From Pyrobaculum sp. WP30 (GTDB lineage: Archaea; Thermoproteota; Thermoprotei; Thermoproteales; Thermoproteaceae), in the NCBI GenBank assembly GCA_001189275.1, contig CP012158.1, positions 1,541,704 to 1,605,703 on the forward strand: a stretch of 64,000 bases of DNA. The letters are read 5' to 3'. Below the pieces are notes generated by a model, which worked only from the letters and a program-made list of their open reading frames with translations, was not told the DNA's origin and did not search any database. Positions within the stretch are counted from its first letter, which is position 1; each line of letters opens with the position of its first letter. A program made the translations under genes and the position numbers. Below, piece by piece: positions 1 through 64,000 of the stretch.

Positions 1-416
1 GGCAACTCCTCCACATCTCTATCCCACTCAATCTCAAACCCAAGCTCTTCAGCTATCTTCTCCACCCTCCGCCTCAGCTCTGTGGACACCGGCGAGAGAG
101 ATGCGCCCTCCAACACGGCGACGTTCTCCAACGCGGTGAGACCTGGAATCAGTGAAAGGTGTTGATGCACCATGGCGATCCCGAGCTTGAGGGCGTCTCT
201 TGCGTTCTTCGGCTTGACTCTCCTGCCGTCTACGTAAATCTCGCCGGAGGTCGGCCGGTATATCCCAGAGAGTATTTTCATAAGCGTGGTCTTCCCAGCT
301 CCGTTTTCGCCAAGGAGGGCGAGCACCTCGCCGGGAAAAACATCGAGAGAGACGCCCCTCAGGGCGTGGGTTCCGTCTGAAAAAACCTTGCGGATTTCGC
401 GGAGAGAGACCTTCAT
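1..416 (-). CDS. ABC transporter ATP-binding protein, nucleoside/sugar type (partial)
   Basis: The reverse strand encodes the first ~138 residues of an ABC ATPase; the C-terminal part lies beyond the left edge. The visible part has a Walker A motif (GENGAGKTT), followed by a Q-loop segment (MVHQHLSLI) typical of the YufO/RbsA-like ATPases that work with BMP-type binding proteins. The ATG overlaps the stop of the upstream binding-protein gene (TGATG), so the two are translationally coupled in one operon. The inferred role is to power uptake of nucleosides or a similar ligand across the membrane. Permease genes are expected just outside the window. The family is clear; the substrate is inferred from the neighbour. 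Confidence 0.93.
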
Positions 417-1666
417 CAGCCGACTGTGCCTAGACCCAGCTCCTTCCTAAGCTGAACCACCTGGTCCTGCGTGGTGGGCAGGGGGACCTTCTCCGCGCCG
501 GATACTATATCTTGCTTAAACTTATCCACCGCCTCCCATATCCACGTCGGTATCTTAGACCTCATCTCCTTCACCGTGTTTATGATGTTTTGGGCATCGG
601 ACTCCTTCACGGCGCCTGCCCTGATGCCTATCTCGAGGAACTGGGACAAATCATCCAGCGTGCTGACCGAGATGCCGCCCTCCTTAATGCCGAGCTCCAA
701 CACGCCGCCTTTGAAGCTCCCCTCGACCGCCATCTTGGCTGCTGTGTAGACGCCGACGTCTACTCTCTTCATCATGGAGGCGAGTATGAAGCCGGGTTTT
801 ATGTAGTCCTGATCGGCGTCTACGCCGATGGCGAAGGGCGGACCCATTGTCCTTCCGGCTTTCTTGCCGGCTTCCGCCACTGCTTCAAACACGCCGAGAC
901 CTGTGGCGCCCGCGGCTTGATATATTACACACACGCCCTGCGCCAGCATCACCTCAGCCGCCTGTTTGCCCTTTGCTGGGTCATTAAAAGATCCTGTGTA
1001 TACATAGAGTATGTCGAACTTCACATCCTTGCCGAACTTCTGCTTGATGAAACGCTCCGCCCACCTCACGCCGTAGGCGTAGCCGATTTCGAACTTCCAG
1101 AGCACAGGTATCTCCATGCCTAGCACTATGCCGACCTTGGTGCAGTTGTAGTAATACGCGGTGAGGGCAGCCAATGCCCCAACCAACGCCGAGCCTTCGT
1201 TCTCTCTAAAGAGAACAGACATAACGTTGGGGCGGTCTGGTATATATCCGTCGATGATGGCGAACTTCACGTTGGGGAACTCCTGCGACACCTGCTTAAC
1301 GGCGTCTGTCATTAGGAAGCCGACTGCCACAGCGATAACCGCGTCGCCGGACTTCGCCGCAGCTCTGAGGTTGGGCACGTAGTCGTCCTGCGTCTTGCTC
1401 TGGACCTCCTTGAGCCCAAGCCCGAAGTCCTTGGCGGCCCTCGACGCGCCTAGATACGCCATGTCGTTAAACGACAGATCCCCCCTCCCGCCTATGTCGT
1501 ATATCACGTAGATGTTGCCCTTGGGCTTTGTGGTCTGGGTGATGGGCACAGTGGCGGTCTTCGGGGTGGTCGTCTGCGCTGGGGGTTGCTGTTGGAACGC
1601 CAGAAATGCGCCTATTACAGCAATTATTACGACTACGGCTATTGCCAGCCAGAGTTTTGAGTTCAT
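416..1666 (-). CDS. BMP/PnrA-family ABC transporter substrate-binding protein
   Basis: A 416-residue extracytoplasmic solute-binding protein. Residues 6-25 form a hydrophobic signal/anchor helix, followed by a Thr/Pro/Gln-rich linker (about 26-50) that is typical of archaeal membrane-tethered binding proteins; there is no lipobox Cys. The BMP-family opening [10 protein letters not shown] is present near residue 60, and the basic-membrane-protein fold covers the rest. Known family members bind nucleosides such as purine nucleosides and feed a YufO/YufP/YufQ-type ABC transporter. A TATA-like element (GATAAAAAATAG) lies about 20-25 bases before the ATG on the reverse strand. The gene is first in an operon with the ATPase at the left edge. 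Confidence 0.93.
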
Positions 1667-1688
1667 GTAGCGTAGAACGGGCTATTTT

Positions 1689-2089
1689 TTATCTATTAGC
1701 GTCTTGGACGCAGGAAATATCCCGCGACGCCCCCAGGACGAAGAAGAGGAGCCGTAGCGCTACCCAGAGAGTCGCGATGAGGGGGAATACGGAGAGATAG
1801 CGGCTCAGCCTAACAGCGTCAACGGCGACGTAGTAGAGGAGGACGGCTGCTACAGGCACCAAGGCGGCCGGCGGCGACAGAGCCACGCCGCGTCTCCTCT
1901 CCGTGAAGTATCCGTATATCAACCCGCCGAGTAGCGGCAACAAGGCGGCGTTGAGCACGTGGAGCGGCGAGGCGGCTCCCGCCAATGGGGTCAAAAGACC
2001 TAGGGGTCGGCGAACCTTAAGACGTAGGGAGGAATGAGAAAAATAATTGAAAGTGCAATAAAAATAACAAGTAAACCCACCCACCTCAT
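1689..2089 (-). pseudogene. Small multi-pass membrane protein, broken by one frameshift
   Basis: A leaderless ATG at 2089 (reverse strand), 25 bases after a TATA box at 2110-2118, opens a frame starting MRWVGLLVIFIAL. It stops after FADP at a TAG around base 2001. Adding one C to the adjacent C-run would restore continuous reading into a second frame that runs to the TAA at 1689 and holds three further hydrophobic segments (for example HVLNAALLPLLGGLIYGY). The whole would be a ~130-residue membrane protein with about four membrane helices. No family was recognised. The break is either real decay or a sequencing error in a homopolymer. The divergent neighbour is also broken, which favours decay. 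Confidence 0.55.
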
Positions 2090-2122
2090 AAGGTATTTAA
2101 CATATCTCGTTTTTAAATATAG
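2090..2122. promoter_or_regulatory. Overlapping divergent promoters
   Basis: Two TATA-like boxes overlap here. GTATTTAAC (about 2092-2100) lies 25 bases before the GTG at 2123 on the forward strand. TATTTAAAAA (2110-2118, read on the reverse strand) lies 25 bases before the ATG at 2089. Both downstream genes appear broken. Confidence 0.6.
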
Positions 2123-3083
2123 GTGACGAAGCTTACAAGGTCGGATCTGGTGAAGACGGCTGAGCACCTGATCAAGCCGAAGCTTCTGGCCGTCCTCGCC
2201 GTAATTCTAGCCGCCGTCATTATTCCCATACCGCCTGTGGGAAAGCCCGTGGAGGAGCTAGTTGCCAGCGGTAGCTTCATAGTGATCGAGGGCGTCAAAA
2301 TACACTACGTAGATAAGGGCTCTGGCGACAAGACTTTTGTGTTGCTACACGGCTTCGGAGCAAGCGTCTTCAGTTGGAGAGAGGTTATTCAACCGCTCTC
2401 TAGACACGGCAGAGTTGTGGCGCTCGACAGGCCGGGGTTCGGGCTCACAGAGAGGGCAGACCCCACGAAGACGCCTTATAACCCCTATACGGTAGGGGGC
2501 GGGGCAATCCTTATCTTGAGGCTTATGAAGACGCTGAACATATCCAAGGCCGTCTTTATAGGTCATTCAGCAGGCGCCTACACGTCTCTCTACATAGCGT
2601 CTAAGCATCAGGAGGCCGTCGAGGCGCTGGTGCTCATAGCGCCTGCGTGAGGGAGGACGGTCTTCAGAGGTTTCTGCTCAGCCTCCCCCATAAGTACGGC
2701 CCTCTGTTTCTCCGAGCCGCCGTGCCCTACCTAGAGCAGATGTTATACAAAGCCTATAACAAAAACAAGCTTACGCAACATGTGGTTGATGGCTATAAAT
2801 ATCCACTTAACGCCCGCGACTGGGACAGGGGGCTGTACTGGTTCATATAGTACCGGAGGCCGGTGGAGATAGACCTAGACCAAATCACGGCATCTGTCTT
2901 GGTTATACACTGCACGCAAGACAAGATCGTGCCGTATGAAGTGTCCACCTCCACTACATGTTGAAAAACTCCACGCTAAAACTGCTGGAAAACTGCGGCC
3001 ACCTGCCGCACGAAGAGGTTCCAGAGGCAACGCTGGAAGCGATATGGACATTCCTACATTTAAATACCGAAGAAAAATCTTAA
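2123..3083 (+). pseudogene. Alpha/beta hydrolase, degenerate
   Basis: The N-terminal part (2123-2650) reads as an alpha/beta hydrolase with an N-terminal membrane segment, the oxyanion-loop motif LLHGFGAS, and the nucleophile elbow FIGHSAGAYTS. After LIAPA the frame shifts by one base. The second segment (from 2647) runs to a TAG at about 2849, and sequence on the far side of this stop still reads as hydrolase (VLVIHCTQDKIVPYE with the acid residue). A second frameshift then leads to LLENCGHLPHEEVP, which contains the catalytic His, ending at the TAA at 3081. Two frameshifts plus a stop make this a pseudogene even though all three catalytic residues can still be found. Confidence 0.85.
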
Positions 3084-3086
3084 CAT

Positions 3087-3395
3087 ATGGGATACAGCAT
3101 AGAACATGCAAGGGTGAAGGAACTGGTCGAAAAGGCTCAGTGCTCCGGAGCCTCCCCGCATGAACTGCTCAACTGCATCACGGAACAACTGAGGTCGGCC
3201 GGCTACATTCCCGCAGGTACACAGCTACTTGATGCAAACGTCGACCCCGCCGAGAGGCCGGAGCAGGCGCGGTTCATCCGGATAGAGGCGCGGAAAGAAG
3301 GCGATAAAAACATCCACATCTTCACCTTCGCCGTGCTTAAGCCAGGCGGCGTCTACAAGGCGCTGTGGCTTCAATCCGCCGTGGTGGAAAAATAA
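3087..3395 (+). CDS. Conserved small protein of unknown function
   Basis: A 102-residue soluble, mostly charged protein with alternating helix and strand character and a C-terminal segment IHIFTFAVLKPGGVYKALWL. No known domain was recognised. A TATA box (ATTTAAATA, about 3058-3066) sits 24 bases before the ATG, so the message is leaderless. The ATG of the next gene follows the stop codon directly, indicating a two-gene operon with the Zn-ribbon regulator. It is probably a lineage-specific partner of that regulator; this is inference from position only. Confidence 0.7.
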   Translation: MGYSIEHARVKELVEKAQCSGASPHELLNCITEQLRSAGYIPAGTQLLDANVDPAERPEQARFIRIEARKEGDKNIHIFTFAVLKPGGVYKALWLQSAVVEK

Positions 3396-3701
3396 ATGGA
3401 GGAGACCGTTAGGGAGCGGCTTATTAAGGCCCTGCTCGCAAGTAGCGAGCCTTTGACGATATACCAGCTACAGGCGCTTGTCGAGACAGACCTGAAGCCG
3501 AACGAGCTATACGACGAGCTTGAACATGTTAGGAAGACGCTCAAGAGACAGGGATACAGGCTAGATGTTGTGCCCGCCACGTGCAAAAAATGCGGCTACC
3601 AGTTCACAGACAGAGAAAGGCTGAAGAAGCCGAGCCGGTGCCCCCGTTGCAAAAGCGAGAGGATCGACCCGCCGAGGTTCTACGTGAAGCCCCTCTACTA
3701 G
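3396..3701 (+). CDS. Winged-helix plus Zn-ribbon transcriptional regulator
   Basis: A 101-residue protein. The N-terminal half (about 1-55) looks like a winged helix (RERLIKALLASSEPLTIYQLQALV...LYDELEHVRKTLKRQGYRL). The C-terminal half is a zinc ribbon with CKKCGYQF and CPRCKSERI, giving CxxC-x(n)-CxxC. This architecture matches the archaeal family of predicted regulators with HTH fused to a Zn ribbon. It is translated directly after the upstream gene with no spacer, and L40e lies convergent on its 3' side with no gap. Confidence 0.8.
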   Translation: MEETVRERLIKALLASSEPLTIYQLQALVETDLKPNELYDELEHVRKTLKRQGYRLDVVPATCKKCGYQFTDRERLKKPSRCPRCKSERIDPPRFYVKPLY

Positions 3702-3863
3702 TTACTTCTTCTTGAATTTCTTAGGCCGCAGGTTCCTGGACCGGCAACGACGGCATTTCTCGGCGTCGGGCGGGTTCCGGGCGCCGCATTCGCGGCAGAT
3801 CTTGTACTGAAATCTGTGCCTCATTACGATAGCCAGTTTTTCGGGGTCAAGCGTGATGGGCAT
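3702..3863 (-). CDS. rpl40e: 50S ribosomal protein L40e
   Basis: A 53-residue basic zinc-ribbon protein starting [20 protein letters not shown], with the four cysteines of L40e (CRECGARN and CRRCRSRNL) and a lysine-rich tail ending KKFKKK. It is part of the large ribosomal subunit. Length and motif order fit archaeal L40e well. It shares the divergent TATA region (TTTATATATTTATA, 3885-3898) with the large ATPase gene that starts at 3918. Confidence 0.95.
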
Positions 3864-3884
3864 ATCAGCCCCAATTTTCGACAG

Positions 3885-3898
3885 TTTATATATTTATA
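3885..3898. promoter_or_regulatory. Shared divergent TATA element
   Basis: The nearly symmetric sequence TTTATATATTTATA lies about 27 bases from both the GTG at 3918 (forward) and the ATG of rpl40e at 3863 (reverse), so it can serve as the TATA box for two leaderless transcripts. Confidence 0.65.
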
Positions 3899-3917
3899 GC
3901 CGCCACAAGCCTTCTAC

Positions 3918-5852
3918 GTGTCCACCTCTCTGCTCGGCATCGCCCGAGAGGGCGATGAGTTCTACGTCCTCAACATCACAGACAACTACAAGGCGCGGCT
4001 CGTCCACTGGTTTAAAGACCTGGAGGAGCGCATAGTCGCCACCCTAAAGGCGGGGACCTCCGTGGTGCTGGTGGGGCCCCACGGCTCCGGCAAATCGGTG
4101 GTGGCCAGGAAAATAGCCGCCAGGCTCGTCAGCGAGTACCACGCCGTAATAGACCTGGGCGTCGACGCGGTGACGTTTGACAACCTGCTTGAGATGTTGC
4201 ACGAGGTGCCCAGCGCCTTGGGCCTCTACGACCCCCTAGGCGTCACCCTCTACGACAACCCGCTGGTCCCCCGGGCCGAGTTGGCGGCGCCTTGGATGCG
4301 GCGTTGTCGATACGTGATAGATAGAGCTCTCTACCTCAACACCCGCGAGACGCCGACGCTCCTAGTACTACCATATGACCTGCTCCGCCACTCCACCTGC
4401 AGAGAACATGTGGAGAGAAACATGAAGGTTGTGGATATAGGTGAGTATTTGGGGTATATCGATCTGCCAGCCGCGCTGGGGGAGGTCTTCTCCTCCCACG
4501 CGGCGGCGCTGGGTTGCAGGAGGGGATCTCCGGAGCCCTACGTCGAGTACCTTTTGAGGAAACACGGCGATTTCAGCGGCGTGTTCGCCTTGGCCGCATA
4601 TGGAGGTCGGCTCTACGCAAAACAGAGATGCGCCGCCTATAAACCGGAGAGTCTCTACCGAGACGCCTTGCAACAACTATCTAGGCTGTACCACGAGCTG
4701 TATCAAGAGCTGTTCTTCCCCACCTGCCGGGAGGCTAAGGCTCTGTCTACCCCTCTTCTTCTCAGCATCCAGGGACAGCACATACCAGCCGACTTGGCGT
4801 ATCCCCTCGCCAACGTGGATCAGATCGCCAGGAGGCTTTCTATACTTGGCAAAATCACCCCAGCAACCGAGACCGCCAAGCTGGCTAGAGAGGAGGTGCT
4901 GGAGGAGCTTCGGGAGCTCTACAGGCCGCAGGAGGAGCTGGCCAAGGCTGTGGAGTGGGCCGTATCGCCTAAAGAAAGCGTGGTTAGGGAATCGCTTAAG
5001 TTAACCTTGGGCGAACACCCCTGCATCTCTATGCACGACAGCCCTGCCCAGAAAATCAGGGTGGCTTACAGAGGACTTCTGGCTCTAAGGCCTGAGTACT
5101 CCCTCGATTTCGCAAAGGCGATGGCAATGATAGCCACGGGTAGAGGGGACATGTGCAGAGAAGAGGTGGGCAGGTACCTCTGCTACGGCGACGCCGTGCC
5201 ACAAGTGGTTATAGACGCCTTGGCCCTTGGGAGGAGGATAACTCTGGAGACGTACACCGCCTTGCCGTCTCCCCACTGCGTTGAAGACGGCGAGGAGCTA
5301 CTGACGCAACTTGCGTTTACAGACGCGAGGAGGGTCCCCCTTACCTGCCTTGAAAAATTCGCCGAGGTTCTTTATAGTGTGGCGCTTCGGCGCCCGGAGG
5401 CATTCGATGTGTTTTACAAGCTGTATCAAGACTACTTGGAGGCGGCGGCTGAGAGAGGCACGCCGCCAGCTCTCAGAAACTTAGCCCTGGCGCACTACTT
5501 CGGCGCCCCGCCGAGAGGTGCTGAGGATGTGTTAAAGCGCTTAGTAAACACGGCGTCGGCGCTTGAGGACTTCAAGACCGCGGCGGCGGCCTTATCCTCT
5601 CTGGCGTCCATCACAGCTGACGAGACCAGAAGGCTACTCCCATCCTGCGACTGCCCGTTCCTCAAGGCCTTTGTGGCTTACAGCGTCGCCAGACGGCTCG
5701 TGGAGCTGGGCCACCACCAGGAGGCTCTCAAACTCCTCGAGACGGCCCTCACGGAGGCGAAGAGGGGCGACCCCCGTCACGAGCCTACGCCTCAGTTTAT
5801 ACAGGAGCTGGAGGAGCTGTATAGAGAGGCGGCGCTGGAGGCGTTGCTCTAA
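3918..5852 (+). CDS. Large P-loop ATPase with helical-repeat C-terminus
   Basis: A 644-residue protein. Residues 52-60 form a Walker A motif (GPHGSGKS) at the start of an AAA/STAND-like ATPase domain; a Walker B-like hydrophobic strand may lie near TPTLLVLPYDLL. From about residue 280 onward it is predicted to be all-helical, Ala/Leu-rich and TPR-like (for example EALKLLETALTEAKRG near the end). The overall plan, an NTPase followed by helical repeats, resembles signal-transduction ATPases, but no named family was recognised. GTG start at 3918 with a TATA box 27 bases upstream. Its 3' end overlaps the stop of the convergent small GTPase gene by four bases, a neighbour that may be functionally linked. 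Confidence 0.8.
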   Translation: MSTSLLGIAREGDEFYVLNITDNYKARLVHWFKDLEERIVATLKAGTSVVLVGPHGSGKSVVARKIAARLVSEYHAVIDLGVDAVTFDNLLEMLHEVPSALGLYDPLGVTLYDNPLVPRAELAAPWMRRCRYVIDRALYLNTRETPTLLVLPYDLLRHSTCREHVERNMKVVDIGEYLGYIDLPAALGEVFSSHAAALGCRRGSPEPYVEYLLRKHGDFSGVFALAAYGGRLYAKQRCAAYKPESLYRDALQQLSRLYHELYQELFFPTCREAKALSTPLLLSIQGQHIPADLAYPLANVDQIARRLSILGKITPATETAKLAREEVLEELRELYRPQEELAKAVEWAVSPKESVVRESLKLTLGEHPCISMHDSPAQKIRVAYRGLLALRPEYSLDFAKAMAMIATGRGDMCREEVGRYLCYGDAVPQVVIDALALGRRITLETYTALPSPHCVEDGEELLTQLAFTDARRVPLTCLEKFAEVLYSVALRRPEAFDVFYKLYQDYLEAAAERGTPPALRNLALAHYFGAPPRGAEDVLKRLVNTASALEDFKTAAAALSSLASITADETRRLLPSCDCPFLKAFVAYSVARRLVELGHHQEALKLLETALTEAKRGDPRHEPTPQFIQELEELYREAALEALL

Positions 5853-6322
5853 AGTATCACCTTGACTAGGTCCTTAGGGTCGTCTCTAAGCGCGGAGATG
5901 TAGTGAATCTCCTGGGCCCCCACGGCGGCGGCGATCTCATCAGCCTCCACATGGAAGCCGTATTCCCGCGCGAGATCCATCTTGTTGCCCACCACTGCGA
6001 GTCTCTTAAACGGCTTAATCCCCCTGTCTAGAAGCCCGCTGTGTATCTCCACGAGCGCCCTCAACGTGTCGTAGTGGAGCACGTCGTACATATACACCGC
6101 CTTGTCCACGTAGAAGGTCCACATCCGCGCGAAGTTCTGCACCACCTCCACCACGTACTGCCCAGGCACGTCGATTAGGTTAACCTCTTTGTTAGACAGG
6201 TAAAGCCTATAGACGCCGGGGCGCAACGTAACCGTAGGCCTTATGGAGAGCCCCATCAGCCGGTACGCAAGCGTGGTTTTCCCAACGCCGCCGACGCCGA
6301 GAAGCACAACGATGTGCCGCAT
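5849..6322 (-). CDS. Ras/Arf-like small GTPase
   Basis: A 157-residue protein with a full set of G-protein motifs: G1 GVGGVGKTT, G3 DVPGQ (the Ras/Arf DxxGQ signature), G4 NKMD, and G5 SAL. An internal Thr-rich stretch (RPTVTLRPGVY) can supply the G2 switch-I Thr. It has the size of a minimal eukaryote-like small GTPase without a lipid-modification tail. The start was set at ATG 6322 because a TATA box (TTTTATATATGG) lies 25 bases before it and overlaps the alternative upstream ATG at 6343. Known crenarchaeal relatives are linked to membrane or motility regulation. The specific role here is unknown. Confidence 0.88.
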   Translation of the reverse strand: MRHIVVLLGVGGVGKTTLAYRLMGLSIRPTVTLRPGVYRLYLSNKEVNLIDVPGQYVVEVVQNFARMWTFYVDKAVYMYDVLHYDTLRALVEIHSGLLDRGIKPFKRLAVVGNKMDLAREYGFHVEADEIAAAVGAQEIHYISALRDDPKDLVKVIL

Positions 6323-6400
6323 CGCCAACCTCTCCCCCGCCATATATAAAAGTGAGGTTTAGTCACCGCTACATTTAAAAATACACCAAAAGTGTGGGCC

Positions 6401-6961
6401 ATGCCAATAGGAAGACTGGTAATGTGGATAATACTATACGTGGTGGTGATGGCGGCTTTACAAGCGGCGTTCCAGTTCATCCAGGGCATCTACGCCCCTA
6501 TAATGGACTACAAAATCTACGTAGACATATTGCTCACCCTCTTCTTTGGCTGGCAGATAGTAAAGGCGTTTGCAGACGTCGTGGCGTGGCCCGTCGCCAA
6601 GAAGCAGGGCGAGGCGGCCGGGAAGGCTGTGTCGAACCTCATGAAGCTACTCGGCATAGGCGCGTTGGTGGCTGCGCTCGCGGGGGCTGTCTCCGGCGGA
6701 CCCGCGGCAGCTGCCCTCGGCGGCTTCATAGGCCTCGTCATAGGCTTCGCCACGCAACAGGTACTAGGCCAGGCAATAGCCGGTACCTTCCTGCTACTTG
6801 CAAGGCCCTTCAAGATAGGCGACAAGATAGTGGGCGCCGGTCAAGAGGGCGTGGTTGAGGACATATCGGCTATGTACACAACTATTAGAGACGCAGAGGG
6901 CAACAAGGTGCTTATCCCAAGCAACAAGCTGGTGGGCGACATATTGAAGATCAAGAAGTAG
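6401..6961 (+). CDS. MscS-type mechanosensitive channel, minimal form
   Basis: A 186-residue membrane protein with three hydrophobic helices, a Gly/Ala-rich pore-lining helix (GALVAALAGAVSGGPAAAAL), and the MscS beta domain (FKIGDKIVGAGQEGVVEDIS...IPSNKLVGD). It stops right after the beta domain, so it lacks the large C-terminal cage of bacterial MscS. The expected role is release of osmolytes on hypo-osmotic shock. ATG 6401 was chosen over GTG 6392 because the TATA box (ATTTAAAAATA) is centred 25 bases before it. The 3' end overlaps a convergent gene by 11 bases. Confidence 0.88.
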   Translation: MPIGRLVMWIILYVVVMAALQAAFQFIQGIYAPIMDYKIYVDILLTLFFGWQIVKAFADVVAWPVAKKQGEAAGKAVSNLMKLLGIGALVAALAGAVSGGPAAAALGGFIGLVIGFATQQVLGQAIAGTFLLLARPFKIGDKIVGAGQEGVVEDISAMYTTIRDAEGNKVLIPSNKLVGDILKIKK

Positions 6962-7679
6962 TTTTTTCAATCCACACCTCAACTTCCCAATTTTCCTTTG
7001 GCACAACCACGGCGAGGGCGGGCCTCAGCCCAAGCTTCTCAAGCACCTGTTGCCTCCTCTGTAGCAACATACGTTTCTTCCTCAGCTTGGCGTCTGTGGG
7101 ATGCGTCGTGGTTTTCACCTCCACGTGATAAATAGCACCTCCGTCAGCCAGCAGGAAGTCCACCTCGCGTATGGTGTCAACCACAAGAGTCACGAAATCG
7201 GGCCCTCCCCAGAGCCTCTCGTAGAGGGCGGCGGCGATGTCCACCTCAGCCGCCGTGAACGCCTCCACGCCTCTCAGCACCGCGGGGGTTGCCCCCTTCA
7301 GCACGAAGCTTCTCAACTCCTCCAAGCCTAGGGAAAGGAGGAAGGCGTAGGCACCCTCCACATCTCTCCCCATATATTTCACAAGCCCCTTCGGCGGGTC
7401 TATCAACACCACGGGCTCTCCGCCGTCTATAGCCGGCACAAACCACGACTTGTGTATAGGCCACTCGGAGGTTATGTGCCTGGAGTATGTGCCTGGGCCC
7501 TTTTCCCTCGGCAACACAGAACCGCGAGACTCCACCCTACCCGCCGAGTAGAGACCTTCAAGGAGCATGGCCACGGCCTCGCCGCGGGCGGCGGCCCCCC
7601 TCAGGACTTTTGCGAAGATGTACTCGCCCACATATCCCAGCTCGGCCCCCAGCGCGTGGAGCAGATTCACCCTTATCAA
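6951..7679 (-). CDS. Putative PD-(D/E)XK nuclease-like protein
   Basis: A 242-residue soluble protein of unknown function. The C-terminal third reads EVDFLLADGGAIYHVEVKTT, followed by a helix and a strand; this spacing (acidic residue, D, then ExK after a beta strand) is the active-site pattern of PD-(D/E)XK nucleases. The N-terminal two thirds are helical with no recognised domain. The TTG start at 7679 is supported by a TATA box (AAAATATC) 25 bases upstream on the reverse strand. It is a solitary gene between a channel gene and acdA. The nuclease assignment rests on the motif alone; DNA repair or defence roles are both possible. Confidence 0.65.
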   Translation of the reverse strand: MIRVNLLHALGAELGYVGEYIFAKVLRGAAARGEAVAMLLEGLYSAGRVESRGSVLPREKGPGTYSRHITSEWPIHKSWFVPAIDGGEPVVLIDPPKGLVKYMGRDVEGAYAFLLSLGLEELRSFVLKGATPAVLRGVEAFTAAEVDIAAALYERLWGGPDFVTLVVDTIREVDFLLADGGAIYHVEVKTTTHPTDAKLRKKRMLLQRRQQVLEKLGLRPALAVVVPKENWEVEVWIEKTTS

Positions 7680-7764
7680 CGTGAAGTAGGGGATCTAGAT
7701 ATTTTTACTCAACGTACAATTACTAAGCGCCTATATATATTTATATACGTCTCATAGAAATGCC

Positions 7765-9150
7765 GTGATCCCTAAACTCATAGACCCGCAGAGCGTTGCG
7801 GTGGTTGGCGCATCCACAAAACCAGGCTCTGTTGGCTACGTCATACTTGAAAACCTAGTCACTAGATTCAAGGGAGAGGTGTATCCAGTGAACCCCAAAT
7901 ACGACGAAGTTGAGCTGTGGGGCCGCCGGATAAAGTTCTACAAATCGTTAAGCGAGGTGAAGGACCCAGTCGACGTCGTAGTCATAGCCACGCCGGCTCC
8001 CACCGTGCCCAAAATACTAGAGGAGGCTGGGATGAAGGGCGTTAAGGCGGCTATCATTATCAGTAGCGGATTCGCCGAGGCGGGCAACGCGGAGCTTGAA
8101 AACTGGGTCAAGGCCGTGGCGAAGCAATACGGCGTAAGAGTCCTGGGCCCCAACTGCATCGGCATCTACAACGCCTACACAAACTTCGACACGGTCTTCC
8201 TCCCGGCAGACAGAGCAGGCAGACCTCCCCCAGGTCCCCTCGCCTTAATTAGCCAAAGCGGCGCAGTTGCAGCCGCTATAATGGACTGGGCCGCAAGACG
8301 CCGCCTGGGGCTGGGGCTCCTCGCCAACTACGGCAACAAGGCAGACGTCACAGAGGTGGAGTTGCTGGAGGCGTTCGCCGCGGACCACAGGGTGAAGGTG
8401 ATCACCGTATACGTAGAGGGCTTTAAATACCCCGGGGAGGCGAGGAGGTTTCTAGAAACGGCGAGAAAGATCGTGCCCAAGAAGCCCATAGTGGCGTATA
8501 AGGCCGGGAGGGGCGGGGCCGCGCAGAGGGCTGTCAAGAGCCACACGGCAGCTATGGCTGGCACCTATGAGATGTACCGCGGCTTGTTTCAACAGGCGGG
8601 AGTCGTAGAGGCCTCCTCGGTTAGGGAGATGTTTGACATGGCTAAGGCTCTGGCCACCCAGCCCACGCCGCGTGGCAGGCGGGTGCTGGTGGTCTCAGAC
8701 AGCGGCGGCATGGGCATACAAGCAGTCGACGCGCTTGAGGCGCTGGGGCTTGAGGTGCCGGAGGTGCCGGAGAGCATCGCCAGGGAGCTCAAGAGGGAGC
8801 TCCTCCCCTTCGCCGCTGTGTCTAACCCCATCGACGTGACGGGTAGCGCGACCGACGAGCACTACAAAATCGTGCTTGACGCCCTGCTCCCCACGGCCTT
8901 TTTCGACATGGCGCTGATAGTCACGCTGATGCAGGTGCCAGGCTTGACGAAGAACTTGGCCAAGTACGTGATAGACAGCAAGAGATACGGCAAACCCATA
9001 GCCGTCGTCAACTTCGGAGGGAGCGAGCTGGTGCAGAGGTTCGAGGAGGAGCTTGAGGACCAGGGCATACCCGTCTACCCAACGCCAGACAGAGCGGCGA
9101 AGGCGCTGTGGGCGTTGTATAAATACGGGGAGGTGAAGAGGAGGTTATGA
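7765..9150 (+). CDS. acdA: ADP-forming acetyl/acyl-CoA synthetase, alpha subunit
   Basis: A 461-residue CoA-binding and succinyl-CoA-ligase-like subunit. The N-terminal Rossmann CoA-binding domain has VVGASTKPGSVG. The phosphorylated His lies in the motif VKSHTAAMAG, and a ligase domain follows. With AcdB it makes ATP from ADP and phosphate while releasing acetate or other acids from acyl-CoA, the main energy-yielding step of archaeal sugar and amino-acid fermentation. GTG start at 7765 with a strong TATA box (TATATATATTTATATA) 25-30 bases upstream. The stop overlaps the ATG of acdB (ATGA). Confidence 0.95.
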   Translation: MIPKLIDPQSVAVVGASTKPGSVGYVILENLVTRFKGEVYPVNPKYDEVELWGRRIKFYKSLSEVKDPVDVVVIATPAPTVPKILEEAGMKGVKAAIIISSGFAEAGNAELENWVKAVAKQYGVRVLGPNCIGIYNAYTNFDTVFLPADRAGRPPPGPLALISQSGAVAAAIMDWAARRRLGLGLLANYGNKADVTEVELLEAFAADHRVKVITVYVEGFKYPGEARRFLETARKIVPKKPIVAYKAGRGGAAQRAVKSHTAAMAGTYEMYRGLFQQAGVVEASSVREMFDMAKALATQPTPRGRRVLVVSDSGGMGIQAVDALEALGLEVPEVPESIARELKRELLPFAAVSNPIDVTGSATDEHYKIVLDALLPTAFFDMALIVTLMQVPGLTKNLAKYVIDSKRYGKPIAVVNFGGSELVQRFEEELEDQGIPVYPTPDRAAKALWALYKYGEVKRRL

Positions 9151-9842
9151 CCCACCCCATAGTGGCTAAGGCCGCCGCGGAGGGCAGAGGCAAGTTGAGA
9201 GAAGACGAGGCGCTGGCGCTTCTAAAAGCGTACGGAATACCGACGCCGGAGTACGCCGTGGCCCGCGACGAGGAGGAGGCGGTGAGGGCCGCGGAACAGA
9301 TAGGGTACCCGGTGGCGGCCAAGATAGTATCGCCGCAGATAGTCCACAAGACAGACGTGGGAGGCGTCATACTGGGCATAGCAGACCCACAGGGAGTCAG
9401 GGAGGCATGTAGGAGGCTCGGAGAGGTGGTCAAGAGGGTGCCCTACGCCGAGCTTGAAGGCGTCCTCATCCAAAAGATGGTGCCCAAAGGCGTCGAGCTC
9501 ATCGTCGGCGCGGTGTACGACGAGATATTCGGCCACGTCGTGGCCTTCGGCCTCGGCGGGATATTCACCGAACTCTACAAAGACATCTCCATGCGCATTG
9601 CGCCAATAGACGAACAAGACGCAGTAGAAATGATACGCGAGGTCAAGGCCTACAAGCTACTCACCGGCTTCAGAGGGATGCCGCCGCGCGATGTGCCGGC
9701 CGTCGTGGACATCCTCATCAAGTTCTCCCGCCTCGTGGAGGACAACCCAGAAATCAGGGAGGCAGACCTAAACCCAGTCATCGCGCTGGAGGAGGGAAAA
9801 GGCGCATATGTGGTAGACGCCAGGTTCATCCTCCAGATCTAG
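9147..9842 (+). CDS. acdB: ADP-forming acetyl/acyl-CoA synthetase, beta subunit
   Basis: A 231-residue ATP-grasp subunit of normal length for AcdB. It shows the nucleotide-binding strand PVAAKIVSPQIVHKTDVGGV, the glycine-rich FGLGGIFTELYKD segment with its conserved His region, and the C-terminal acidic ADLNPV motif. It transfers phosphate between the alpha-subunit His and ADP. It is translationally coupled to acdA by a 4-base overlap. Its 3' end overlaps the 3' end of the convergent surface-protein gene by 17 bases. Confidence 0.95.
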   Translation: MTHPIVAKAAAEGRGKLREDEALALLKAYGIPTPEYAVARDEEEAVRAAEQIGYPVAAKIVSPQIVHKTDVGGVILGIADPQGVREACRRLGEVVKRVPYAELEGVLIQKMVPKGVELIVGAVYDEIFGHVVAFGLGGIFTELYKDISMRIAPIDEQDAVEMIREVKAYKLLTGFRGMPPRDVPAVVDILIKFSRLVEDNPEIREADLNPVIALEEGKGAYVVDARFILQI

Positions 9843-11865
9843 CCTCTCTACCCCTCCCCCTTCTGCCTCCCCTAAGCGCCACCACGAGCAACACGGCGGC
9901 CACGGCGGCGAGAACCGCAAGACCAGCCCACCCGGAAGAGTTGCCCCGTTGTTCAAGCTGCCGCGCGTAGACGGCGACGGGGATGACCACCTCGTCTGAG
10001 TACCTACGGCCGTAGGCATCTATATATTCCACATGCACAGTGACGTTGCCGGCGAGGGGCCCGGTGGCGTTGAAGCCGAAGCTAACCACTGAGGCTCCCT
10101 GCGGCGGCAGCCGACTCACCACCTGCCGCGTAGACGTGACAGGCACAAAACCCTCCGCCGACGCTACAGTCACGTTTATGTTATACGCCTCGGCGAAGCC
10201 GCCGTTGTAGAGATTAACAACTACGAAAAACGGCGAGCCGGCAACTGGGCGGCGCGGCGATACTTCAGCAGACGAGAGGGCTACATGCGGCCTTTGACGC
10301 GCCGACACTGAGAACGAGCCGGCGGATCTGCCCGCGGCGCCTCGTTGCGTCGTGTAGTAAATCTCGTAATCCACCCTTACCACGCCGCCTTGATATGCCG
10401 GGATAGACATGGAGTAGTTAACAACCACAGGCCTCTGGGGGTCGAGCTCCAGCTCGTAAACCGCAGTGGGCGAGACCGGCGAGGAGAGAAACAGAACCGC
10501 CCTCACCCTCTCGAGACCTGTATACACAACCGAGACGGGAAGAGAAGAAGACGAGCCGGCCGGCAGTTCGTCAGCCAGCGGCTTGACCACAAAGACGCCG
10601 CCCTCGGCCACCGGCAACTCCACGCGGTAGACCTCCCTCCAGTCCCCGCCCCAGACCTCCACCGTTGCGGCGACAGAGCGGCCAAGCGGCACCACGCCGA
10701 AGCGGGCGGTGGCGTTGCCGAAGCCGCCGAATATGTAGGGCATGGCCCTGTCCACCGCCGCGTTTTCAAAAACCACAGACGCGTTGAAGCCGCCGGGCGC
10801 AGAGACTGAGACCGCCACGTCGTTTACAACGCCGCTGGCGAGCGGAGCCGGGGAGACAGACACCTTGGCCCGCCCCGCAGCCTGCAGCCTCAACACCGGG
10901 AGGTAGAGCGACGAAGACTCCGACACAACCACGCCGCCGACCACATACTGCACCTCAGCCCTCACCTCCACCACGTCAGAAGTCGGGGCGACGAAGACCG
11001 ACGCCGAACCGCGCCCTCTGCGCAACTCCACGACATATACGCTGGAGCCCGCGGCGGCCCCGGCAAGCCTCAGATACGCAACGCCGTCGTAGGGGCCGGG
11101 AAGCTCCACAGTCACATTTAGGCGGCCTCCTCCGCCTGGTATCTGCGCCGGAGACGCCGACACCACCACGACGGGGCGAGGAGCCGTCTGTAGAAAAGCG
11201 GTGGATGTCAACCTCACCGGTTGCCCCGAGGCGTCCACGCCCTCAAAAGACACAGTAAGAGACGGCGACGGAGACTCGGCCAACACCACGAGCGGCGTGG
11301 AGAAGACGCCGGGGCCCGCCGGCACCGCCGCATGCGGCGAGAGCACCTTGACGCCGTCGCCAGCCACGCGGAGGATCCCGCCGCGCACCCCCCGCAACGC
11401 CACAGACACGTTAACCACCGAGGGGACCCCCAACACCGCGACCCCGGACGCCGAGACGGAGAGCTCCGGCGCCGGAGGGATATACAGCGTAACCGACTCC
11501 ACCACCTCGCCGCCGACGTCCAACGCAGACCCCCTGTCCACGTACCTCCACCTATACACCACCACCGCTGGACACGAGACGTTGAACCTCCCAGCCCAAA
11601 GAGAAGCCTTGACAGTAACCGCGCCGGGCCCCAGCTCAGCCGCCCTAAACCCAGAGACGACATCCACAAAACCACACAGCGGCCTCACCTCCACAGAAAC
11701 ATCTATATGCCGTTCCCTCAAGAAAAACATCAAATCCAGAACCCCCACCCCGTCGGCCCTAGGCGGAGACTCCCACACAGACCCCAGAAAAATCACGCCG
11801 CGGTCGCCGGCAACCACCTGCGCAGAGACGAAAACCGCCAAGAGGAGGAGAAGCCTAACCCACAT
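9826..11865 (-). CDS. Secreted, membrane-anchored surface protein with repeated beta domains
   Basis: A 679-residue protein with an N-terminal signal peptide (residues 1-19, LLLLLAVFVSAQVVA), a long Val/Ser/Pro-rich extracellular part made of several Ig-like or CARDB-like beta repeats, and one C-terminal transmembrane helix (about 648-668) followed by an Arg-rich stop-transfer tail. A repeat near residue 545-630 has the pattern seen in archaeal S-layer-like COG1361 domains (VNLYNGGFAEAYNINVTV). It carries several N-x-S/T sites that AglB could glycosylate. Its start overlaps the upstream membrane-protein gene by 11 bases, so the two form an operon. The precise function is unknown. Confidence 0.82.
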   Translation of the reverse strand: MWVRLLLLLAVFVSAQVVAGDRGVIFLGSVWESPPRADGVGVLDLMFFLRERHIDVSVEVRPLCGFVDVVSGFRAAELGPGAVTVKASLWAGRFNVSCPAVVVYRWRYVDRGSALDVGGEVVESVTLYIPPAPELSVSASGVAVLGVPSVVNVSVALRGVRGGILRVAGDGVKVLSPHAAVPAGPGVFSTPLVVLAESPSPSLTVSFEGVDASGQPVRLTSTAFLQTAPRPVVVVSASPAQIPGGGGRLNVTVELPGPYDGVAYLRLAGAAAGSSVYVVELRRGRGSASVFVAPTSDVVEVRAEVQYVVGGVVVSESSSLYLPVLRLQAAGRAKVSVSPAPLASGVVNDVAVSVSAPGGFNASVVFENAAVDRAMPYIFGGFGNATARFGVVPLGRSVAATVEVWGGDWREVYRVELPVAEGGVFVVKPLADELPAGSSSSLPVSVVYTGLERVRAVLFLSSPVSPTAVYELELDPQRPVVVNYSMSIPAYQGGVVRVDYEIYYTTQRGAAGRSAGSFSVSARQRPHVALSSAEVSPRRPVAGSPFFVVVNLYNGGFAEAYNINVTVASAEGFVPVTSTRQVVSRLPPQGASVVSFGFNATGPLAGNVTVHVEYIDAYGRRYSDEVVIPVAVYARQLEQRGNSSGWAGLAVLAAVAAVLLVVALRGGRRGRGREARSGG

Positions 11866-12223
11866 AACGCTCTACAATCCTATAAACCGCGTAAAAGATA
11901 ACCCAGTAAACAGCCACAATACCCAACGCCACGGCAACCCCAAGAGACCCCTCAACGCCTCGAATCTCCGCCCCGACACCGCCGGCGCCACCGCCGACGC
12001 TTGCCAAAGCATACGCAACCGCCAGAAGGCTGGCCATGACGGCGAAGCCTGCAATGGATACGGCCAAGGCGCCGCGCCTCCCAAGGAACAAATCCAGCAA
12101 AACCCCCAACACCACAAAGAAAACCAAAGCGGACAAAACACCCGCCACGTCGCCACCTGATACGAGCGAAACCGCTAAATTTATCAGACCAACCACAGCG
12201 CCAGCGATAAGCCCACGCAACAT
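11855..12223 (-). CDS. Small four-helix membrane protein
   Basis: A 122-residue protein with about four predicted membrane helices (residues 3-22, 28-48, 53-75, 94-115) and short loops. No family was recognised. A TATA box (TTTATATATTTG, reverse strand, about 12242-12253) precedes the ATG by about 25 bases. It overlaps the start of the large surface-protein gene, so both are made from one leaderless message. It may assist membrane assembly of that protein; this is inference from position. Confidence 0.75.
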   Translation of the reverse strand: MLRGLIAGAVVGLINLAVSLVSGGDVAGVLSALVFFVVLGVLLDLFLGRRGALAVSIAGFAVMASLLAVAYALASVGGGAGGVGAEIRGVEGSLGVAVALGIVAVYWVIFYAVYRIVERYVG

Positions 12224-12334
12224 GCCCTCACCCTCTTACAAATATATAAAGTTTTCTAACGACCACACCATTACTCGACGCAAATGTATTATCAAAAAAA
12301 CTTGACTGTTATAAAGGACCCGCCTCCGCAATAT

Positions 12335-12424
12335 ATGAACGCAATAGAAAAACTAAAAAGATACGAAAAAGTCGCCAAGGCCGCGCCAATGCTCGCGACG
12401 CTAGCCGTATTAGCACTAGGCTAA
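12335..12424 (+). CDS. Possible 29-residue membrane peptide
   Basis: A short ORF, MNAIEKLKRYEKVAKAAPML followed by ATLAVLALG and a TAA. It has a basic helix and then a hydrophobic segment, as in small membrane peptides. A TATA-like TTATAAAGG (12309-12317) lies about 23 bases before the ATG, which fits a leaderless gene. It lies alone in the 350-base gap between the surface-protein operon and the permease. No homology could be judged at this length. Confidence 0.35.
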   Translation: MNAIEKLKRYEKVAKAAPMLATLAVLALG

Positions 12425-12576
12425 GCGGCGCACGCCGCCACGCCCTCCCCTAGTGAGATATGTTACGACAGCCTCTGTATAAGGATCTGCGCCTCTATAG
12501 GGCCCATTAAGATCTGTTTATAACAGCCTTGTAATCCCAAGCCGCACATTTTTTAACGTTATGGCTTTCTGTGTTC

Positions 12577-13584
12577 ATGTCTTCTCTTTATGAGCTTTAC
12601 CTCCTGTATGTAAGGGAGAGGAGGGGCACGGTGGCGGCGCTCTTCCTCTTGTCCATACTGGGGACGGTGTCGCTCTTCGCAGTATTTCTGTTCTGGCAGT
12701 TGGGAGAAAGCATAGCTGGCGACATCCAGAGGTCGCTGGGCGCAGGCACGGTCGTGGTTATGGGCGGCCCATTTAGCGACCGGGACTTGGCGGCGGCTCT
12801 TTCGCTGGGCTGCTTCTCAGGCGGCTACGGCGTCTCGGTGGCCACCGGCGTGTTGCGCTACCCCAACGGCACTACTAGAACGGTGACGGTCGCCGCGGTG
12901 CCCGCCGGGGTGCGGGGCGTCGCAGGCGCCGCCGCCGTGGCGAACGCCTACTACGCAAAGGCTGGGGAGACGTATAGAGTCGCCGCGGCGGGGAAGGAGC
13001 TGACCATCTACGTCAAGGAGGCGGCGGTCCAGACGGCGTTTATAGCGGGCCTCTCTGCAGACATCTACATAGACAGGGCTCTCCTAGGCAACCTGCCGTA
13101 TGAATACTTGGTGCTCCAGAAGGCCGGCCGTAGTTGCGTAAAAGAGTTGCAGGGGCTTTTCCCCAAGACGGCGGTTATGGACTCAGACGAGTTAATATCG
13201 GCGTTGTGGGGCCAGTTGCTACTGTATCTAGGCTCGGCGGCGCTGGTGGCGCTCTCGACAACAGCCGCCGTGGCCGCCCTCGTCTACACATACGCCACCA
13301 CCATGTACCACACCCACTTTAAGGAATTCGCCATACTCCGAACCCTCGGACTCAAGAGGAAGGGCCTAGCGGCCCTGGCCCTAATGCTCTTCGCCCTCCC
13401 AGCCGCCGCCGGCTCCCTAACGGCAACAGCCCTAGCCCTCGCGGTGGAGGCCCCCGTCGTATCCACCACACAGATAGCGCCGATCCCGCCCGCAGTAGTC
13501 ACCGCGGCGACGCTACTAGCCTCTGCGCCAGCCCTCAGAAGACTATACGCAATAACCCCAGCAGAGGCTCTACGCACCGAGTGA
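12577..13584 (+). CDS. FtsX/MacB-like ABC transporter permease
   Basis: A 335-residue protein with the FtsX/MacB layout: a membrane helix near the N-terminus (about 20-42), a large periplasm-side domain (about 45-210), then three C-terminal membrane helices carrying the family pattern EFAILRTLGLKRKGL. The C-terminus ends ITPAEALRTE, matching the family's PxEALR ending. Such permeases act with a LolD-type ATPase, often in lipid or protein release; no ATPase gene is adjacent here. ATG 12577 is preferred over GTG 12571 because the TATA box (TTTTTTAACG) is about 24 bases before it. Confidence 0.85.
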   Translation: MSSLYELYLLYVRERRGTVAALFLLSILGTVSLFAVFLFWQLGESIAGDIQRSLGAGTVVVMGGPFSDRDLAAALSLGCFSGGYGVSVATGVLRYPNGTTRTVTVAAVPAGVRGVAGAAAVANAYYAKAGETYRVAAAGKELTIYVKEAAVQTAFIAGLSADIYIDRALLGNLPYEYLVLQKAGRSCVKELQGLFPKTAVMDSDELISALWGQLLLYLGSAALVALSTTAAVAALVYTYATTMYHTHFKEFAILRTLGLKRKGLAALALMLFALPAAAGSLTATALALAVEAPVVSTTQIAPIPPAVVTAATLLASAPALRRLYAITPAEALRTE

Positions 13585-13591
13585 TGAAAAG

Positions 13592-13637
13592 TGGTGGGGC
13601 CGGAGGGATTTGAACCCCCGCCCTACGGGTCTGGAGC
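13592..13637 (-). tRNA. tRNA-Trp(CCA), 3' half of a split gene
   Basis: On the reverse strand this is tRNA positions 31-76: G31, loop CTCCAGA with anticodon CCA, stem CCCGT, variable AGGGC, T-arm GGGGG-TTCAAAT-CCCTC, acceptor CGGCCCC, A73 and an encoded CCA. The acceptor pairs perfectly with GGGGCCG in the 5' half at 14601-14607. A TATA box CTTAAAAA (13681-13688) lies about 25 bases before GGCCCGCGG (from 13660), so transcription should begin at the leader that is complementary to the tail of the 5' half. The leader ends ACCG then GA|G, the 3' splice bulge. Joined to the 5' half it gives a normal 74-base tRNA body. Confidence 0.85.
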
Positions 13638-13683
13638 TCCGGTATAGCGGTCCGCGGGCCGTGTCCTTTTTGTTGTGTGTTTT

Positions 13684-13818
13684 TTAAGTTTTTCGTTGAG
13701 TGTTTTGGCGGTTGGGGTTTTGCTTGGCGAGTCTTTGGAGCAGTTGACGTGTAACTACTAGGCGTCTTCCCCCCTCCTTTACTTTTATGTGGTTATTCCA
13801 CTGCTCAAATTCGTAGCC
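13684..13818 (-). CDS. Conserved short ORF of the tRNA-splitting insert
   Basis: On the reverse strand a 44-codon stretch reads GYEFEQWNNHIKVKEGGRRL then VVTRQLLQRLAKQ, ending in TAA inside the TATA box of the tRNA 3' half. The insert at 19.7 kb encodes the matching EEYEQWKNQIKTTEGGRRL and VVTHQLLQRL. The third insert has EEYEQWRDHIKTTEEGRRLV before a frameshift. Substitutions keep residue type, suggesting past selection on a peptide, but no clear start codon or promoter is visible. It may be the remaining part of a larger gene. Confidence 0.4.
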   Translation of the reverse strand, partial: GYEFEQWNNHIKVKEGGRRLVVTRQLLQRLAKQNPNRQNTQRKT

Positions 13819-13889
13819 CAATATAGCTTGTCCTCCAACGCCGTCATTATCACCGCAATCAGCTACGGGTCGCCGTATTTTTCGAGAGG

Positions 13890-14318
13890 ATGAGAGAGCC
13901 GCCTCGGCCGTCTCCGCCTGACCCGGTGGAGGAGCTTCTGCGGGAGTGACCGGAGCTGGAGACCTTTGGCGTGGATGGGGTGAAGGTATGGGGCGTCGTC
14001 GCGAGGGAGAGGCTGGTTGAAATTGCAAGAGATATGCGCAGATACCCGTGGATGGTGGAGGTGTCGAGGCAGAGACCGGTGGGCATCCTCAACCCCTACG
14101 GCGCGGAGGCATACGTGGCTAAGGACGGATCTGAAGTATGTATCTCGCTCACCCCGTTGAAGGCGTACTGCGCCCTAAACGGTGCAGTGAGGGAGGCAAG
14201 GCTGGAGCTGGTGCATATCAGACTTGAGGCGTATGAAGACAGGTTGAGAGAGGTGTACAGACCGAAGGGCTTGCTGGCCTACGCCGCGGCGGCCAGGGAA
14301 TACGTGAGGATGCCCTAG
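13890..14318 (+). pseudogene. PaREP2a-like protein, interrupted copy inside tRNA-Trp
   Basis: The frame from ATG 13890 reads MREPPRPSPPDPVEELLRE and hits a TGA at 13947-13949 where other copies have Trp, then continues as PELETFGVDGVKVWG and the family core (MRRYPWMVEVSRQRPVGILN, DGSEVCISLTPLKAYC, REVYRPKGLLAYAAAAREY) to a TAG at 14318. Compared with the full 220-residue copy at 53253-53915 it lacks about 80 N-terminal residues. It lies antisense to the tRNA. PaREP2 proteins are multicopy in Pyrobaculum and often broken; their function is unknown. Confidence 0.75.
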
Positions 14319-14576
14319 CCCCTCTAAGCCGCCGGCGTTGTTTTCACGTCTCGTGTGGAGTCCGACTCACAAGGATCATTTGTAAAATTCTTTCCCTGCC
14401 GGCTTAAACCGCTTCTCTGCCGGCGTTTTACATTATAAAGCTGTATGGCCGACACGAGGATAGAGGAAAGGTAACAGGTATAAAAACTCAAGGGGTTACT
14501 GACATTTCCGCGGCGGCGAGGAATATGTAAGAGAATATATTAACATAATAAAAAACGGGCCCGCGGAACCGCTACT

Positions 14577-14607
14577 CCGCCGCTCTGCCTGGCTGAGCTA
14601 CGGCCCC
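14577..14607 (-). tRNA. tRNA-Trp(CCA), 5' half of a split gene
   Basis: On the reverse strand this is tRNA positions 1-30: acceptor GGGGCCG, TA, D-arm GCTC-AGCCAGGCA-GAGC, G26 and GCGG. It continues as A|GTAGCGG, a GC-rich tail CCGCGGGCCCG and a six-T tract (14550-14555), a typical archaeal terminator. The tail pairs over ~17 bases with the leader of the 3' half, with one bulged base. Positions C25-C28 (CGGC) pair with ACCG of that leader (one mismatch) as the central helix of a bulge-helix-bulge, with GG|A as the 5' bulge. A TATA box CTTAAAAA (about 14632-14639) precedes the 5' end by about 25-30 bases. Confidence 0.85.
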
Positions 14608-14840
14608 GTTAAGACTAATTAACAGCCGAGTTTTTAAGCTTTCCCCTCGAGGTTTAGGTCATCGTAAATAGCTGGGGGCAGAGAGGCTTTGCAAGGCGGT
14701 CGTAGGAGGAACTAAAGGTTCAGGTCAGTGGTTGCTCCGTCTCGCTACCGCCTTCCTCAGCTCCTGGTAGCGGGCCATGGCCTCCATATGTCTATCAGAT
14801 TCGTCTTTTTGATTTTTAAGGGGGCTGTTTTTGGCGTTTT

Positions 14841-15527
14841 ATGGTCAGTGGAGATGTCTTGGTGTGGTTGTATGCCGGTTTTCTCGCAGGTACGTTGTCC
14901 AGCGCGGTGGAGGAGCCGGCGTACGCAACGCTTTTTGTGTTCCCTTTGCTGTTTGCAGTGGGCGAGCCCCCTCCTGTGGTGGTCTTAGGCTTCACCTTGG
15001 CCACGGGCGTCTTGGGGGCTCTGAACTTGCTGTATCAGAGGTTCACTGTAGGCGGCCCCGTTATCCATTTTGAGGTGAGGAGCATCCCGGTGCTCATCGG
15101 CGTGGTTCTCGGCGTCGTCGTCTGGCTGTTCTTGACGTGGGACGTGTTGAGGTTTTTCGTGGCGGCGGCCCTCGCCATGACCGGCGTCCAGCTCCTGCTA
15201 GGGAGGGGCTGGAGAATCCGGAGCGGCAGGCTCAGGCCTGTTCTTAACGCGCTTGTCGGTTTTGCGGACGCACTGCTGGGCACGGCGGCGTCGTTTGCCG
15301 TGGCGCGGGTTTTCATAGGCGAGATAGAGGCGTTGATACCTGCGCTGCGGACGGTGGAGGCGACATCTGCAGTGGCGTTGAAGCAAAAGATCGTCGTGGG
15401 GGGCGTTTTCGCCGGGTTGGGGGCGTTTCTGGGGCAACGCGCCGTGTCGTGCGGGCGATCTCTGCTGGTGACGCGCGCAGTCGCCGTGGCCATGTTGGGA
15501 TCCGCCGTCTACGTCCTCCTAACGTGA
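14841..15527 (+). CDS. TSUP (TauE/SafE)-like membrane transporter
   Basis: A 228-residue integral membrane protein with about seven or eight predicted helices. The N- and C-halves look like a repeated module (GFLAGTLSSAVEEPAYATL and ALVGFADALLGTAASFAVA), as in the TauE/SafE family of sulfite, sulfonate or organic-anion exporters. The protein is slightly shorter than usual for the family. A TATA box (GATTTTTAAGG, about 14811-14821) precedes the ATG by 25 bases. It stands alone between the split tRNA-Trp and radA; its substrate cannot be read from context. Confidence 0.65.
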   Translation: MVSGDVLVWLYAGFLAGTLSSAVEEPAYATLFVFPLLFAVGEPPPVVVLGFTLATGVLGALNLLYQRFTVGGPVIHFEVRSIPVLIGVVLGVVVWLFLTWDVLRFFVAAALAMTGVQLLLGRGWRIRSGRLRPVLNALVGFADALLGTAASFAVARVFIGEIEALIPALRTVEATSAVALKQKIVVGGVFAGLGAFLGQRAVSCGRSLLVTRAVAVAMLGSAVYVLLT

Positions 15528-15545
15528 CGACACTTTAACGCGGTC

Positions 15546-16481
15546 CTATTCCAGGCCGGCCTCGGTTATCCTGTACTCAATCCTCACGTCTGGCGCCATG
15601 CCGGGGACGTCCAGAGGCCACATGTAGCCCTCTGGCTTCGTCTTGTTGGGCCTCACCATCAATAGGCGAGCATTTACGGCGTGCGCAAGCACGTTGCCGC
15701 CTGCCGGCCTTTTGACGCCTATGGCAAACGCCTCGGGCACGTCCATGACCTGGTTTGTCAAGATAGACGTGAGGCCGAAGGTGCGGGCGTGTCTCCTCAG
15801 CCAGTCTATGAGGTAGTGGATGCGTTGTTGCCTCGCCGCGAGGTGCTCCCGGCCCACGAACTCGGCGCGGTAGAGGGCGGTTATCGTATCGATGATGACC
15901 AGACGGCACCCCTCCCCTATGTGGCGCGGCAGGTCGTACTTCACTATCTGCTCCAGCTGAACCACGTTGGCGGGCTGATACACCACCACCGAGTCCTCCA
16001 GCTTCTCCAGCTCTACGCCGAATCTCCTCGCCACGGCCTCGACAAGCGCGGGGCTGAAGGTGCCCTCTGTGTCTATGTACACCGCCTTGGCTGTGAAGCT
16101 CTCCTTAAGCGCAGCGACGACGAGCTGATGCGCCAGCATGGACTTCCCGGCCCCGAACTCGCCGGCGAACTCGTATATAAACGCCTCCCTCACCCCCCTC
16201 CAGGGGGTCTTCTCGTCGAACTCCGCCACGCCTGTCTTGAAGACCCGGTACTGCCTCTGCCTAAGCTCCCTAAGCGTCGCCGGCTGTGTGCTCCCCACCC
16301 GTTGCAGGGCTTGTTGCAGGATCTTCACGGCCCGGTCGTACTCTATCCCCGCCTCCACCAGCTCCTCCACGGTGAACTCGGCCAGGTGCTCCACGGAGGC
16401 GACGCCCAGCTCCTGAAGCTTCTCCAAAGTCTTGGGGCCCACCCCCTCCAGCGAAGACAGATCAGACCTCTTCCTAGACAT
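15546..16481 (-). CDS. radA: DNA repair and recombination protein RadA
   Basis: A 311-residue archaeal RecA/Rad51 recombinase. It has an N-terminal helix-hairpin-helix domain (LEGVGPKTLEKLQELGV), the polymerisation motif region (TLRELRQRQYRVFKTG), Walker A GEFGAGKS, Walker B LVIIDTITALY, and the L2 region ending in the conserved GGNVLAH. It catalyses strand exchange in recombination and double-strand-break repair. The start was set at ATG 16481 because a TATA box (TTAATAAAAG) lies 25 bases upstream; the ORF extends further to 16499. It is divergent from the gene at 16524. Confidence 0.97.
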   Translation of the reverse strand: MSRKRSDLSSLEGVGPKTLEKLQELGVASVEHLAEFTVEELVEAGIEYDRAVKILQQALQRVGSTQPATLRELRQRQYRVFKTGVAEFDEKTPWRGVREAFIYEFAGEFGAGKSMLAHQLVVAALKESFTAKAVYIDTEGTFSPALVEAVARRFGVELEKLEDSVVVYQPANVVQLEQIVKYDLPRHIGEGCRLVIIDTITALYRAEFVGREHLAARQQRIHYLIDWLRRHARTFGLTSILTNQVMDVPEAFAIGVKRPAGGNVLAHAVNARLLMVRPNKTKPEGYMWPLDVPGMAPDVRIEYRITEAGLE

Positions 16482-16523
16482 GGCAACGCCGGTTGACACT
16501 TTTATTAACGTTCACGCCTTTCT

Positions 16524-16889
16524 GTGGACCTGACAAACCTCCTCAACCTCAATGCATTGCGGAACTGCGATGAGATAAATGAGCTATGTGTAAAAGAGTC
16601 CGCTAGGTGCGAACAAGAGGTCAAGATAGGGCCTTGGAGGGCAGACCTCAAATGCGGCGACGTCTATGTTGAGGTCGAGCCTGCAGAGCGCCTCGCCTGC
16701 GGCGTAGGTCAAGCTCTGCTGTGGAGAGTTGCCGGCGGCGTTGAGGTCGCATTGTTGCTTTACGGCAATGGGGAGGCTGAAAGGGCCAAAACTGCGTCGC
16801 TTCTTGTACCGGTTCTATACATTGACGTAGAGCTTAAAATTGTGTGTAAATATATAGGCGGTGCAGGTGGTTGCGTTTCTTTCGGCTAG
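16524..16889 (+). CDS. Small protein of unknown function next to ParA
   Basis: A 121-residue protein with five cysteines in the first 60 residues (NCDEINELCVKESARCEQE), a strand-rich middle (DLKCGDVYVEVEPAERLACG), and a hydrophobic end. The GTG start at 16524 lies about 25 bases after a TATA-like TTATTAACG. Its last 29 bases overlap the start of the ParA-like gene. The pattern WRADLKCGDVYVEVEP resembles small nuclease-like folds, but this is not firm. Function unknown, probably linked to the ATPase that follows. Confidence 0.6.
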   Translation: MDLTNLLNLNALRNCDEINELCVKESARCEQEVKIGPWRADLKCGDVYVEVEPAERLACGVGQALLWRVAGGVEVALLLYGNGEAERAKTASLLVPVLYIDVELKIVCKYIGGAGGCVSFG

Positions 16890-17670
16890 CGGCGGCGTCG
16901 GCAAGACCACTATTGCGGCACATCTAGCGCATAAATTCCTCAGCGAGGGAAAGAAGGTATTACTAATCGACCTGGACCCCAGCGCCGGCCTAAGCACCGC
17001 CTTACTGGGCGAGGCTGGAGTCGCCCAGCTGGAGGAAAAGAGGAGAACAGTCGGCGATGCGCTTCTTAAGTTTCTGCGTGGAGAAAGTGTTGAGTTAGTC
17101 GACTACGTAACAGCAACTAAGCTGGGTATCTACCGAGTCGACCTCGTGCCAAGCGGCGACAGCCTCAGCGACGCCATGGGCCTCGCCTGGTTCTCCGGCA
17201 ACCGTCCAAGCCCGGAGCGCTTGCTTAGACTATTCCTGGAGAAGTCGGGTACATCGGGCTGGGACGTGGTGATACTCGACACGTTGCCCTTCTACGAGAG
17301 ACGTTACACGCTTACGGCGTTCTACGCAGCCGACAAGATAATAGTGGTGACGCATCCCTACGGCGCTGAGCCCTTCAGGGTCAAGAGGATGTACAACAAA
17401 CTTGCGGAAATGGTGACAACAGGTATCGACATAAAGGCTAGGGTTCTGATAAACCGCGTGGACAGCCGCACAACGGAAGGGCGTGAGGCTTTCAAAATCG
17501 TTGAGAGAAGCCTAAACCTCCCCCGCTTCCAGACCATAATCAGCCAGCGGGTGGCCTACAGCAGAGTGCCGGCCATGGGTTATCTGAAGGAGGATGACGC
17601 CAGAAAAGAGGTTGAGTCGCTCTACCGTGAAATCAAGGAGTGGCTAAACGTAGAACTCAGTCTATATTAG
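16861..17670 (+). CDS. ParA/MinD-family ATPase
   Basis: A 269-residue deviant-Walker ATPase: SASGGVGKTTIAAHLAHKF (with the signature first Lys position occupied by Ser), LLIDLDPSAGLST (Walker A'), and VVILDTLPFY (Walker B). A C-terminal helix pair completes the fold. The family moves plasmids, chromosomes or protein complexes, or acts in cell-pole placement. GTG start at 16861. No ParB is evident nearby; the overlapping upstream gene could be a partner. A chromosomal partition or motility role is possible. Confidence 0.88.
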   Translation: MQVVAFLSASGGVGKTTIAAHLAHKFLSEGKKVLLIDLDPSAGLSTALLGEAGVAQLEEKRRTVGDALLKFLRGESVELVDYVTATKLGIYRVDLVPSGDSLSDAMGLAWFSGNRPSPERLLRLFLEKSGTSGWDVVILDTLPFYERRYTLTAFYAADKIIVVTHPYGAEPFRVKRMYNKLAEMVTTGIDIKARVLINRVDSRTTEGREAFKIVERSLNLPRFQTIISQRVAYSRVPAMGYLKEDDARKEVESLYREIKEWLNVELSLY

Positions 17671-17725
17671 TCAGCGGGATAACCGCCCTGTCACCGCTCC
17701 ACGACTCCCCAAGACGTCATCACGA
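17671..17725 (-). ncRNA. Candidate C/D box guide RNA
   Basis: On the reverse strand a perfect C box GTGATGA (17717-17723) is followed by a plausible C' box (GGTGACA), a guide-like GGGCGGTTATCCCG, and a D box CTGA at 17671-17674, 53 bases in all. A TATA box (ATGTATTTAAC, about 17742-17752) lies about 25 bases before the C box. The size matches archaeal C/D sRNAs. The D' box is not clear. The eight bases GTTATCCC before the D box could pair with GGGAUAAC, a conserved stretch of 23S rRNA, which would suggest a target; this is speculation. Confidence 0.5.
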
Positions 17726-17797
17726 ACCCGCCCACAAACAGGGTTAAATACATAAGGCAGAGCCGTGGCTTCACGGTAGGCGAGGCCGCGACGCCCT

Positions 17798-17947
17798 TCA
17801 CTGACCGGCCACGTAGCGCCTGCACCACTCTGCCCTCCTCCGCAACGCCTCAAGCACCTGGGGGTCTGCATCCGGGCGTTTTGCGTACTCCTCGTACTCC
17901 TCTATAACCTTCCTACAGCCCTCCACCACCCGCCTGTACCAATCCAC
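17798..17947 (-). CDS. Small helical protein
   Basis: A 49-residue ORF from GTG 17947: MDWYRRVVEGCRKVIEEYEE then a short loop and LEALRRRAEWCRRYVAGQ. It would form a two-helix hairpin with two Cys. It follows the stop of the 75-residue gene by 14 bases, suggesting one operon. No family was recognised and its reality rests on position and amphipathic pattern only. Confidence 0.4.
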   Translation of the reverse strand: MDWYRRVVEGCRKVIEEYEEYAKRPDADPQVLEALRRRAEWCRRYVAGQ

Positions 17948-17961
17948 GACCCGGCCGGGCC

Positions 17962-18189
17962 TTAACTGGCCTCCTCCTTCAACCTCTTCTTTATGTAGTC
18001 TAGGAGCTCTCGGGCTTCCTCCTCCGTGAGGTAGCCGACTTTGAGCCTCTCCGCCAGCTCTCTGTCGCCGACGACAAGCACGAACTTCCCCTCTATGGAG
18101 GCGAGAGAATCCGCCGAGACCGCCTTCACGCCCGGCACCTCCGCCCACTCGGCGGGTGGTCTGCCCCTATACACCACGTAGATCTCCAT
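17962..18189 (-). CDS. Conserved small alpha/beta protein
   Basis: A 75-residue protein, MEIYVVYRGRPPAEWAEVPG followed by KAVSADSLASIEGKFVLVVG and a helical C-terminus (LTEEEARELLDYIKKRLKEE). It looks like a compact alpha/beta fold. The ATG at 18189 lies 25 bases after a TATA box (TTTTTTAAAATGG), whereas the upstream ATG at 18204 is too close to that box. Function unknown; it heads a possible two-gene operon with the 49-residue protein. Confidence 0.65.
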   Translation of the reverse strand: MEIYVVYRGRPPAEWAEVPGVKAVSADSLASIEGKFVLVVGDRELAERLKVGYLTEEEARELLDYIKKRLKEEAS

Positions 18190-18229
18190 ATATACGCCGT
18201 ACATCCATTTTAAAAAACGATGCGTAGCG

Positions 18230-18757
18230 CTATAAGTTGAGAAACGGCTTTAGGCAAGTCTCGCGCCAGAGTCTCTCCACGTCTTGGGTGTGCATAGCAA
18301 CGGCAAGGGGGTCGCCGCCTTTTATCAGCAGAACGTCGTCGTCGTATCCGCAGGTGGCCTTAAGCAGAACCTCCCTAGCGCCGCGGGGCAGTTCGCCCCA
18401 TCTATACCCCACATATCCCAGCCCTCTGAAGAGACGGAGAGCCGCCGCGTTGTCCTCCGTCGTTGTTGCCATGTATACCCCGGCCCCGCACAGCTCCTCC
18501 ACCTTATTTACAAGAAAAGACGCAACGCCGCGTCTCCTGTATTCGGGCGCCACCGCCACGTAGTAGTGTACACACGCCGCGGCCGCCAGCTCAACCACGT
18601 AGAAAATCTCGGCGCCTACAGCCTCGCCGCCCATATACGCCACGACGGCGCCGGACCCCGGCCACCTCTCTAAAACCGCCCGGGCGTATTTGACGGGGCC
18701 TTTGTAGTACCTACTCACTATCTCCAGGGCCTTAGCGCTGTCACTTACTATCTCCAC
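18230..18757 (-). CDS. GNAT-family N-acetyltransferase
   Basis: A 175-residue protein with the GNAT core: motif A VAPEYRRRGVASFLVNKVEE (acetyl-CoA pyrophosphate loop), motif B DNAAALRLFRGLGYVGYRWG. The GTG start at 18757 lies inside the end of the aldo/keto reductase gene (10-base overlap), so the two are cotranscribed. The substrate, an amine on a small molecule or protein, cannot be told from sequence. Confidence 0.85.
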   Translation of the reverse strand: MEIVSDSAKALEIVSRYYKGPVKYARAVLERWPGSGAVVAYMGGEAVGAEIFYVVELAAAACVHYYVAVAPEYRRRGVASFLVNKVEELCGAGVYMATTTEDNAAALRLFRGLGYVGYRWGELPRGAREVLLKATCGYDDDVLLIKGGDPLAVAMHTQDVERLWRETCLKPFLNL

Positions 18758-19581
18758 CGCGCGATCTCGGCGAAGTCTTCCTCGCTCAGCTCCAGCCCAA
18801 CCGCCCCCGCTATCTCGTCTATGTGCTCCCTCCTCTCCGCCTTCGGGATGGGAACGACGCCACGCTTCATGTACCACGCAAGCGCCACCTGCGCCGGGGT
18901 TGCGCCGTATTTCCTGCCGATTTCGGCCAGCCGCCGATCTCTCGCCACGGCGCCCTTCTCAAGAGGCGTGTAGGCCATGTACATAACCCCGTTGGCTAAG
19001 GCGTAGGGGAGCACATCCACCTCGTCCCTCCTGTTGTAGAGCGAGTAGTGGTTCTGGACTGCGGCCACCTCGTACCTCTTCGCACAAGCCTCAGCCTCCT
19101 GCAACTGCCGCAGAGAGAAGTTGCTGACGCCGAAAAACCTTATGACCCCCCTGTCCACAAGAGCCTCGAAGGCGCGTACAGTCTCACATATGGGCACCAC
19201 GTCGGATGGCCAATGCAGAAGATATAAGTCGATGTAAGTGCCCAGCCTCGCCGCGCTTCTCTCTGCCGCCTTCAAAACCTCGCCGTAGCTGGCGTGGCTG
19301 GGCCACACCTTAGTGACTATAAAGAGGTCGTCCCGAGGAAAGCCCTTGACGGCGCGGCCCACGAGCTCCTCCGCGTGGCCCCCGCCATACATCTCAGCGG
19401 TGTCTATAAGCCTAACTCCACGCTCCACCGCGTACCTAATGGCCTCTACCCACTCCACATCTCGGCTCGTGTCGGCGCTCCAGTAGCCGCCGCCAATCCC
19501 CCACGTGCCCAGCCCAATAGCCGGCACACAGCCCACCCGTCTAAAACACAACTTCTTCACAACGCAACCGAGACTTACCAT
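18748..19581 (-). CDS. Aldo/keto reductase
   Basis: A 277-residue TIM-barrel NADPH oxidoreductase. It shows the catalytic tetrad context: Asp and Tyr in DTAEMYGGG, Lys in TKVWPS, and His in LLHWPSD. The cofactor-binding C-terminal part includes VVPIPKAERREHIDE. It reduces aldehydes or ketones, or works in the reverse direction. The N-terminal leader of ~15 residues before the first barrel strand may be overcalled. It is followed by an overlapping acetyltransferase gene. Confidence 0.9.
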   Translation of the reverse strand: MVSLGCVVKKLCFRRVGCVPAIGLGTWGIGGGYWSADTSRDVEWVEAIRYAVERGVRLIDTAEMYGGGHAEELVGRAVKGFPRDDLFIVTKVWPSHASYGEVLKAAERSAARLGTYIDLYLLHWPSDVVPICETVRAFEALVDRGVIRFFGVSNFSLRQLQEAEACAKRYEVAAVQNHYSLYNRRDEVDVLPYALANGVMYMAYTPLEKGAVARDRRLAEIGRKYGATPAQVALAWYMKRGVVPIPKAERREHIDEIAGAVGLELSEEDFAEIARWR

Positions 19582-19631
19582 ATTAAACCTTACACGGCGG
19601 CACAGACGACAAGACGTCTCAAAAGGAAAAC

Positions 19632-19696
19632 TGGCGGGCCCGGTGGGATTTTTAGGCCGGCTCTCGCCGCGAACCCACGACCTACGGCTCCGGAGG
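19632..19696 (-). tRNA. tRNA-Arg(CCG), 3' half of a split gene, with a T-loop intron
   Basis: On the reverse strand this is positions 31-76: C31, loop CTCCGGA (anticodon CCG), stem GCCGT, variable AGGTC, T-stem GTGGG/CCCAC, acceptor CGGGCCC, G73 and encoded CCA. The T-loop holds 26 bases instead of 7, so a 19-base intron (about 19652-19670) must be removed to give TTCGAAT or TTCAAAT. A TATA box CTTAAAAA (19740-19747) lies 25 bases before ACCCCCGCGGAAC (from about 19720), the leader complementary to the 5' half tail. The leader ends GCCG-TA|C, a perfect 4-base central helix plus bulge. Acceptor pair 1:72 is C-C. Confidence 0.82.
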
Positions 19697-19720
19697 TACG
19701 GCGCAGTGTTCCGCGGGGGT

Positions 19721-20401
19721 GTGTCTTTGTTTTTGCGTGTTTTTAAGTTTTTCGTTGAGTGTTTTGGCTGTGTTGGGGTTTTGCGTGAGTCTTTGGAGCA
19801 GTTGATGTGTTACTACTAGGCGTCTTCCCCCTTCGGTGGTTTTTATCTGGTTTTTCCATTGCTCATACTCCTCTCCTAGTTTGAGATCGCCAAGGTTATG
19901 CGCAGATACCCATGGATGGTGGAGGTGATAAGGCAGAGGCCGGTGGGCAATCCGCATCCGTACATGGTGGAGGTGTATGTGGCGGTGGACGGGTCGGAGG
20001 CGTGTCTCTCGCTGAATCAGCTGAAGACGTACTGCGCCCAAAACAGCGCCGTGAAGGAGATAAAGCTGGAGCTGGTCTTCAGCAGATGCGAGACATACAA
20101 GGATTAGAGAGGTGTACCGCCCCAAGGGACTGCTGGCGTTCACCGCGGCGGCGAGAGAATACGTGAGGATGCTCTAGCCCTTTTGGGGGTTTTATGTCTC
20201 GTGTGGGTTTAGTTCTCAAGGGTCTTTGTAATTTTTTCCCACTTTCTTTAACTGCTTCTTTTTCGGCGTTTTACATATTTTGTTGTGTTTGTCAAAGCTG
20301 GGTGGCCGACACGTGAGCAGAGGAGGGGTGAGTGAACTAAGGGGGCTGATGGCATACACCGTGGCGACTGTGTAGGAACTCTAGAGAAGATGAGACGCGT
20401 G
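19721..20401. mobile_element. tRNA-splitting insert, copy B (about 0.7 kb)
   Basis: It lies between the halves of tRNA-Arg and matches inserts A and C: the conserved block next to the 3' half (GTTGAGTGTTTTGG, TCTTTGGAGCAGTTGATG), the reverse-strand peptide (EEYEQWKNQIKTTEGGRRL, VVTHQLLQRL), a PaREP2a-like remnant and the later GGCGTTTTACATATTTTG block. It supplies a TATA box to the 3' half. It is nearest to copy C in the junction CTCTCCTAGTTTGAGATCGCC region (about 19870-19890). Confidence 0.7.
19880..20177 (+). pseudogene. PaREP2a-like remnant inside tRNA-Arg
   Basis: It starts directly after a TAG with FEIAKVMRRYPWMVEVIRQR and runs through VDGSEACLSLNQLKTYC to CETYKD, where a one-base shift leads to a stop at about 20105. 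The matching C-terminal end (AAREYVRML then TAG) is found in another frame. Only about the last 100 of 220 family residues are present. It is antisense to the tRNA. Confidence 0.75.
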
Positions 20402-20431
20402 AAAAAACGGGCCCCCCGCGGAACCACTCCT

Positions 20432-20463
20432 CCGCCGCTCTATCCTGACTGAGCTACGGGCCG
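20432..20463 (-). tRNA. tRNA-Arg(CCG), 5' half of a split gene
   Basis: On the reverse strand this is positions 1-30: CGGCCCG, TA, D-arm GCTC-AGTCAGGATA-GAGC, G26 and GCGG. It continues A|GGAGTGG, the tail TTCCGCGGGGGGCCCG and a six-T tract at 20402-20407. CGGC (C25-C28) pairs perfectly with GCCG of the 3' half leader; GG|A is the 5' bulge. The tail pairs with the leader over ~14 bases with one bulged base. A TATA box CTTAAAAA (about 20482-20489) lies about 20-25 bases before the 5' end. C1 faces C72; a G at 20464 could be the true first base. Confidence 0.82.
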
Positions 20464-20649
20464 CTTTCTACATGTATCGTGTTTTTAAGTTTTCATCGGC
20501 CACCTTGTATTAATCTGGTGCGGCTCTTATAGATCGCTGCCAGTTCTACATAGCATCTCCACATGGGCTCTCATCTCGCATAAGTTCGAGACTTCCAACA
20601 TGGTATTTCTAACCCTAGACCCATACCAGCATTTGGGAAAATAAAGACA

Positions 20650-20745
20650 TGGTGCGGCGGCCGGGATTTGAATTCCCGGGGTTTTCCCTCCCGGGATCAA
20701 CGGCTTGGCAGGCCGCCATCCTAAACCAGGCTAGACTACCGCCGC
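20650..20745 (-). tRNA. tRNA-Gly(GCC) with a 17-base intron in the T-arm
   Basis: Reverse strand: acceptor GCGGCGG pairs with CCGCCGC, anticodon loop CTGCCAA (GCC), stem GCGGC/GCCGT, T-stem CCGGG/CCCGG, A73 and encoded CCA. Between position 53 and TTCAAAT lie 17 extra bases (AGGGAAAACCCCGGGAA, 20673-20689) that must be spliced out. A TATA box (ATTTAAAAAG, about 20767-20777) lies about 25 bases upstream. The intron nearly matches that in tRNA-Pro at 60239-60257. Confidence 0.92.
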
Positions 20746-20831
20746 CAGTGGGCCTTACGGCGCGTCTTTTTAAATTTTTCTCTGTCTTATTTTAACCGTT
20801 CTTTATAAATAACAACCCGTTTATGAGGGTC

Positions 20832-21005
20832 ATGTCCAAGAAGCAGAAGCTAAAGTTCTACGACATAAAGGCGAAGCACGCGTTTGAGACTGATAACTAC
20901 GAGGTGATTGAGAAGCAGACTGCCCGTGGGCCGATGCTGTTCGCCGTCGCCAAATCCCCATACACAGGCGTAAAGGTGTACAGGTTGCTGGGTAAGAAGA
21001 AATAG
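20832..21005 (+). CDS. CC1-like crenarchaeal chromatin protein
   Basis: A 57-residue basic protein beginning MSKKQKLKFYDIKAKHAFET and ending YRLLGKKK, with a central strand-rich part (YEVIEKQTARGPMLFAVA). It matches the small CC1 DNA-binding proteins described from Thermoproteus and Pyrobaculum, which bind single- and double-stranded DNA. ATG 20832 was chosen over 20823 because the TATA box (TTTATAAATA) is centred 26 bases upstream. Recognition is from memory of the family, hence not full confidence. Confidence 0.75.
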   Translation: MSKKQKLKFYDIKAKHAFETDNYEVIEKQTARGPMLFAVAKSPYTGVKVYRLLGKKK

Positions 21006-21037
21006 AAAAAGATTTTTTTCTCTCCTCCTTTTTTCAT

Positions 21038-21709
21038 ATGCCGTATAGGTTTCGTGGTGTGGAGATTTACTGGCTTGGCCACGACGCATTTAGGGTTGTG
21101 GGCGGGGGCGTCGTACTCTACATAGATCCCTACCAGGTACAAGTCGGGGAGCCTAAGGCAGATGTTGTGTTGGTCACGCATGAGCATTTTGACCACTGCG
21201 ATCCGCCCTCTATACAGAGGGTGGCGAAGCCGTCTACTGTGGTCGTGGCTCCGAAGGTGGCTAGGCAGTGCGTTGCTAAGGCGATGCAGAACGTCGTGGA
21301 GATTGCGCCCGGCGAAGTGAAGACCGTGGGAAATGTAAAGATGGCGGCGTATCCTGCCTACAATATAAACAAGTACAGAGACCCGGCGCGTGGGGTTGTG
21401 TTCCACCCAAGGCAGGACGGGAGGGTGGCCTACTTAATAGAGCTGGAGGGCGTCAAGATATTCCACGCAGGGGACAGCGACTTCGTGCCTGAGTTTAGGG
21501 AGGTCAAGGCCGATGTGGTGCTTGTGCCTGTCTCCGGCGTGTACGTAATGACCCCAAGCGAGGCGGCGGAGTTTGTCAACGCCGTGGAGCCTAGGGTCGC
21601 AATTCCAATGCACTACGGCTCAATTGTGGCGTCTGAGAAGGAGGCCCAGGAGTTCAAGAGGCTTGTGAAGCCGGGGATCGAAGTAGTGGTTCTACAACGT
21701 GAAATATGA
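21038..21709 (+). CDS. Metallo-beta-lactamase fold hydrolase (UPF0173-like)
   Basis: A 223-residue protein with the metal ligands of the family: THEHFDHCD (HxHxDH), a later HAGDSD, and the C-terminal MHYGS. This short arrangement is that of the UPF0173/UlaG-like hydrolases. The physiological substrate is unknown. Its 3' end overlaps the convergent membrane-transporter gene by 56 bases, which is unusually long and may mean one of the two ends differs from the model. Confidence 0.88.
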   Translation: MPYRFRGVEIYWLGHDAFRVVGGGVVLYIDPYQVQVGEPKADVVLVTHEHFDHCDPPSIQRVAKPSTVVVAPKVARQCVAKAMQNVVEIAPGEVKTVGNVKMAAYPAYNINKYRDPARGVVFHPRQDGRVAYLIELEGVKIFHAGDSDFVPEFREVKADVVLVPVSGVYVMTPSEAAEFVNAVEPRVAIPMHYGSIVASEKEAQEFKRLVKPGIEVVVLQREI

Positions 21710-22436
21710 AGGCCGCCAGCAACGCCGCAACGATCCCGAGGTAGGCCTTTACAAACTTCTCAATTTTTACCACCCTCATGGAGAAGCTGTAAGACGCCAC
21801 CAGCATAGCCGAGTAGGCCACAAGCGTGAACGATATGGGGATGCCGGCTAGTATGCCGATGAATGCGCCCACCGCAACCGAGAAGTTTATCGCAACTGCT
21901 GTTCTCGACCTAAGCGCCACGAGGTCCGCAACCCACCGCGAGAAGCCAAGGCCCAGGTAGGTGCCCAACGCGGTTGCTGAGGCGGTGAGGATCAGGTTGT
22001 GGGAGAAGAGGGCCACGTTGTTGTAGCCGAAGGCGTACATCACCAAGAAGAGAGAAGGCAAGGGGAGGTTGCCTCCTCTCTTCAGAACTCTGCACCATAC
22101 ATATGTGGCTAGAGAGACCGCCGGCGAGGTCAGCCAGAGCACGACGGCTTCCGGCTTGAAGGAGGATATGGCGTATCCCACCACAGACACGGGGAGGCTT
22201 ATCTTGGCTAGGGAAAGTAGAAGATACAGGAGGGCTATGTAGAGAAACATGGCGAGGTCCAGCCGCAACGGCGTCATGGAGCTGGTGGCTATCCCCAGCA
22301 ACTGGGCTACCACGGCCACTGCGAGGGCCTTCCTCGGCCCTACCCCGGTGCCCCAGGCGGTGGGGCCTAGAAGGACAAGCGAGTTGTTGTAGACTAGGAG
22401 GAGGGTGAGGACAAACGCGTATATATCCTCCATCAC
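21654..22436 (-). CDS. Divergent PiT-like inorganic phosphate transporter
   Basis: A 260-residue integral membrane protein with about eight predicted helices. Two Asn-containing segments in membrane context, VYNNSLVLLGPTAWG and GYNNVALFSHN, stand where PiT transporters have their GANDxxNA repeats. It is shorter than typical PiT proteins. The partner gene upstream encodes a DUF47/PhoU-like protein, the usual companion of PiT transporters, and overlaps it by four bases. Phosphate (or sulfate/metal-phosphate) transport is therefore inferred from motif plus context. Confidence 0.65.
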   Translation of the reverse strand: MMEDIYAFVLTLLLVYNNSLVLLGPTAWGTGVGPRKALAVAVVAQLLGIATSSMTPLRLDLAMFLYIALLYLLLSLAKISLPVSVVGYAISSFKPEAVVLWLTSPAVSLATYVWCRVLKRGGNLPLPSLFLVMYAFGYNNVALFSHNLILTASATALGTYLGLGFSRWVADLVALRSRTAVAINFSVAVGAFIGILAGIPISFTLVAYSAMLVASYSFSMRVVKIEKFVKAYLGIVAALLAAFIFHVVEPLLRSPASQAS

Positions 22437-23089
22437 GCTGAGGACAGCACCGTGGCCAGGTGGTATGCGGCGTCTTGGATGTTATCCGCGATCTTGTCAG
22501 CCGTGTACACCAGCGAGACCAGGTGGTTGAAAGCCACGGCGCTCAGCTCAAGGCCGTATATCTTGTCCAAAATGTTCTCCTTTATTTCGTCTATCTCCTC
22601 CTCCAGCGAGCCTATGAGGCGGGCGTAGCGGCGGATGTCATCGACGTCTCTCGCGTTGAGCATGTTTTGCAGGTACTCAAGCATGGTCTTTGAAAGGTCT
22701 AGCATCTCCTTCACCTCTGCAGACACGATTGCGTAGATTTGTTCGCTGGTCCAGAGGTGGTGTCCCCTCTTGACCTCCTTAATCGCGAAGTAGATCATGT
22801 CGAGGACGTTGTCCACGCTGTCCAGCATCACCATGACCACGTTTGTTATCGTCGGCACCACCGCCCCCTGCGCCACCTTATCCATGAGATCCCTAACTAT
22901 CTCGTCGCCCTCCCTCTCCAAGGCCGTCGCCTTCCTCACCGCCTCATCCACAGCGCTTCTATCTAGCGACTTGTTTACTAACAACCCCTGGAGTATGAGA
23001 AGCGACTCCTGCGACAGGGCTATGTGGTTTCCTATCTTCTCTCTTATGTCCTCCAAGCCTGTGGAAAATATCTTCTTCAGCCGCTGCAC
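22433..23089 (-). CDS. DUF47/PhoU-like regulator of phosphate transport
   Basis: A 218-residue all-helical protein with PhoU-type acidic metal-binding motifs (ALEREGDEIVRDLMDKV and LYTADKIADNIQDAAYHL-like ends). DUF47 proteins are coupled to PiT phosphate transporters. The stop overlaps the start of the transporter gene by four bases, so they form one operon. It acts on the cytoplasmic side, probably modulating transport. Confidence 0.85.
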   Translation of the reverse strand: MQRLKKIFSTGLEDIREKIGNHIALSQESLLILQGLLVNKSLDRSAVDEAVRKATALEREGDEIVRDLMDKVAQGAVVPTITNVVMVMLDSVDNVLDMIYFAIKEVKRGHHLWTSEQIYAIVSAEVKEMLDLSKTMLEYLQNMLNARDVDDIRRYARLIGSLEEEIDEIKENILDKIYGLELSAVAFNHLVSLVYTADKIADNIQDAAYHLATVLSSA

Positions 23090-23107
23090 TTCATTACACG
23101 TTTGTCG

Positions 23108-24211
23108 TTATTTATTAACCTCACGTCTGACCCACCGCGTGAAGGTCTGAATCGGCACATAAACAAAGCGGAACTCATCCCTCCACGTAGGCATGACGCG
23201 GCCCCTGATGGGTATCTTGGCGCCGCAGAACTTGCACCGGTACTCCCCGCCCCGCTCCACCAGATTTATCTCCAGAATTGAGAAGCCCCTCCTCCTTATC
23301 ACCACCCGTCCACATTCTGGACAGTACGTGTGCTCATACCTGTGGCCTGGCACGTTGCCCACGTATGCAAACCTGGCGCCCTCCTCCTTAGCCACCTCCA
23401 CGTGCCTCTCCAAGGTCCCCACGGGGGTAGGGGGGAGGTGTTGCAAGTTGTAGTCGGGGTGGAAGCGGAGGAAGTGTATCGGCACGTCGGGTCCCAATAT
23501 GTCTATAACGCGGCGGACCAGCCACCTGGCCTTCTCCAGGTCGTCGCCGATCTCAGGCACGACTAAGTCGGTTACCTCAACCCATATGCCGTATTTCTTC
23601 ATCTCCGTCAACGTCTCGAATATGGGCTCTGCGTCTGGCACAAGCACATATTTCCGAAGGAACTTCTCGTCGGCGTTGCCCTTGAAGTCCACGGTGGCCG
23701 CGTCGAGGAACTCGCTGGCGTACTTCACCGCCTCCGGGGTCATATAGCCGTTGGTCACAAAGGTGTTGAACAAACCGCGTTGACGCGCCAAGACGCCGAC
23801 GTCGTGGGCGAACTCCATAAAGATGGTGGGCTCGTTGTAGGTGTAGGTGATGCCGTGGGCGCCGTAGCTCTCGGCCAGCTTCACCAACAGCTCCGGCGTG
23901 GTCTCGAACCCCTCCGCCCTCCTCCTCTGGCTGATCTCGAAGTTTTGGCAATACTGACACGCCCAGTTGCAGCCAAAAGTCGAGAAAGACAAAACCATGG
24001 CGCCGGGGTAGAAGTGTGTAAGCGGCTTCTTCTCGATGGGGTCCACAGCAATCGCCGAGATCAAGCCGTAGACGTCCAGCCACAGCTTTCCGCCCCGTAC
24101 GCTCCTGACCCCGCAGAAGCCGGTCTGCCCCTCCCTCAGCTTGCACCTCCTGGCGCAGGCTACGCACTCGATCCTGCCGTCAGGCAACGACCTGCTCAGT
24201 ACAGCCTCCAC
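23108..24211 (-). CDS. AmmeMemoRadiSam-type radical SAM protein
   Basis: A 367-residue radical SAM enzyme. An N-terminal Cys cluster ([21 protein letters not shown]) precedes the radical SAM motif ([13 protein letters not shown], CxxxCxxC) at about residue 78. A C-terminal zinc ribbon has CPECGRVV and CKFCGAKIP. This layout is that of the AmmeMemoRadiSam system proteins, related to pyruvate-formate-lyase activases; the substrate is not established. GTG 24211 lies 25 bases after a TATA box (TTTTATAGCC). A truncated relative of its N-terminus is found at 59804-60100. Confidence 0.92.
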
Positions 24212-24249
24212 AGTCTTAACGCCTTGTGGCTATAAAAGGCTTTAAGGGG

Positions 24250-24296
24250 TCAGCGTAGCTCAGCGCGCTCACCGCTCGCCCACCTCGTCTCATCAA
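24250..24296 (-). ncRNA. Weak candidate for a C/D box-like small RNA
   Basis: On the reverse strand a TATA box (TTTTTAAATAG, about 24314-24324) lies ~25 bases before TTGATGA (24290-24296, C box-like). Two CTGA motifs follow at 24260-24263 and 24250-24253. No ORF covers this 170-base gap. The internal boxes do not fit the standard spacing, so this is only a candidate transcript. Confidence 0.28.
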
Positions 24297-24387
24297 CGGT
24301 GTAGATGACGCATCTATTTAAAAATCAGCCGTTCCAGCGTCGGCCATCGACGGCCACAAATGCCTTCTCATCACATGAAGGCTGTAG

Positions 24388-24663
24388 CTACGGGTTTATA
24401 ACTTCGAAGGTGCGGCAGTTCTCCAGCGCCGCGATCTTTTCCGCATCTAGCTGGTGGTAGTGGCGCACGGGGAAGTCCATGTTTTCCGCCGCTATGTACC
24501 TAACTGCTGGAAACACGTCTGCCACGCCGCCGCATCTGCTGACAACCACGAGTTTACGTGCCTTGACCCTGGCCTGCCTTAGAATCTCCTTAAGCGTGTC
24601 CTGGGAGTAGTTGCGGCCGTTGCAGAAATCGAAAACGGCGACGAGGCAGTCTTTCTTCTCCAT
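24388..24663 (-). CDS. Conserved protein encoded after S11
   Basis: A 91-residue protein with alternating strands and helices (DCLVAVFDFCNGRNYSQDT, KLVVVSRCGGVADVFPAVRY). The fold could be Rossmann-like, but no family was recognised. Its ATG overlaps the stop of rps11 (TAATG), so it is translationally coupled and may work with the ribosome or RNA, which is inference from context only. Confidence 0.7.
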   Translation of the reverse strand: MEKKDCLVAVFDFCNGRNYSQDTLKEILRQARVKARKLVVVSRCGGVADVFPAVRYIAAENMDFPVRHYHQLDAEKIAALENCRTFEVINP

Positions 24664-25082
24664 TAGACTCTTCTGCCTTTGCGCCCGCTGGGCGGCCTTA
24701 TTGTGTCGTGGGGAATCGGCGTGACGTCTTCAATTCTCCCAATTACGAGGCCGGACCTCGCCAGTGCGCGTATGGCGGCTGAGGCGCCGGGGCCCGGCAC
24801 CTTCATGCCGTATCCACCTGGCCCCCTCACCTTGACGTGTACCGCGTTTATCCCCCTCGCCAGGGCCAGCTGCGCCGCTTTGTAGGCCGCCTGCATGGCG
24901 GCCCATGGAGACGGCTTGTCTTTATCGGCGCGGACCACCATGCCGCCGCTGACGCGCGCCACGGTCTCCGCCCCCGTTAAGTCGGTGATTGTAATTATGG
25001 TGTTGTTGGAGGACGAGTAGATCCACGCAATGCCCCACCTAAGCTTCTGGGGTTGTTGCTGGGTTTGCTCAGCTGACGACAT
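24663..25082 (-). CDS. rps11: 30S ribosomal protein S11
   Basis: A 139-residue S11/uS11 protein with the conserved core [20 protein letters not shown] and [15 protein letters not shown], and the C-terminal [20 protein letters not shown]. It helps form the platform of the small subunit near the mRNA exit. ATG 25082 was chosen because the TATA box (TTAAATATGG) lies about 24 bases upstream; a TTG lies just before it. Confidence 0.97.
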
Positions 25083-25106
25083 CAAGCCGCAGATTGTGGG
25101 CCATAT

Positions 25107-26204
25107 TTAATGTTTTCTCCGCTTGCCGACGTAGCGTGGGAGGGCGCCGGCCTCCTCCAGCGCGCTGACCAGCGCAACAGCCAGAGACGGCACCACGAAG
25201 TCTGTGGCGATTGTAACCTCCGGCACCAGGTCGACGACCAGCGAGGCGAGGCGGAAGACGCCGGTTGGTATCCCCTCTCGGGAGCCTATCAGCACGTTTA
25301 CGCGGTCTCGGCGGAAGAGCTGGGCCAGCTCCTCCTTTACGTGGGTTATGTAGTCGCCTTTGGGGTCCGTCACCACTATGGGCTCCCCCTCTCTGCTACG
25401 GATGTATTGATACAGCTCATACACGTAGACCGGGACCTTCCAAACCGGCCTGCCGTAGCTTCTGACTTGTATCTGGTATCTGCTCTCTATGCCCGCCTCT
25501 ACAGCCTCTAGAAACGTCCCTAGAGACTTGCTGGGCATAGGTTTGTGGAGGAGGATCGCCAGCTCCCCCACCTCGAAGGTCTGGACAGCCCTGCCGATCC
25601 TCTCGCCCATCTTACGCACAGCCTCCTCGTCGCCTTCATACACGAGCTGGCCTATGGCGACTTTTCTGAAGAACTGCAGGGGTAGCGGCTTGTCGCGCCT
25701 CAGCTTCTTGTACTCCCTGGTAGCCGGCACACATATGGCGGCCGTGTCTTGAAATATTTCTATATACAGCGGCTTCGTCGGCTCCTCTAAATCCACCTCG
25801 GCGCCGGTGGCCTCCTTCACAGCTGCGCCGACTCTCACGTTTACGTCAATGGAGGTGAAGCCGTGCCTGCCTCTCCTTGTCGTCCTAATCGCGAAGGTGT
25901 CTCCGCTCTGTATATACCGCCTCGCGACCTCCACCGCTGCCTTCTCTATCTCGGGTAGATCCGCCTTGACCGCCTCCTCAACCACCAGAACCCTATCAAC
26001 CTCGGGGATCTTCTCAGCTATCAACTCAGCGGCTTTCCACCTATCTGCCCCGATCCCCTTCACAAAGACAATGCCGAGGTAGCCCCAGGGGGCAGACACC
26101 GCCTCCGCCCCGGGGCCTAGGAGCTCCTTGATATGCGACGCCGCGACCCTCTCGAATTCTTTCCTTGTCTTAATTATCAAATCAACCCCAGACATGGAAG
26201 ACAT
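25107..26204 (-). CDS. THUMP-domain RNA-binding protein (COG1818-like)
   Basis: A 365-residue protein. The first ~170 residues match the THUMP pattern (RKEFERVAASHIKELLG...FAIRTTRRGRHGFTSIDVNVRVGAAVKEATGAEVDLEEP). The C-terminal half resembles a SPOUT-like fold with the Gly-rich LIGSREGIPTGVFRLASLVVDL and VPEVTIATDFVVPS. It probably binds or modifies rRNA or tRNA. The start at 26204 is supported by a TATA region (AAATATTTAAATATA, 26221-26235) centred 25 bases upstream, shared with the divergent gene at 26251. Confidence 0.8.
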   Translation of the reverse strand: MSSMSGVDLIIKTRKEFERVAASHIKELLGPGAEAVSAPWGYLGIVFVKGIGADRWKAAELIAEKIPEVDRVLVVEEAVKADLPEIEKAAVEVARRYIQSGDTFAIRTTRRGRHGFTSIDVNVRVGAAVKEATGAEVDLEEPTKPLYIEIFQDTAAICVPATREYKKLRRDKPLPLQFFRKVAIGQLVYEGDEEAVRKMGERIGRAVQTFEVGELAILLHKPMPSKSLGTFLEAVEAGIESRYQIQVRSYGRPVWKVPVYVYELYQYIRSREGEPIVVTDPKGDYITHVKEELAQLFRRDRVNVLIGSREGIPTGVFRLASLVVDLVPEVTIATDFVVPSLAVALVSALEEAGALPRYVGKRRKH

Positions 26205-26220
26205 GACGAGGAGTTGCTGT

Positions 26221-26235
26221 AAATATTTAAATATA
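26221..26235. promoter_or_regulatory. Shared divergent TATA element
   Basis: AAATATTTAAATATA is nearly symmetric and lies 23-25 bases from both the ATG at 26204 (reverse) and the ATG at 26251 (forward). Confidence 0.65.
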
Positions 26236-26250
26236 GACATATGTTTAGAT

Positions 26251-26700
26251 ATGGCAACGTGGAAACTAGAGGAAAACATACAGCGCGACATGGAGAAGGC
26301 GCAGGAGCACGTGGAGCTCTACGGCGGCCATGTGCTTAAGGCGCCTAATAGATACGAGCTCAGGACAGGCATAGTCATCGCGGCTAGGTTCGCAGACAAG
26401 CTGAGGCGCACAGCCTTCGCCGTCTTCGGCGGCATACTGCCTAAAGAGGAGATAGTGCGGGCCACGTCTGAGCTCAACAGAAAGATCTACGAAAAGCTTG
26501 TATCGATGGGCGTCGGCAAGCTGGACATCATACGCATAACGGTGGAGACCGCCGTGGAGGGGAACAGGCTGACGTTTAGCGAGCCCAAAATCGAGTGGTT
26601 CCTGCCATATGCCGAGGTGCAGAAAAGGCTAGAGGAATGCGAAAAAAAGATGACCGACATCCGACAGAAAATAGAGTCGTTGCTGGAGGAATTACCTTAG
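26251..26700 (+). CDS. DUF2258-type protein
   Basis: A 149-residue protein. The core YELRTGIVIAARFADKLRRT and FGGILPKEEIVRATSELNRK matches the archaeal DUF2258 family as I remember it. A C-terminal coiled-coil helix (VQKRLEECEKKMTDIRQKIE) suggests oligomerisation. It is divergent from the THUMP gene across a shared TATA region. Function unknown. Confidence 0.7.
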   Translation: MATWKLEENIQRDMEKAQEHVELYGGHVLKAPNRYELRTGIVIAARFADKLRRTAFAVFGGILPKEEIVRATSELNRKIYEKLVSMGVGKLDIIRITVETAVEGNRLTFSEPKIEWFLPYAEVQKRLEECEKKMTDIRQKIESLLEELP

Positions 26701-27165
26701 CCAATATTTAACCCCCCTCTTTTTCCCTTCTTAACCCCCTCCGCCCTCCAGCAACTCCGCGACACAGCCAATAAGGGAGAAACTGTGCATATTCAGTGGT
26801 CCAAAGACGCGCGGTTTAAAACAGCAGTTCGTATTCTGTCGACGCGACGTGGAGACGCGGCTTGAGAGGCGGTTTCTCAACCCTGCATGTGTTCGGCGTG
26901 TGGCGTGGGTTTGGGCTTCTGGTCGGCCTCCGCCGCGGAGCCGGGCGTCTTGTGTCGGGTTTGAAGAGTTTATAGGAGGCGCGCCTCGACGCGTGGACTG
27001 CTCAGCGTCGGCGGCTGACGCGTTTTCTTCGTAGCTCTCGCCGGTGGTCGTGGTTAACCTCCTTGGTCGGCTTAGAGACGCAGGCCCCCTGATAAATGCT
27101 GAGGATTTTGGCCGGTTGTTCAAGGCGTGATGTAATTTTTTTAAAACCAGTGGCTGAAATGACTT
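26701..27165. other. Gene-poor gap
   Basis: About 465 bases without a convincing gene. A 61-codon forward frame (26849-27034) is Arg/Pro-rich and looks like translation of GC-rich non-coding DNA. At the right end the TATA box ATTTTTTTAAAA (about 27136-27147) serves the ATPase gene at 27166. Confidence 0.5.
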
Positions 27166-28191
27166 GTGTTTATAATTCAGGACGCGGCGGCGAGGAGCTT
27201 CACGGTGGTTTACGGCCCGCCTGGTAGCGGTAAGACGAGCGTTGCGGCGAAGCTCGCCGACAAGGTGGCTAATAGGGTGCTGTGGATTAGCACCAGCGAG
27301 ACGCCGGGGGCCCTCAAGGGGACCTTCCTCCGGGTGGGCGCCTCGGCGGAGAAGTTCTACGTCTTTGATTTCCCCCGCTCGTTTAGGGGGAACATCGCCA
27401 AGTTCATTGCAGACCACATACACGAGTACGAGGCCTTGGTGGTGGATACGGTTAATGGGATTGCTCCGCGTGAGGAGAAACTGGAGGAGCTTGTTCACGG
27501 CTTCTTGTATCAGCTGTCTAAAGACATGCCCATAATCGCTGTGGTGGAGGGGGCTCCTAGGCAGGTTTTCTACATTGCCGATAACTTGGTCAGGGTTAGC
27601 TACAAGGAGAACGCGCTGGGCCACACGGTTAGGTACATCAAGCTTGTGAAGTCGAGGTTTGCGCCGCCTAGCGAGCGGTATCTCTTCGATTTTCTCGAGG
27701 GCGTTGGCCTTGTGTACATCTATCTGAATAAGAAGCCTATGGTGGCTAAGACGGCGCTTCCGGAGGACGCCTCGCTTCTAGGGGTTGAGGAGCTCTACAG
27801 GTCGCAGATTGTGGGGGTTTACGGCGCCGACAAGAAGAGGCTGGCGGAGAAGCTGGAGGAGCTGGCGGCGTCTCGGGAGGTTTTCTACCTCTCTCTCTTC
27901 CCGCCCACGACGCTTCCGGTGGAGCTGGACGAGGACAGGGTGAGGGTAGCGACGACTTTTCGGGACATTGTCGAAGTAATGTATAATATATACTCGGGAC
28001 GTATTAAGCCAAGGGTTTTCGCCGTGTCGGGATTGAGGGACTTGGAGAGGCTTTTGGGAAACGACGTGGTTGACTACGTCAACGCCGTGGCGAGCGTGGC
28101 CAGGTTTGTGGACTACGTGATGGACTTGGAGCTAGACGGCGGCGGGGGCTGGGTCACCGAGACTTTCCTCGACGCGAAGATACGGGTCTAA
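27166..28191 (+). CDS. RecA/KaiC-like P-loop ATPase
   Basis: A 341-residue protein with Walker A GPPGSGKTS (residues ~18-26), a sensor-like strand VLWISTSETPG, and Walker B EALVVDTVNG. The core resembles KaiC/RadB-type RecA ATPases. The C-terminal half (about 190-341) is mixed alpha/beta and not recognised. GTG 27166 lies 25 bases after a TATA box. Bases 27208-27308, which encode the Walker A region, are present again as an exact inverted copy at 33677-33777. Function unknown; DNA repair or signalling is possible. Confidence 0.82.
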   Translation: MFIIQDAAARSFTVVYGPPGSGKTSVAAKLADKVANRVLWISTSETPGALKGTFLRVGASAEKFYVFDFPRSFRGNIAKFIADHIHEYEALVVDTVNGIAPREEKLEELVHGFLYQLSKDMPIIAVVEGAPRQVFYIADNLVRVSYKENALGHTVRYIKLVKSRFAPPSERYLFDFLEGVGLVYIYLNKKPMVAKTALPEDASLLGVEELYRSQIVGVYGADKKRLAEKLEELAASREVFYLSLFPPTTLPVELDEDRVRVATTFRDIVEVMYNIYSGRIKPRVFAVSGLRDLERLLGNDVVDYVNAVASVARFVDYVMDLELDGGGGWVTETFLDAKIRV

Positions 28192-28314
28192 AAAACTCCG
28201 AGTGACGCAATTACGAACCGTTTCTTAGGCTTCTCCATGTCATCTGGGGACCCGCCGTATATATCCGCCGTGTTTACAGGTTAGTATCATTTAAATAATG
28301 TAGATAGTTGAGGC

Positions 28315-29070
28315 GTGCTCGGCGTTTTGGAGGCGGTGGCGGCGCGGGTCTCGCAGTTCCTCATGTCCAGCTTCAGGTCGGGTAGCGGCACATCTATTGT
28401 GGCGACGAAGGAAGACGACGTGACTAGGGAGGTGGACATAGCCGCCGAAGAGATGGCGTACCACATGTTGAGAGAGGGCTTCAAGGAGGGCGGGGTTCTC
28501 TACGCCGAGGAGAGGGGGGTCTACCGGTGGGGAGACGAGCGGTATATATTCGTCCTCGACCCGCTAGACGGGTCTCTCAACTACGCGGCGGGGGTCCCCC
28601 TCTTCTCGGTATCGCTGGCGGCGGGGAGGTATAAAGAGGGCACTCTTTCAGACTTGGAATACGCCGTAGTCGCGGTGCCGCCTACCGGCGACGTATACAC
28701 GGCGGGTCCCCAGCTGGGTGCCAGGGTAAACGGAAAGCCTGTGAGGAGGATCCCAAGGAGCAACATAGTCTTCGTGGCGGTCAGCAACAGCTTCCCAGAG
28801 AAGACCTGCGAAGTCGTGAGGAGGCTGGGACTGCGGGGGCGGAGCCTGGGCACCTCCGCGCTTGAGCTGGTCTTCGCCGCGGAGGGCGTCGCGAGGGGCT
28901 TCGTGGATCTCAGAGGCAAGCTTCGCCTCCTCGACGTGGCCGGGGCGTTGACCTTCGGGAAATACGTCACAGGCTTTAGATACGTCATTTACGGCGACAC
29001 GCGCCCAGACTCCCGCATCTCCATAATCGCGGGAGACGAGGAGTTCATTAACGCCGCAACAGCCCTTTGA
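28315..29070 (+). CDS. Inositol monophosphatase-family phosphatase
   Basis: A 251-residue IMPase/FBPase superfamily enzyme. Metal-binding motifs: DDVTREVDIAAE, DPLDGSLNYAAG, and a C-terminal LLDVAGALTF in place of the usual WDxAAG. It may act on myo-inositol-1-phosphate (a precursor of archaeal lipid or solute inositol) or on fructose bisphosphate. GTG 28315 lies ~22 bases after CATTTAAATAA. Its last 18 bases are the left copy of a 30-bp repeat that flanks the PaREP2 island. Confidence 0.9.
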   Translation: MLGVLEAVAARVSQFLMSSFRSGSGTSIVATKEDDVTREVDIAAEEMAYHMLREGFKEGGVLYAEERGVYRWGDERYIFVLDPLDGSLNYAAGVPLFSVSLAAGRYKEGTLSDLEYAVVAVPPTGDVYTAGPQLGARVNGKPVRRIPRSNIVFVAVSNSFPEKTCEVVRRLGLRGRSLGTSALELVFAAEGVARGFVDLRGKLRLLDVAGALTFGKYVTGFRYVIYGDTRPDSRISIIAGDEEFINAATAL

Positions 29071-29082
29071 CGGGCGGGTCAA
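29053..29082. repeat. 30-bp direct repeat, left copy
   Basis: Thirty bases starting GCCGCAACAGCCC and ending GCGGGTCAA are identical to 33782-33811. This copy covers the end of the IMPase gene and the truncated end of a PaREP2a gene. The two copies bracket about 4.7 kb. Confidence 0.9.
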
Positions 29083-29477
29083 CCCTTGGGGCGGTACACC
29101 CCCCTCATCTCCCCCTCGTATGTCTCGTATCTGCTGAACTCCAGCTCCAGCCTTGCCTCCCTCATGGCGCCGTCCCGCGCGCAGAAAGCCTTAGGTGGGT
29201 TTAGCGAGAGACACGCCTCCGATCCGTCCACCGCCACATACACCTCCACCATGTAGGGGTGGAGAACGCCCACCGGCCTCTGCCTCACCACATCAACCAT
29301 CCACGGAAATCTACGCATAACCTTGGCGATTTCGATCAACCTCTCCCTAAGGTCAAACCACTTCCTAACCCACTCCACGCCGAAGGCTTGTAGCTCTGGC
29401 CACTCCCGCAGAAGCTCCTCCACGGGGTCGCTCCTAACGACCAAAGCAAGCTCAGGTGGCTCCCTCATCCTCTTCAC
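29079..29477 (-). CDS. PaREP2a-like protein, C-terminally truncated
   Basis: A 132-residue member of the PaREP2a-like family (MREPPELALVVRSDPVEELL, WVRKWFDLRERLIEIAKVMR, RFPWMVDVVRQRPVGVLHPY, YVAVDGSEACLSLNPPKAFC, MRGVYRPKG). It ends exactly where the 30-bp repeat begins, and lacks the last ~15 residues (LLAYATAAREYV...). Compared with the 220-residue copy at 53.3 kb the N-terminal ~75 residues are also missing. Whether it is still functional is doubtful. Confidence 0.7.
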   Translation of the reverse strand: MKRMREPPELALVVRSDPVEELLREWPELQAFGVEWVRKWFDLRERLIEIAKVMRRFPWMVDVVRQRPVGVLHPYMVEVYVAVDGSEACLSLNPPKAFCARDGAMREARLELEFSRYETYEGEMRGVYRPKG

Positions 29478-29544
29478 CTCGTCTCTCTTCTAATTTCCTC
29501 AGCCTTTTTTCTTTGGCGCAGTTGTTTTTAAACCGGCGCATGAG

Positions 29545-32500
29545 GTGTGGCGTAGACACAGAGAAACCGCCTCAGCCGGCCTCTCGGCGGCGTTGTATTC
29601 AGTGTACAGCGGCCTCTATTCGGAGGCCGTTGTTTCTTCTGTCGCCTCTGCCGTCGCCCTCGCGGAGGTTGGACGGTTTAGGGAGGCGGTGCAGTACGTG
29701 CAGAAGGCGGCTAAAGCGCTGTATGAGGCGGCGAAGGATGTATTCGAACATGTCAAGATAACTGTCCAGCGCCTCGTGGAGCTGTTTGTGGAGGCGGTGG
29801 CGAGGGTGTTGGCTTGGGTGGATGAGCACAAGGCCTATCTCTTCTTGATGGCCGCCGTCGCGGCTGGGGTGGTTGCGCTGAACATTGTGTTGGACATGTG
29901 GGGTTTGATTGAGCATGGTAAGCTGGCGCATGCGGCGTCTCTGACGCCGTTTATACCCGCCGGCGTCAAGGAGTACTCTAGGGAGGAGGCGTTTAAGGTT
30001 TTGAGGGAGGCTCCCGATCCCTACGAGAGGTTTAAGGAAATAGCCAAGGCGGCTAACGCCGGGAGGGTGAAGCTGGCGGAGCCTTGGGAGTCGCTGAGGG
30101 TGTTGATTATGCCGAAGCCGTCTGAGGAGAAAAGGCTTATGATGGGCAAGACGTATAGAGAGCTAGACGAGGGGAAGAAGAAGGCCCTCTTCTACGCAAC
30201 TCTCGCGCTGGAGGAGGCCTTCGGCGTCTACAGGTCTGTCTTAAGAAAATACGCGGAAGAGCGTGGGAAGGCGGTGCAGAGGGTGAAGGTGGGCGAGGAG
30301 CCGTTTAAGAATGTTGTGTACGTAGCGGACCTCGGACAGATAAAACAACTGGTCGAGGAAGAGGAGGCGGCCTTTGAAGACGCCTTGAGTACTCTCAGGA
30401 AGAGGCTGAACGAATACGCAGTCAGATACGGCCTGGGAGACCTCCTAAACGTCGAGGAGGGTAAGGCGAGGGAACTGGCGGAGGCGAAACAGGCGGAGCT
30501 CTCCGAGCTTAACGATGTGAACTTCAGCACGAAGGTCTTGGCGGCTTTAATGGCGTATAGGGAGTATGCGTTGGGCAGACGTGGTGCGTTCGGCAAGGCG
30601 GCTTGGCATTGGCTTGAGGTTGGCGGGTCTGCCCGACTCCTCTACCACACGCCAAAGACGGCATACAACAAGGCCGTGAGGGCTGAGGCAGAGAGACCCG
30701 CGGCTGTGGAGGAGATGGTGGCGGAGGGCCGCCGCCGTCTCTTCCTAAAGCCAAGCGCCGACCACTACAGCCGCTTTGTCGAGGAGCTCACAAAAAGCGG
30801 CAAACTGGCGTTGATGCTTGAGAAGGAGACCAAGTCGTCTCACGTGTTTAGGCTATTCAAGCTTGAGGAGGGCGGCGGGCTCAAGGAGCTGGGCGTAAAA
30901 CTGAGGATTTCAAGGGTGGGGGAGAGTATAACCTATGCCTTGATCTTCGATGTGGAGAGGTGGCGAGGGTTCTTTGGGCAGGAGCTTGAGGCGGGGATGA
31001 AGGCGGCGGAGGAAGTTAAGGGGCGTCTGCCTGTGGAGGACCTCTTCTCCTACATGGCGGGCTGGGTTAACTCAGACGTGACGATAACCAGAATGGGGAG
31101 GAAGAGGGTGTTGCAGATTACTACTTCCCACTTGTGGCAGTTGGCTGAGACTCAAGCCCTCTTCGACTGGTCCTACGTCACAGTGCCCGGCGTGAGTTTA
31201 ACTCTTGAGGGGCCGAAGCCGCGGTTCCACGCCCGCGCCTCTCTCGAGAAGCTCGACAAGGCGATCAGAAGAAGCGCGGTGGGCGGGTGGCTTAAGATGC
31301 TGGGCGTTGAGGCGGGGAGCTGGGAGGGGCTGAGGCGGTGGGTTGTGGAGAACTGGGACGTCGTGATGGACGCCGCCGTGAAGCGGCTGGGCGAGGAGGT
31401 CCGGGGCGAGCTAGAGGCGCTGAGGGACAGGCTGAACGACGACAAAATTGCGAGAGAGGCCATAGCGCCTGCCCTTCTGCTTTTGCAGGCGGAGAGGCTG
31501 GGCGTAAACGAAACAACGTTGAGATACTTCGCCGCAGTGACCTCCGGCGCAATAGACGGCGACGGATACGTGTCTGCGGCCGAGGGAAAAGTTGTCTTAA
31601 CCAGCGGCAAGCACGCCGTCGCCTTGCTCTGGGCGGCCGCCCTAGCGGCTCACGACATCAAGGCGGAAGTGATGAGAGTAGGGAGTGCGTTCCAAATCAT
31701 TGTGTCCGGCGGCAATGCAGTCAAGCTGGCGCGCCTATACTTCCTCTATGGGCCTCCTCTGCTTGAAGGGGATGAAAGAATTATCAACCACAAGCTGGCT
31801 GAAGCCGTGAAGCTAGGAGCCAAGGAACCTCTTGACATCCGCTGGGAGGGGCTGAGGAGGACTGAGGGCGGCGCCGCCGCGGATTTGACCATATCGGCGG
31901 CCGGTGTAGCCGTGAAGTACAACGTATATCTGAGCGAGAAGGTGATCGAGCTCCAATTCACCTCAACGGACCGGAGCCGCGTGGAGCTTGCGGCCCGCCT
32001 GCTGAGACTTGCGGGCGTCAGCGCAGAGGTGAAGAAGGTAGGCAGTAGAGACATGTGGTACGTCAGAGCCACTACAGACAAACTTGCGGCTGGGCGCGAA
32101 GAACTTAGAAAAGCCCTTGCCGAGATCGTCGAGACGGCGCGCAAGTCGGTGGGCGAGGAGAAGGCGAAGCGCTGGCTTGAGAAGCTGGAAAGCGGACGCG
32201 TGCTGAGGGAGGGCTGGCCGAAGTACTACGTGGGGCTTATGCGTAGCGGCGCGCTGGTGGTCAGTTTCGCCTCCACCAACCCCGACAGCATAGCACGCGA
32301 AGCACAGCGGCTTAGGGATATGGGTCTCGTGGAGGGCAAGCACTTCTCGGTGAAGATGCCGGAGGAAGGCCGCGACGGCTACGTCTCGATCTTAAAAGAG
32401 GGCTTGGCATACGCCGCCTGGCTCTCCGTATACGGCACTGAGGGGCAAAGGGACCTGGCGGCGGACTTTGTGAAGTACATACTCAGAAGGGCGGAGAAGG

Positions 32501-32982
32501 CTGGTAAAGAGGTTTACGAAAAAGTCAAAAAGATCATAGAGGAGGGGAGATCGTGGGGCTCTCTGACGCTGAAGGGCTTCGAGAAGGAGGTCGAAGTGAA
32601 CGGCAAGAAACACACGGTGAAGGTGATAGACGGGAGCGCCGAGCTTGAGGAGAGTTGGAGCGGCAAGAAGTTGCTGAGGATTAGAATAACGGCCGAGGTC
32701 GGCGACGTGAGGCGTGAGTATGAGATCGTCTTCAGCAGATACGGCAGAAACGTGGCCATGGGACGCGCCACGGCTAGGGCCGACGCCCCAGACGGCAGAG
32801 AGGAAGACGCCAAGCGGCTCGCCGCCGTAATAAAGGCCCTTACAGGCAAGGAGCCGTGGATACGCCGGAGGAGCGACGGCGCCGTAGAGCTCGTGTGCGG
32901 CGGGGGGCATCTGGACGGCTTCAGGCGCTACGCCGAGCTCGCAGACGCCATAGAGAAGTGGCTAGAGGAGACGAGCCGGTAA
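29545..32982 (+). CDS. PaREP2b-family protein with a LAGLIDADG-like motif
   Basis: A 1,145-residue protein of the PaREP2b repeat family. Near the N-terminus there is a membrane helix (LFLMAAVAAGVVALNIVLDM, about 98-118), preceded and followed by long charged helices. Residues ~660-760 hold FAAVTSGAIDGDGYVSAAEG, closely resembling the first helix-strand of LAGLIDADG homing endonucleases, followed by strands and helices spaced as in that fold. The rest is a mosaic of alpha/beta segments. GTG start at 29545 about 20 bases after TTTTTAAACC. The frame is fully open, unusual for a family described as mostly broken. A C-terminal fragment of a paralogue is at 54593. Confidence 0.75.
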   Translation: MWRRHRETASAGLSAALYSVYSGLYSEAVVSSVASAVALAEVGRFREAVQYVQKAAKALYEAAKDVFEHVKITVQRLVELFVEAVARVLAWVDEHKAYLFLMAAVAAGVVALNIVLDMWGLIEHGKLAHAASLTPFIPAGVKEYSREEAFKVLREAPDPYERFKEIAKAANAGRVKLAEPWESLRVLIMPKPSEEKRLMMGKTYRELDEGKKKALFYATLALEEAFGVYRSVLRKYAEERGKAVQRVKVGEEPFKNVVYVADLGQIKQLVEEEEAAFEDALSTLRKRLNEYAVRYGLGDLLNVEEGKARELAEAKQAELSELNDVNFSTKVLAALMAYREYALGRRGAFGKAAWHWLEVGGSARLLYHTPKTAYNKAVRAEAERPAAVEEMVAEGRRRLFLKPSADHYSRFVEELTKSGKLALMLEKETKSSHVFRLFKLEEGGGLKELGVKLRISRVGESITYALIFDVERWRGFFGQELEAGMKAAEEVKGRLPVEDLFSYMAGWVNSDVTITRMGRKRVLQITTSHLWQLAETQALFDWSYVTVPGVSLTLEGPKPRFHARASLEKLDKAIRRSAVGGWLKMLGVEAGSWEGLRRWVVENWDVVMDAAVKRLGEEVRGELEALRDRLNDDKIAREAIAPALLLLQAERLGVNETTLRYFAAVTSGAIDGDGYVSAAEGKVVLTSGKHAVALLWAAALAAHDIKAEVMRVGSAFQIIVSGGNAVKLARLYFLYGPPLLEGDERIINHKLAEAVKLGAKEPLDIRWEGLRRTEGGAAADLTISAAGVAVKYNVYLSEKVIELQFTSTDRSRVELAARLLRLAGVSAEVKKVGSRDMWYVRATTDKLAAGREELRKALAEIVETARKSVGEEKAKRWLEKLESGRVLREGWPKYYVGLMRSGALVVSFASTNPDSIAREAQRLRDMGLVEGKHFSVKMPEEGRDGYVSILKEGLAYAAWLSVYGTEGQRDLAADFVKYILRRAEKAGKEVYEKVKKIIEEGRSWGSLTLKGFEKEVEVNGKKHTVKVIDGSAELEESWSGKKLLRIRITAEVGDVRREYEIVFSRYGRNVAMGRATARADAPDGREEDAKRLAAVIKALTGKEPWIRRRSDGAVELVCGGGHLDGFRRYAELADAIEKWLEETSR

Positions 32983-33676
32983 ATTACGGGGAGTTACATA
33001 TTCACCGGCGTTTTTATGAACGTGGCAACTTTTAGAAAGAGGAGACTGCCTTTCAGCGTCTCCTCAAGAAGAATCATAGCCCTTTATCGCTATATATTTT
33101 AATTATTCCGCCACGCAGTACTATACAGCTTAGACCGGCGCCTCCACGAAAAACAAGCCTGACGTCGTCTGCCCGGACGTAGCACCCGCGAAACACCTCC
33201 ATTTCGAAGACGGCCGCCCTTTTGGCCGTGGCTGTCATACCCTCAGCTTGGCAAAGCCGTGTCCTCCGCCGGCCTACAGAAGCCGCAATTCGTAAAATCG
33301 GTACTGGCTTAATCGCCGTATACACAACGATCGCAAACCCCCTATACGCAAGCTCATGTCAAACCAGACGCGACGCCCACCGTAGAGCCAGCCCCACGAA
33401 AAACACGGCGCTACAGACGGCAAACCCACCCCCGCCGCCTACGCCCTACAAAACCGCCAACTGCGAAGAATACCGCGCTACTCCCGCCTCTCCCCTCTCT
33501 TTTGTTTTGCGAGACGCCGAAGAATGGCGCCTCGACTTTACCCAACGCCGTGTGAAATGAATGTAAAGCATAGTCTCAACCGACCGCCGAACTTACAAAA
33601 AACCAAAAAAACTTAAAAACCCACAACAACCAAACATATGAGTGATAGAATCTCAAGAATGGTCGAAACGAGCGCT
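32983..33676. other. Gene-poor gap after PaREP2b
   Basis: About 700 bases with no convincing gene. A 54-codon reverse frame (33074-33238, MTATAKRAAVFEMEVFRGCY and ending IIKIYSDKGL) might be a small protein but lacks a TATA box. A forward frame 33222-33560 is Pro/Arg-rich and unlikely. AACTTAAAAACCC near 33610 resembles a TATA box on either strand. Confidence 0.4.
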
Positions 33677-33777
33677 CCCGGCGTCTCGCTGGTGCTAATC
33701 CACAGCACCCTATTAGCCACCTTGTCGGCGAGCTTCGCCGCAACGCTCGTCTTACCGCTACCAGGCGGGCCGTAAAC
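33677..33777 (-). repeat. 101-bp exact inverted copy of part of the 27.2-kb ATPase gene
   Basis: Read on the reverse strand, these 101 bases match 27208-27308 base for base. They encode GPPGSGKTSVAAKLADKVAN of the ATPase plus flanks but are not part of a full gene here. The copy ends four bases before the right-hand 30-bp direct repeat. Confidence 0.93.
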
Positions 33778-33779
33778 AA

Positions 33780-34175
33780 ATGCCGCAACAGCCCTTTGAC
33801 GGGCGGGTCAAAAACTTCCTGCTGAATCTGGCACGGGTCTTAAACATGCGGATCGAGAAAGTTCTGGAGCTCTACCTCTACGTCTCTCCAGAGACCGTCA
33901 AAATCGTGGAGGTCGTCGAGAGAGGCGGCGAAGTCGTCGGCGTGAGACTCGCCGTGAGGTCCGCCAGAAGACAAGACACGTGGTACTACGTCGCGGTGGG
34001 GAAATACGGCGCCAAATGCACATGCGAAGGCAACACGCTGGGGGGCAAGATATGTAGACACATCATAATAGGCGTCATAACCTGGAACATGGCTTCGCTC
34101 CTCAAACACGGTAAAGAGCTAGACCTCTCCCAACTCACGTGGCTTCGAACCAGCGAAAGAGAGGCCAGCGAATAG
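33780..34175 (+). CDS. SWIM-type zinc-finger protein
   Basis: A 131-residue protein. The C-terminal half has KCTCEGNTLGGKICRHIIIG, matching the SWIM pattern CxC...CxH. The middle is strand-rich (VEVVERGGEVVGVRLAVRS), ending in a helical segment. The first residues (MPQQPFDGRVK) are encoded by the right copy of the 30-bp repeat, and no TATA box is visible, so the native start may be ATG 33847 (MRIEKVLELYLYV). SWIM domains bind DNA or proteins; the role here is unknown. Confidence 0.65.
   Translation: MPQQPFDGRVKNFLLNLARVLNMRIEKVLELYLYVSPETVKIVEVVERGGEVVGVRLAVRSARRQDTWYYVAVGKYGAKCTCEGNTLGGKICRHIIIGVITWNMASLLKHGKELDLSQLTWLRTSEREASE
33782..33811. repeat. 30-bp direct repeat, right copy
   Basis: Identical to 29053-29082. 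Here it encodes the N-terminus of the SWIM protein in a frame different from that used in the IMPase gene. Confidence 0.9.
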
Positions 34176-34756
34176 CGGCACCACACAGACGCAACACCGC
34201 GCCCTAAACAGCGACACAGCCCACGCCGGACCTATCAAAGACGCTTCAAACATCAGCGAAAACATCACACAACGCTTGGAAGGTTTGTAAGGAGGATACA
34301 CGGCGTCTTCATACGGTGGAAAGGCGCCCTATATTGTAGCCGCTGACGTCCCGAGTGGTGTTTCGTATGGGCTATATACACCAACCGCGGTTTGTACATC
34401 ATCTGATACGTGTTTAAGCCGCTTTACGTGGTTGCGAAGGTCGTGGACTAGCCCGCCGCGCTGAGGGACGTCGTAGGGTGTGGCTAATTTTTAAGGCCGG
34501 TTGTGATGATGGGGCCGATGTCAGCGTTCAAATCCGCATTCACCGATCCTCATCTGCCTGTCATCATTGTTTGGTTGTGCGTTGTAAGTTTTAAAATGTT
34601 GGCTTCGTCAACAACTTAACAAGCGATGGCATTCGCTCATACGTTCTCGCCTTAAACATTTGAGCCAGGTATTGAATAACTGAGGAAGAGCCCAGAGAGG
34701 GAGAATCTGGCTAAGAAGCTAGTCCAAACCGCAAGGTGGCGAGAGGGAGAGGCTGT
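34176..34756. other. Gene-poor gap
   Basis: About 580 bases with no convincing protein gene. It contains a candidate C/D box RNA (34521-34567, reverse strand). On the forward strand there is also a TATA-like AATTTTTAAGG (34486-34496) followed by GTGATGATGG without a later CTGA. Confidence 0.5.
34521..34567 (-). ncRNA. Candidate C/D box guide RNA
   Basis: Reverse strand: C box ATGATGA (34561-34567), a C'-like ATGAGGA, and D box CTGA (34521-34524), 47 bases in all. A TATA box TTTTAAAAC (about 34590-34598) lies ~25 bases upstream. The internal D' box is unclear, and the first guide would be short. Confidence 0.38.
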
Positions 34757-35710
34757 CTAGGTCTGGAAGACTAGCGTGAATACGCCGCCTAGAGAGATTA
34801 CGTCGCCTGGGTTTAGCTTGACTTCGCCGGCGCCTCTGACGTCGCGGCCGTTGACGTATGTGCCGTATTGACTACCCAAATCCTCAATATACCAGCCATC
34901 GGTTTTTCTCCTAATAACAGCATGAGCTTCCGAGATGCGGTTAAGCCATGGGGCGTTGGGAAAAATCGAGGCAACCCAAGACCTACCCAAGACGGCGTCG
35001 CCTTTCAACTCCACCCGCGAACCATCGGGCAAGACGAGAAACGCCACAGAGGCAAAAACAGGCGGCGGAGGAGGCGGAGCAGGATGCGTAGGTGTTGTTG
35101 AGGTCGAGTGAGGCAACCTCGTCGAGGTCTTCAGTTGAGAAATCCACCTCCATACAGAGTAAAGCCAGTAGAAATATAAAAACCCTACGGTAATCAGACT
35201 TATAATTATGTAAAACGTAGCGCTGTGCGGCTTAAAGCCGCCTACACCGCTTACAACTCTTATGAAATACAAGTCGCGGGTAAACACCTCAATGAGATAC
35301 GCCCACGCCACGAACGAGACCAGCGCCAGCGCCAAAAACCCCAGAGCCAGGGCGCTGAAGCTTAAGAATTTCCCAGCCTCTTCAGGGCTGATCATCGGCA
35401 CCTTCACTGCAGTGGGAAATATGGATGCCGCTTGATGCAAGAGAAACACCGAGAGAAGATCTGCACCTACGCCAGCTAATATAAAAAGCCAAATGACGCT
35501 TGCGTATTCCCCGCCCAGCCAGATGTTGGCCAGCTTATCCCAAAACCTCTCCTTTAATCTTTCTACCTCTCGATAAGCTTGTAGAAGCACTACGCCCACC
35601 AGCACAGTCGAGGCCATGCTAAACGCAACCGACGCAACTATTTGATCGACGAGGACGAGTCCTATCGATGCGGCGTAGAGTATCAACGCCAGGTAGATGT
35701 ACAAAGTCAT
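34757..35710 (-). CDS. Membrane protein with a C-terminal FHA domain
   Basis: A 317-residue protein. The first ~190 residues hold about five or six membrane helices. A Thr/Pro-rich linker (about 200-215) leads to a forkhead-associated domain (about 220-317) with the core motifs LGRSWVASIF, ISEAHAVIRR, GSQYGTYVNGRDVRGA. FHA domains bind phosphothreonine peptides, so this is probably a membrane receptor or adaptor in Ser/Thr-kinase signalling. ATG 35710 lies ~25 bases after CTTTTATATATC. Bases 34773-34885 are nearly identical, in inverted orientation, to the FHA gene at 37.3 kb. Confidence 0.85.
   Translation of the reverse strand: MTLYIYLALILYAASIGLVLVDQIVASVAFSMASTVLVGVVLLQAYREVERLKERFWDKLANIWLGGEYASVIWLFILAGVGADLLSVFLLHQAASIFPTAVKVPMISPEEAGKFLSFSALALGFLALALVSFVAWAYLIEVFTRDLYFIRVVSGVGGFKPHSATFYIIISLITVGFLYFYWLYSVWRWISQLKTSTRLPHSTSTTPTHPAPPPPPPVFASVAFLVLPDGSRVELKGDAVLGRSWVASIFPNAPWLNRISEAHAVIRRKTDGWYIEDLGSQYGTYVNGRDVRGAGEVKLNPGDVISLGGVFTLVFQT
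34773..34885 (-). repeat. 113-bp near-identical FHA segment, copy 1
   Basis: On the reverse strand it matches 37287-37399 with about two differences, while sequence just upstream in both genes differs much more. It encodes the domain end from EDLGSQYGTY to G-GVFTL. Confidence 0.85.
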
Positions 35711-35720
35711 ATTTTAAACA

Positions 35721-35924
35721 TCACGTAGATATATAAAAGTAACGAAGGAGAAACGCCACAGAGACGAACACAAGCGGCAGGGCTAGATGCGTAGGTGTTG
35801 TTGAGGTCAGTCTAGGCGCAACAAAGAGGAGACGAAGCGCGAAGGAGGTGTAAAGGTAGGCGACGGTGCTTAGCCAGCTCCCATGCCAACGTGTAGCTTG
35901 CTTAAACTCCTCTATGCCAGTCAC
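35721..35924 (-). pseudogene. Fragment of an FHA-protein paralogue
   Basis: A 67-codon frame containing APRLTSTTPTHLALPLVFVS resembles the linker region STRLPHSTSTTPTHPAPP...VFASVAFL of the neighbouring FHA protein, then ends. There is no FHA domain. It looks like a remnant of a duplicated copy. Confidence 0.5.
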
Positions 35925-35995
35925 CTCCCCAAGCTCCTAGAAGGCAGCTTTATAAAATTTTTCCATGAAATATCCAAACACCGAAACTACCGAGA

Positions 35996-36415
35996 CTAAG
36001 AGCAATAAATACAAAAATATAAAAGTAGCAAAAACACGGCCCTATCAAAGGAGAAGATGTCTTTGAAATAGGAGAAATATTTTTTGAGCGGCTCAAGGAG
36101 TAATAAAAGAGATAAGGTGTAATACGCTACCTGGCTGTATGCGCCATTTCTAACGTTGTGCCATATTGTGGGTCTGTGAAGTATTTCGCTGATTTTCTTA
36201 AACGAGGTAAGCGAAGCTAGAACCAGCGCAATTTCTATTACGGCTAGAAGCACTGCGAAGTAGTAAAGTGGGTCTATGGATATGCCAATAAAGTCCCCGA
36301 AGACATACATCACAACTACCGCCGTCAGCACTATGTCTATGATGAAAACCGCCAGGTAGATGTGGGAGGCGGGCTCTGCCACCCAAGCCAAATCGCTACG
36401 AGACGTGATAGACAT
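35996..36415 (-). CDS. Membrane protein, possibly the N-terminal part of a broken FHA paralogue
   Basis: From ATG 36415 a ~139-residue protein with four predicted membrane helices (IYLAVFIIDIVLTAVVVMYV and others). The plan IYLA...FKKISE...WHNVRNGAYSQVAYYTLSLLLLL parallels the N-terminal membrane half of the FHA protein at 34757. It stops before any cytoplasmic domain. Together with the fragment at 35721 it may be a decayed third copy. No function assigned. Confidence 0.5.
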   Translation of the reverse strand: MSITSRSDLAWVAEPASHIYLAVFIIDIVLTAVVVMYVFGDFIGISIDPLYYFAVLLAVIEIALVLASLTSFKKISEILHRPTIWHNVRNGAYSQVAYYTLSLLLLLEPLKKYFSYFKDIFSFDRAVFLLLLYFCIYCS

Positions 36416-36446
36416 AAAATACATAAATTGTTGATAGTGCAAAGGT

Positions 36447-37415
36447 ATGCGTCTTGTCGTCTTGGTGGTTCTTTTTGTTGTGATGGGGTGGGGCGTTACG
36501 GTTTCTGCGTCTTGGCAGGGTAGCTTTAGTGGGGTTTCTGTCTTTCTGTGGTATGTGGCAGATGTAGATGTCGTCTCTTCAAAATCTGGCGTGTGGTGGC
36601 CTGGGGAAGAGGTGGAGGTGTATTACATAGCTAAAAACGGGCGGTTGGACATAGCGATTTTGATTCCTCAGAACATACCTCTGGTAGGGGGGAGGCATTA
36701 CAGCTGGAGTTTTGAGTTAAGGCCTGGGGAGGTGCGTAGCTACGATGTTTCCATAGGCGGCTTAGCAACTCTTAAGCTTTATGGGAAGGTGGATCTACGC
36801 GCCGTCACACAAGCCGCCGGGGCTGAACCTGCCACCGTAACTGTTTTTGTGCCCTCCCGGGCAAAGTTTAGAGTATACGGCACGGCCACCTTTACCACTA
36901 CTTTCTACGCTGTGCCGACTGTAGGCGCCGAGATAAGAGCGTTTGGGTTGTCTTACCGGCTTTTTGAACGGCAACTAGGCGAGGCGAAAATGACGCCCTC
37001 AGTCACTTTTACGGTGTCTAGCTACTTCCTCTACGTAGCTGTGTTAGGAGCTGTGGTGGTTGCAAGCATTGCCGCGGTGTATATATACCGCCGCAGACCT
37101 AAACAATTACAACAGAGCTCTGGCGGGGCGTATCTGATACTTCCAAACAACCTCGCCGTGCCGCTGACGGGCGACGCCCTGCTGAGCCGGACGTGGGTTG
37201 CCTCAATATTCCCCAACGCGCCTTGGCTTAACTATATTTCTGAGACCCACGCCGTCATTAGGCGGAGGCCAGACGGCTGGTATATAGAGGATTTGGGTAG
37301 TCAATACGGCACATATGTCAACGGCCGCGACGTCAGAGGCGCCGGCGAAGTCAAGCTAAACCCAGGCGACGTAATCTCTCTAGGCGGCGTATTTACGCTG
37401 ATCTTCCGCATGTAA
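36447..37415 (+). CDS. Secreted-then-anchored protein with a C-terminal FHA domain
   Basis: A 322-residue protein: signal peptide (1-21, LVVLVVLFVVMGWGVTVSA), an outer beta-rich domain (about 22-190), one membrane helix (about 193-215, YVAVLGAVVVASIAAVYIY), then a cytoplasmic FHA domain (about 225-322; LSRTWVASIF, ISETHAVIRR, GSQYGTYVNGRD). It looks like a one-pass sensor that links an outer domain to a phosphothreonine-binding module. TATA-like AAAATACATAAA lies ~25 bases before the ATG. It is divergent from the membrane gene at 35996. Confidence 0.85.
   Translation: MRLVVLVVLFVVMGWGVTVSASWQGSFSGVSVFLWYVADVDVVSSKSGVWWPGEEVEVYYIAKNGRLDIAILIPQNIPLVGGRHYSWSFELRPGEVRSYDVSIGGLATLKLYGKVDLRAVTQAAGAEPATVTVFVPSRAKFRVYGTATFTTTFYAVPTVGAEIRAFGLSYRLFERQLGEAKMTPSVTFTVSSYFLYVAVLGAVVVASIAAVYIYRRRPKQLQQSSGGAYLILPNNLAVPLTGDALLSRTWVASIFPNAPWLNYISETHAVIRRRPDGWYIEDLGSQYGTYVNGRDVRGAGEVKLNPGDVISLGGVFTLIFRM
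37287..37399 (+). repeat. 113-bp near-identical FHA segment, copy 2
   Basis: Matches 34773-34885 in inverted orientation with about two differences. The identity stops near both gene ends, which suggests gene conversion rather than whole-gene duplication. Confidence 0.85.
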
Positions 37416-37425
37416 TTCGTCGCCG

Positions 37426-37823
37426 CCCGACCCTGCGGAGGAGTCGTTGAGGAGTGGCCTGAGCTGAGCGCCTTCGGCGTGGAGTGGGTTAGGAAGTGGC
37501 TGGGCCTTAGGGAGAGGCTGGTGGAAATTGCTAAGGTCCTGAAGAGGTTTCCGTGGATGGTTGATGTGGTAAAACAAAGGCCTATGAGTATCCTCCACCC
37601 CTACGCGGTGGAGGTGTATGTGGCAAAGGACGGGTCTGAGGTATGTCTCTCGCTGAACCCGCCCAAGGCTTTCTGCGCGCGGGACGGCGCCGTGAAGGAG
37701 ACAAGGCTGTAGCTGGTCTTCAGCAGATACGAGACATACGGAGACAAGATTAGAGAGGTGTACCGCCCCAAGGGGCTATTGGCATACGCCACGGTAGCGA
37801 GAGAATACGTGAGACTAATCTAG
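37426..37823 (+). pseudogene. PaREP2a-like pseudogene
   Basis: It starts right after the FHA gene with DPAEE, shifts frame, then reads EWPELSAFGVEWVRKWLGL, RFPWMVDVVKQRPMSILHPY and DGSEVCLSLNPPKAFC. A TAG at 37710-37712 replaces an expected Glu codon. Beyond it LVFSRYETYGDKIREVYRPK and AREYVRLI complete the family C-terminus. No tRNA halves flank this copy. Confidence 0.8.
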
Positions 37824-37882
37824 TCCTCTTCTGCCTGTCATCACCGTGGCTGTTTACTTGTCTGCATTTAAAGTTAACTTAA

Positions 37883-38881
37883 ATGTGGTGTGTGTCTACG
37901 TTCTTTGAGGTGAGGGTTTCGCCTAGTAGGGCGCTGAGGGTTGAAGTGGATAAGCTTCAGTTGGGGCAGAGCAAGGTGGTCGGCAGGGTGGAGGTGAGGA
38001 GGGATGGCATGTATGTTGATGGAAGGCTTGTGACGTTTAGGCGCGCGTTGAAATGCCCTGTGAGGGTGGGCGGGCTTTATCTGTGTAGCGACCCTCCGGA
38101 GGTGCCTAGGTTCTTCTACCGCGACGTGTTTATGCCGGATTTCGGCGATTTGCTGAGGGTCTCTGAGCTGTATGCCACGGATAGGCTGAACGGCGGTGAC
38201 TGCCTTGCTGAGTATTTATTCTCGGTGATAAGGGGCTCCCCCTTTCTGTGGGATATATACCGCAGGAGGGAGCCCGGTGTGCCGCGTAGGTGCAGGGAGT
38301 TGCTGGAGGTGTTGAGGGCGAGGGGGCTGAGGGAGCGCCGTCTCTACGCGCCGCCGAGGCTAGACGTGAGGACCTCCGCCCTGCTCGGCTTGTTGAGGTT
38401 TGGGGAGGCGCTGGAGCTTGTGGAGTGGAGCTGGTTCGGCTTCGCGGTGGCGATGAGGTACGGGATATACAGCGCCTTGAGGTGGAGGTTGCCGCCTGGA
38501 CCCGACAGTTGGCTTCTCCTGTTTGGGGTATACGCAGCGCTTGATCCGGTGGCGGTGCCCGGCGGCGTCGCCGTGGATCTAGGCCTGCTGAGGGCCTCGC
38601 CTTACGTGGTGGCGCGGGTAATGGGGAGGTGGCTTGTGGCGTTTAACTCGGCAGGTCTGTACGTAGCTGCCGGCAACTTCAACATGATGGTAGATGGGGG
38701 GCGGAAGAGGGCTAGATACGCCTCTTGCGACAGGGATAGATGTACGGTGGGTACTCTTTTCTTTAATCAATGCGTAGATATGGATTGCGGTGTGGTGAGA
38801 ACTGCCGATTTTGAATTTAAGGGGGCGGTTAAATGCCGAGATTTCGGCACGGCGTTTTTCTCAGTGGAGCCTTGTAGTTAG
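37883..38881 (+). CDS. Protein of unknown function
   Basis: A 332-residue protein with an N-terminal beta-rich part (FFEVRVSPSRALRVEV...VGRVEVRRDGMYVDG), a helical middle (LLEVLRARGLRERRL, ALLGLLRFGEALELVEW) and a Cys-containing end (ASCDRDRC, CVDMDCG). No family was recognised. The ATG at 37883 or the GTG at 37892 could be the start; the latter fits better with CATTTAAAG (about 37864-37872). Confidence 0.7.
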   Translation: MWCVSTFFEVRVSPSRALRVEVDKLQLGQSKVVGRVEVRRDGMYVDGRLVTFRRALKCPVRVGGLYLCSDPPEVPRFFYRDVFMPDFGDLLRVSELYATDRLNGGDCLAEYLFSVIRGSPFLWDIYRRREPGVPRRCRELLEVLRARGLRERRLYAPPRLDVRTSALLGLLRFGEALELVEWSWFGFAVAMRYGIYSALRWRLPPGPDSWLLLFGVYAALDPVAVPGGVAVDLGLLRASPYVVARVMGRWLVAFNSAGLYVAAGNFNMMVDGGRKRARYASCDRDRCTVGTLFFNQCVDMDCGVVRTADFEFKGAVKCRDFGTAFFSVEPCS

Positions 38882-38918
38882 TGTGTCAATGTATATAAAT
38901 GACTCGTAGAGGGGGTTT

Positions 38919-39584
38919 GTGCCAAAAATACCCGTAAAGGTCGTGACGTTCGACGAAATAGTCGAGTGGAGCAGGAGGCTCGCCGACAAGATCAAGGAGA
39001 GCGGCTGGCAGCCGGACGTGATCGTCGCCATCGCCCGCGGTGGGTACGTCCCCGCGCGTCTTCTCTGCGACTGGCTCGGCGTCGGTGACCTCGTGAGCAT
39101 ACAAGTCGTCCACTGGCCCTCGGCGGCGCAGGTGGCGGAGAAGGCCTACGTGAAGTATCCAGTTAGCGCTGATCTGAGCGGCAAGAGGGTGCTGATCGTC
39201 GACGACATAGTGGATACGGGGGACAGCGTTGAGCTGGCCAAGAGGAGCATCGAGGAGTGTTGCAGACCTAGGGAGGTGAAGACCGCCGCGTTGCAGGTGA
39301 TTACAAGCGTGGCTAAGGTCGTGCCGGATTACTACGCCATCGAGGTGAAGGAGTGGGTTTGGTTCGCCTACCAGTGGAACGCCGTGGAGGACGCCGCCGG
39401 CTTCATAATGAAGATCGTGAGGGAGACGGGGAAAACGGAGTGGTGTCTAGACGAGTTGCTTCTGGCGCATCTCGACTGGTACGGCAACGAGTATGTGGAG
39501 AAGAGGTTCGGGTACATACTCTACGCCCTCGACATGCTCAACAAGAGGGGTCTGGTTAAGGTGAGGAAGTGCAGATCTGACTAG
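38919..39584 (+). CDS. Purine-type phosphoribosyltransferase
   Basis: A 221-residue type I PRTase with the PRPP-binding loop VLIVDDIVDTGDS and an N-terminal ARGGYVPARLL. It resembles archaeal hypoxanthine/guanine or xanthine PRTases (COG2236 type). A C-terminal extension ending in a winged-helix-like ALDMLNKRGLVKVRKC is unusual for plain PRTases. GTG start with a TATA box (ATGTATATAAATG) about 24 bases upstream. The gene end overlaps moeA on the other strand by four bases. Confidence 0.88.
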   Translation: MPKIPVKVVTFDEIVEWSRRLADKIKESGWQPDVIVAIARGGYVPARLLCDWLGVGDLVSIQVVHWPSAAQVAEKAYVKYPVSADLSGKRVLIVDDIVDTGDSVELAKRSIEECCRPREVKTAALQVITSVAKVVPDYYAIEVKEWVWFAYQWNAVEDAAGFIMKIVRETGKTEWCLDELLLAHLDWYGNEYVEKRFGYILYALDMLNKRGLVKVRKCRSD

Positions 39585-40801
39585 AGCTTCCTCACGTCGC
39601 GGTACGCAAGCACGAGGACCACATCTCCTTTTTTCACCCCGCCCGGGGGGATTAAGGCCACTCCGCCGGCCTCGGGTTCTGTGAAGCTGTGGTGCCTCGC
39701 CTTGAGGGGCGTGGCGTAGAGGCCGCCCTCTGCTGTCTCCAGCTTCACCCTAACGATCTGCGCCATCTCGCCCGGCACGTCTTGTGTGACTGTGGCGTAG
39801 TGCCAGTCGTGGCTTGGGGCTCTCGCCGCGTTGGCCATGTGGCGGAGCACAGGCTCCACTATTCTGACAACGCCGTGGAGCGCGCTTATGGGGTATCCAG
39901 AGAGGCCGAAGATGGGCTTCCCATCGACAACGGCCACGCTTGTCGGCCTTCCGGGCTTCATGCGGAAGCCCCGTAATCCCTCGTACCCTAGCTTGTAGAA
40001 GTGGTCTATCTCGCTGGGGCCGGCGCCGCCGGTGACTACCACTGCGTCGTACTGAGCCAGATGCCTGTCGACGACGGCTCTGACCTCCTCATGGACGTCG
40101 CTGGTCACGACCTTCTCGCGGATTTCGACATACGGCATAAAGGTCTGTATGTACCAAGCCACGAGAGACGCCGTGGATTCGATCACCCTCCCCCGCATCA
40201 CGAGCTCCGCGGCGACCTCGGGGTCCACCGGCGGCACCACCAGCTCGTCGCCGGTGGCCACTATGCCCACCTTCACCTTCCTGTAGGCGTAGAGCGTCGT
40301 GATGCCGACGTCTAACAAGCCGACCACGTCAAACGGCGTTGCCACGAAGCCTTGTCTCAACATGACTGTGCCTTTACGCACATACGAGCCGGGCGGGTCA
40401 ACGTTAGCGTATTTCTCAAACCTCCGATCTACCACGACGTGTTCCCCCTCCCTCTTGGCCGCCTCCTCGGGCACGACGGCGTCGGTCCCCTCGGGGAGGA
40501 AGGCCCCCACGGTGACGTAGACCGCCTCGCCGGGCCTCAGCGACAGATCCCTCTTGTACTGCCCCACGAGGACCGTGCCGACTACCCTGAACCTGCCCGG
40601 GGTTGCGTCGGAGCTGACGGCGTAGCCGTCGTACGCGGCGCGGGGAAAGGGAGGATAGTCGTGAGGCGCCACCACGTCTCTCGCGACCACGCGGCCCGCG
40701 GCGTCCCACACCGCGACCTTCTCCACCTCCTCCACCCTCCTCACCATTGGAAGAACTTCAACAACCCTAGAGATGGGGTTTAGGCCTGAAAGATACCGCA
40801 T
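39581..40801 (-). CDS. moeA: Molybdopterin molybdenumtransferase MoeA
   Basis: A 406-residue MoeA: the domain III motif VVTGGAGPSEID binds molybdopterin, and the start VVARDVVAPHDYPPFPRAAY is typical. It inserts Mo or W into the pterin cofactor, needed for the tungsten and molybdenum enzymes of these organisms. ATG 40801 lies ~22-25 bases after TTTTTAAAC on the reverse strand. Confidence 0.95.
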   Translation of the reverse strand: MRYLSGLNPISRVVEVLPMVRRVEEVEKVAVWDAAGRVVARDVVAPHDYPPFPRAAYDGYAVSSDATPGRFRVVGTVLVGQYKRDLSLRPGEAVYVTVGAFLPEGTDAVVPEEAAKREGEHVVVDRRFEKYANVDPPGSYVRKGTVMLRQGFVATPFDVVGLLDVGITTLYAYRKVKVGIVATGDELVVPPVDPEVAAELVMRGRVIESTASLVAWYIQTFMPYVEIREKVVTSDVHEEVRAVVDRHLAQYDAVVVTGGAGPSEIDHFYKLGYEGLRGFRMKPGRPTSVAVVDGKPIFGLSGYPISALHGVVRIVEPVLRHMANAARAPSHDWHYATVTQDVPGEMAQIVRVKLETAEGGLYATPLKARHHSFTEPEAGGVALIPPGGVKKGDVVLVLAYRDVRKL

Positions 40802-40933
40802 AGCCCCCAAGCCGCATCAAGTTTAAAAACATTCAGCAAATACAGAGCGGTGATGCCGTCAGGGTTACGGTGAGTGGTGACCGGAGGCGCTAAGGCTGAC
40901 TTCATATTTATAAAACGTCCAGCACGGGGTGCC

Positions 40934-41242
40934 ATGGGCAGGCGGAAGAGGAAGAGGAAGGTAATCCTAAGGCCGAGGAAGACGTTGCCGAAAATCTTTA
41001 CATGTCCACACTGCGGGGCCCAGCTGGTCACCGTTAAGAAGGTGGAAAACGGCTACTTGGTCATATGCGGCAGTTGCGGCATTAGACACGAGTTTGAGGA
41101 GAGACCGGGCTGGATGCCGGTGGATTACTACAACGCCTTTGTGGACCTCTACCTAGAGGGCAAGGTGGCTCCGCCGCAACGGCAGGACGCGCCGCAGACC
41201 GCCGAGGGGGAGGAGGAGAGGGGAGGCGATGAAGCTGTATGA
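40934..41242 (+). CDS. Transcription elongation factor Elf1 homologue
   Basis: A 102-residue protein: basic N-terminus ([16 protein letters not shown]), a zinc ribbon with CPHCGAQ and CGSCGIRHE, and an acidic C-terminal tail. This is the archaeal/eukaryotic Elf1 layout; Elf1 binds RNA polymerase during elongation through chromatin. ATG 40934 lies ~23 bases after CATATTTATAAAA. The stop overlaps the next gene by 14 bases. Confidence 0.92.
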
Positions 41243-41951
41243 GTATCTGGTAGAGGGCGTTAAGCACTTCACCTTGATAGACCCCGACAAGTCGGTGGAC
41301 TACCTCAGAATCGCGAAGCACGCCCTAGACGCAGGAACCGACGGGATTCTGGTGGGTGGCTCGCTTGGCATCAGGGAGAGCCAGATGGCGCAGGTGGTCC
41401 GCGACATAAAGACGATGGCGCACGTGCCCGTGGTTCTGTTCCCCGGCTCGCTCACTCAGCTCACCGAGGAGGCAGACGGCGTCTTGTTCCTCAGCGTGTT
41501 GAACTCGCTGGACCCCTACTTCATCGTAGGGGCGCAGGTCCAGGGAGCCGTCCTCTTGGCTAAGCACTTCCCCCGCCTAGAGGCGATCTCGACCGCGTAT
41601 ATACTGGTGGGAGACGGCGGCGCCGCCGGCTTCATCTCAATGAGCAGGCCCATACCGTATACGAGGCCAGACATAGCTGCGGCGTATGCCCTCGCGGCTA
41701 GCTACATAGGCTTCAAGGCGGTGTATCTGGAGGCGGGGAGCGGCGCGCCTCAGCCGGCGCCGCCCGAGATGGTTAGGGCCGTGAGGAAGGCGTTTCCGAG
41801 AATCCTAATAGTCGGCGGCGGCATCAGAAGCGGCGAGGCGGCCTCCGCGGTGGCGAGAGAAAAACCCAACGTAATAGTGACGGGGACCCTGGCGGAGGAG
41901 CGCCCGGAAAAACTCGGCGAGATAGTGAAGGCGATAAAATCAGGCCTTTAG
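41229..41951 (+). CDS. Geranylgeranylglyceryl phosphate synthase
   Basis: A 240-residue TIM-barrel prenyltransferase of the PcrB/GGGPS family: [42 protein letters not shown], and the phosphate-binding [11 protein letters not shown]. It makes the first ether bond of archaeal lipids from sn-glycerol-1-phosphate and geranylgeranyl diphosphate. It overlaps Elf1 at its start and rpl39e (opposite strand) at its end. Confidence 0.95.
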
Positions 41952-42095
41952 CTTAGCCCTCCGCCAGTGCCTCCTAGCTGGGGACCTGGTCACCCTCCTC
42001 TTGGTCTTGGCTATTACCCAAACCGGCGGGTTCCTGTTGGAGTTCAGCGCGGCGGCGAGCCTCAGCTTCTTGCCAAGAGGCTTGTTGCGGGCCAT
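41940..42095 (-). CDS. rpl39e: 50S ribosomal protein L39e
   Basis: A 51-residue highly basic protein, [20 protein letters not shown] followed by [19 protein letters not shown] and ending RRAKLKA. This is the complete L39e of the ribosomal exit tunnel. Its 3' end overlaps the GGGP synthase gene by 12 bases. It lies just downstream of the PDCD5 gene on the same strand. Confidence 0.96.
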
Positions 42096-42132
42096 GGCCT
42101 ACGCCTAAAACACGGCTTTAAAAACCTTCTCT

Positions 42133-42474
42133 CTAGAGACGGAACCTGTACTCTTTACGCGTCTGGCTGTAGATGGCCTCCAGTATCTCCTTTAAGGCGT
42201 CTTCGTCTATGGGTATCTTAACCCGGCCCGAGGAGGCGAGGGCGATGAGTTGTTGCTCAAGCGCCTCCGCCAGCTCCGGCCGCACTATTCTGATGTTGTC
42301 GAGCCTCGCGAGGGCTCCGGGCGTCAGTATCTTCTTCAAAGCCGCCCGCCTCTGGGCGGCGGCTATCTGAGCCTGCCGCTCCAGCTCAGCCCTCTTCTGC
42401 AACTCCTCCAGCTTCCTCCGGCGGAGCTCCTCCAGCTCCTCGTCGCGCGGCTGCTCGAACCGCTCCTCTGCCAT
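42133..42474 (-). CDS. DNA-binding protein of the PDCD5/TFAR19 family
   Basis: A 113-residue protein with a charged coiled-coil N-terminus ([20 protein letters not shown]) and the PDCD5 core ([35 protein letters not shown]...[10 protein letters not shown]). Archaeal members bind nucleic acid. The ATG overlaps the stop of rps19e (TAATG), a common pair in archaea. Confidence 0.94.
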
Positions 42475-42950
42475 TACTCCTTAGGCGGGGCCAGGTACTT
42501 AGCCAGCTCCGGCCGCGTCTTCACAAGTTCCATAGCTATTTTGGCGGCGGTTCTGTCTACAAGCGACCTGCCCTCCGGGGTCAAAACCCGCCCCTGTTTT
42601 GTCTTGGCTACAAAACCCGCCTGCTCCAGCTGTTGCAGTATCTTCCTAATCACGGCGCCTCCCGCCTTTCTTGTCCTCTCAGGCCGCGTCTTGTCGCCTA
42701 TCTTGGCCCGGTAGCCGTAAGCCGTCCTCAAGCTCCCCAGCCCCACGGGGCCGTTGAGATACAGCTTCCTCATCAACGAGGCGGCCCTCACGTACCACCA
42801 GTCAAGCGTCATGGGGGGTCTCTCCTTGTTTGCGCCGGTCTTCACAAAAGGCGCCCACACGGGTGGCTTCACCTGCGGCACGTTCTCCCGTATGTACTTG
42901 GCAAGCTCTGCGATCAACACGTCTGCAGGTACGTCCTTAACCGAAGTCAC
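42474..42950 (-). CDS. rps19e: 30S ribosomal protein S19e
   Basis: A 158-residue S19e with the helical core [40 protein letters not shown] and [20 protein letters not shown]. The GTG start at 42950 ([10 protein letters not shown]) was chosen because the TATA box (CTTATAAATG) is centred 24 bases upstream; the open frame continues further without meaning. Confidence 0.95.
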
Positions 42951-43035
42951 GCCAGTGCTATACCCCCCATTTATAAGATTTTCCGCCCCCAGATAAGGAG
43001 AAGAGTTTATATACCAGCCGCCGGCAGTAGGCGTT

Positions 43036-43368
43036 ATGAAGTTCTGCCCAAACGACAGGAGTCTGCTGGTGCCCGTGAAGAAGGGCAACAAGACGGTACT
43101 GCGCTGTCCCAAATGCGGCTACGAGGAGGAGGTGTCGCAAAACGTGAAGAACATCTACCAGAGCAAATCCGCCGTTGAGAACAAGAACCCCATCATCGTG
43201 GTTGCGGAAAACACGGTGAACCTGCCGAAGGTCAAGACGAGGGGATGCCCCAAGTGCGGGCACGACGAGGCGTATGTATGGGTTCAGCAGACTCGGGCTG
43301 CCGACGAGCCCCCCACCCGCTTCTACCGCTGCACCAACTGCGGCCACACCTGGCGCGAGTACGAGTAA
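43036..43368 (+). CDS. tfs: Transcription factor S (TFIIS-like)
   Basis: A 110-residue protein with an N-terminal zinc ribbon (MKFCPNDRSL...LRCPKCGYEE) and the C-terminal TFIIS-type ribbon (CPKCGHDEAYVW, with the catalytic acidic loop RAADEPPTRFYRC, and CTNCGHTW). It stimulates transcript cleavage by a backtracked RNA polymerase. TATA at about 43004-43012 (GTTTATATACC). Confidence 0.96.
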   Translation: MKFCPNDRSLLVPVKKGNKTVLRCPKCGYEEEVSQNVKNIYQSKSAVENKNPIIVVAENTVNLPKVKTRGCPKCGHDEAYVWVQQTRAADEPPTRFYRCTNCGHTWREYE

Positions 43369-43418
43369 TACCGGCCCAACCCCCTTCAGCTCTTAAAAAC
43401 CGGGGAGTTGTAAATGTC

Positions 43419-44171
43419 ATGGCCAAATACATACTTACTTACCTCGACGCTAAGGAATTCGCCTACATAGTAGACTCCATCTCGGTGCTTGTGGAGGAGG
43501 CGAGCTTCGTCGTCAGAAGCGACGGCCTCTTCCTCAGGGCGCTTGACTCGTCTAGAACCGCCATGGTGGACCTCTCGCTCCCGAAGGAGGCTTTTGAGGA
43601 GTTCCCCGAGGTGGAGCAAGAGCTTAAGATAGGCATGAACTTCAAAGACCTGAAGAAGATCCTGAGGCGGATCAAGAAGGGGGACAAGATCTCCATGGAG
43701 GTCGAGGAGGGGAGGGTCCGGATCAAGCTCGTGGGCAAATCGGTTAGGTCAGTCACTCTGCCGTCTGTAGAGGTGGTCGGCGAGGAGTTGCCGACGCCCA
43801 AGGTGGTGTACACAGCTATGGTGAAGACCGCAAGCGACATCCTTGCCACAGCCGTAAAAGACGCAGACGCCGTCGCAGACGAGGTGAAGTTCGAAGCCAA
43901 CGAGGAGGCGTTGGTGATAGGCGCCTCCAGCGACAAGGGGGAGGTGGAGGTGCGCCTTGACAGAAACAGCGAGTTGGTGTATGAATTCGACGTGAAGGAG
44001 CCCGCCTCAGCCAGATACTCCCTCGAGTACCTCCTCGACATAGTGGGGAGGACCTCCAGGATAAGCGACATAGTCACCATAGAATTCGCCACGGCGAAGC
44101 CCCTCCTGCTGACCTTCGACATCCCGGCGGGGGGCAAGATATCGTACTTCCTGGCGCCCAGGGTGGAGTGA
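43419..44171 (+). CDS. pcn: DNA polymerase sliding clamp PCNA
   Basis: A 250-residue PCNA with the two-domain repeat and conserved segments ([48 protein letters not shown]). It encircles DNA and tethers polymerases, ligase and nucleases. ATG 43419 lies ~25 bases after CTCTTAAAAACC; the open frame starts earlier in the TFS gene but the upstream part is a shadow. The stop overlaps priS (GTGA). Crenarchaea usually have several PCNA subunits; which one this is cannot be told here. Confidence 0.95.
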
Positions 44172-45106
44172 TCGTTGAGGTGTTTTTCCGCAACTTCTAC
44201 CGGAACTACGCCAAGTTCGACGTAGACGCGGTGGAGAGGCGGGAGTTCGCCTTCCAGCCCTTCGGCGGCGGCATGGTGAGACACAAGGCGTTTAAAACCT
44301 TGGAGGAGCTGAGGAGGTTCGTTACAGAAAAAGCGCCGAGGCATATATACCACTCCGCGGCGTATTACGAGAGACCGGGCGAGGAGGATATGGAGCGCAA
44401 GGGCTGGCTGGGCGCAGACCTCATATTTGACATAGACGGCGACCACCTAGACACCGAGGCCTGTAGAGAGAGCAAGCTGGTGTCGCTTAGGTGCTTGGAG
44501 GACGCCAAGGAGGAGGCCAACAAGCTCATCGACGTGTTGGAGAGGGAGCTCGGGCTGAAGCCGAGGCGCGTGGTGTTCTCGGGGAACCGCGGCTTCCACG
44601 TCCACGTAAGCGACGAGGAGGCGCTGGCCCTTGGAGCCAAGGAGCGGAGGGAGCTGGTGAACTATTTAAAAGCCGCTGGGTTCGACCCCACCCGCTTCGA
44701 GGCGAAGCTCGGGAGGAGGCACGTAGTTGTATATGAGGAAGAGGTGGCGGGTAACCTCCTCAGGCTTAGGCAGGGGGTGGAGGATCCCCGCGCCCTCAAG
44801 GTGGAGATAGACGAGGTCGTGACCCAGGATGTGCACCGCCTAATCAGGACGCCCGGCTCCCTCAACGGCAAGACGGGCCTCGTGGCGCTTCCGCTCACCA
44901 CCCAGGACCTCGGAAAGGAGGTGGAGACCATCGTAGACAGGGCGATAGCATTTAGAAAAGGCAACCTCAAGGTCAAGTTTGAGGAAGACTTCGCGGGCGC
45001 GGCTCTTTTCGAGAAGGTGGAAGCGCGGCGGGGCGATGTGAAGGTATTACCGGCGTATCTCGCAATCTATATAACACTTCAGGAGGTGGGGAAGATATAT
45101 GATTGA
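44168..45106 (+). CDS. priS: DNA primase small (catalytic) subunit
   Basis: A 312-residue archaeo-eukaryotic primase. The catalytic Asp pair is in [10 protein letters not shown] (D88, D90), followed by [12 protein letters not shown] and the zinc or structural region. The C-terminal [16 protein letters not shown] is typical. It makes RNA primers together with PriL. It overlaps pcn by four bases and the GINS gene by eight, the known pcn-priS-gins arrangement. Confidence 0.97.
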
Positions 45107-45581
45107 GAAGCTGAGGCTCTGGCTCACCGCCGAGATAAACTCCCGTTTCTTGGCGGACCCGCCCTTCAGCTCATACGCCGAAGCTGCCGAGGAGTTCATA
45201 AGAGAACTCGAGAAAAGCCCGCTCCCCCAGAGCCTCCTTGACAAGGTGAAGGAGCAGACCGTCTCCACGCTCCTCGCCGTAATAGAGATCAGGACGAGGA
45301 AAATCATCTGGGAGCTGAGCCAGGGCAGGTTGCCGGGGAGGATGACGGCGGAGGAAGACAGGCTCGTGCGGCCCCTCGTCAAAATCCAGCAGGCCGGCCC
45401 CCAGAGGAGGCGGGTACAGGACTACGTGGCTGTCCAATTCCTGGTCCCGCACCCCGCCATAGTCACCGAGGACTTCCTCCAGATAGGCCCCTTCGCCAAG
45501 GGGGACTTGGCGAAGCTACCCGCGAGGGATGCGAAAGACCTCGAGGAGAGGGGAATCGTGAGGAGGTTCTTAAGCGCGTAA
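45099..45581 (+). CDS. gins15: GINS complex subunit (Gins15/51 type)
   Basis: A 160-residue protein with a helical A domain ([40 protein letters not shown]) and a small C-terminal B domain ([20 protein letters not shown]). The A-then-B order is that of the Gins15 class. It forms part of the replicative CMG-like complex with MCM and RecJ/Cdc45. The overlap with priS supports the assignment. Confidence 0.9.
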
Positions 45582-45612
45582 AGTTTATTTGCACCCCCTT
45601 TCCGGCGAAATT

Positions 45613-45888
45613 ATGAAGTTTCCCAAATCAGTCAATATATACTGCCCCCGTTGCAACGCCTACACGAAACACAGCGTGTCGAACTACCACGCGGGGCAGA
45701 GACGCACCTTGGCGGAGGGCCAGAGGAGGTACGAGAGGAAGCTGAAGGGCTACGGCTCCTCGCCCAAGCCCAAGCAGAAGCGCTTCGCCAAGATCAACAA
45801 GAAGGTGACTCTGGTCTTCACGTGTAGCAAATGCGGCTACAAGATGGTTAAGAGCCTGGGGAGGATGAAGAAGGTGGAGCTGGTGTAA
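45613..45888 (+). CDS. rpl44e: 50S ribosomal protein L44e
   Basis: A 91-residue zinc protein: [20 protein letters not shown] and [19 protein letters not shown]. The basic middle ([19 protein letters not shown]) is typical of L44e. ATG 45613 is the second Met of the open frame and fits the family N-terminus. It is followed after one base by rps27e. Confidence 0.96.
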
Positions 45889-45889
45889 C

Positions 45890-46093
45890 ATGCCCCCCAG
45901 GCTCAGCAAGGTCCTAATCCCCCAGCCCCGCTCCAGCTTCGTAAAGATCAGATGCCCCGACTGCGGCAACGAGCAGGTCACCTTCTCCCACGCCGCCATG
46001 GTTGTGCGGTGCCTAGTCTGCGGCCGCGTCTTGGCCCAGCCCACGGGCGGAAAGGCAAGGCTGGCGGGGCACGTGGTTAAAGCCCTGGAGTAG
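45890..46093 (+). CDS. rps27e: 30S ribosomal protein S27e
   Basis: A 67-residue zinc-ribbon ribosomal protein with [20 protein letters not shown] and [17 protein letters not shown]. It lies one base after rpl44e, a conserved archaeal pair leading into the aIF2-alpha and nop10 genes. Confidence 0.96.
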
Positions 46094-46132
46094 CTCCGTT
46101 TAGGTTTTAAACTCGTCATTTATCCCCCCTCT

Positions 46133-46927
46133 ATGAAACTTGTTAGGAAGGAGTTTCCAGACGTGGGGGAGCTGGTGATTGGGACGGTGAAGAAGATCGC
46201 GGAGCACGGGGCGTATGTCTACTTGGACGAGTACGACCTGGAGGCGTTTGCCCCGACGCAGGAGGTCATCCAGTCGTGGTTTCATACCATTAGGGATTAC
46301 GTGAAGGAGGGGAACAAGACGGTGTTTAAGGTGATCAGCGTGAACCCGAGGATGAGGGTTGTGGAAGTTTCGCTTAAACGCGTGCGGGTAGATGAGAAGG
46401 AGAAGAAGCTGTTGCTGTACCGCCACAGGGTGAGGGTGCTGAAGATGCTGGAGATCGCCATGAAAAAGCTAGGTAGGTCTCCTGAGGAGGCGCTGAAGGC
46501 GCTTTGGTATCTGGAGGAGCAGTTCGGCGACCCCTTCAAGGTGTTTGAGGAGGTGGTTAAGACGGGGCCGCATGTGGTGGACGAGCTTGAGCTGGATCAG
46601 CAGTTGAAGGAGCTGATTGTGGAGCTGGCGAGGCAACAGGTGGAGGTTCCGCCCACTAAGATCTCCGGCATACTTAAGGCAGTAAGCGTGGATGGCGACG
46701 GCGCCGAGAAGATAAAGGCCGCCCTCTTGGAGCTGGCGAAGACAATCCAGGAGAAGTTCCCAGGCGTCTCTGTGCGGATATACGTGGTGGGGCCCCCGAG
46801 GTACAGGATCGACTTAACCGGCCAGGCGCCGAAGCAGGTGGAGGCCGCCTTCACGGAGGTGGGGAACCTCCTGCCGGCGCTTCAGAAGAAGTATAAAGTA
46901 ATCGCGGCTGTTCAGCGGCTGGAATGA
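46133..46927 (+). CDS. Translation initiation factor aIF2 alpha subunit
   Basis: A 264-residue aIF2-alpha. The N-terminal S1 domain (GELVIGTVKKIAEHGAYVYL, LKRVRVDEKEKK), a helical domain, and the C-terminal alpha/beta domain that binds aIF2-gamma are all present at normal length. It delivers initiator tRNA to the ribosome with beta and gamma subunits. Own TATA (GTTTTAAACTC) about 25 bases before the ATG. The stop overlaps nop10. Confidence 0.96.
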   Translation: MKLVRKEFPDVGELVIGTVKKIAEHGAYVYLDEYDLEAFAPTQEVIQSWFHTIRDYVKEGNKTVFKVISVNPRMRVVEVSLKRVRVDEKEKKLLLYRHRVRVLKMLEIAMKKLGRSPEEALKALWYLEEQFGDPFKVFEEVVKTGPHVVDELELDQQLKELIVELARQQVEVPPTKISGILKAVSVDGDGAEKIKAALLELAKTIQEKFPGVSVRIYVVGPPRYRIDLTGQAPKQVEAAFTEVGNLLPALQKKYKVIAAVQRLE

Positions 46928-47148
46928 GGTCCCTCCTGCGGCGGTGCACCAACTGCGGAGCCTACACCCTGTCTAAGGAGAGGTGTCCCCGTTGCGGCGG
47001 CCCCGTCAAGGTGCCGCACCCGCCTAAGTTCAGCCCCGAGGATAAGTACCAGAGGTACCGCATCCTGCAGAAGCTCCTCACCGGGGCCCTGCCCGTAAGG
47101 GAGGATACCAAGGAAAAGATTCTGAAGAATTACGGGCCCCAGCAGTAG
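46924..47148 (+). CDS. nop10: H/ACA ribonucleoprotein subunit Nop10
   Basis: A 74-residue protein: zinc ribbon CTNCGAYTLSKERCPRCGG followed by the linear helix PPKFSPEDKYQRYRILQKLL. Nop10 binds Cbf5 in H/ACA RNPs that make pseudouridine in rRNA. It overlaps aIF2-alpha by four bases, the usual archaeal arrangement. Confidence 0.96.
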   Translation: MRSLLRRCTNCGAYTLSKERCPRCGGPVKVPHPPKFSPEDKYQRYRILQKLLTGALPVREDTKEKILKNYGPQQ

Positions 47149-49479
47149 CTACTGGGAGATTTCGTATACGACCACCCAGCCGTATGGCCTAGACACATAT
47201 ACAAGCCTCAAGGGGCCCGTACGCGTGGTTATAAACGGCACCTTCTCGGTCGCCCCAGTCAAGGGATCGGCCACCACGTCTACAGCTCGTGTGGTCCAGT
47301 CCTGGATTGCATAGACTCCTATGCCTTGAAGCCTACCTGTTATGTCCACTGGCAAGTAGACGTTTCCGCCTATTAGCCCGAGTTTTCTAAAAGACGTGAA
47401 GGCGTCGCCCTGCCATACGCCTTCAAACATCCAGGGCAGATAGCTACTTAAGTTGCCGTAGATGGGGAGTAGCCTCTCCTTCGAAAACAGCATGGTGTAT
47501 AGAGTTCTGTTTAGGTTAAGCGGCACGGGGTAGTAACTGTTGCCTATGGTGAAGTAGGCGTAGTTCTGATTTGGCGGCGGGCCTGGATACGACATAACTC
47601 TGGTGTAGATGTAGTCCTCCGCGTTCATGTCGCCGGCGCCAAGCACCTTCCTAGCGTTGGGCACGTTCTCAATCGCTATGCGGGTCATCCAGTAGGACTT
47701 GAGGAAGTCGCCGCCGGCTGGGTTTTCGTGTACGAGGAGTGGTATCTGTCGGCCGCCGATGTTGACGGAATATACGGCGTAGGGCATTATGGCCAGGATG
47801 TATTTCGTGCCGAGTTCCTTCGTGAATACGGCGGCGCCTACCTGGGGCGGAGCCATGAGGCCGAGGCCTATTTTGCCTATCTGCGTGGCGTTGATGGTGG
47901 AGTTGTCGGCGAGGCTGGTCTTGTTGCCTATCACCGAGATCCAGTAGCCGTAGTCCCACCAAGACGCCACCGGCTCATACGCTGGAAGCCGCGTCTTCAG
48001 CCACATCAAAGCGTCGAGAAAATCCTCGCTTGGATACCCCACAGCTGAGGTGACTATCTGCGTCGGCTGATTAGCCACGGCGAAGCTTGAGGTGCTCAGC
48101 ATCACCAAGGCTACCACTGACGCCAGCAACACAAGTATCCCTAGCCTCCTGTTTTCGAGGAGCTTGGTTATCCCCACCGCAGCGGCTATCGCGGCGGCCG
48201 GCGCAAGGAGGACTAGGAGGCGAACCATGGTGGCGGCGGCGTAGCCCGCCGTCGTTAGGTAAGTGAGGACTAGGAGGCCGCCGGGCGTGAAGAGAGACGG
48301 AATGGCGGCGATTATGAAGGGGATCACTGGGCCGTATCTAGAGGCTATCTGTATAAATGAGGTGGTGCTGTGCTCCGCCACGCTGGCGACAATGGCGGAT
48401 CTGCCGACGGGCAGGAGGGTGGCTAGGAACTTCCCGCCTATGAGCCCCATGGCCAGCGCCGCGGCGAAGACCGCCACGCCCAGCGCGGCAACGCCGAGTA
48501 TCGCCCATACGTACCTCCTCAGAAGCTCTACGGTTTTAGTAACACCCAGCTTAGCCTCAAGCACCCACACAAACGCAGTGGCGAGGAGGCCGAAGGTCGG
48601 GAGAATATTAAAGGCGCTTGTCAACGTATGAGGCCCGTATCTAGGTATAAACGCGACGAAGAGCGCGTAGACTAAGTAGAAGAGGAGATAAGCCATAAAT
48701 AAGTTCTTAGAATTAAAGAAAGGCTCAGGCGGCTTAGGCGTCTGCGTCCTCTTCCCCCGCGTCTTGACCTCCTCCCGGGCCCCAAAGGCGAGCCTTAAGT
48801 AGGCGTAGGCGGGCAAGACAAGCGCGTATAGCCCCACCAGGTTCCACACGTAGAAGTGGGCCCCCCACGTCCAGGCCACGTAGCCCAACGCGGCGCCTGC
48901 AAGCGCCCCGGCCCAAGGCCTCTTGAGGCCCTCCAACAGCAGGGCAAGGCCGAGGGGTATGAGGAAGAGGCTAATGGGCTCGTCGTCGAACCACGCGGCG
49001 AAGCCGCGCTCCAGAAAGGCGGGCATGACGGCGGCGAACAAAGCCGACAAAAGCCCAACCCTCAGCCCACCGCTCGGCACACCCAGCCCCTCCCCCACTC
49101 TGTAGCCGAGGTAGAACATGGAAAATACGGCTAGGGCGTTCATTATAGCTGGGGCCGCGATTACGGCGTGCCAGAGGTCTACGCCGAACGGTCTCAAGAG
49201 GAAGTACACAAAGAGGCCGTAGAAGGAGGTGCCCGGCAGTAGCACCTTGCCCCAGTCAACGCCGTAGGGGTACCAGAACTGGGTGAAGTGCGCCCCGCTC
49301 CACCACCAGCCGGCCCCGTGTTCAAGCGTGTACTTGGCGAGGTAGTAACGCACGTATGGGTCAAACTCGTCGAGCCACCAGCCCCAGAGGAGGACTCTGT
49401 ACATCCTCGCGTAGAGAGCGATGGCGAAGGCGGCAAGGAGAGGAGGGACGAATAACAATAACCTTTCTTTTTTATCCAT
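47149..49479 (-). CDS. aglB: Oligosaccharyltransferase AglB/STT3
   Basis: A 776-residue membrane enzyme with about 11-13 helices followed by a globular domain. The catalytic motif WWDYGYW is at about residue 500, and the first-loop acidic motif is WWLDEFDPYVRYY. It transfers lipid-linked glycans to Asn in N-x-S/T of surface proteins. ATG 49479 was chosen since a TATA box (AAAATATATTGG) lies ~25 bases upstream. It is the only N-glycosylation gene in the window. Confidence 0.95.
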   Translation of the reverse strand: MDKKERLLLFVPPLLAAFAIALYARMYRVLLWGWWLDEFDPYVRYYLAKYTLEHGAGWWWSGAHFTQFWYPYGVDWGKVLLPGTSFYGLFVYFLLRPFGVDLWHAVIAAPAIMNALAVFSMFYLGYRVGEGLGVPSGGLRVGLLSALFAAVMPAFLERGFAAWFDDEPISLFLIPLGLALLLEGLKRPWAGALAGAALGYVAWTWGAHFYVWNLVGLYALVLPAYAYLRLAFGAREEVKTRGKRTQTPKPPEPFFNSKNLFMAYLLFYLVYALFVAFIPRYGPHTLTSAFNILPTFGLLATAFVWVLEAKLGVTKTVELLRRYVWAILGVAALGVAVFAAALAMGLIGGKFLATLLPVGRSAIVASVAEHSTTSFIQIASRYGPVIPFIIAAIPSLFTPGGLLVLTYLTTAGYAAATMVRLLVLLAPAAAIAAAVGITKLLENRRLGILVLLASVVALVMLSTSSFAVANQPTQIVTSAVGYPSEDFLDALMWLKTRLPAYEPVASWWDYGYWISVIGNKTSLADNSTINATQIGKIGLGLMAPPQVGAAVFTKELGTKYILAIMPYAVYSVNIGGRQIPLLVHENPAGGDFLKSYWMTRIAIENVPNARKVLGAGDMNAEDYIYTRVMSYPGPPPNQNYAYFTIGNSYYPVPLNLNRTLYTMLFSKERLLPIYGNLSSYLPWMFEGVWQGDAFTSFRKLGLIGGNVYLPVDITGRLQGIGVYAIQDWTTRAVDVVADPLTGATEKVPFITTRTGPLRLVYVSRPYGWVVVYEISQ

Positions 49480-49508
49480 AACGGGAGGAACGGCCCCCAA
49501 TATATTTT

Positions 49509-49676
49509 TTACCTGCCCCTCCTCAATCCTACGGCGACTCTTATAGGTCTTCTCTCAAGGGGAGATAGGCAGCGGGGGCACACCCCGCCCCACATCTTTA
49601 TCACGGCCTCCACGGTTTTCGGGTCTTCCCCGCTATAGAGCACGAAGCCGCAGGAGTCGCACTTCACAACAAACAC
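49509..49676 (-). CDS. Small zinc-ribbon protein
   Basis: A 55-residue protein from GTG 49676: MFVVKCDSCGFVLYSGED, then VCPRCLSPLERRP, ending GLRRGR. The CxxC...CxxC pattern and basic tail suggest a nucleic-acid or ribosome-associated zinc ribbon. A TATA-like TTTAATAAATG (about 49697-49707) lies ~25 bases upstream. Its end overlaps the promoter of aglB. It is too short for many gene callers. Confidence 0.7.
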   Translation of the reverse strand: MFVVKCDSCGFVLYSGEDPKTVEAVIKMWGGVCPRCLSPLERRPIRVAVGLRRGR

Positions 49677-49719
49677 CGGCTGAAAGGGCTCCCCATTTAT
49701 TAAAGTTTCCTGTGTATTA

Positions 49720-50256
49720 CTAGCATATAGCGGCCACTACGCCGTCGTAGTAGGTGAAGGAGAGGGCGTCGACCTCGTCCTCCTCCAGGTGGGGGTACCT
49801 CAGCCGTAGCCACCTCCGCGACCAGCTGGCAGTTAACTCATCCACTAGATGGACGGCGCGGCAACCCAGCAACGAGGCGGCCTTCTTCACGTCGACATAC
49901 GGGGAGGATCCTATGTGGACCTCGAGGGCGTCCGACTTCCTCAGCACCTCCTCGACGGTGTCCCAGTCCAACACGGCGTGTAGCAACGGCTTTCCGTTCC
50001 AGACGTAGGCGAGGCCGTTTTTGGAGGCGCCTAGGTCAACGCCGAGCTTCCCGCCGCCGAGCACACGCGGCAACGAGGTGAAGAGCTCCCTGGCTACGCA
50101 TCTATAGTCGCCGCAGTGCAGAACTATGTCGCCTCTCTCTCTGTAACCCGCGTCCACCACCGTCACGTCGCCCCGCTCAAAAAGCGCTACGTCGAACGCT
50201 ATTCTCCTCACCGCCTCATACACGCTCCGCCTGCCGAGGTAGCCCAGCCTCAACAT
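49720..50256 (-). CDS. Conserved protein of unknown function
   Basis: A 178-residue protein. The segment LGVDLGASKNGLAYVWNG resembles the first strands of an RNase H-like fold (Asp followed by a small-residue turn), and ALEVHIGSSPYVDVKKAASL and DEVDALSFTYY give later acidic residues, as in Holliday-resolvase-like proteins. This is only a pattern. ATG 50256 is favoured over an upstream codon since an AT-rich region (TTTATTTATTTG) lies ~25 bases before it. It is divergent from the DHH gene. Confidence 0.65.
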   Translation of the reverse strand: MLRLGYLGRRSVYEAVRRIAFDVALFERGDVTVVDAGYRERGDIVLHCGDYRCVARELFTSLPRVLGGGKLGVDLGASKNGLAYVWNGKPLLHAVLDWDTVEEVLRKSDALEVHIGSSPYVDVKKAASLLGCRAVHLVDELTASWSRRWLRLRYPHLEEDEVDALSFTYYDGVVAAIC

Positions 50257-50295
50257 GTCGAAATAAAACAAATAAATAAATACCTAAAGCGACGT

Positions 50296-51249
50296 ATGCC
50301 GCTGTTTGGAGTCATCGCGGCGAAGCTCGCCAAGAGGCCGGTGGCGCTGTGCGACGCAGGCGACGTGGACGGCATCGCGTCGGCCGCCCTCTTCAAGAGG
50401 CGGCATCCCAACGGCTACGTGGAGCTCGCGGGGCCCACAGACGTGAGGAGGTGGTGGGTTAAGCTGGTGAGGTGGGACTTCGTGGCGGACCTCCCCTGCC
50501 CCGGCAGGGCCAAGATCAGGGCAGACCACCACAAGACCAACAAGCCCTGCGCGGAGGCGGAGTTCTACGACCCAGAGGCCCCAGCCTCCGCAGTCCTAGC
50601 CGCCAGGGCCCTCGGCTTGGAGGGAGACGAGGTGGCGAGGCAACTTGTAGAGGCCGCGGTGCAGACAGACACGGCCCACGTCACAGACCCCAAGATAAAG
50701 CTCCTGGACCTCGCCGTCAGGTACGCCGGCAAGAGACAGAAGCTTGTAGCCGTGGAGAAGCTGGCGCAGAAGGGTCTCGCCGCGGTTGACGAGGAGCCCC
50801 TTAGATCCATGGCGGAGAGGGGGCTTGAGAAGGATCAGCTCGTGGCCCAAATAGCGGGTTCCATACCCGCGGAGGAGACGCTCTTCATCTACAGCCCCAC
50901 ACACCTGGGCATATCATACCGCCTCCTCGCGATAGAGCTTGAGCGGAAGGGCGCCAAGTTCGTAAACATCCTGGTGAGGCGCGGCTGGAGGACCTACAGG
51001 CTGTACTGCGGCGCGCACCGAGACGGCCCCCACGACTGCGCCGAGGTGGCAACCCGCATGGGCGGGGGAGGGCATAAATACGCCGCGGGCGCCTTGATCA
51101 AGGCCCCCCTCCTGGACTTAGAGAAGCCGCTCCGCGACCTGCTGGCCGCGCTTAGGCCCCCCGCCGTCTACGTGTTGGGCGACTGCAATAATTTAAAGAT
51201 GCCCTGTAGGTCGATACAGGTGATGACTAGAGGTTCAAACGAGCGGTGA
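50296..51249 (+). CDS. DHH-family phosphoesterase
   Basis: A 317-residue DHH/DHHA1 protein: motif I LCDAGDVDGIASAALF, motif III DHHKTNK, and the C-terminal DHHA1 signature RMGGGGHKYAAGA. Such proteins cleave nanoRNA, pAp or cyclic dinucleotides, or are RecJ-like nucleases. The short form with intact GGGGH fits a nanoRNase or single-strand exonuclease. ATG 50296; the open frame extends upstream as a shadow of the divergent gene. Confidence 0.88.
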   Translation: MPLFGVIAAKLAKRPVALCDAGDVDGIASAALFKRRHPNGYVELAGPTDVRRWWVKLVRWDFVADLPCPGRAKIRADHHKTNKPCAEAEFYDPEAPASAVLAARALGLEGDEVARQLVEAAVQTDTAHVTDPKIKLLDLAVRYAGKRQKLVAVEKLAQKGLAAVDEEPLRSMAERGLEKDQLVAQIAGSIPAEETLFIYSPTHLGISYRLLAIELERKGAKFVNILVRRGWRTYRLYCGAHRDGPHDCAEVATRMGGGGHKYAAGALIKAPLLDLEKPLRDLLAALRPPAVYVLGDCNNLKMPCRSIQVMTRGSNER

Positions 51250-51306
51250 GTGGCCTTCAGCGGCTCTGACAACAAAACATTAATATGGCAAGGCGCTTCC
51301 TCCTCC

Positions 51307-53115
51307 GTGTGCGGCATTTTCGGCGTCACCTTTGCGGAGAGGCCCAGGCGCAACCTGGGGGAGATTCTGAGGAGGGCTCTTGAGAGGCTAGAATATAGAG
51401 GCTACGACTCCGCCGGCGTCGCCGTGGTAGACAAGGGGCTTGTGGTGCGTAAAGATGCGGGGAAGGTGGTGGAGGTGGCCGCGCGTTACGGTTTCGACTC
51501 GTTGCAGGGAGTCGCCGGGCTTGCCCACACCAGGTGGGCTACGCATGGGAAGCCCGACCAGACAAACGCCCACCCCCACACAGACTGCCGCGGCGCAGTC
51601 GCCGTGGTCCACAACGGCATAATAGAGAACTACGCCGAGCTAAAAGAGGAGCTCGTCAAAAAGGGGCACGTCTTCCGCTCTGAGACAGACACAGAGGTGG
51701 TGGCGCATTTAGTGGAGGAGTACAAGAGACAGGAGTTGGACACCTTCGCCGCGTTTAAGAAGGCCGTGTCGCGGATACGGGGGGCCTACGCCATAGCGCT
51801 CATAGATGCAGAAAACCCCCAAGTGATATACTTCGCCAGAAACCTCTCCCCCCTCATAATCGGCATGGGGGACGGCTTCAACATCGTGGCCAGCGACATA
51901 CCCACGGTGCTGGACCACACGAGGAGGGTGATAGCGGTGAGAGACGGCGAGTACGGCTACATAACGCCCACGGAGGTCTACATAGAGGCTGATGGAGTGC
52001 CGCAAGACGCCGCCAGCCGCGTAGAGGAGATACCTTGGAGCGCCGAGATGGCAACCAAGGGCGGCTACCCGCACTTCATGCTGAAAGAGATATACGAACA
52101 GCCGGAGTCCCTAGCCTCGACGGTGGCTGGACTAGACTGGAGAACCCTAGAAGCCGTGGCCAACGCCCTCCTCTCAGCCAGAAACATATACGTGGTTGCC
52201 GCCGGCTCCTCCCACCACGCCGGGCTCGTCCTCGCCAACCTCCTCCTCAGGCTGAAGACAACCCCCATCCCCATAGTGGCCTCGGAGTACGCCGCCTACG
52301 AAAACCTCTTCGACAGAGAAGACGTCGCCATTGCGATATCTCAATCCGGCGAGACCATAGACACGATAAAGGCCGTGAGGGCGCTTAGAGAAAGAGGCGT
52401 GAAGGTGGCCGCCGTAACCAACGTGGTGGGAAGCACGCTCTCCAGAGAAAGCGACTTGGTGATATACACCAGGGCTGGGCCTGAGATAGGCGTAGCCGCC
52501 ACCAAAACCTTCACAACTCAAGTGGCGACGCTGGCCGCCCTCTACGTCTCGGCCCTAAAGACTCTGGGCTACGACACGGCTTCTTACGAACGCGAACTCA
52601 AGGCCCTCCCCGACATGGCGAGGAAGACTGTAGAGGCGACGGCGGGCACTGCGAAGGACCTCGCCAAAAGGCTGAAGAAAGCCGCAAGCGCCTACTACCT
52701 AGGCAGGGGGTCGGCCGTGCCGGTCGCCATGGAGGGGGCGCTTAAGCTGAAGGAGGTGGCGTATATACACGCCGAGGCCTACCCAGCCGGCGAGTCGAAA
52801 CACGGCCCCATAGCCCTAGTGGAGGAGGGCTTCCCCACCATCTTCGTCTTCTCGGACCCCGCCACCCGGGAGAAGACCCTCAGCAACGTCGCCGAGATGA
52901 AGGCGAGAGGCGCCTACACCATAGGCACAGTCCCTGCCAGAAGCGACATAGCGAAGAAGCTGGACATGCCCGTGGAGGTACCCGACGCCGGCGAGCTGAC
53001 AGCCCCCATACTCCACGTAATTCCGCTACAGCTCCTCGCCTACTTCACCGCCGCCGAAAGAGGCCACGACCCCGACAAGCCCAGAAACCTGGCGAAGACA
53101 GTCACGGTGGAGTAG
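51307..53115 (+). CDS. glmS: Glutamine-fructose-6-phosphate aminotransferase (isomerizing)
   Basis: A 602-residue GlmS. With the GTG at 51307 as start, Cys2 is the glutaminase nucleophile (MCGIFGVTFAERP), as in all family members. The glutaminase domain has YRGYDSAGVAVV and HTRWATHG. Two SIS domains follow (AAGSSHHAGLVLA, SQSGETIDTIKA, LGRGSAVPVAMEGALKLKEV). It makes glucosamine-6-phosphate, the entry to amino-sugar nucleotides used by AglB-type glycans. TATA CATTAATATGG is ~27 bases upstream. Confidence 0.96.
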   Translation: MCGIFGVTFAERPRRNLGEILRRALERLEYRGYDSAGVAVVDKGLVVRKDAGKVVEVAARYGFDSLQGVAGLAHTRWATHGKPDQTNAHPHTDCRGAVAVVHNGIIENYAELKEELVKKGHVFRSETDTEVVAHLVEEYKRQELDTFAAFKKAVSRIRGAYAIALIDAENPQVIYFARNLSPLIIGMGDGFNIVASDIPTVLDHTRRVIAVRDGEYGYITPTEVYIEADGVPQDAASRVEEIPWSAEMATKGGYPHFMLKEIYEQPESLASTVAGLDWRTLEAVANALLSARNIYVVAAGSSHHAGLVLANLLLRLKTTPIPIVASEYAAYENLFDREDVAIAISQSGETIDTIKAVRALRERGVKVAAVTNVVGSTLSRESDLVIYTRAGPEIGVAATKTFTTQVATLAALYVSALKTLGYDTASYERELKALPDMARKTVEATAGTAKDLAKRLKKAASAYYLGRGSAVPVAMEGALKLKEVAYIHAEAYPAGESKHGPIALVEEGFPTIFVFSDPATREKTLSNVAEMKARGAYTIGTVPARSDIAKKLDMPVEVPDAGELTAPILHVIPLQLLAYFTAAERGHDPDKPRNLAKTVTVE

Positions 53116-53252
53116 TCCAGACGGCGCAGAGCCGGCAACGCGGCCGTGGGCTAATATTATATTTCTCAACCTTTCTCATACACCCTCATCCTATTGGCGG
53201 CGTCACCCATAGCGCGGTGGCTTTCTGACGCAAAAAGAGGAGGAAAAAACGG

Positions 53253-53915
53253 TTAGAGCAACTTCACGTATTCTCTCGCCGCAGTGGCGTAGGCCAGCAG
53301 TCCCTTGGGGCGGTATACCTCTCTTATCTTCTCCTCGTATACTTCATATTGCTTGAACTCCAGCTCCAGCTTTACCTCCCTTACCGAGCCGTCTTGGACG
53401 CAGTACGCCTTCGACGGGTTTAGGGAGAGGCACGCCTCCGACCCGTCCCTCGCCACATATACCTCCACCGCGTAGGGGTTGAGGATGCTCATGGGCCTTT
53501 GTTTTACCACATCCACCATCCACGGGAATCTGCGCATAACCTTGGCGATTTCGATCAACCTCTCCCTAAGGTCAAACCACTTCCTAACCCAATCAACGCC
53601 GAATGCCTCCAGCTCAGGGTACTCCCTCAACAACTCTTCAGCTGGGTCGACCTTGATAACTAAAGCAGGCTCAGGCGGCTCTCTCAACTTCTCCAGCTCC
53701 CGCCTGTAGTCTCTTAGTATTTCTTCAACACACTCCTCCACCGCACGGCAGTAAGGCTGACCCAGCCTCACCCCGCCCACAACAACACCACAGAAGACAT
53801 CGTATTGATTAATCCACGTACCCACCCTCACATACTCATACCACACACCTACGTCATACTTCTCAGCCAGCTCCCACAGAGCATCAGCCACCTGTTGCCT
53901 AATACACCCACCCAT
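53253..53915 (-). CDS. PaREP2a-like protein, full-length copy
   Basis: A 220-residue protein, the longest copy of the family in the window. The N-terminal ~75 residues (VADALWELAEKYDVGVWYEY, QPYCRAVEECVEEILRDYRR) are absent from the other copies. The C-terminal core is shared (FGVDWVRKWFDLRERLIEIA, KVMRRFPWMVDVVKQRPMSI, DGSEACLSLNPSKAYC, IREVYRPKGLLAYATAAREY). It is the last gene of a small reverse-strand operon with two HTH-like genes. The function is unknown; it may be the active form from which the tRNA-located remnants derive. Confidence 0.8.
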   Translation of the reverse strand: MGGCIRQQVADALWELAEKYDVGVWYEYVRVGTWINQYDVFCGVVVGGVRLGQPYCRAVEECVEEILRDYRRELEKLREPPEPALVIKVDPAEELLREYPELEAFGVDWVRKWFDLRERLIEIAKVMRRFPWMVDVVKQRPMSILNPYAVEVYVARDGSEACLSLNPSKAYCVQDGSVREVKLELEFKQYEVYEEKIREVYRPKGLLAYATAAREYVKLL

Positions 53916-53933
53916 CTCTTCGCTACGCCTCCT

Positions 53934-54164
53934 TCATTTCTCCTTCGCCTCCCACCTCCTCCTATCCCTTGAGTGAACCCACACCCTATACCGCACGCAT
54001 ACTCCTTTGCGGCATCCCTCCGCGGATAAAAGCCCCTCGTAGAGACAGCCGTCGGTGCACCACTCCCGCGGAGGCGGCTCATACTCCACATACTGAAGAA
54101 TACCCAGCTTCTGAGGTAGCTCAAAAACCGCGGCTGTGGTTTTGATTTTCTTAGTCACCGTCAT
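53934..54164 (-). CDS. Small accessory protein in the PaREP2a operon
   Basis: A 76-residue protein (MTVTKKIKTTAAVFELPQKL, REWCTDGCLYEGLLSAEGC, VCVRYRVWVHSRDRRRWEA). It is basic with five Cys residues, perhaps a zinc-binding or nucleic-acid-binding protein. The ATG overlaps the stop of the preceding winged-helix gene (ATGA), and the PaREP2a gene starts 18 bases after its stop. No family was recognised. Confidence 0.6.
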   Translation of the reverse strand: MTVTKKIKTTAAVFELPQKLGILQYVEYEPPPREWCTDGCLYEGLLSAEGCRKGVCVRYRVWVHSRDRRRWEAKEK

Positions 54165-54424
54165 ATCCACTCCCTCAAGGCTGTTAAGACCTCCTCCACC
54201 GCCGCCCTCTCGATTAAGTAGACCCCCTTCTTGTGCCGTCTCGCTAGGCCTTTCGCAACCAGACTCATCATGAGGTTGTGCATAGCCCTTCCACACCGCC
54301 TATCCACCCCGCATATATCGCGGGTACGCACCGCAATCAAGAACCCCCTCTCACCACCCACACGTCTCTGTATGTGCAAAAGCAGAGCCGGCAGATACTG
54401 CTTTATCTTCCGGGCGCCCATCAT
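54161..54424 (-). CDS. Winged-helix-like DNA-binding protein
   Basis: An 87-residue protein: KIKQYLPALLLHIQRRVGGE, DICGVDRRCGRAMHNLMMSLVAKGLARRHKKGVYLI has the helix-turn-helix and wing pattern of a winged helix (residues ~30-70). It probably regulates or serves the PaREP2a operon. Its start overlaps the stop of a short upstream HTH frame (TGATG). Confidence 0.65.
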   Translation of the reverse strand: MMGARKIKQYLPALLLHIQRRVGGERGFLIAVRTRDICGVDRRCGRAMHNLMMSLVAKGLARRHKKGVYLIERAAVEEVLTALREWI

Positions 54425-54513
54425 ACCCTCATCCTATCGGCGGCTTTCCTTATGCTCGCCGTCGTTGTGCCAGCCGCCTCAGCCAGCGTCTTCAGAAGAC
54501 CCAGCTTCTTCAA
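54421..54513 (-). CDS. Very short HTH-like ORF heading the PaREP2a operon
   Basis: From TTG 54513: MKKLGLLKTLAEAAGTTTAS then IRKAADRMRV. The open frame extends upstream (NPQAAALWLASLKK). This looks like a helix-turn-helix. A TATA-like CTTTAAAGCC (about 54562-54570) lies upstream. The end ADRMRV also appears in a short frame near 53185 (reverse strand), suggesting a decayed second copy. Confidence 0.35.
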   Translation of the reverse strand: MKKLGLLKTLAEAAGTTTASIRKAADRMRV

Positions 54514-54592
54514 CGACGCCAGCCACAGAGCGGCCGCCTGTGGGTTTTTGCCGGCCGACGGCTTTAAAGGTGTGCTTCGACTTGATTAGGCG

Positions 54593-55288
54593 TTGAAGGA
54601 GTTGGAGGTGCTGAGGGACTTCACGGTGAAGATGCCGGAGGGCGGCGAGAAGGGCTACGTCTCGATCCACAAGGAGGGTTTGGCGCACGCCGCTTGGCTT
54701 TCCGTCTACGGCAAGGATGAACAACAGAGGAGGTTGGCGGCAGATTTCGTGGAGTACATACTCCAGAGGGCGGAGAAGGCGGGCGACGACGTCTACGAAA
54801 AAGCCACAAAGATCATAGAGGAGGGCAAGACTAGAGACTCCCTGAAGCTGGAGGGCTTTGAGAAGAAGGTTGAGGTGGATGGCAAGACATACGTTGTGAA
54901 GGTCATAGGCGGAGAAGCCGTTGAGGAGGAGAGAGGCGGCAGGAAGTTGCTGAGGATTAAAATAACGGCGGAGGTGAGCCGCGTGGAGGGCGAGCACATT
55001 GTGGACCGCGTGATGCGTGAGTACACAATTACCTTCGGCAGATACGGAGACAGAAACGAGACCGCGGGCTTCGCCGTGGCGAGGGCCGACGCCCCCGGCG
55101 GCAGGGAGGCTGATGCGGAGAGATTCTCGGCGCTGATTAAGGCCCTTACGGGCAAGGAGCCTAGGGTGTACCGCATGAAGAACGGCGCTATAATAATAAT
55201 GTGCGGCAGGGAGCACCTAGACGGCTTCAGGAGCTTCGTCGAGCTTGCAGACGCCATTGCGAGGTGGCTGGAGGAGACGAGGCGGTGA
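54593..55288 (+). pseudogene. PaREP2b C-terminal fragment
   Basis: 231 codons matching the last part of the large PaREP2b protein: VKMPEGGEKGYVSIHKEGLA, AAWLSVYGKDEQQRRLAADF, KALTGKEPRVYRMKNGA, LADAIARWLEETRR. The N-terminal ~900 residues are missing, and there is no promoter, so it is taken as a truncated copy. Confidence 0.8.
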
Positions 55289-55614
55289 GCCTTCTGAAAC
55301 GCTTATAAAGAGGAGATAGGGCGTCTCCATGTCTCTTTCTCAAATCGAGGCCGGGGACTGCGTAAACCCGTCGGAGTTCGGCATGCAGAGGAGGTCGCCG
55401 TTGAGACCTGATGAAGCGGGGGTCGAAATCCCTCGGCGCGTAGATATGTATAGAGCAAGTCGTCCCCCAGCCGCGCAGAGGCTATCCACGTTACATACGC
55501 CAGTTGCCAGACGCTTACACGACGCCGAGACAGGAGGAGAGAACCAGGGGGTTGTCGAAGGCGGCAGAACCCTAAACAACGGAAAAATAAAGGACGAATA
55601 CGCCAAGAGATGAC
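55289..55614. other. Gap with a possible TnpB-type transposase tail
   Basis: About 325 bases without a whole gene. A forward frame reads DCVNPSEFGMQRRSPLRPDE followed by AGVEIPRR (about 55359-55440). The pattern P-x-EAG-x-P is typical of the extreme C-terminus of IS605/IS1341-type TnpB proteins. A TATA-like CTTATAAAGAG lies at 55302-55312. It may be the end of a deleted element. Confidence 0.4.
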
Positions 55615-56706
55615 ATGAAGATCGCGCCGGTGGTTCTGGCAGGCGGGAAACCGGGCCTTTTCGAGAAGCTGACTGGCAACCTCCCGAAAACCTACATAAA
55701 AGTGGGGGGCAGGCGGCTGTATCAATACGCCGCGGACGCCCTAGCCGCCACCTTCGGCAAGGTCTACGTGGCGGCACCCCACCCAGAGAAGATGCCGTAC
55801 ATCTACGTGGAGGAGAGGGGAGAGGGAATTGAGCGGGCCATCGCAACAGCCGAGACCTACCTAGGCGCCGAGACCCACATACTTCTCGTCTACGGAGACG
55901 TATACGTGGAGCCGACGGCCTACAGAACGCTGGTCGAGACAGCCATATCAACCGGAGCCGACGGCGCGGTGCTCGCCGTGCCCAGAAAAGCCACAAAGGG
56001 CTACGGAACACTAGAGACGAAGCCCGGAGGCCTGCTGGCCCGCGTCGGCGGCGAAAGCCAGTGGATATTCGGCGGCGCCGCGTTGCTCCCCCGCGACTTC
56101 GTAAAAACGCTGACACACGCCACATTCTACGAGGCACTTAACCAATACGCCGCCACAAGGAAAATAGCGGCGGCGCCCTGGGGAGGGGTGTGGCACGACC
56201 TGAACTACCCAGAGGACATCCTCCCGCTTCTAGAACACGCCGCGCCCAGACACACCCACATATCCAGCGGAGCCAAGGTAAGCCCAACCGCCGTATTCGA
56301 AGGCCCCGTCGTCGTGGAGGAGGGCGCCGAGGTAGACCACTACGCGGTGCTCAAAGGCCCAGTCTATATAGGGCGCGGGGCCTTCGTGGGAAGCCACACG
56401 CTGATACGCAACTACACGTACATAGAGGAAGGCGCCGTGGTGGGCAACGCCGCAGAGATCAGCCACAGCCTCATAGGCGAAAGGGCCACCATAGGCCGCG
56501 CCTCGTTCATTTCATACAGCGTAGTGGGCGAAGACGCGGTGGTGGAGCCCAACGCAACCACCATGTCCATACTCAGAGAAGGCCGCGAGCGGCTTGAGCC
56601 CATAGAGGTGAGAGGCCGCACCTACTTCAAACTAGGCGCCCTGATACCCCGCGCCACAAGAATCCCCGCGGGGACCGTGCTCAAGCCAGGCACAGGCTGG
56701 CAATAG
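55615..56706 (+). CDS. Sugar-1-phosphate nucleotidylyltransferase
   Basis: A 363-residue enzyme. N-terminal GT-A-type domain: VVLAGGKPGLFEKLTGNLPK, LLVYGDVYVEPTAYRTLVET, and WHDLNYPEDI. The C-terminal third is a left-handed beta helix with hexapeptide repeats (VEEGAEVDHYAVLKGPVYIG). It most likely makes a UDP/dTDP/GDP sugar for glycan synthesis and could feed AglB. The opening LAGGKPGLF lacks the usual GxGTRL, so its base preference is uncertain. TATA-like GAAAAATAAAGG ~25 bases upstream. Confidence 0.88.
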   Translation: MKIAPVVLAGGKPGLFEKLTGNLPKTYIKVGGRRLYQYAADALAATFGKVYVAAPHPEKMPYIYVEERGEGIERAIATAETYLGAETHILLVYGDVYVEPTAYRTLVETAISTGADGAVLAVPRKATKGYGTLETKPGGLLARVGGESQWIFGGAALLPRDFVKTLTHATFYEALNQYAATRKIAAAPWGGVWHDLNYPEDILPLLEHAAPRHTHISSGAKVSPTAVFEGPVVVEEGAEVDHYAVLKGPVYIGRGAFVGSHTLIRNYTYIEEGAVVGNAAEISHSLIGERATIGRASFISYSVVGEDAVVEPNATTMSILREGRERLEPIEVRGRTYFKLGALIPRATRIPAGTVLKPGTGWQ

Positions 56707-56743
56707 AAGAAAAGTTTAAAACCAGCTCAATAAAACAGGTACG

Positions 56744-56832
56744 AGCCCGGTCGTCTAGCGGCCAAAGGAAAACCCGGCTTGGGATGCGGGGCTCTGGACC
56801 CCGTGGCCCGGGTTCGAATCCCGGCCGGGCTA
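56744..56832 (+). tRNA. tRNA-Gln(CTG) with a 16-base intron in the D-arm
   Basis: Acceptor AGCCCGG pairs with CCGGGCT; A1-U72 is typical for tRNA-Gln. Anticodon stem CGGGG/CCCCG, loop CTCTGGA (CTG), T-arm CCGGG-TTCGAAT-CCCGG, A73, no encoded CCA. In the D-arm, 16 extra bases (56766-56781, AGGAAAACCCGGCTTG) must be spliced out to give CCAAGGATG. TATA-like AAGTTTAAAACC is ~25-30 bases upstream. Confidence 0.92.
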
Positions 56833-57079
56833 TCGACAGACTCTTCTGGTTGTCGTCGGTTCTGCAGTTCCGCATATCGGCTAGAGAAGGAGAGGGGTCC
56901 CTTACGCAGACGGAAAACAGAAGCGTGAGGTGGAGAGACTCTTTGTTTATATTTCTCAAGTCGAAACATGATGAAGGCGTTGGCGCCTCAACGACGCAAG
57001 TCCAAACAGGCGTGGGCCGTTTAAAATAATGAGCTGTGTCTCCCAGGAGAGAAGGGGGCTGTGTGTGCGGCCGCCGTGG
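56833..57079. other. Gap with a possible small transcript
   Basis: About 247 bases. TTTATATTTC (56946-56955) is followed by ATGATGA at 56968-56974, but no CTGA follows, so it is not a clear C/D RNA. No protein gene seen. Confidence 0.3.
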
Positions 57080-57562
57080 TCAGCGGCGTGGGCCTAGCCA
57101 GTGGGGTAGCCCGCCGCGTGTTTCTTTGAAAAACTCCTCGAACCAATCGGGGGTTCTAAACTCGTTGACGACGTCTAGGTGGTCGTAGGGCTTGATGTCC
57201 AGCACGGGGCTTCCGCTCCACGCGTCTAGCCCCATCACCCTTAGGCGGGGTGGGTCCACCTCCACTATCTTTACGATGGTGAGGGCCAGGGGGTTGGGCC
57301 TGCTGGGGAACCGCGTGGCGAAGATGCCCACCTCGGGCAGGTCCTCCCTCCCCCACGGCTTGAGGGTCAGCCTAGGCGTCTTCGCCTCGTGGAAGTGCCA
57401 CAGGACGAAGGCGTGGCTGTACTCCTCCAGCCCCCTCAGCCCCTCTGCGTATTCGTCGAAGATCCTTACCACTGAGACAAAGCTGAACCTATCAACCTTG
57501 TCAGACCGGGGCAACCCCACCTCCACCACGCCGATCGGCCTTAGGCAGACGGGACACGACAT
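57080..57562 (-). CDS. TrmO/TsaA-like tRNA methyltransferase
   Basis: A 160-residue beta-barrel protein of the TsaA/TrmO family (YSHAFVLWHFHEA, EVGIFATRFPSRPNPLALT, VMGLDAWSGSPVLDIKPY). In bacteria TrmO adds an N6-methyl group to t6A37 of tRNA-Thr using SAM. An N-terminal CPVC motif (MSCPVCLRPIG) is an added feature. ATG 57562 lies ~25 bases after CTTAAATAC. Confidence 0.93.
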   Translation of the reverse strand: MSCPVCLRPIGVVEVGLPRSDKVDRFSFVSVVRIFDEYAEGLRGLEEYSHAFVLWHFHEAKTPRLTLKPWGREDLPEVGIFATRFPSRPNPLALTIVKIVEVDPPRLRVMGLDAWSGSPVLDIKPYDHLDVVNEFRTPDWFEEFFKETRGGLPHWLGPRR

Positions 57563-57567
57563 GGCCC

Positions 57568-58332
57568 TCAAATACCGTATGTATTTAAGTGGACCTCCGG
57601 CATAGACGCGGCGTCTTCTAGATACCGACGCCGCCTCCGGGCGTAGGCGACCTCCTCTCTGTCGAGATCCGCCGCGTACACGCCCGGCTCAGACCCGAAC
57701 TCCGTAAGCAGGCCGTTGGGCGTCGCCACGTAAGACCCGCCCTCCGCCCTTCGGCCGTCGACGTAGCCATAGCCCGTGCCCAACGCCGCGGCGACGTAGA
57801 CAGAGTTCTCAAAAGCCCTAACGACGCCGAGAGAGGCCCACAGCCCCCTCCTGTCGGCGGAGACGCTGGCCGGGTTCACAATCACCTCAGCCCCCGACAG
57901 CGCCAGCCGCCTCGCCAGCTCCGGATACAACAAGTCCACACAGACCAGACACCCCACGGACCAACCCGCCGCCCCAAACAACGCCAGCCGCGAGCCACGC
58001 GACACCCAACCCCTCTCCCCCGTGGCGGCCGATGGGAAAATCTTCTCCCCCCACGTCAGAAGCCCCTCCCGCCCCACCACGGGACACACGTTCTTCACAG
58101 CGCCGCCCCTTTCAACAGCCACGGCGCCCCCCACCACGACGCCGCCAAACGCCGCCGCCACCTCCGCCAACGCCTCCACATACCCCCGGAACCCCCCGCC
58201 GTCCAAAGGCGCGGTGCCTATCCAATACTCAGGCAGGACCAGCACGTCGCCACGCGTCAACCCCCCAAGAAGCCACTTAACCCCCTCTACATAGCTGTTA
58301 AACCTAGGCGTCTGGGCCACTACAAGCCTCAT
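57568..58332 (-). CDS. Carbon-nitrogen hydrolase (nitrilase superfamily)
   Basis: A 254-residue enzyme with the catalytic triad: Glu in VLVLPEYW, Lys in WGEKIFP, and Cys in GCLVCVDLLYP. It hydrolyses an amide or nitrile; the substrate is unknown. It ends just before the TrmO promoter. Confidence 0.92.
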   Translation of the reverse strand: MRLVVAQTPRFNSYVEGVKWLLGGLTRGDVLVLPEYWIGTAPLDGGGFRGYVEALAEVAAAFGGVVVGGAVAVERGGAVKNVCPVVGREGLLTWGEKIFPSAATGERGWVSRGSRLALFGAAGWSVGCLVCVDLLYPELARRLALSGAEVIVNPASVSADRRGLWASLGVVRAFENSVYVAAALGTGYGYVDGRRAEGGSYVATPNGLLTEFGSEPGVYAADLDREEVAYARRRRRYLEDAASMPEVHLNTYGI

Positions 58333-58458
58333 GACAGCTACGGGCTCTACAAAAAGATTAGTTGCGGAAACGGCTCCAAGTGGCGCTCGCCGATTGACAG
58401 GCAGTTGGGGCCTAGGCTCAACACAGCAATGCTTAAAATATTACAATCGACGCTTGAC

Positions 58459-59415
58459 GTGACGCGCGTCGTGGTCGTCGGCGGGGGGATCGCGGGCGTG
58501 TACTTCACCAGTAGACTTCTTGAACTTGTTAAGGACGTGGAGGTGGTGCTTGTAGAGCCTGAGGATCACCACTTCTTCGTGCTGGGCGTCCCCATGGCCT
58601 TCGGAGGACTGGTGGATTTTCAAGAGCTCGCCTTCCCGCTGGCCGCCCTCCGTCGGGTTAGACATCTAAAGTTCGGCGCCGCCGCCCTCTCTCAGGAAAA
58701 AGACAAGCCGTGCATACGCGGGGCGCGCGAGGGGCCGGTCTGCGGCGACTATATAGTGCTTGCGCCAGGCGCGGTCAGGCTAGGCTCTGTGAACTACTGG
58801 ACGCTAAACGGCGCACAGGAGCTGTACAACAAGGCCGCCTCGGCAAAGGCCGTCAGATTCGTCGTCAACACCTTCACCCCAGTCATGGGCTTCCAGGAGC
58901 TGGCATACGCCATCAAGAGCAGGTTCCCAGAGAAGGAGGTTTCCGTCCACGTCGTATACGCCTCGCCCGACTACGACTTTCTGCTCGACGCCTGGACGTC
59001 AAAGGCGCGGGAAATAGGCATCGAGGTCTCCAGCGACCCGCCCGAGTGGCGGAAGGGAGAGCTCCACGTGTCCGTCCCCGCCGCCAAGGCGCATCCGCTG
59101 GCCGCGAACCTGGAAGTTGCACCAACCACCTTCGAGACAGACATAGAGCGCGTATACCTCATCGGCGACTCCTCGCTCATCAAGCTAGACCTCCCGCCAG
59201 TCGGCTGGGGCGCCCTCTGGCAAGCCACAATCGCGGCGCAGGCCGTTGCAAGCGAAATCCTCAAGGGCTATGTGGAGGTGGAGGTAAATCACTGGGGCGG
59301 GAAGGATAAAGAATCCTTCAGAAACTGGCTCACATACCGCATGACCACAGGTACGCCGCTGGTGCACCTGCACGGTCTGTACGACCTATGGAAAAGGATT
59401 ATAAAAAATCTTTGA
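58459..59415 (+). CDS. FAD-dependent oxidoreductase (SQR/NDH-2-like)
   Basis: A 318-residue two-dinucleotide-binding flavoprotein: N-terminal FAD motif VVVVGGGIAGVYF, second segment DYIVLAPGAVR, and RVYLIGDSSLIKLDLPPVGWGA near the end. It resembles sulfide:quinone oxidoreductases and NDH-2, but is shorter and has only scattered Cys, so the electron donor is unclear. GTG 58459 was chosen because the TATA box GCTTAAAATATT lies 25 bases upstream; the open frame begins 54 bases earlier. Confidence 0.85.
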   Translation: MTRVVVVGGGIAGVYFTSRLLELVKDVEVVLVEPEDHHFFVLGVPMAFGGLVDFQELAFPLAALRRVRHLKFGAAALSQEKDKPCIRGAREGPVCGDYIVLAPGAVRLGSVNYWTLNGAQELYNKAASAKAVRFVVNTFTPVMGFQELAYAIKSRFPEKEVSVHVVYASPDYDFLLDAWTSKAREIGIEVSSDPPEWRKGELHVSVPAAKAHPLAANLEVAPTTFETDIERVYLIGDSSLIKLDLPPVGWGALWQATIAAQAVASEILKGYVEVEVNHWGGKDKESFRNWLTYRMTTGTPLVHLHGLYDLWKRIIKNL

Positions 59416-59510
59416 CAACTTAATACGCTGGACAGCTTACCGTCTCTGAGCTTTGTTACGCGGTATAAGGCAGTAGGCATGAGAATCAAGGTTGTCTAGT
59501 CTGTTTTAGG

Positions 59511-59684
59511 ATGGCGGTCTTCCACGCCGCGGCCAAGCTAGTTGAGGTATTGACAGACGAGAAGCCCAAGTCACGGAGACGCCGACGGCGGGACAAGGAG
59601 CAGAGGATCCAACAGACAATAGAAGCCCATGTGCGTTGTGAGGAGCAGGGGGTGGAAAGGTGGAACAACCGGAGGAGTAATTAA
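59511..59684 (+). CDS. Possible 57-residue basic protein
   Basis: MAVFHAAAKLVEVLTDEKPK followed by SRRRRRRDKEQRIQQTIEAH and VERWNNRRSN. An amphipathic helix, then an Arg-rich stretch and a coiled segment. TTTTAGG just upstream is only a weak promoter. Too short for most gene callers. Confidence 0.35.
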   Translation: MAVFHAAAKLVEVLTDEKPKSRRRRRRDKEQRIQQTIEAHVRCEEQGVERWNNRRSN

Positions 59685-59749
59685 TGTAGGCTTTGAGAGC
59701 TGGAAGGCAAGATGTCGAGAAGATCACACACAGTAAATGCAGAAGCCAG

Positions 59750-59769
59750 TGGGGCCGCCGGGATTTGAA
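59750..59769 (-). repeat. tRNA 3' fragment identical to the last exon of tRNA-Pro
   Basis: On the reverse strand these 20 bases are exactly positions 54-73 of the tRNA-Pro gene (60219-60238): TTCAAAT, CCCGG, CGGCCCC and A. Before them stands GAAGCCGTTGA, which resembles the anticodon-stem/variable-loop part of tRNA-Gly. Eight-base inverted repeats TGCAGAAG/CTTCTGCA (59738-59745, 59794-59801) flank it. It looks like the remnant of another tRNA or an integration site. Confidence 0.6.
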
Positions 59770-59803
59770 GCAGGGGTCAACGGCTTCGCCCTACTTCTGC
59801 AGG

Positions 59804-60100
59804 ATGAGTGGTGGGGTTGAATGTACGTTGTGTCGGCGCAGGCTGAGAGAAGGCGCCGTGGGGACCTGCGGCATGAGGTTTAACATCGGCGGGGCGCTAT
59901 ATACTGCGGCGTACGGCTTGTCGACGGCGGCGGAGTCAAGGCCTATGGAAATAAGCCAAGGCGGAGTGTGGAGGGGCCTCGCTCCGCATATTATAATCCG
60001 CGGCGTAAGCGCCTCGGCGCGTTTTCCCGACTTGCTGAAGCCTCCGCGCGAGCGGCTTGAACTGCTTCAGCTAGGCTGGGGCGCAAGCGACGAGGGCTAG
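59804..60100 (+). pseudogene. Truncated radical SAM (AmmeMemoRadiSam-like) N-terminus
   Basis: A 98-codon frame starting MSGGVECTLCRRRLREGAVG with TCGMR matches the N-terminal Cys cluster of the radical SAM protein at 23108-24211 ([23 protein letters not shown]), then YTAAYGLSTAAESRPMEI corresponds to [13 protein letters not shown]. The radical SAM core with CxxxCxxC is absent. It lies between the tRNA fragment and tRNA-Pro. Confidence 0.65.
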
Positions 60101-60218
60101 ATGAAGGACCGGCTTATCATGGTCACCACACAGCCTTGGCAGGCGTTTGCCTGAACTGCGACGAGATATGGAGAGCTCTAGATATGCGTTGCCTCGGTTA
60201 AGTTGAGGAATCCGTGGA

Positions 60219-60331
60219 TGGGGCCGCCGGGATTTGAATTCCCGGGGTTTTTCCCCTCCCGGGATCACCGGCGCACCGGCAACGGGGTTTGTCCCCAGGC
60301 CGGCATCCTAGCCAGGCTAGACTACGGCCCC
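60219..60331 (-). tRNA. tRNA-Pro(GGG) with two 19-base introns
   Basis: Acceptor GGGGCCG/CGGCCCC, anticodon stem CCGGC/GCCGG, loop CTGGGG-C (anticodon GGG), T-stem CCGGG/CCCGG, A73, no encoded CCA. One intron (about 60274-60292) lies at the canonical place after position 37. A second (60239-60257, AGGGGAAAAACCCCGGGAA) lies between position 53 and TTCAAAT. The mature length is 75. TATA-like TTTTTAAAG is ~25 bases upstream. Confidence 0.92.
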
Positions 60332-60495
60332 TTCGGCGCAGATAAACACTCATCGCTTTAAAAATTTTTCCCACCCACAGGGCCCAACCCGGCGCCGTAC
60401 TAGAGAAAGTCCTCGCGACGAAAGCCACCTCTATTAAGCCTTTAGAATGGTCTAAATGAAACCTATCCAATATACTTCGACAAGGGAAGCCTATA

Positions 60496-60538
60496 AGCCC
60501 CGGCCGGGATTCGAACCCGGGACCTACGGATTACCGGT
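60496..60538 (-). tRNA. tRNA-Thr(GGT), 3' half of a split gene
   Basis: Reverse strand, positions 31-73: A31, loop CCGGTAA (anticodon GGT; position 33 is C rather than the usual U), stem TCCGT, variable AGGTC, T-arm CCGGG-TTCGAAT-CCCGG, acceptor CCGGGGC, U73 and no CCA. A TATA box CTTAAAAA (60581-60588) lies ~25 bases before CTCCGCGGACCGC (from 60560), the leader complementary to the tail of the 5' half. The leader ends GTCG-AG|A, a perfect 4-base central helix plus bulge. Confidence 0.83.
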
Positions 60539-60560
60539 CTCGACGCAGCGGTCCGCGGAG

Positions 60561-61260
60561 TGTATCATTATTTTTGCGTGTTTTTAAGTTTTTTCGTTGA
60601 GTGTTTTGGTGGTGTTGGGGTCTTGTGTGAGTCTTTGGAGCAGTTGACGTGTTAACTAGGCGTCTTCCCTCCTCGGTTGTTTTTATGTGGTCTCTCCACT
60701 GTTCATACTCCTCTCCTAGTTTGAGATCGCCAAGGTTATGCGCAGATTCCCGTGGATGGTGGAGGTGGCGAGGCAGAGGCCGATGAGCATCCTCCACCCG
60801 TATACAGTGCAGGTTTACGTGGCGGCGGACGGGTCGGAGGCGTGTCTCTCCCTCACCCCGCCCAAGGCTTTCTGCGCCCAAAACGGCGTAGCGAGGGAGG
60901 TGCGGCTTGAGCTGGTCTTCAGCAGGTACGAAGTATACGAAGACAAGATTAGAGAGGTGTACCGCCCCAAGGGCCTGCCGGCCTACGCCACTGCGGCGAG
61001 AGAATACGTAAGACTGTTCTAGCCCCTTTAAGTTGCTTGTGTTGTTTTTGCGTCTCGTGCAGAGCCCAGCTCTAGTGTAAATAATGTAAGTTTCTTTCTC
61101 CGCTGGCTTGAGGCGCTTCTCTGTCGGCGTTTTACATATTTTATGGCTTAAGCTGGATGGGCATGAGAATAGAGGAGAGGTAATACTATACAAGCTCAAG
61201 GGACTACCATATCCACAGCGGCGAAGGAATGTAAGAAAAGATGGGATGTGCGAATATAAT
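60561..61260. mobile_element. tRNA-splitting insert, copy C (about 0.7 kb)
   Basis: It separates the tRNA-Thr halves and matches inserts A and B, including GTTGAGTGTTTTGG, GAGTCTTTGGAGCAGTTGA, the reverse-strand EEYEQWRDHIKTTEEGRRLV (frameshifted after LV), a PaREP2a-like frame and the GGCGTTTTACATATTTTATG block. It holds the best preserved PaREP2a frame of the three inserts. Confidence 0.7.
60738..61022 (+). CDS. PaREP2a-like C-terminal domain inside tRNA-Thr
   Basis: A 94-residue open frame (MRRFPWMVEVARQRPMSILH, VAADGSEACLSLTPPKAFC, DKIREVYRPKGLPAYATAAR, ending YVRLF), identical in layout to the C-terminal part of the full copy at 53.3 kb. Upstream sequence EIAKV runs directly into a TAG. 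It lies antisense to the tRNA and has no obvious promoter. It may be a remnant or a shortened functional form. Confidence 0.55.
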   Translation: MRRFPWMVEVARQRPMSILHPYTVQVYVAADGSEACLSLTPPKAFCAQNGVAREVRLELVFSRYEVYEDKIREVYRPKGLPAYATAAREYVRLF

Positions 61261-61287
61261 AAAAACGGTCCTCCGCGGACCGCTCCT

Positions 61288-61318
61288 CCGTCGCTCCACC
61301 AGGCTGAGCTACCGGGGC
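61288..61318 (-). tRNA. tRNA-Thr(GGT), 5' half of a split gene
   Basis: Reverse strand, positions 1-30: GCCCCGG, TA, D-arm GCTC-AGCCTGGTG-GAGC, G26 and ACGG. It continues A|GGAGCGG, tail TCCGCGGAGGACCG and five Ts (61261-61265). CGAC (C25-C28) pairs perfectly with GTCG of the 3' half leader; GG|A is the 5' bulge. The tail GCGGTCCGCGGAG pairs over 13 bases without a bulge. A TATA box ATTTAAAAC (about 61342-61350) lies ~25-30 bases upstream. Confidence 0.83.
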
Positions 61319-61442
61319 TTTGGGGTATTGTTACGTGGCTGTTTTAAATTTTTTGGGAATTTCGTATGCGTCGTGAGTAGTGCCGGGTTCTGGGGATCCG
61401 GTTGGACGGCTGTTCCGGCTCGGCGGCGAGGATGTCGATGTG

Positions 61443-62045
61443 TTATGTTAGGGCGAGAATTCTGTGGTATGCGGTGTCCCAGCCTTTTCTTGTTGTTTTT
61501 AGGTATGCCTCGTCGAGGTTGATGCTGTCTACTATGTCGGCGACGTATGTTATGACCCATTTTGCGAGTTCTAGTTTTTTGGCCGGCGGCAAGTCGTGCC
61601 ATAGGTCCGCCGCCGTCTCGAGGGGGTTGGGTGGGTATGTGCCGCATATTACTGCGTCTTTGTGTGGCGGCGGCGTGCCGAAGACGAGTGCGGGGGCTGG
61701 CGGCTGTTGTGGAGGTTGTTGAAACAGCGTGTCCCACTCCTTGAGGTCTATTTTGCCGTAGGCGCGGGCTTTTATGACCAGCGCCGCCAGCCTCACGGCT
61801 GCTGTCTCTCTGCGTTTTAGGTCTTCTGCGGTTTCGTAGCACCGCCAGTTGGCCTCTACTTCGTGGTAGAGCGCGAGGAGGGGCTCTAGGTACTTCTCCA
61901 GGGGGCCTAAGTCCACCGGCTGGCCTCGGCAAAGTTCGCGGGGGAGGGGGAGCCAGAAGTGGGGGAGCCGTGGGGCTACTGCCTCTAGGAGGTCGACGCA
62001 AGCCTCGACGCCGCCTCTGGTTAGGGAGGTGGTTGCGTAAAACAT
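61443..62045 (-). CDS. Protein of unknown function
   Basis: A 200-residue, mostly helical protein (LEKYLEPLLALYHEVEANWR, ETAAVRLAALVIKARAYG, LELAKWVITYVADIVDSINL) with a Pro/Gln-rich linker in the middle (QQPPQQPPAPALVFG). No domain recognised. It lies 12 bases after the small gene at 62058, same strand, likely cotranscribed. Confidence 0.65.
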   Translation of the reverse strand: MFYATTSLTRGGVEACVDLLEAVAPRLPHFWLPLPRELCRGQPVDLGPLEKYLEPLLALYHEVEANWRCYETAEDLKRRETAAVRLAALVIKARAYGKIDLKEWDTLFQQPPQQPPAPALVFGTPPPHKDAVICGTYPPNPLETAADLWHDLPPAKKLELAKWVITYVADIVDSINLDEAYLKTTRKGWDTAYHRILALT

Positions 62046-62057
62046 ATGCGGGGGTGT

Positions 62058-62375
62058 CTAGCAGGTGGGCTTCTCGGCGCATGGGTGTTCGGCGCAGAGG
62101 GGGTGGCCCCGCGGCGCTATCACCACCACCTTCTCTGGGGGGAGGTGGGGGAGGAGGTCTGCGAAGTCTGGGTAGACGTATATCTTCTCGGCGGCGTCTA
62201 GCAGAAGCAGGGCGTGGGTCTTTTTCTCTACGTGTGCCTGGACGCCGCCGTCTACCTCCTGGGGGTCTACTTGGCTGTAGTGGTCTATGTGGACGGCGCC
62301 GCAGTTTTTGGCGTGTGTTAGTCCTTCTTGTCCTCCGCCTAGTATGAAGAGGGTCGGCACCCGGTTCGTCGTCAC
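62058..62375 (-). CDS. Small protein of unknown function
   Basis: A 105-residue protein: TLFILGGGQEGLTHAKNCGA, IDHYSQVDPQEVDGGVQAHV, HALLLLDAAEKIYVYPDFAD, and a Cys-containing end CAEHPCAEKPTC. It has a Rossmann-like alternating pattern with an early GGG. No family recognised. It is upstream partner of the 200-residue gene. Confidence 0.6.
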   Translation of the reverse strand: MTTNRVPTLFILGGGQEGLTHAKNCGAVHIDHYSQVDPQEVDGGVQAHVEKKTHALLLLDAAEKIYVYPDFADLLPHLPPEKVVVIAPRGHPLCAEHPCAEKPTC

Positions 62376-62397
62376 CTATCTGCGCTGCGAGTCGTCA

Positions 62398-62778
62398 TCA
62401 ACCCCTTACCGCTATTACTGCAATTTCTATTAAAACATCTCTTGGCAGTCTGGCGGCTTGGACTGTGACGCGGGCGGGGGGCTTCTCCTTGAAGTATTGG
62501 GCGTAGACTTCGTTGTATTCTGGGAACATGTTCATGTCGGCGAGGAAGACGAAGGCCATCGTCACGTCGTTAAGCGTGTAGCCGGCCGCCTCCAGCACAG
62601 CCTTTATGTTTTCGAGGACTTGCCGGGTCTGTTCCTTTATGCCGCCTTTTACCACCTCTCCGGTTTTGGGGTCTATCGGTATTTGGCCTGACACGAAGAG
62701 CATGTTGCCAGCCTTTACGGCTTGTGAATATGGACCTATGGGTTTGGGCGCCGCCTCTGTGTATATGACCTCCTTCAC
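62398..62778 (-). CDS. RidA family (YjgF/UK114) deaminase
   Basis: A 126-residue protein with the RidA signature ([56 protein letters not shown]). It hydrolyses reactive enamine/imine intermediates to ammonia and keto acids. GTG 62778 fits the family length and lies ~25 bases after GTTTATTACC. Confidence 0.94.
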
Positions 62779-62846
62779 GGCTGGGTGTGTGTGGGCGGTA
62801 ATAAACATTACGCTAAAGTATTAAACATGGAGACGGTAGTAGTTGT

Positions 62847-63458
62847 ATGTTGCCCGATGTGGTCAAGGTGCCTAGGGTGACGGTTGTGGATAGGGTTTCG
62901 CTTCCCGCCAAGGCAAGCGCCGTGGTTGTGGTGGATATGCAGAACGACTTCGCGCATCCTGACGGTAAGCTCTTCGGCCAGGCGTCTCGGGAGATCATCC
63001 CCCGAATAGCGGCGCTTTTGGAGAGGGCGCGGGGGAGGGGGGTGCGGGTTATATATACCAAGGATACGCACTACCCCGACGACCCTGTGGAGTTCCCCAT
63101 ATGGGGGCCCCACGTGGTTAAGGGTTCGTGGGGTTGGGAGATTGTGGATGAGCTTAAGCCGAGGGAGGGGGATGTCGTGGTGGAGAAGATGAGGTACGAC
63201 GCCTTTTTCGGCACGCCGCTTGACCACATCCTTCGTATGTACGGCGTGAAGCACCTGGTCGTGACGGGCACCGTGGCGAACATCTGCGTCCTCCACACGG
63301 TGGCCAGCGCGAGGCTTAGGCTTTACGACGTCGTCGTGCCCATAGACGCCATAGCGGCTTTAAACGAGTTCGACTACGCCGCCGCGCTTAGGCAGATGGA
63401 CTTCCTCTACAGGGTCACCCTGACGAAGACAGAGGGCGTCGAGTTCGCGAGTATATAA
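62847..63458 (+). CDS. Isochorismatase-family hydrolase (nicotinamidase-like)
   Basis: A 203-residue cysteine hydrolase: catalytic Asp in VVVVDMQNDFAHPDG, Lys in VEKMRYDAFFGTPLD, and Cys in VTGTVANICVLHTV. The metal-binding Asp-x-His of nicotinamidases may be in KDTHYPDDP. Nicotinamide deamidation for NAD salvage is likely. TATA GTATTAAAC ~25 bases upstream. Confidence 0.9.
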   Translation: MLPDVVKVPRVTVVDRVSLPAKASAVVVVDMQNDFAHPDGKLFGQASREIIPRIAALLERARGRGVRVIYTKDTHYPDDPVEFPIWGPHVVKGSWGWEIVDELKPREGDVVVEKMRYDAFFGTPLDHILRMYGVKHLVVTGTVANICVLHTVASARLRLYDVVVPIDAIAALNEFDYAAALRQMDFLYRVTLTKTEGVEFASI

Positions 63459-63479
63459 AAGTCCCCTCCTTTTTCCTCC

Positions 63480-64000
63480 GTGTCAGACGTCGAGCTGGCT
63501 CTTGTGTTGGGCGCGTGGGTTTTGTTCGTCGCCGTGGTCCTCACCCGGTGGACCTACGGGCCGCTTTCGCGGCGGTTCGGCCACATGCGGGCTGTTTACT
63601 TCAACCGTAAGATAATCCACGTGCTGGCGGGCGGCGTCGTCGCGGTTTTGGTGCCTTTCTTCAGTAGCTGGGTGGTGCCCACCGCGGCGGCGCTTGCCAT
63701 AGCTCTATTTCTGTATGTTCCGCATAAGACGGGGCGTCTCCTGTGGTGGTTTCAGGACCCCGGCAACATGTACGAGGTGTCTTTCGCGGTTATGTGGGCC
63801 CTGGTGGTGGCGCTGAGCTGGGGCGTCTTAGGCGACTGGCGGCTCGGCGTTGTGCCCGCGTTGTTTATGGCGGTGGGGGACTCGGCCACGGGGGTTGTGA
63901 GGAATCTTTTGTTTAAGCGGCGGACCAAGCACTGGGCTGGCAACATTGCCATGGCCGCGGTTTCTGTCCCCATAGGCTGGTACTACCTGGGCGTCGTGGG
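63480..64000 (+). CDS. Dolichol/phytol kinase-like membrane protein (partial)
   Basis: From GTG 63480 the frame runs past the right edge (173 residues visible). It has about five membrane helices, an early NRKIIHVLAGG (typical of the SEC59/VTE5-like group), and the CTP-binding-like GDSATGVVRN...KHWAGNIAM. Such enzymes phosphorylate polyprenols with CTP, fitting the presence of AglB. TATA box AGTATATAAAAG ~27 bases upstream. Confidence 0.85.
   Translation, partial: MSDVELALVLGAWVLFVAVVLTRWTYGPLSRRFGHMRAVYFNRKIIHVLAGGVVAVLVPFFSSWVVPTAAALAIALFLYVPHKTGRLLWWFQDPGNMYEVSFAVMWALVVALSWGVLGDWRLGVVPALFMAVGDSATGVVRNLLFKRRTKHWAGNIAMAAVSVPIGWYYLGVV

Follow-up and report, generated by a model that had tools for sequence, protein, structure and literature searches.

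Homologous inserts interrupt five tRNA genes of Pyrobaculum sp. WP30 at position 30/31: a candidate homing-type mobile element

Whether split tRNAs are primitive or derived has long been debated. Archaeal split tRNA genes are known with adjacent halves, an internal promoter before the 3′ leader and GC-rich complementary arms ending in a BHB, and a northern analysis of the A. pernix split tRNA-Asp showed two RNAs (PMC3218864). Position 30/31 is known for the split tRNA-Lys(CUU), and no mobile element has been described in the spacers of such genes (PMC3218864). In Caldiarchaeum subterraneum, a 1.8-kb multicopy, mobile-looking insert disrupts tRNA-Thr(GGU), and it was proposed as an origin of intron gain and splitting (PMC3293823). 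The 16S rRNA genes of Thermoproteales contain mobile introns with LAGLIDADG endonucleases, for which co-conversion was reported (PMC4496867). The tRNA introns of Thermoproteales are also transposed, in that similar introns occupy one position in many tRNAs, by a mechanism described as unknown (PMC4090602).

Here we analyze a 64-kb window (bases 1541704–1605703) of the complete 1,993,257-bp genome of the heat-loving archaeon Pyrobaculum sp. WP30 (referred to as G000), in which tRNA genes are interrupted by inserts resembling all of these systems in part. The inserts share the gene layout and the position 30/31 with archaeal split tRNA genes; in contrast to those genes, five tRNAs are split here by copies of a single homologous element, which also brings a putative promoter and a T-tract. 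Like the Caldiarchaeum insert, they are multicopy, mobile-looking and found in tRNA-Thr(GGU). However, the latter, compared by its description, left an intact two-intron tRNA and a detached 5′ fragment and has a predicted recombinase, whereas here both halves remain, several tRNAs are struck and the protein is LAGLIDADG-like. The likeness to the mobile rRNA introns comprises the BHB ends, the coexistence of long, putatively endonuclease-coding forms with remnant and short hairpin forms, and signs of co-conversion; moreover, presence and absence at the same site between relatives, by which mobile archaeal BHB introns are recognized, is observed here as well. Unlike those introns, the present inserts sit in tRNA rather than rRNA genes and have a promoter, a T-tract and a protein of more than 1,000 residues. 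The transposed tRNA introns are short, and the coding element described here is a possible vehicle for them. Finally, the multicopy paREP2/PaRep2b repeats of Pyrobaculum (PF07775; PMC3558965) are remotely related to the core of the element protein ORF B, but ORF B itself does not match the PF07775 model, and the other paREP2 copies lie outside tRNAs. Our search of the open-licence literature turned up no account of a homing-type element that interrupts many tRNAs and brings along their promoter and terminator.

Three tRNA genes of the window, tRNA-Trp(CCA), tRNA-Arg(CCG) and tRNA-Thr(GGU), all on the minus strand, are each interrupted at 30/31, by inserts of 939, 735 and 749 nt, respectively. 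The inserts are mutually homologous and align over their whole length, with an extra block of ~200 bp in the Trp copy alone. The initial annotation had claimed this homology (at 13.7–14.5, 19.7–20.4 and 60.6–61.3 kb) and the shared position, and the full-length alignment and the exon coordinates bear out both. The Trp insert (13638–14576, −) lies between the 5′ half, nucleotides 1–30 (14577–14607, −), an exon shared with the relative G008, and the 3′ half, which starts at nucleotide 31 (13595–13637, −). Along the tRNA, it consists of the 5′ leader arm AGTAGCGGTTCCGCGGGCCCG (14556–14576, −), a T6 tract directly past this arm (14550–14555, −) as the putative terminator of the 5′-half transcript, the left-end (LE) region as delimited by the alignment (14319–14549, −), a remnant of the C-terminal part of ORF A in antisense to the tRNA (13971–14318, +), the right-end (RE) region, which is a frameshifted 3′ end of ORF B (13662–13883, −), and the 3′ leader arm (13638–13660, −). 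The TATA box CTTAAAAA for the 3′ half, the same as in ordinary tRNA promoters of the genome, is located at 13681–13688 (−).

The two other copies are built alike. In tRNA-Arg(CCG), the element (19697–20431, −) separates the 5′ half (20432–20462, −) from the 3′ half (19635–19696, −), and contains arms at 20408–20431 and 19697–19719, a T6 tract past the 5′ arm (20402–20407, −), an ORF A remnant at about 19880–20174 (+) and a TATA box at 19740–19747. In tRNA-Thr(GGU), the element (60539–61287, −) lies between the 5′ half with a rewritten anticodon stem (ACGG; 61288–61318, −) and the 3′ half (CCGGTAA loop, TCCGT; 60496–60538, −); its arms are at 61266–61287 and 60539–60560, its T5 tract past the 5′ arm at 61261–61265 (−), its ORF A remnant at 60720–61022 (+) and its TATA box at 60581–60588. 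Each window insert thereby has the T-tract at one end and the TATA box at the other, as initially claimed. Of ORF A and ORF B, nothing but the C-terminal ends is left in the window copies, with the reading frames broken, and these copies are internally deleted forms of the element. The 3′ half of tRNA-Arg(CCG) also has a 19-nt T-loop insertion (19652–19670); such ~19-nt insertions (GCGGCGAGAGCCGGCCTAA type) recur nearly unchanged in several tRNAs of the genome (also at loci L176, L179, L180 and L078), and would represent a second dispersed family of short tRNA introns.

A search with the RE detected two more copies in the genome, a ~520-bp insert in tRNA-Lys(CUU) and a 3.8-kb insert with an intact ORF in tRNA-Asn(GUU). 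The total is five homologous inserts in five tRNA species, always at 30/31 (Trp-CCA, Arg-CCG, Thr-GGU, Lys-CUU and Asn-GUU). A sixth tRNA, tRNA-Arg(UCU), contains only a ~46-nt hairpin intron built of element-type arms. The pattern of a 5′ half followed by the element arm has exactly six matches in the 1.99-Mb genome, with zero mismatches, all in these six tRNAs. The three tRNAs initially listed as affected are all real, but the count was too low, as it missed two tRNAs and the short hairpin remnant in Arg-UCU. The ordinary 30/31 introns of the genus have other arms (AGGACC..GGTCCGCCGA).

The element is also present in Thermoproteus sp. CP80 (G018), where one contig, with a flank that clearly belongs to Thermoproteus, holds the tRNA-Thr 5′ half and an intact ORF A of 220 aa, and another contig holds the 3′ half and ORF B. 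The two halves may either bound a single long element or lie far apart in the genome. A second ORF B in CP80 precedes a 3′ half resembling tRNA-Tyr. On contig C67 of the same genome (2690–4610, L081), a probable tRNA-Tyr 3′ half with the element RE has another copy of this tRNA 3′ end 1.8 kb beyond it, an arrangement that resembles an element integrated between duplicated ends of the tRNA. An LE-like match on this contig (position 4671) proved spurious. A contig of G028 carrying an Arg-UCU 3′ half with the RE was set aside as a possible mis-binning: its best outside match lies in the present Pyrobaculum genome, and a search for the 5′ half found none.

Related sequences occur outside tRNAs as well. 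At 29082–32982 of the window, a divergent ORF A (29082–29483, −) adjoins ORF B′ (29545–32982, +), whose similarity to ORF B is confined to ~150 N-terminal residues and which contains a LAGLIDADG-like stretch of its own (SGAIDGDGYV). Many such divergent ORF A/ORF B′ pairs lie at non-tRNA sites (also at 37416–37820 and 53262–55288 of the window, and at L114–L122). Right beside the tRNA-Trp locus, ~3 kb (10224–13204) are missing in G008. At 59748–60256, ~435 bp that are absent in G008 and hold a broken ORF B-family fragment lie between a tRNA and a short duplicate of its 3′ end (GGGGCCGCCGGGATTTGAA..), which appears to be the remnant of an element integrated at the tRNA adjoining tRNA-Thr. In G005 (C1:375300–375700, L171), a tRNA 3′ fragment (CCGTAGGTCGTGGGTTCGAATCCC..) stands alone, with the 5′ half missing, and is probably an att remnant. 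The many weak RE matches in relatives were rejected, since only the tRNA-promoter motif was matched, and the pattern matches in IMG/VR lacked tRNA context and were regarded as chance.

The termini of the element have a constant architecture. The order along the tRNA is the 5′ half, arm, T5–6, LE, antisense ORF A, sense ORF B, the TATA box CTTAAAAA, ~30 nt, arm and 3′ half. Each of the six left ends has its T5–6 tract at the same place past the 5′ arm. In every right end of G000 and CP80, a TATA box of tRNA type, with a motif identical to the promoters of ordinary tRNA genes in the genome, is found at a fixed distance, ~30–31 nt ahead of the 3′-half leader. The two exon segments of each interrupted gene together form a complete tRNA, with a BHB predicted by cofolding at the exon–intron junctions, and the complementary GC-rich leader arms that split tRNA genes require are present. 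Over the six tRNAs, we counted 15 arm pairs, in which 96.5% of the cells are paired; five of the pairs have compensatory, two-sided changes, a number reached in 0 of 500 shuffles. The cognate 5′ and 3′ arms pair best in all five split tRNAs, and among 120 assignments the true one ranks first. This covariation shows selection for pairing. The CCGCGG flanking the Trp, Arg and Thr inserts was considered as a target-site duplication, but the Lys (CCGCTGG/CCAGCGG) and Asn (CTGCGG/CCGCAG) flanks differ, and it was therefore counted as part of the covarying arms.

The initial annotation had proposed a mobile element, and had named vertical inheritance from one ancient split as the finding that would contradict it. 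A search for empty sites supports mobility. In G008, tRNA-Trp has a 37-nt intron where the window has 939 nt, with flanks 93–94% identical and collinear on both sides, and tRNA-Thr has no intron, with both flanks ~93% identical and collinear. In P. aerophilum (G007), tRNA-Asn is uninterrupted at 30/31, has only a 37/38 intron and lies among the same neighbouring genes. Intronless Trp, Lys-CUU and Arg-CCG genes are found in several relatives. The empty sites contain no T-tract, TATA box or element arms, and therefore these travel with the insert, which answers the initial question about the T-tract and the TATA box in the affirmative. Because the empty sites exist in close relatives, the inserts are best read as recent insertions, and not as one ancient split. 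The Thr copies of Pyrobaculum and Thermoproteus sp. CP80 are 93% (RE) and 92% (LE) identical, whereas the copies within one genome are less alike (83–88% in the RE and 55–73% in the LE). In combination with the empty sites, these identities indicate that the element was acquired repeatedly and recently, which would be partly by horizontal transfer.

In tRNA-Thr, the flanking exon has also changed. The native anticodon arm is CCTCA CTGGTAA TGAGG in G008, which lacks the Trp and Thr inserts, and in G004; the element-bearing arm is ACGG|A CCGGTAA TCCGT in the window genome and in CP80 alike. In its rewritten form, the stem is similar to those of the other target tRNAs (GCGG/CCGTAGG). Such a change is what flanking-exon conversion in double-strand-break repair (co-conversion) would leave behind; alternatively, it may reflect selection for a BHB that can be spliced. 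Position 33 is U in nearly all tRNAs, and the element-bearing tRNA-Thr (60496–60538) has a C there (CCGGTAA).

What protein could move the element? The longest copy, the 3.8-kb insert in tRNA-Asn, contains the only intact ORF B in the genome, open over 1,043 codons. With a dN/dS of 0.28–0.32, ORF B is under purifying selection. The ORF B core can be aligned with a family of Thermoproteales proteins that has two invariant motif-like stretches, GxxxxD and the DG of a GDG stretch, acidic residues included; a related-locus search of genome-contig and viral-contig collections yielded no ORF B relatives. The Pfam LAGLIDADG models match ORF B weakly (E 0.0006–0.05, below the cut-off). In a Foldseek comparison of the AF2 model (pLDDT 81.7, pTM 0.77) with the PDB, the best match is I-Tsp061I (E 5e-4), and the TM-scores to PDB entries are low (query-normalised 0.25 at most). 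I-Tsp061I is an archaeal intron-encoded homing endonuclease, and LAGLIDADG proteins make up the majority of the remaining top matches. The modelled ORF B core thus resembles LAGLIDADG proteins, and ORF B is a likely, though putative, endonuclease. Profile matches in the PDB to designed PPR proteins were discarded as reflecting repeats, not homology. PF07775 (PaRep2b) gave no match to ORF B at E ≤ 0.1, so the Pfam gathering score is not reached; one distant member of the ORF B family matches it (E 0.0014), suggesting that the core is a remote PaRep2b relative. Domain searches of ORF A and ORF B found no transposase or integrase domain. The hallmarks of tyrosine-integrase elements, an integrase gene and an att duplication of the tRNA 3′ end, are lacking, in that there is no integrase domain in ORF A or ORF B, the insertion is at 30/31 and each tRNA half is present once.

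On balance, we consider it probable that these inserts are homing-type mobile BHB introns of tRNA genes, mostly internally deleted, with termini that turn the host gene into a split tRNA through putative two-RNA expression. The likely engine is the LAGLIDADG-like homing endonuclease ORF B of the long copies. We propose the following cycle. The full form, represented by the tRNA-Asn copy and the longer, incompletely assembled CP80 copies, would comprise the LE with the T-tract, the leftward ORF A, the rightward ORF B and the RE with the tRNA-type promoter. Its target would be exactly 30/31, in the anticodon stem GCGG..CCGTAGG that is common to many tRNAs of Thermoproteales. ORF B would cut the empty tRNA gene there, and repair from an element-bearing tRNA would copy the element in, sometimes co-converting the anticodon stem, as in tRNA-Thr. 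The homology flanking the site in the tRNA exons, only ~30–40 bp, speaks against homing. Once inserted, the 5′ half would be transcribed from its native promoter and stop at the T-tract, and the 3′ half would be transcribed from the element-borne TATA box. The complementary arms would then join the two RNAs into a BHB for the splicing endonuclease and RtcB. Decay by internal deletion may lead from 3.8 kb through 0.9–0.5 kb to the 46-nt hairpin, leaving a split or short-intron tRNA.

Would the two RNAs be needed at all? The inserts could be giant introns spliced in cis, removed as ordinary BHB introns from one long precursor, with an incidental T-tract and TATA box. The covarying arms suit this equally well, as covariation is equally expected for a cis-spliced stem and alone separates neither cis nor trans, and in Arg-UCU these same arms make up a short cis intron. 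However, the T-tract has kept its place in the six left ends, and the promoter its distance in the right ends, despite the divergence of the left ends to 55–75%; a 3.8-kb precursor would contain ORF A in antisense and ORF B in sense; and the A. pernix tRNA-Asp, with the same layout, is made as two RNAs by northern (PMC3218864). We therefore regard cis splicing as unlikely. The host genes might also be dead and replaced by intact copies elsewhere, as the broken ORFs of the window copies could suggest, but the RF00005 and pattern matches, a list that is not exhaustive, include no further gene for Trp-CCA, Asn-GUU, Thr-GGU, Lys-CUU or Arg-CCG, so the interrupted genes are probably the working ones. 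Their exons are intact and their arms are under selection, which makes dead genes highly improbable.

Other routes to the same arrangement concern its origin. A paREP2b-like transposase or another recombinase that strongly favours the anticodon stem of tRNAs might have moved the element instead of endonuclease homing: paREP2b is termed a putative transposon (PMC3558965), and ORF A/ORF B′ pairs lie at many non-tRNA places. This explanation seems doubtful to us, given that the insertion is always exactly at 30/31 with a changed flanking exon in tRNA-Thr, that the modelled ORF B core resembles LAGLIDADG nucleases and not transposases, and that the domain searches detected neither a transposase nor an integrase. 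Vertical inheritance of ancient split tRNAs, with repeats piling up between the halves, could draw on the tRNA-Lys(CUU) split at 30/31 in Staphylothermus and Nanoarchaeum (PMC3218864). It has scarcely any probability in our estimate, because the same loci are uninterrupted or have short introns in close relatives, and the Thr copy is closer to that of another genus than to copies in its own genome.

Returning to the homing-type intron, it may, more tentatively, exemplify a class of selfish elements that have tRNA-splitting termini (a terminator, a tRNA promoter and self-matched trans-splicing arms), that would move among tRNA genes and across genera by means of a homing endonuclease, and that would be the general source of the split tRNAs and transposed short introns of Thermoproteales. 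One genome and its relatives display the empty site, the insertion with a rewritten stem, internal decay and the residual hairpin intron. The origin of split tRNAs and tRNA intron transposition thereby becomes open to direct experiment, since both the enzyme (ORF B) and its target sites can be named, and split tRNA genes may be traces that a selfish element has left behind.
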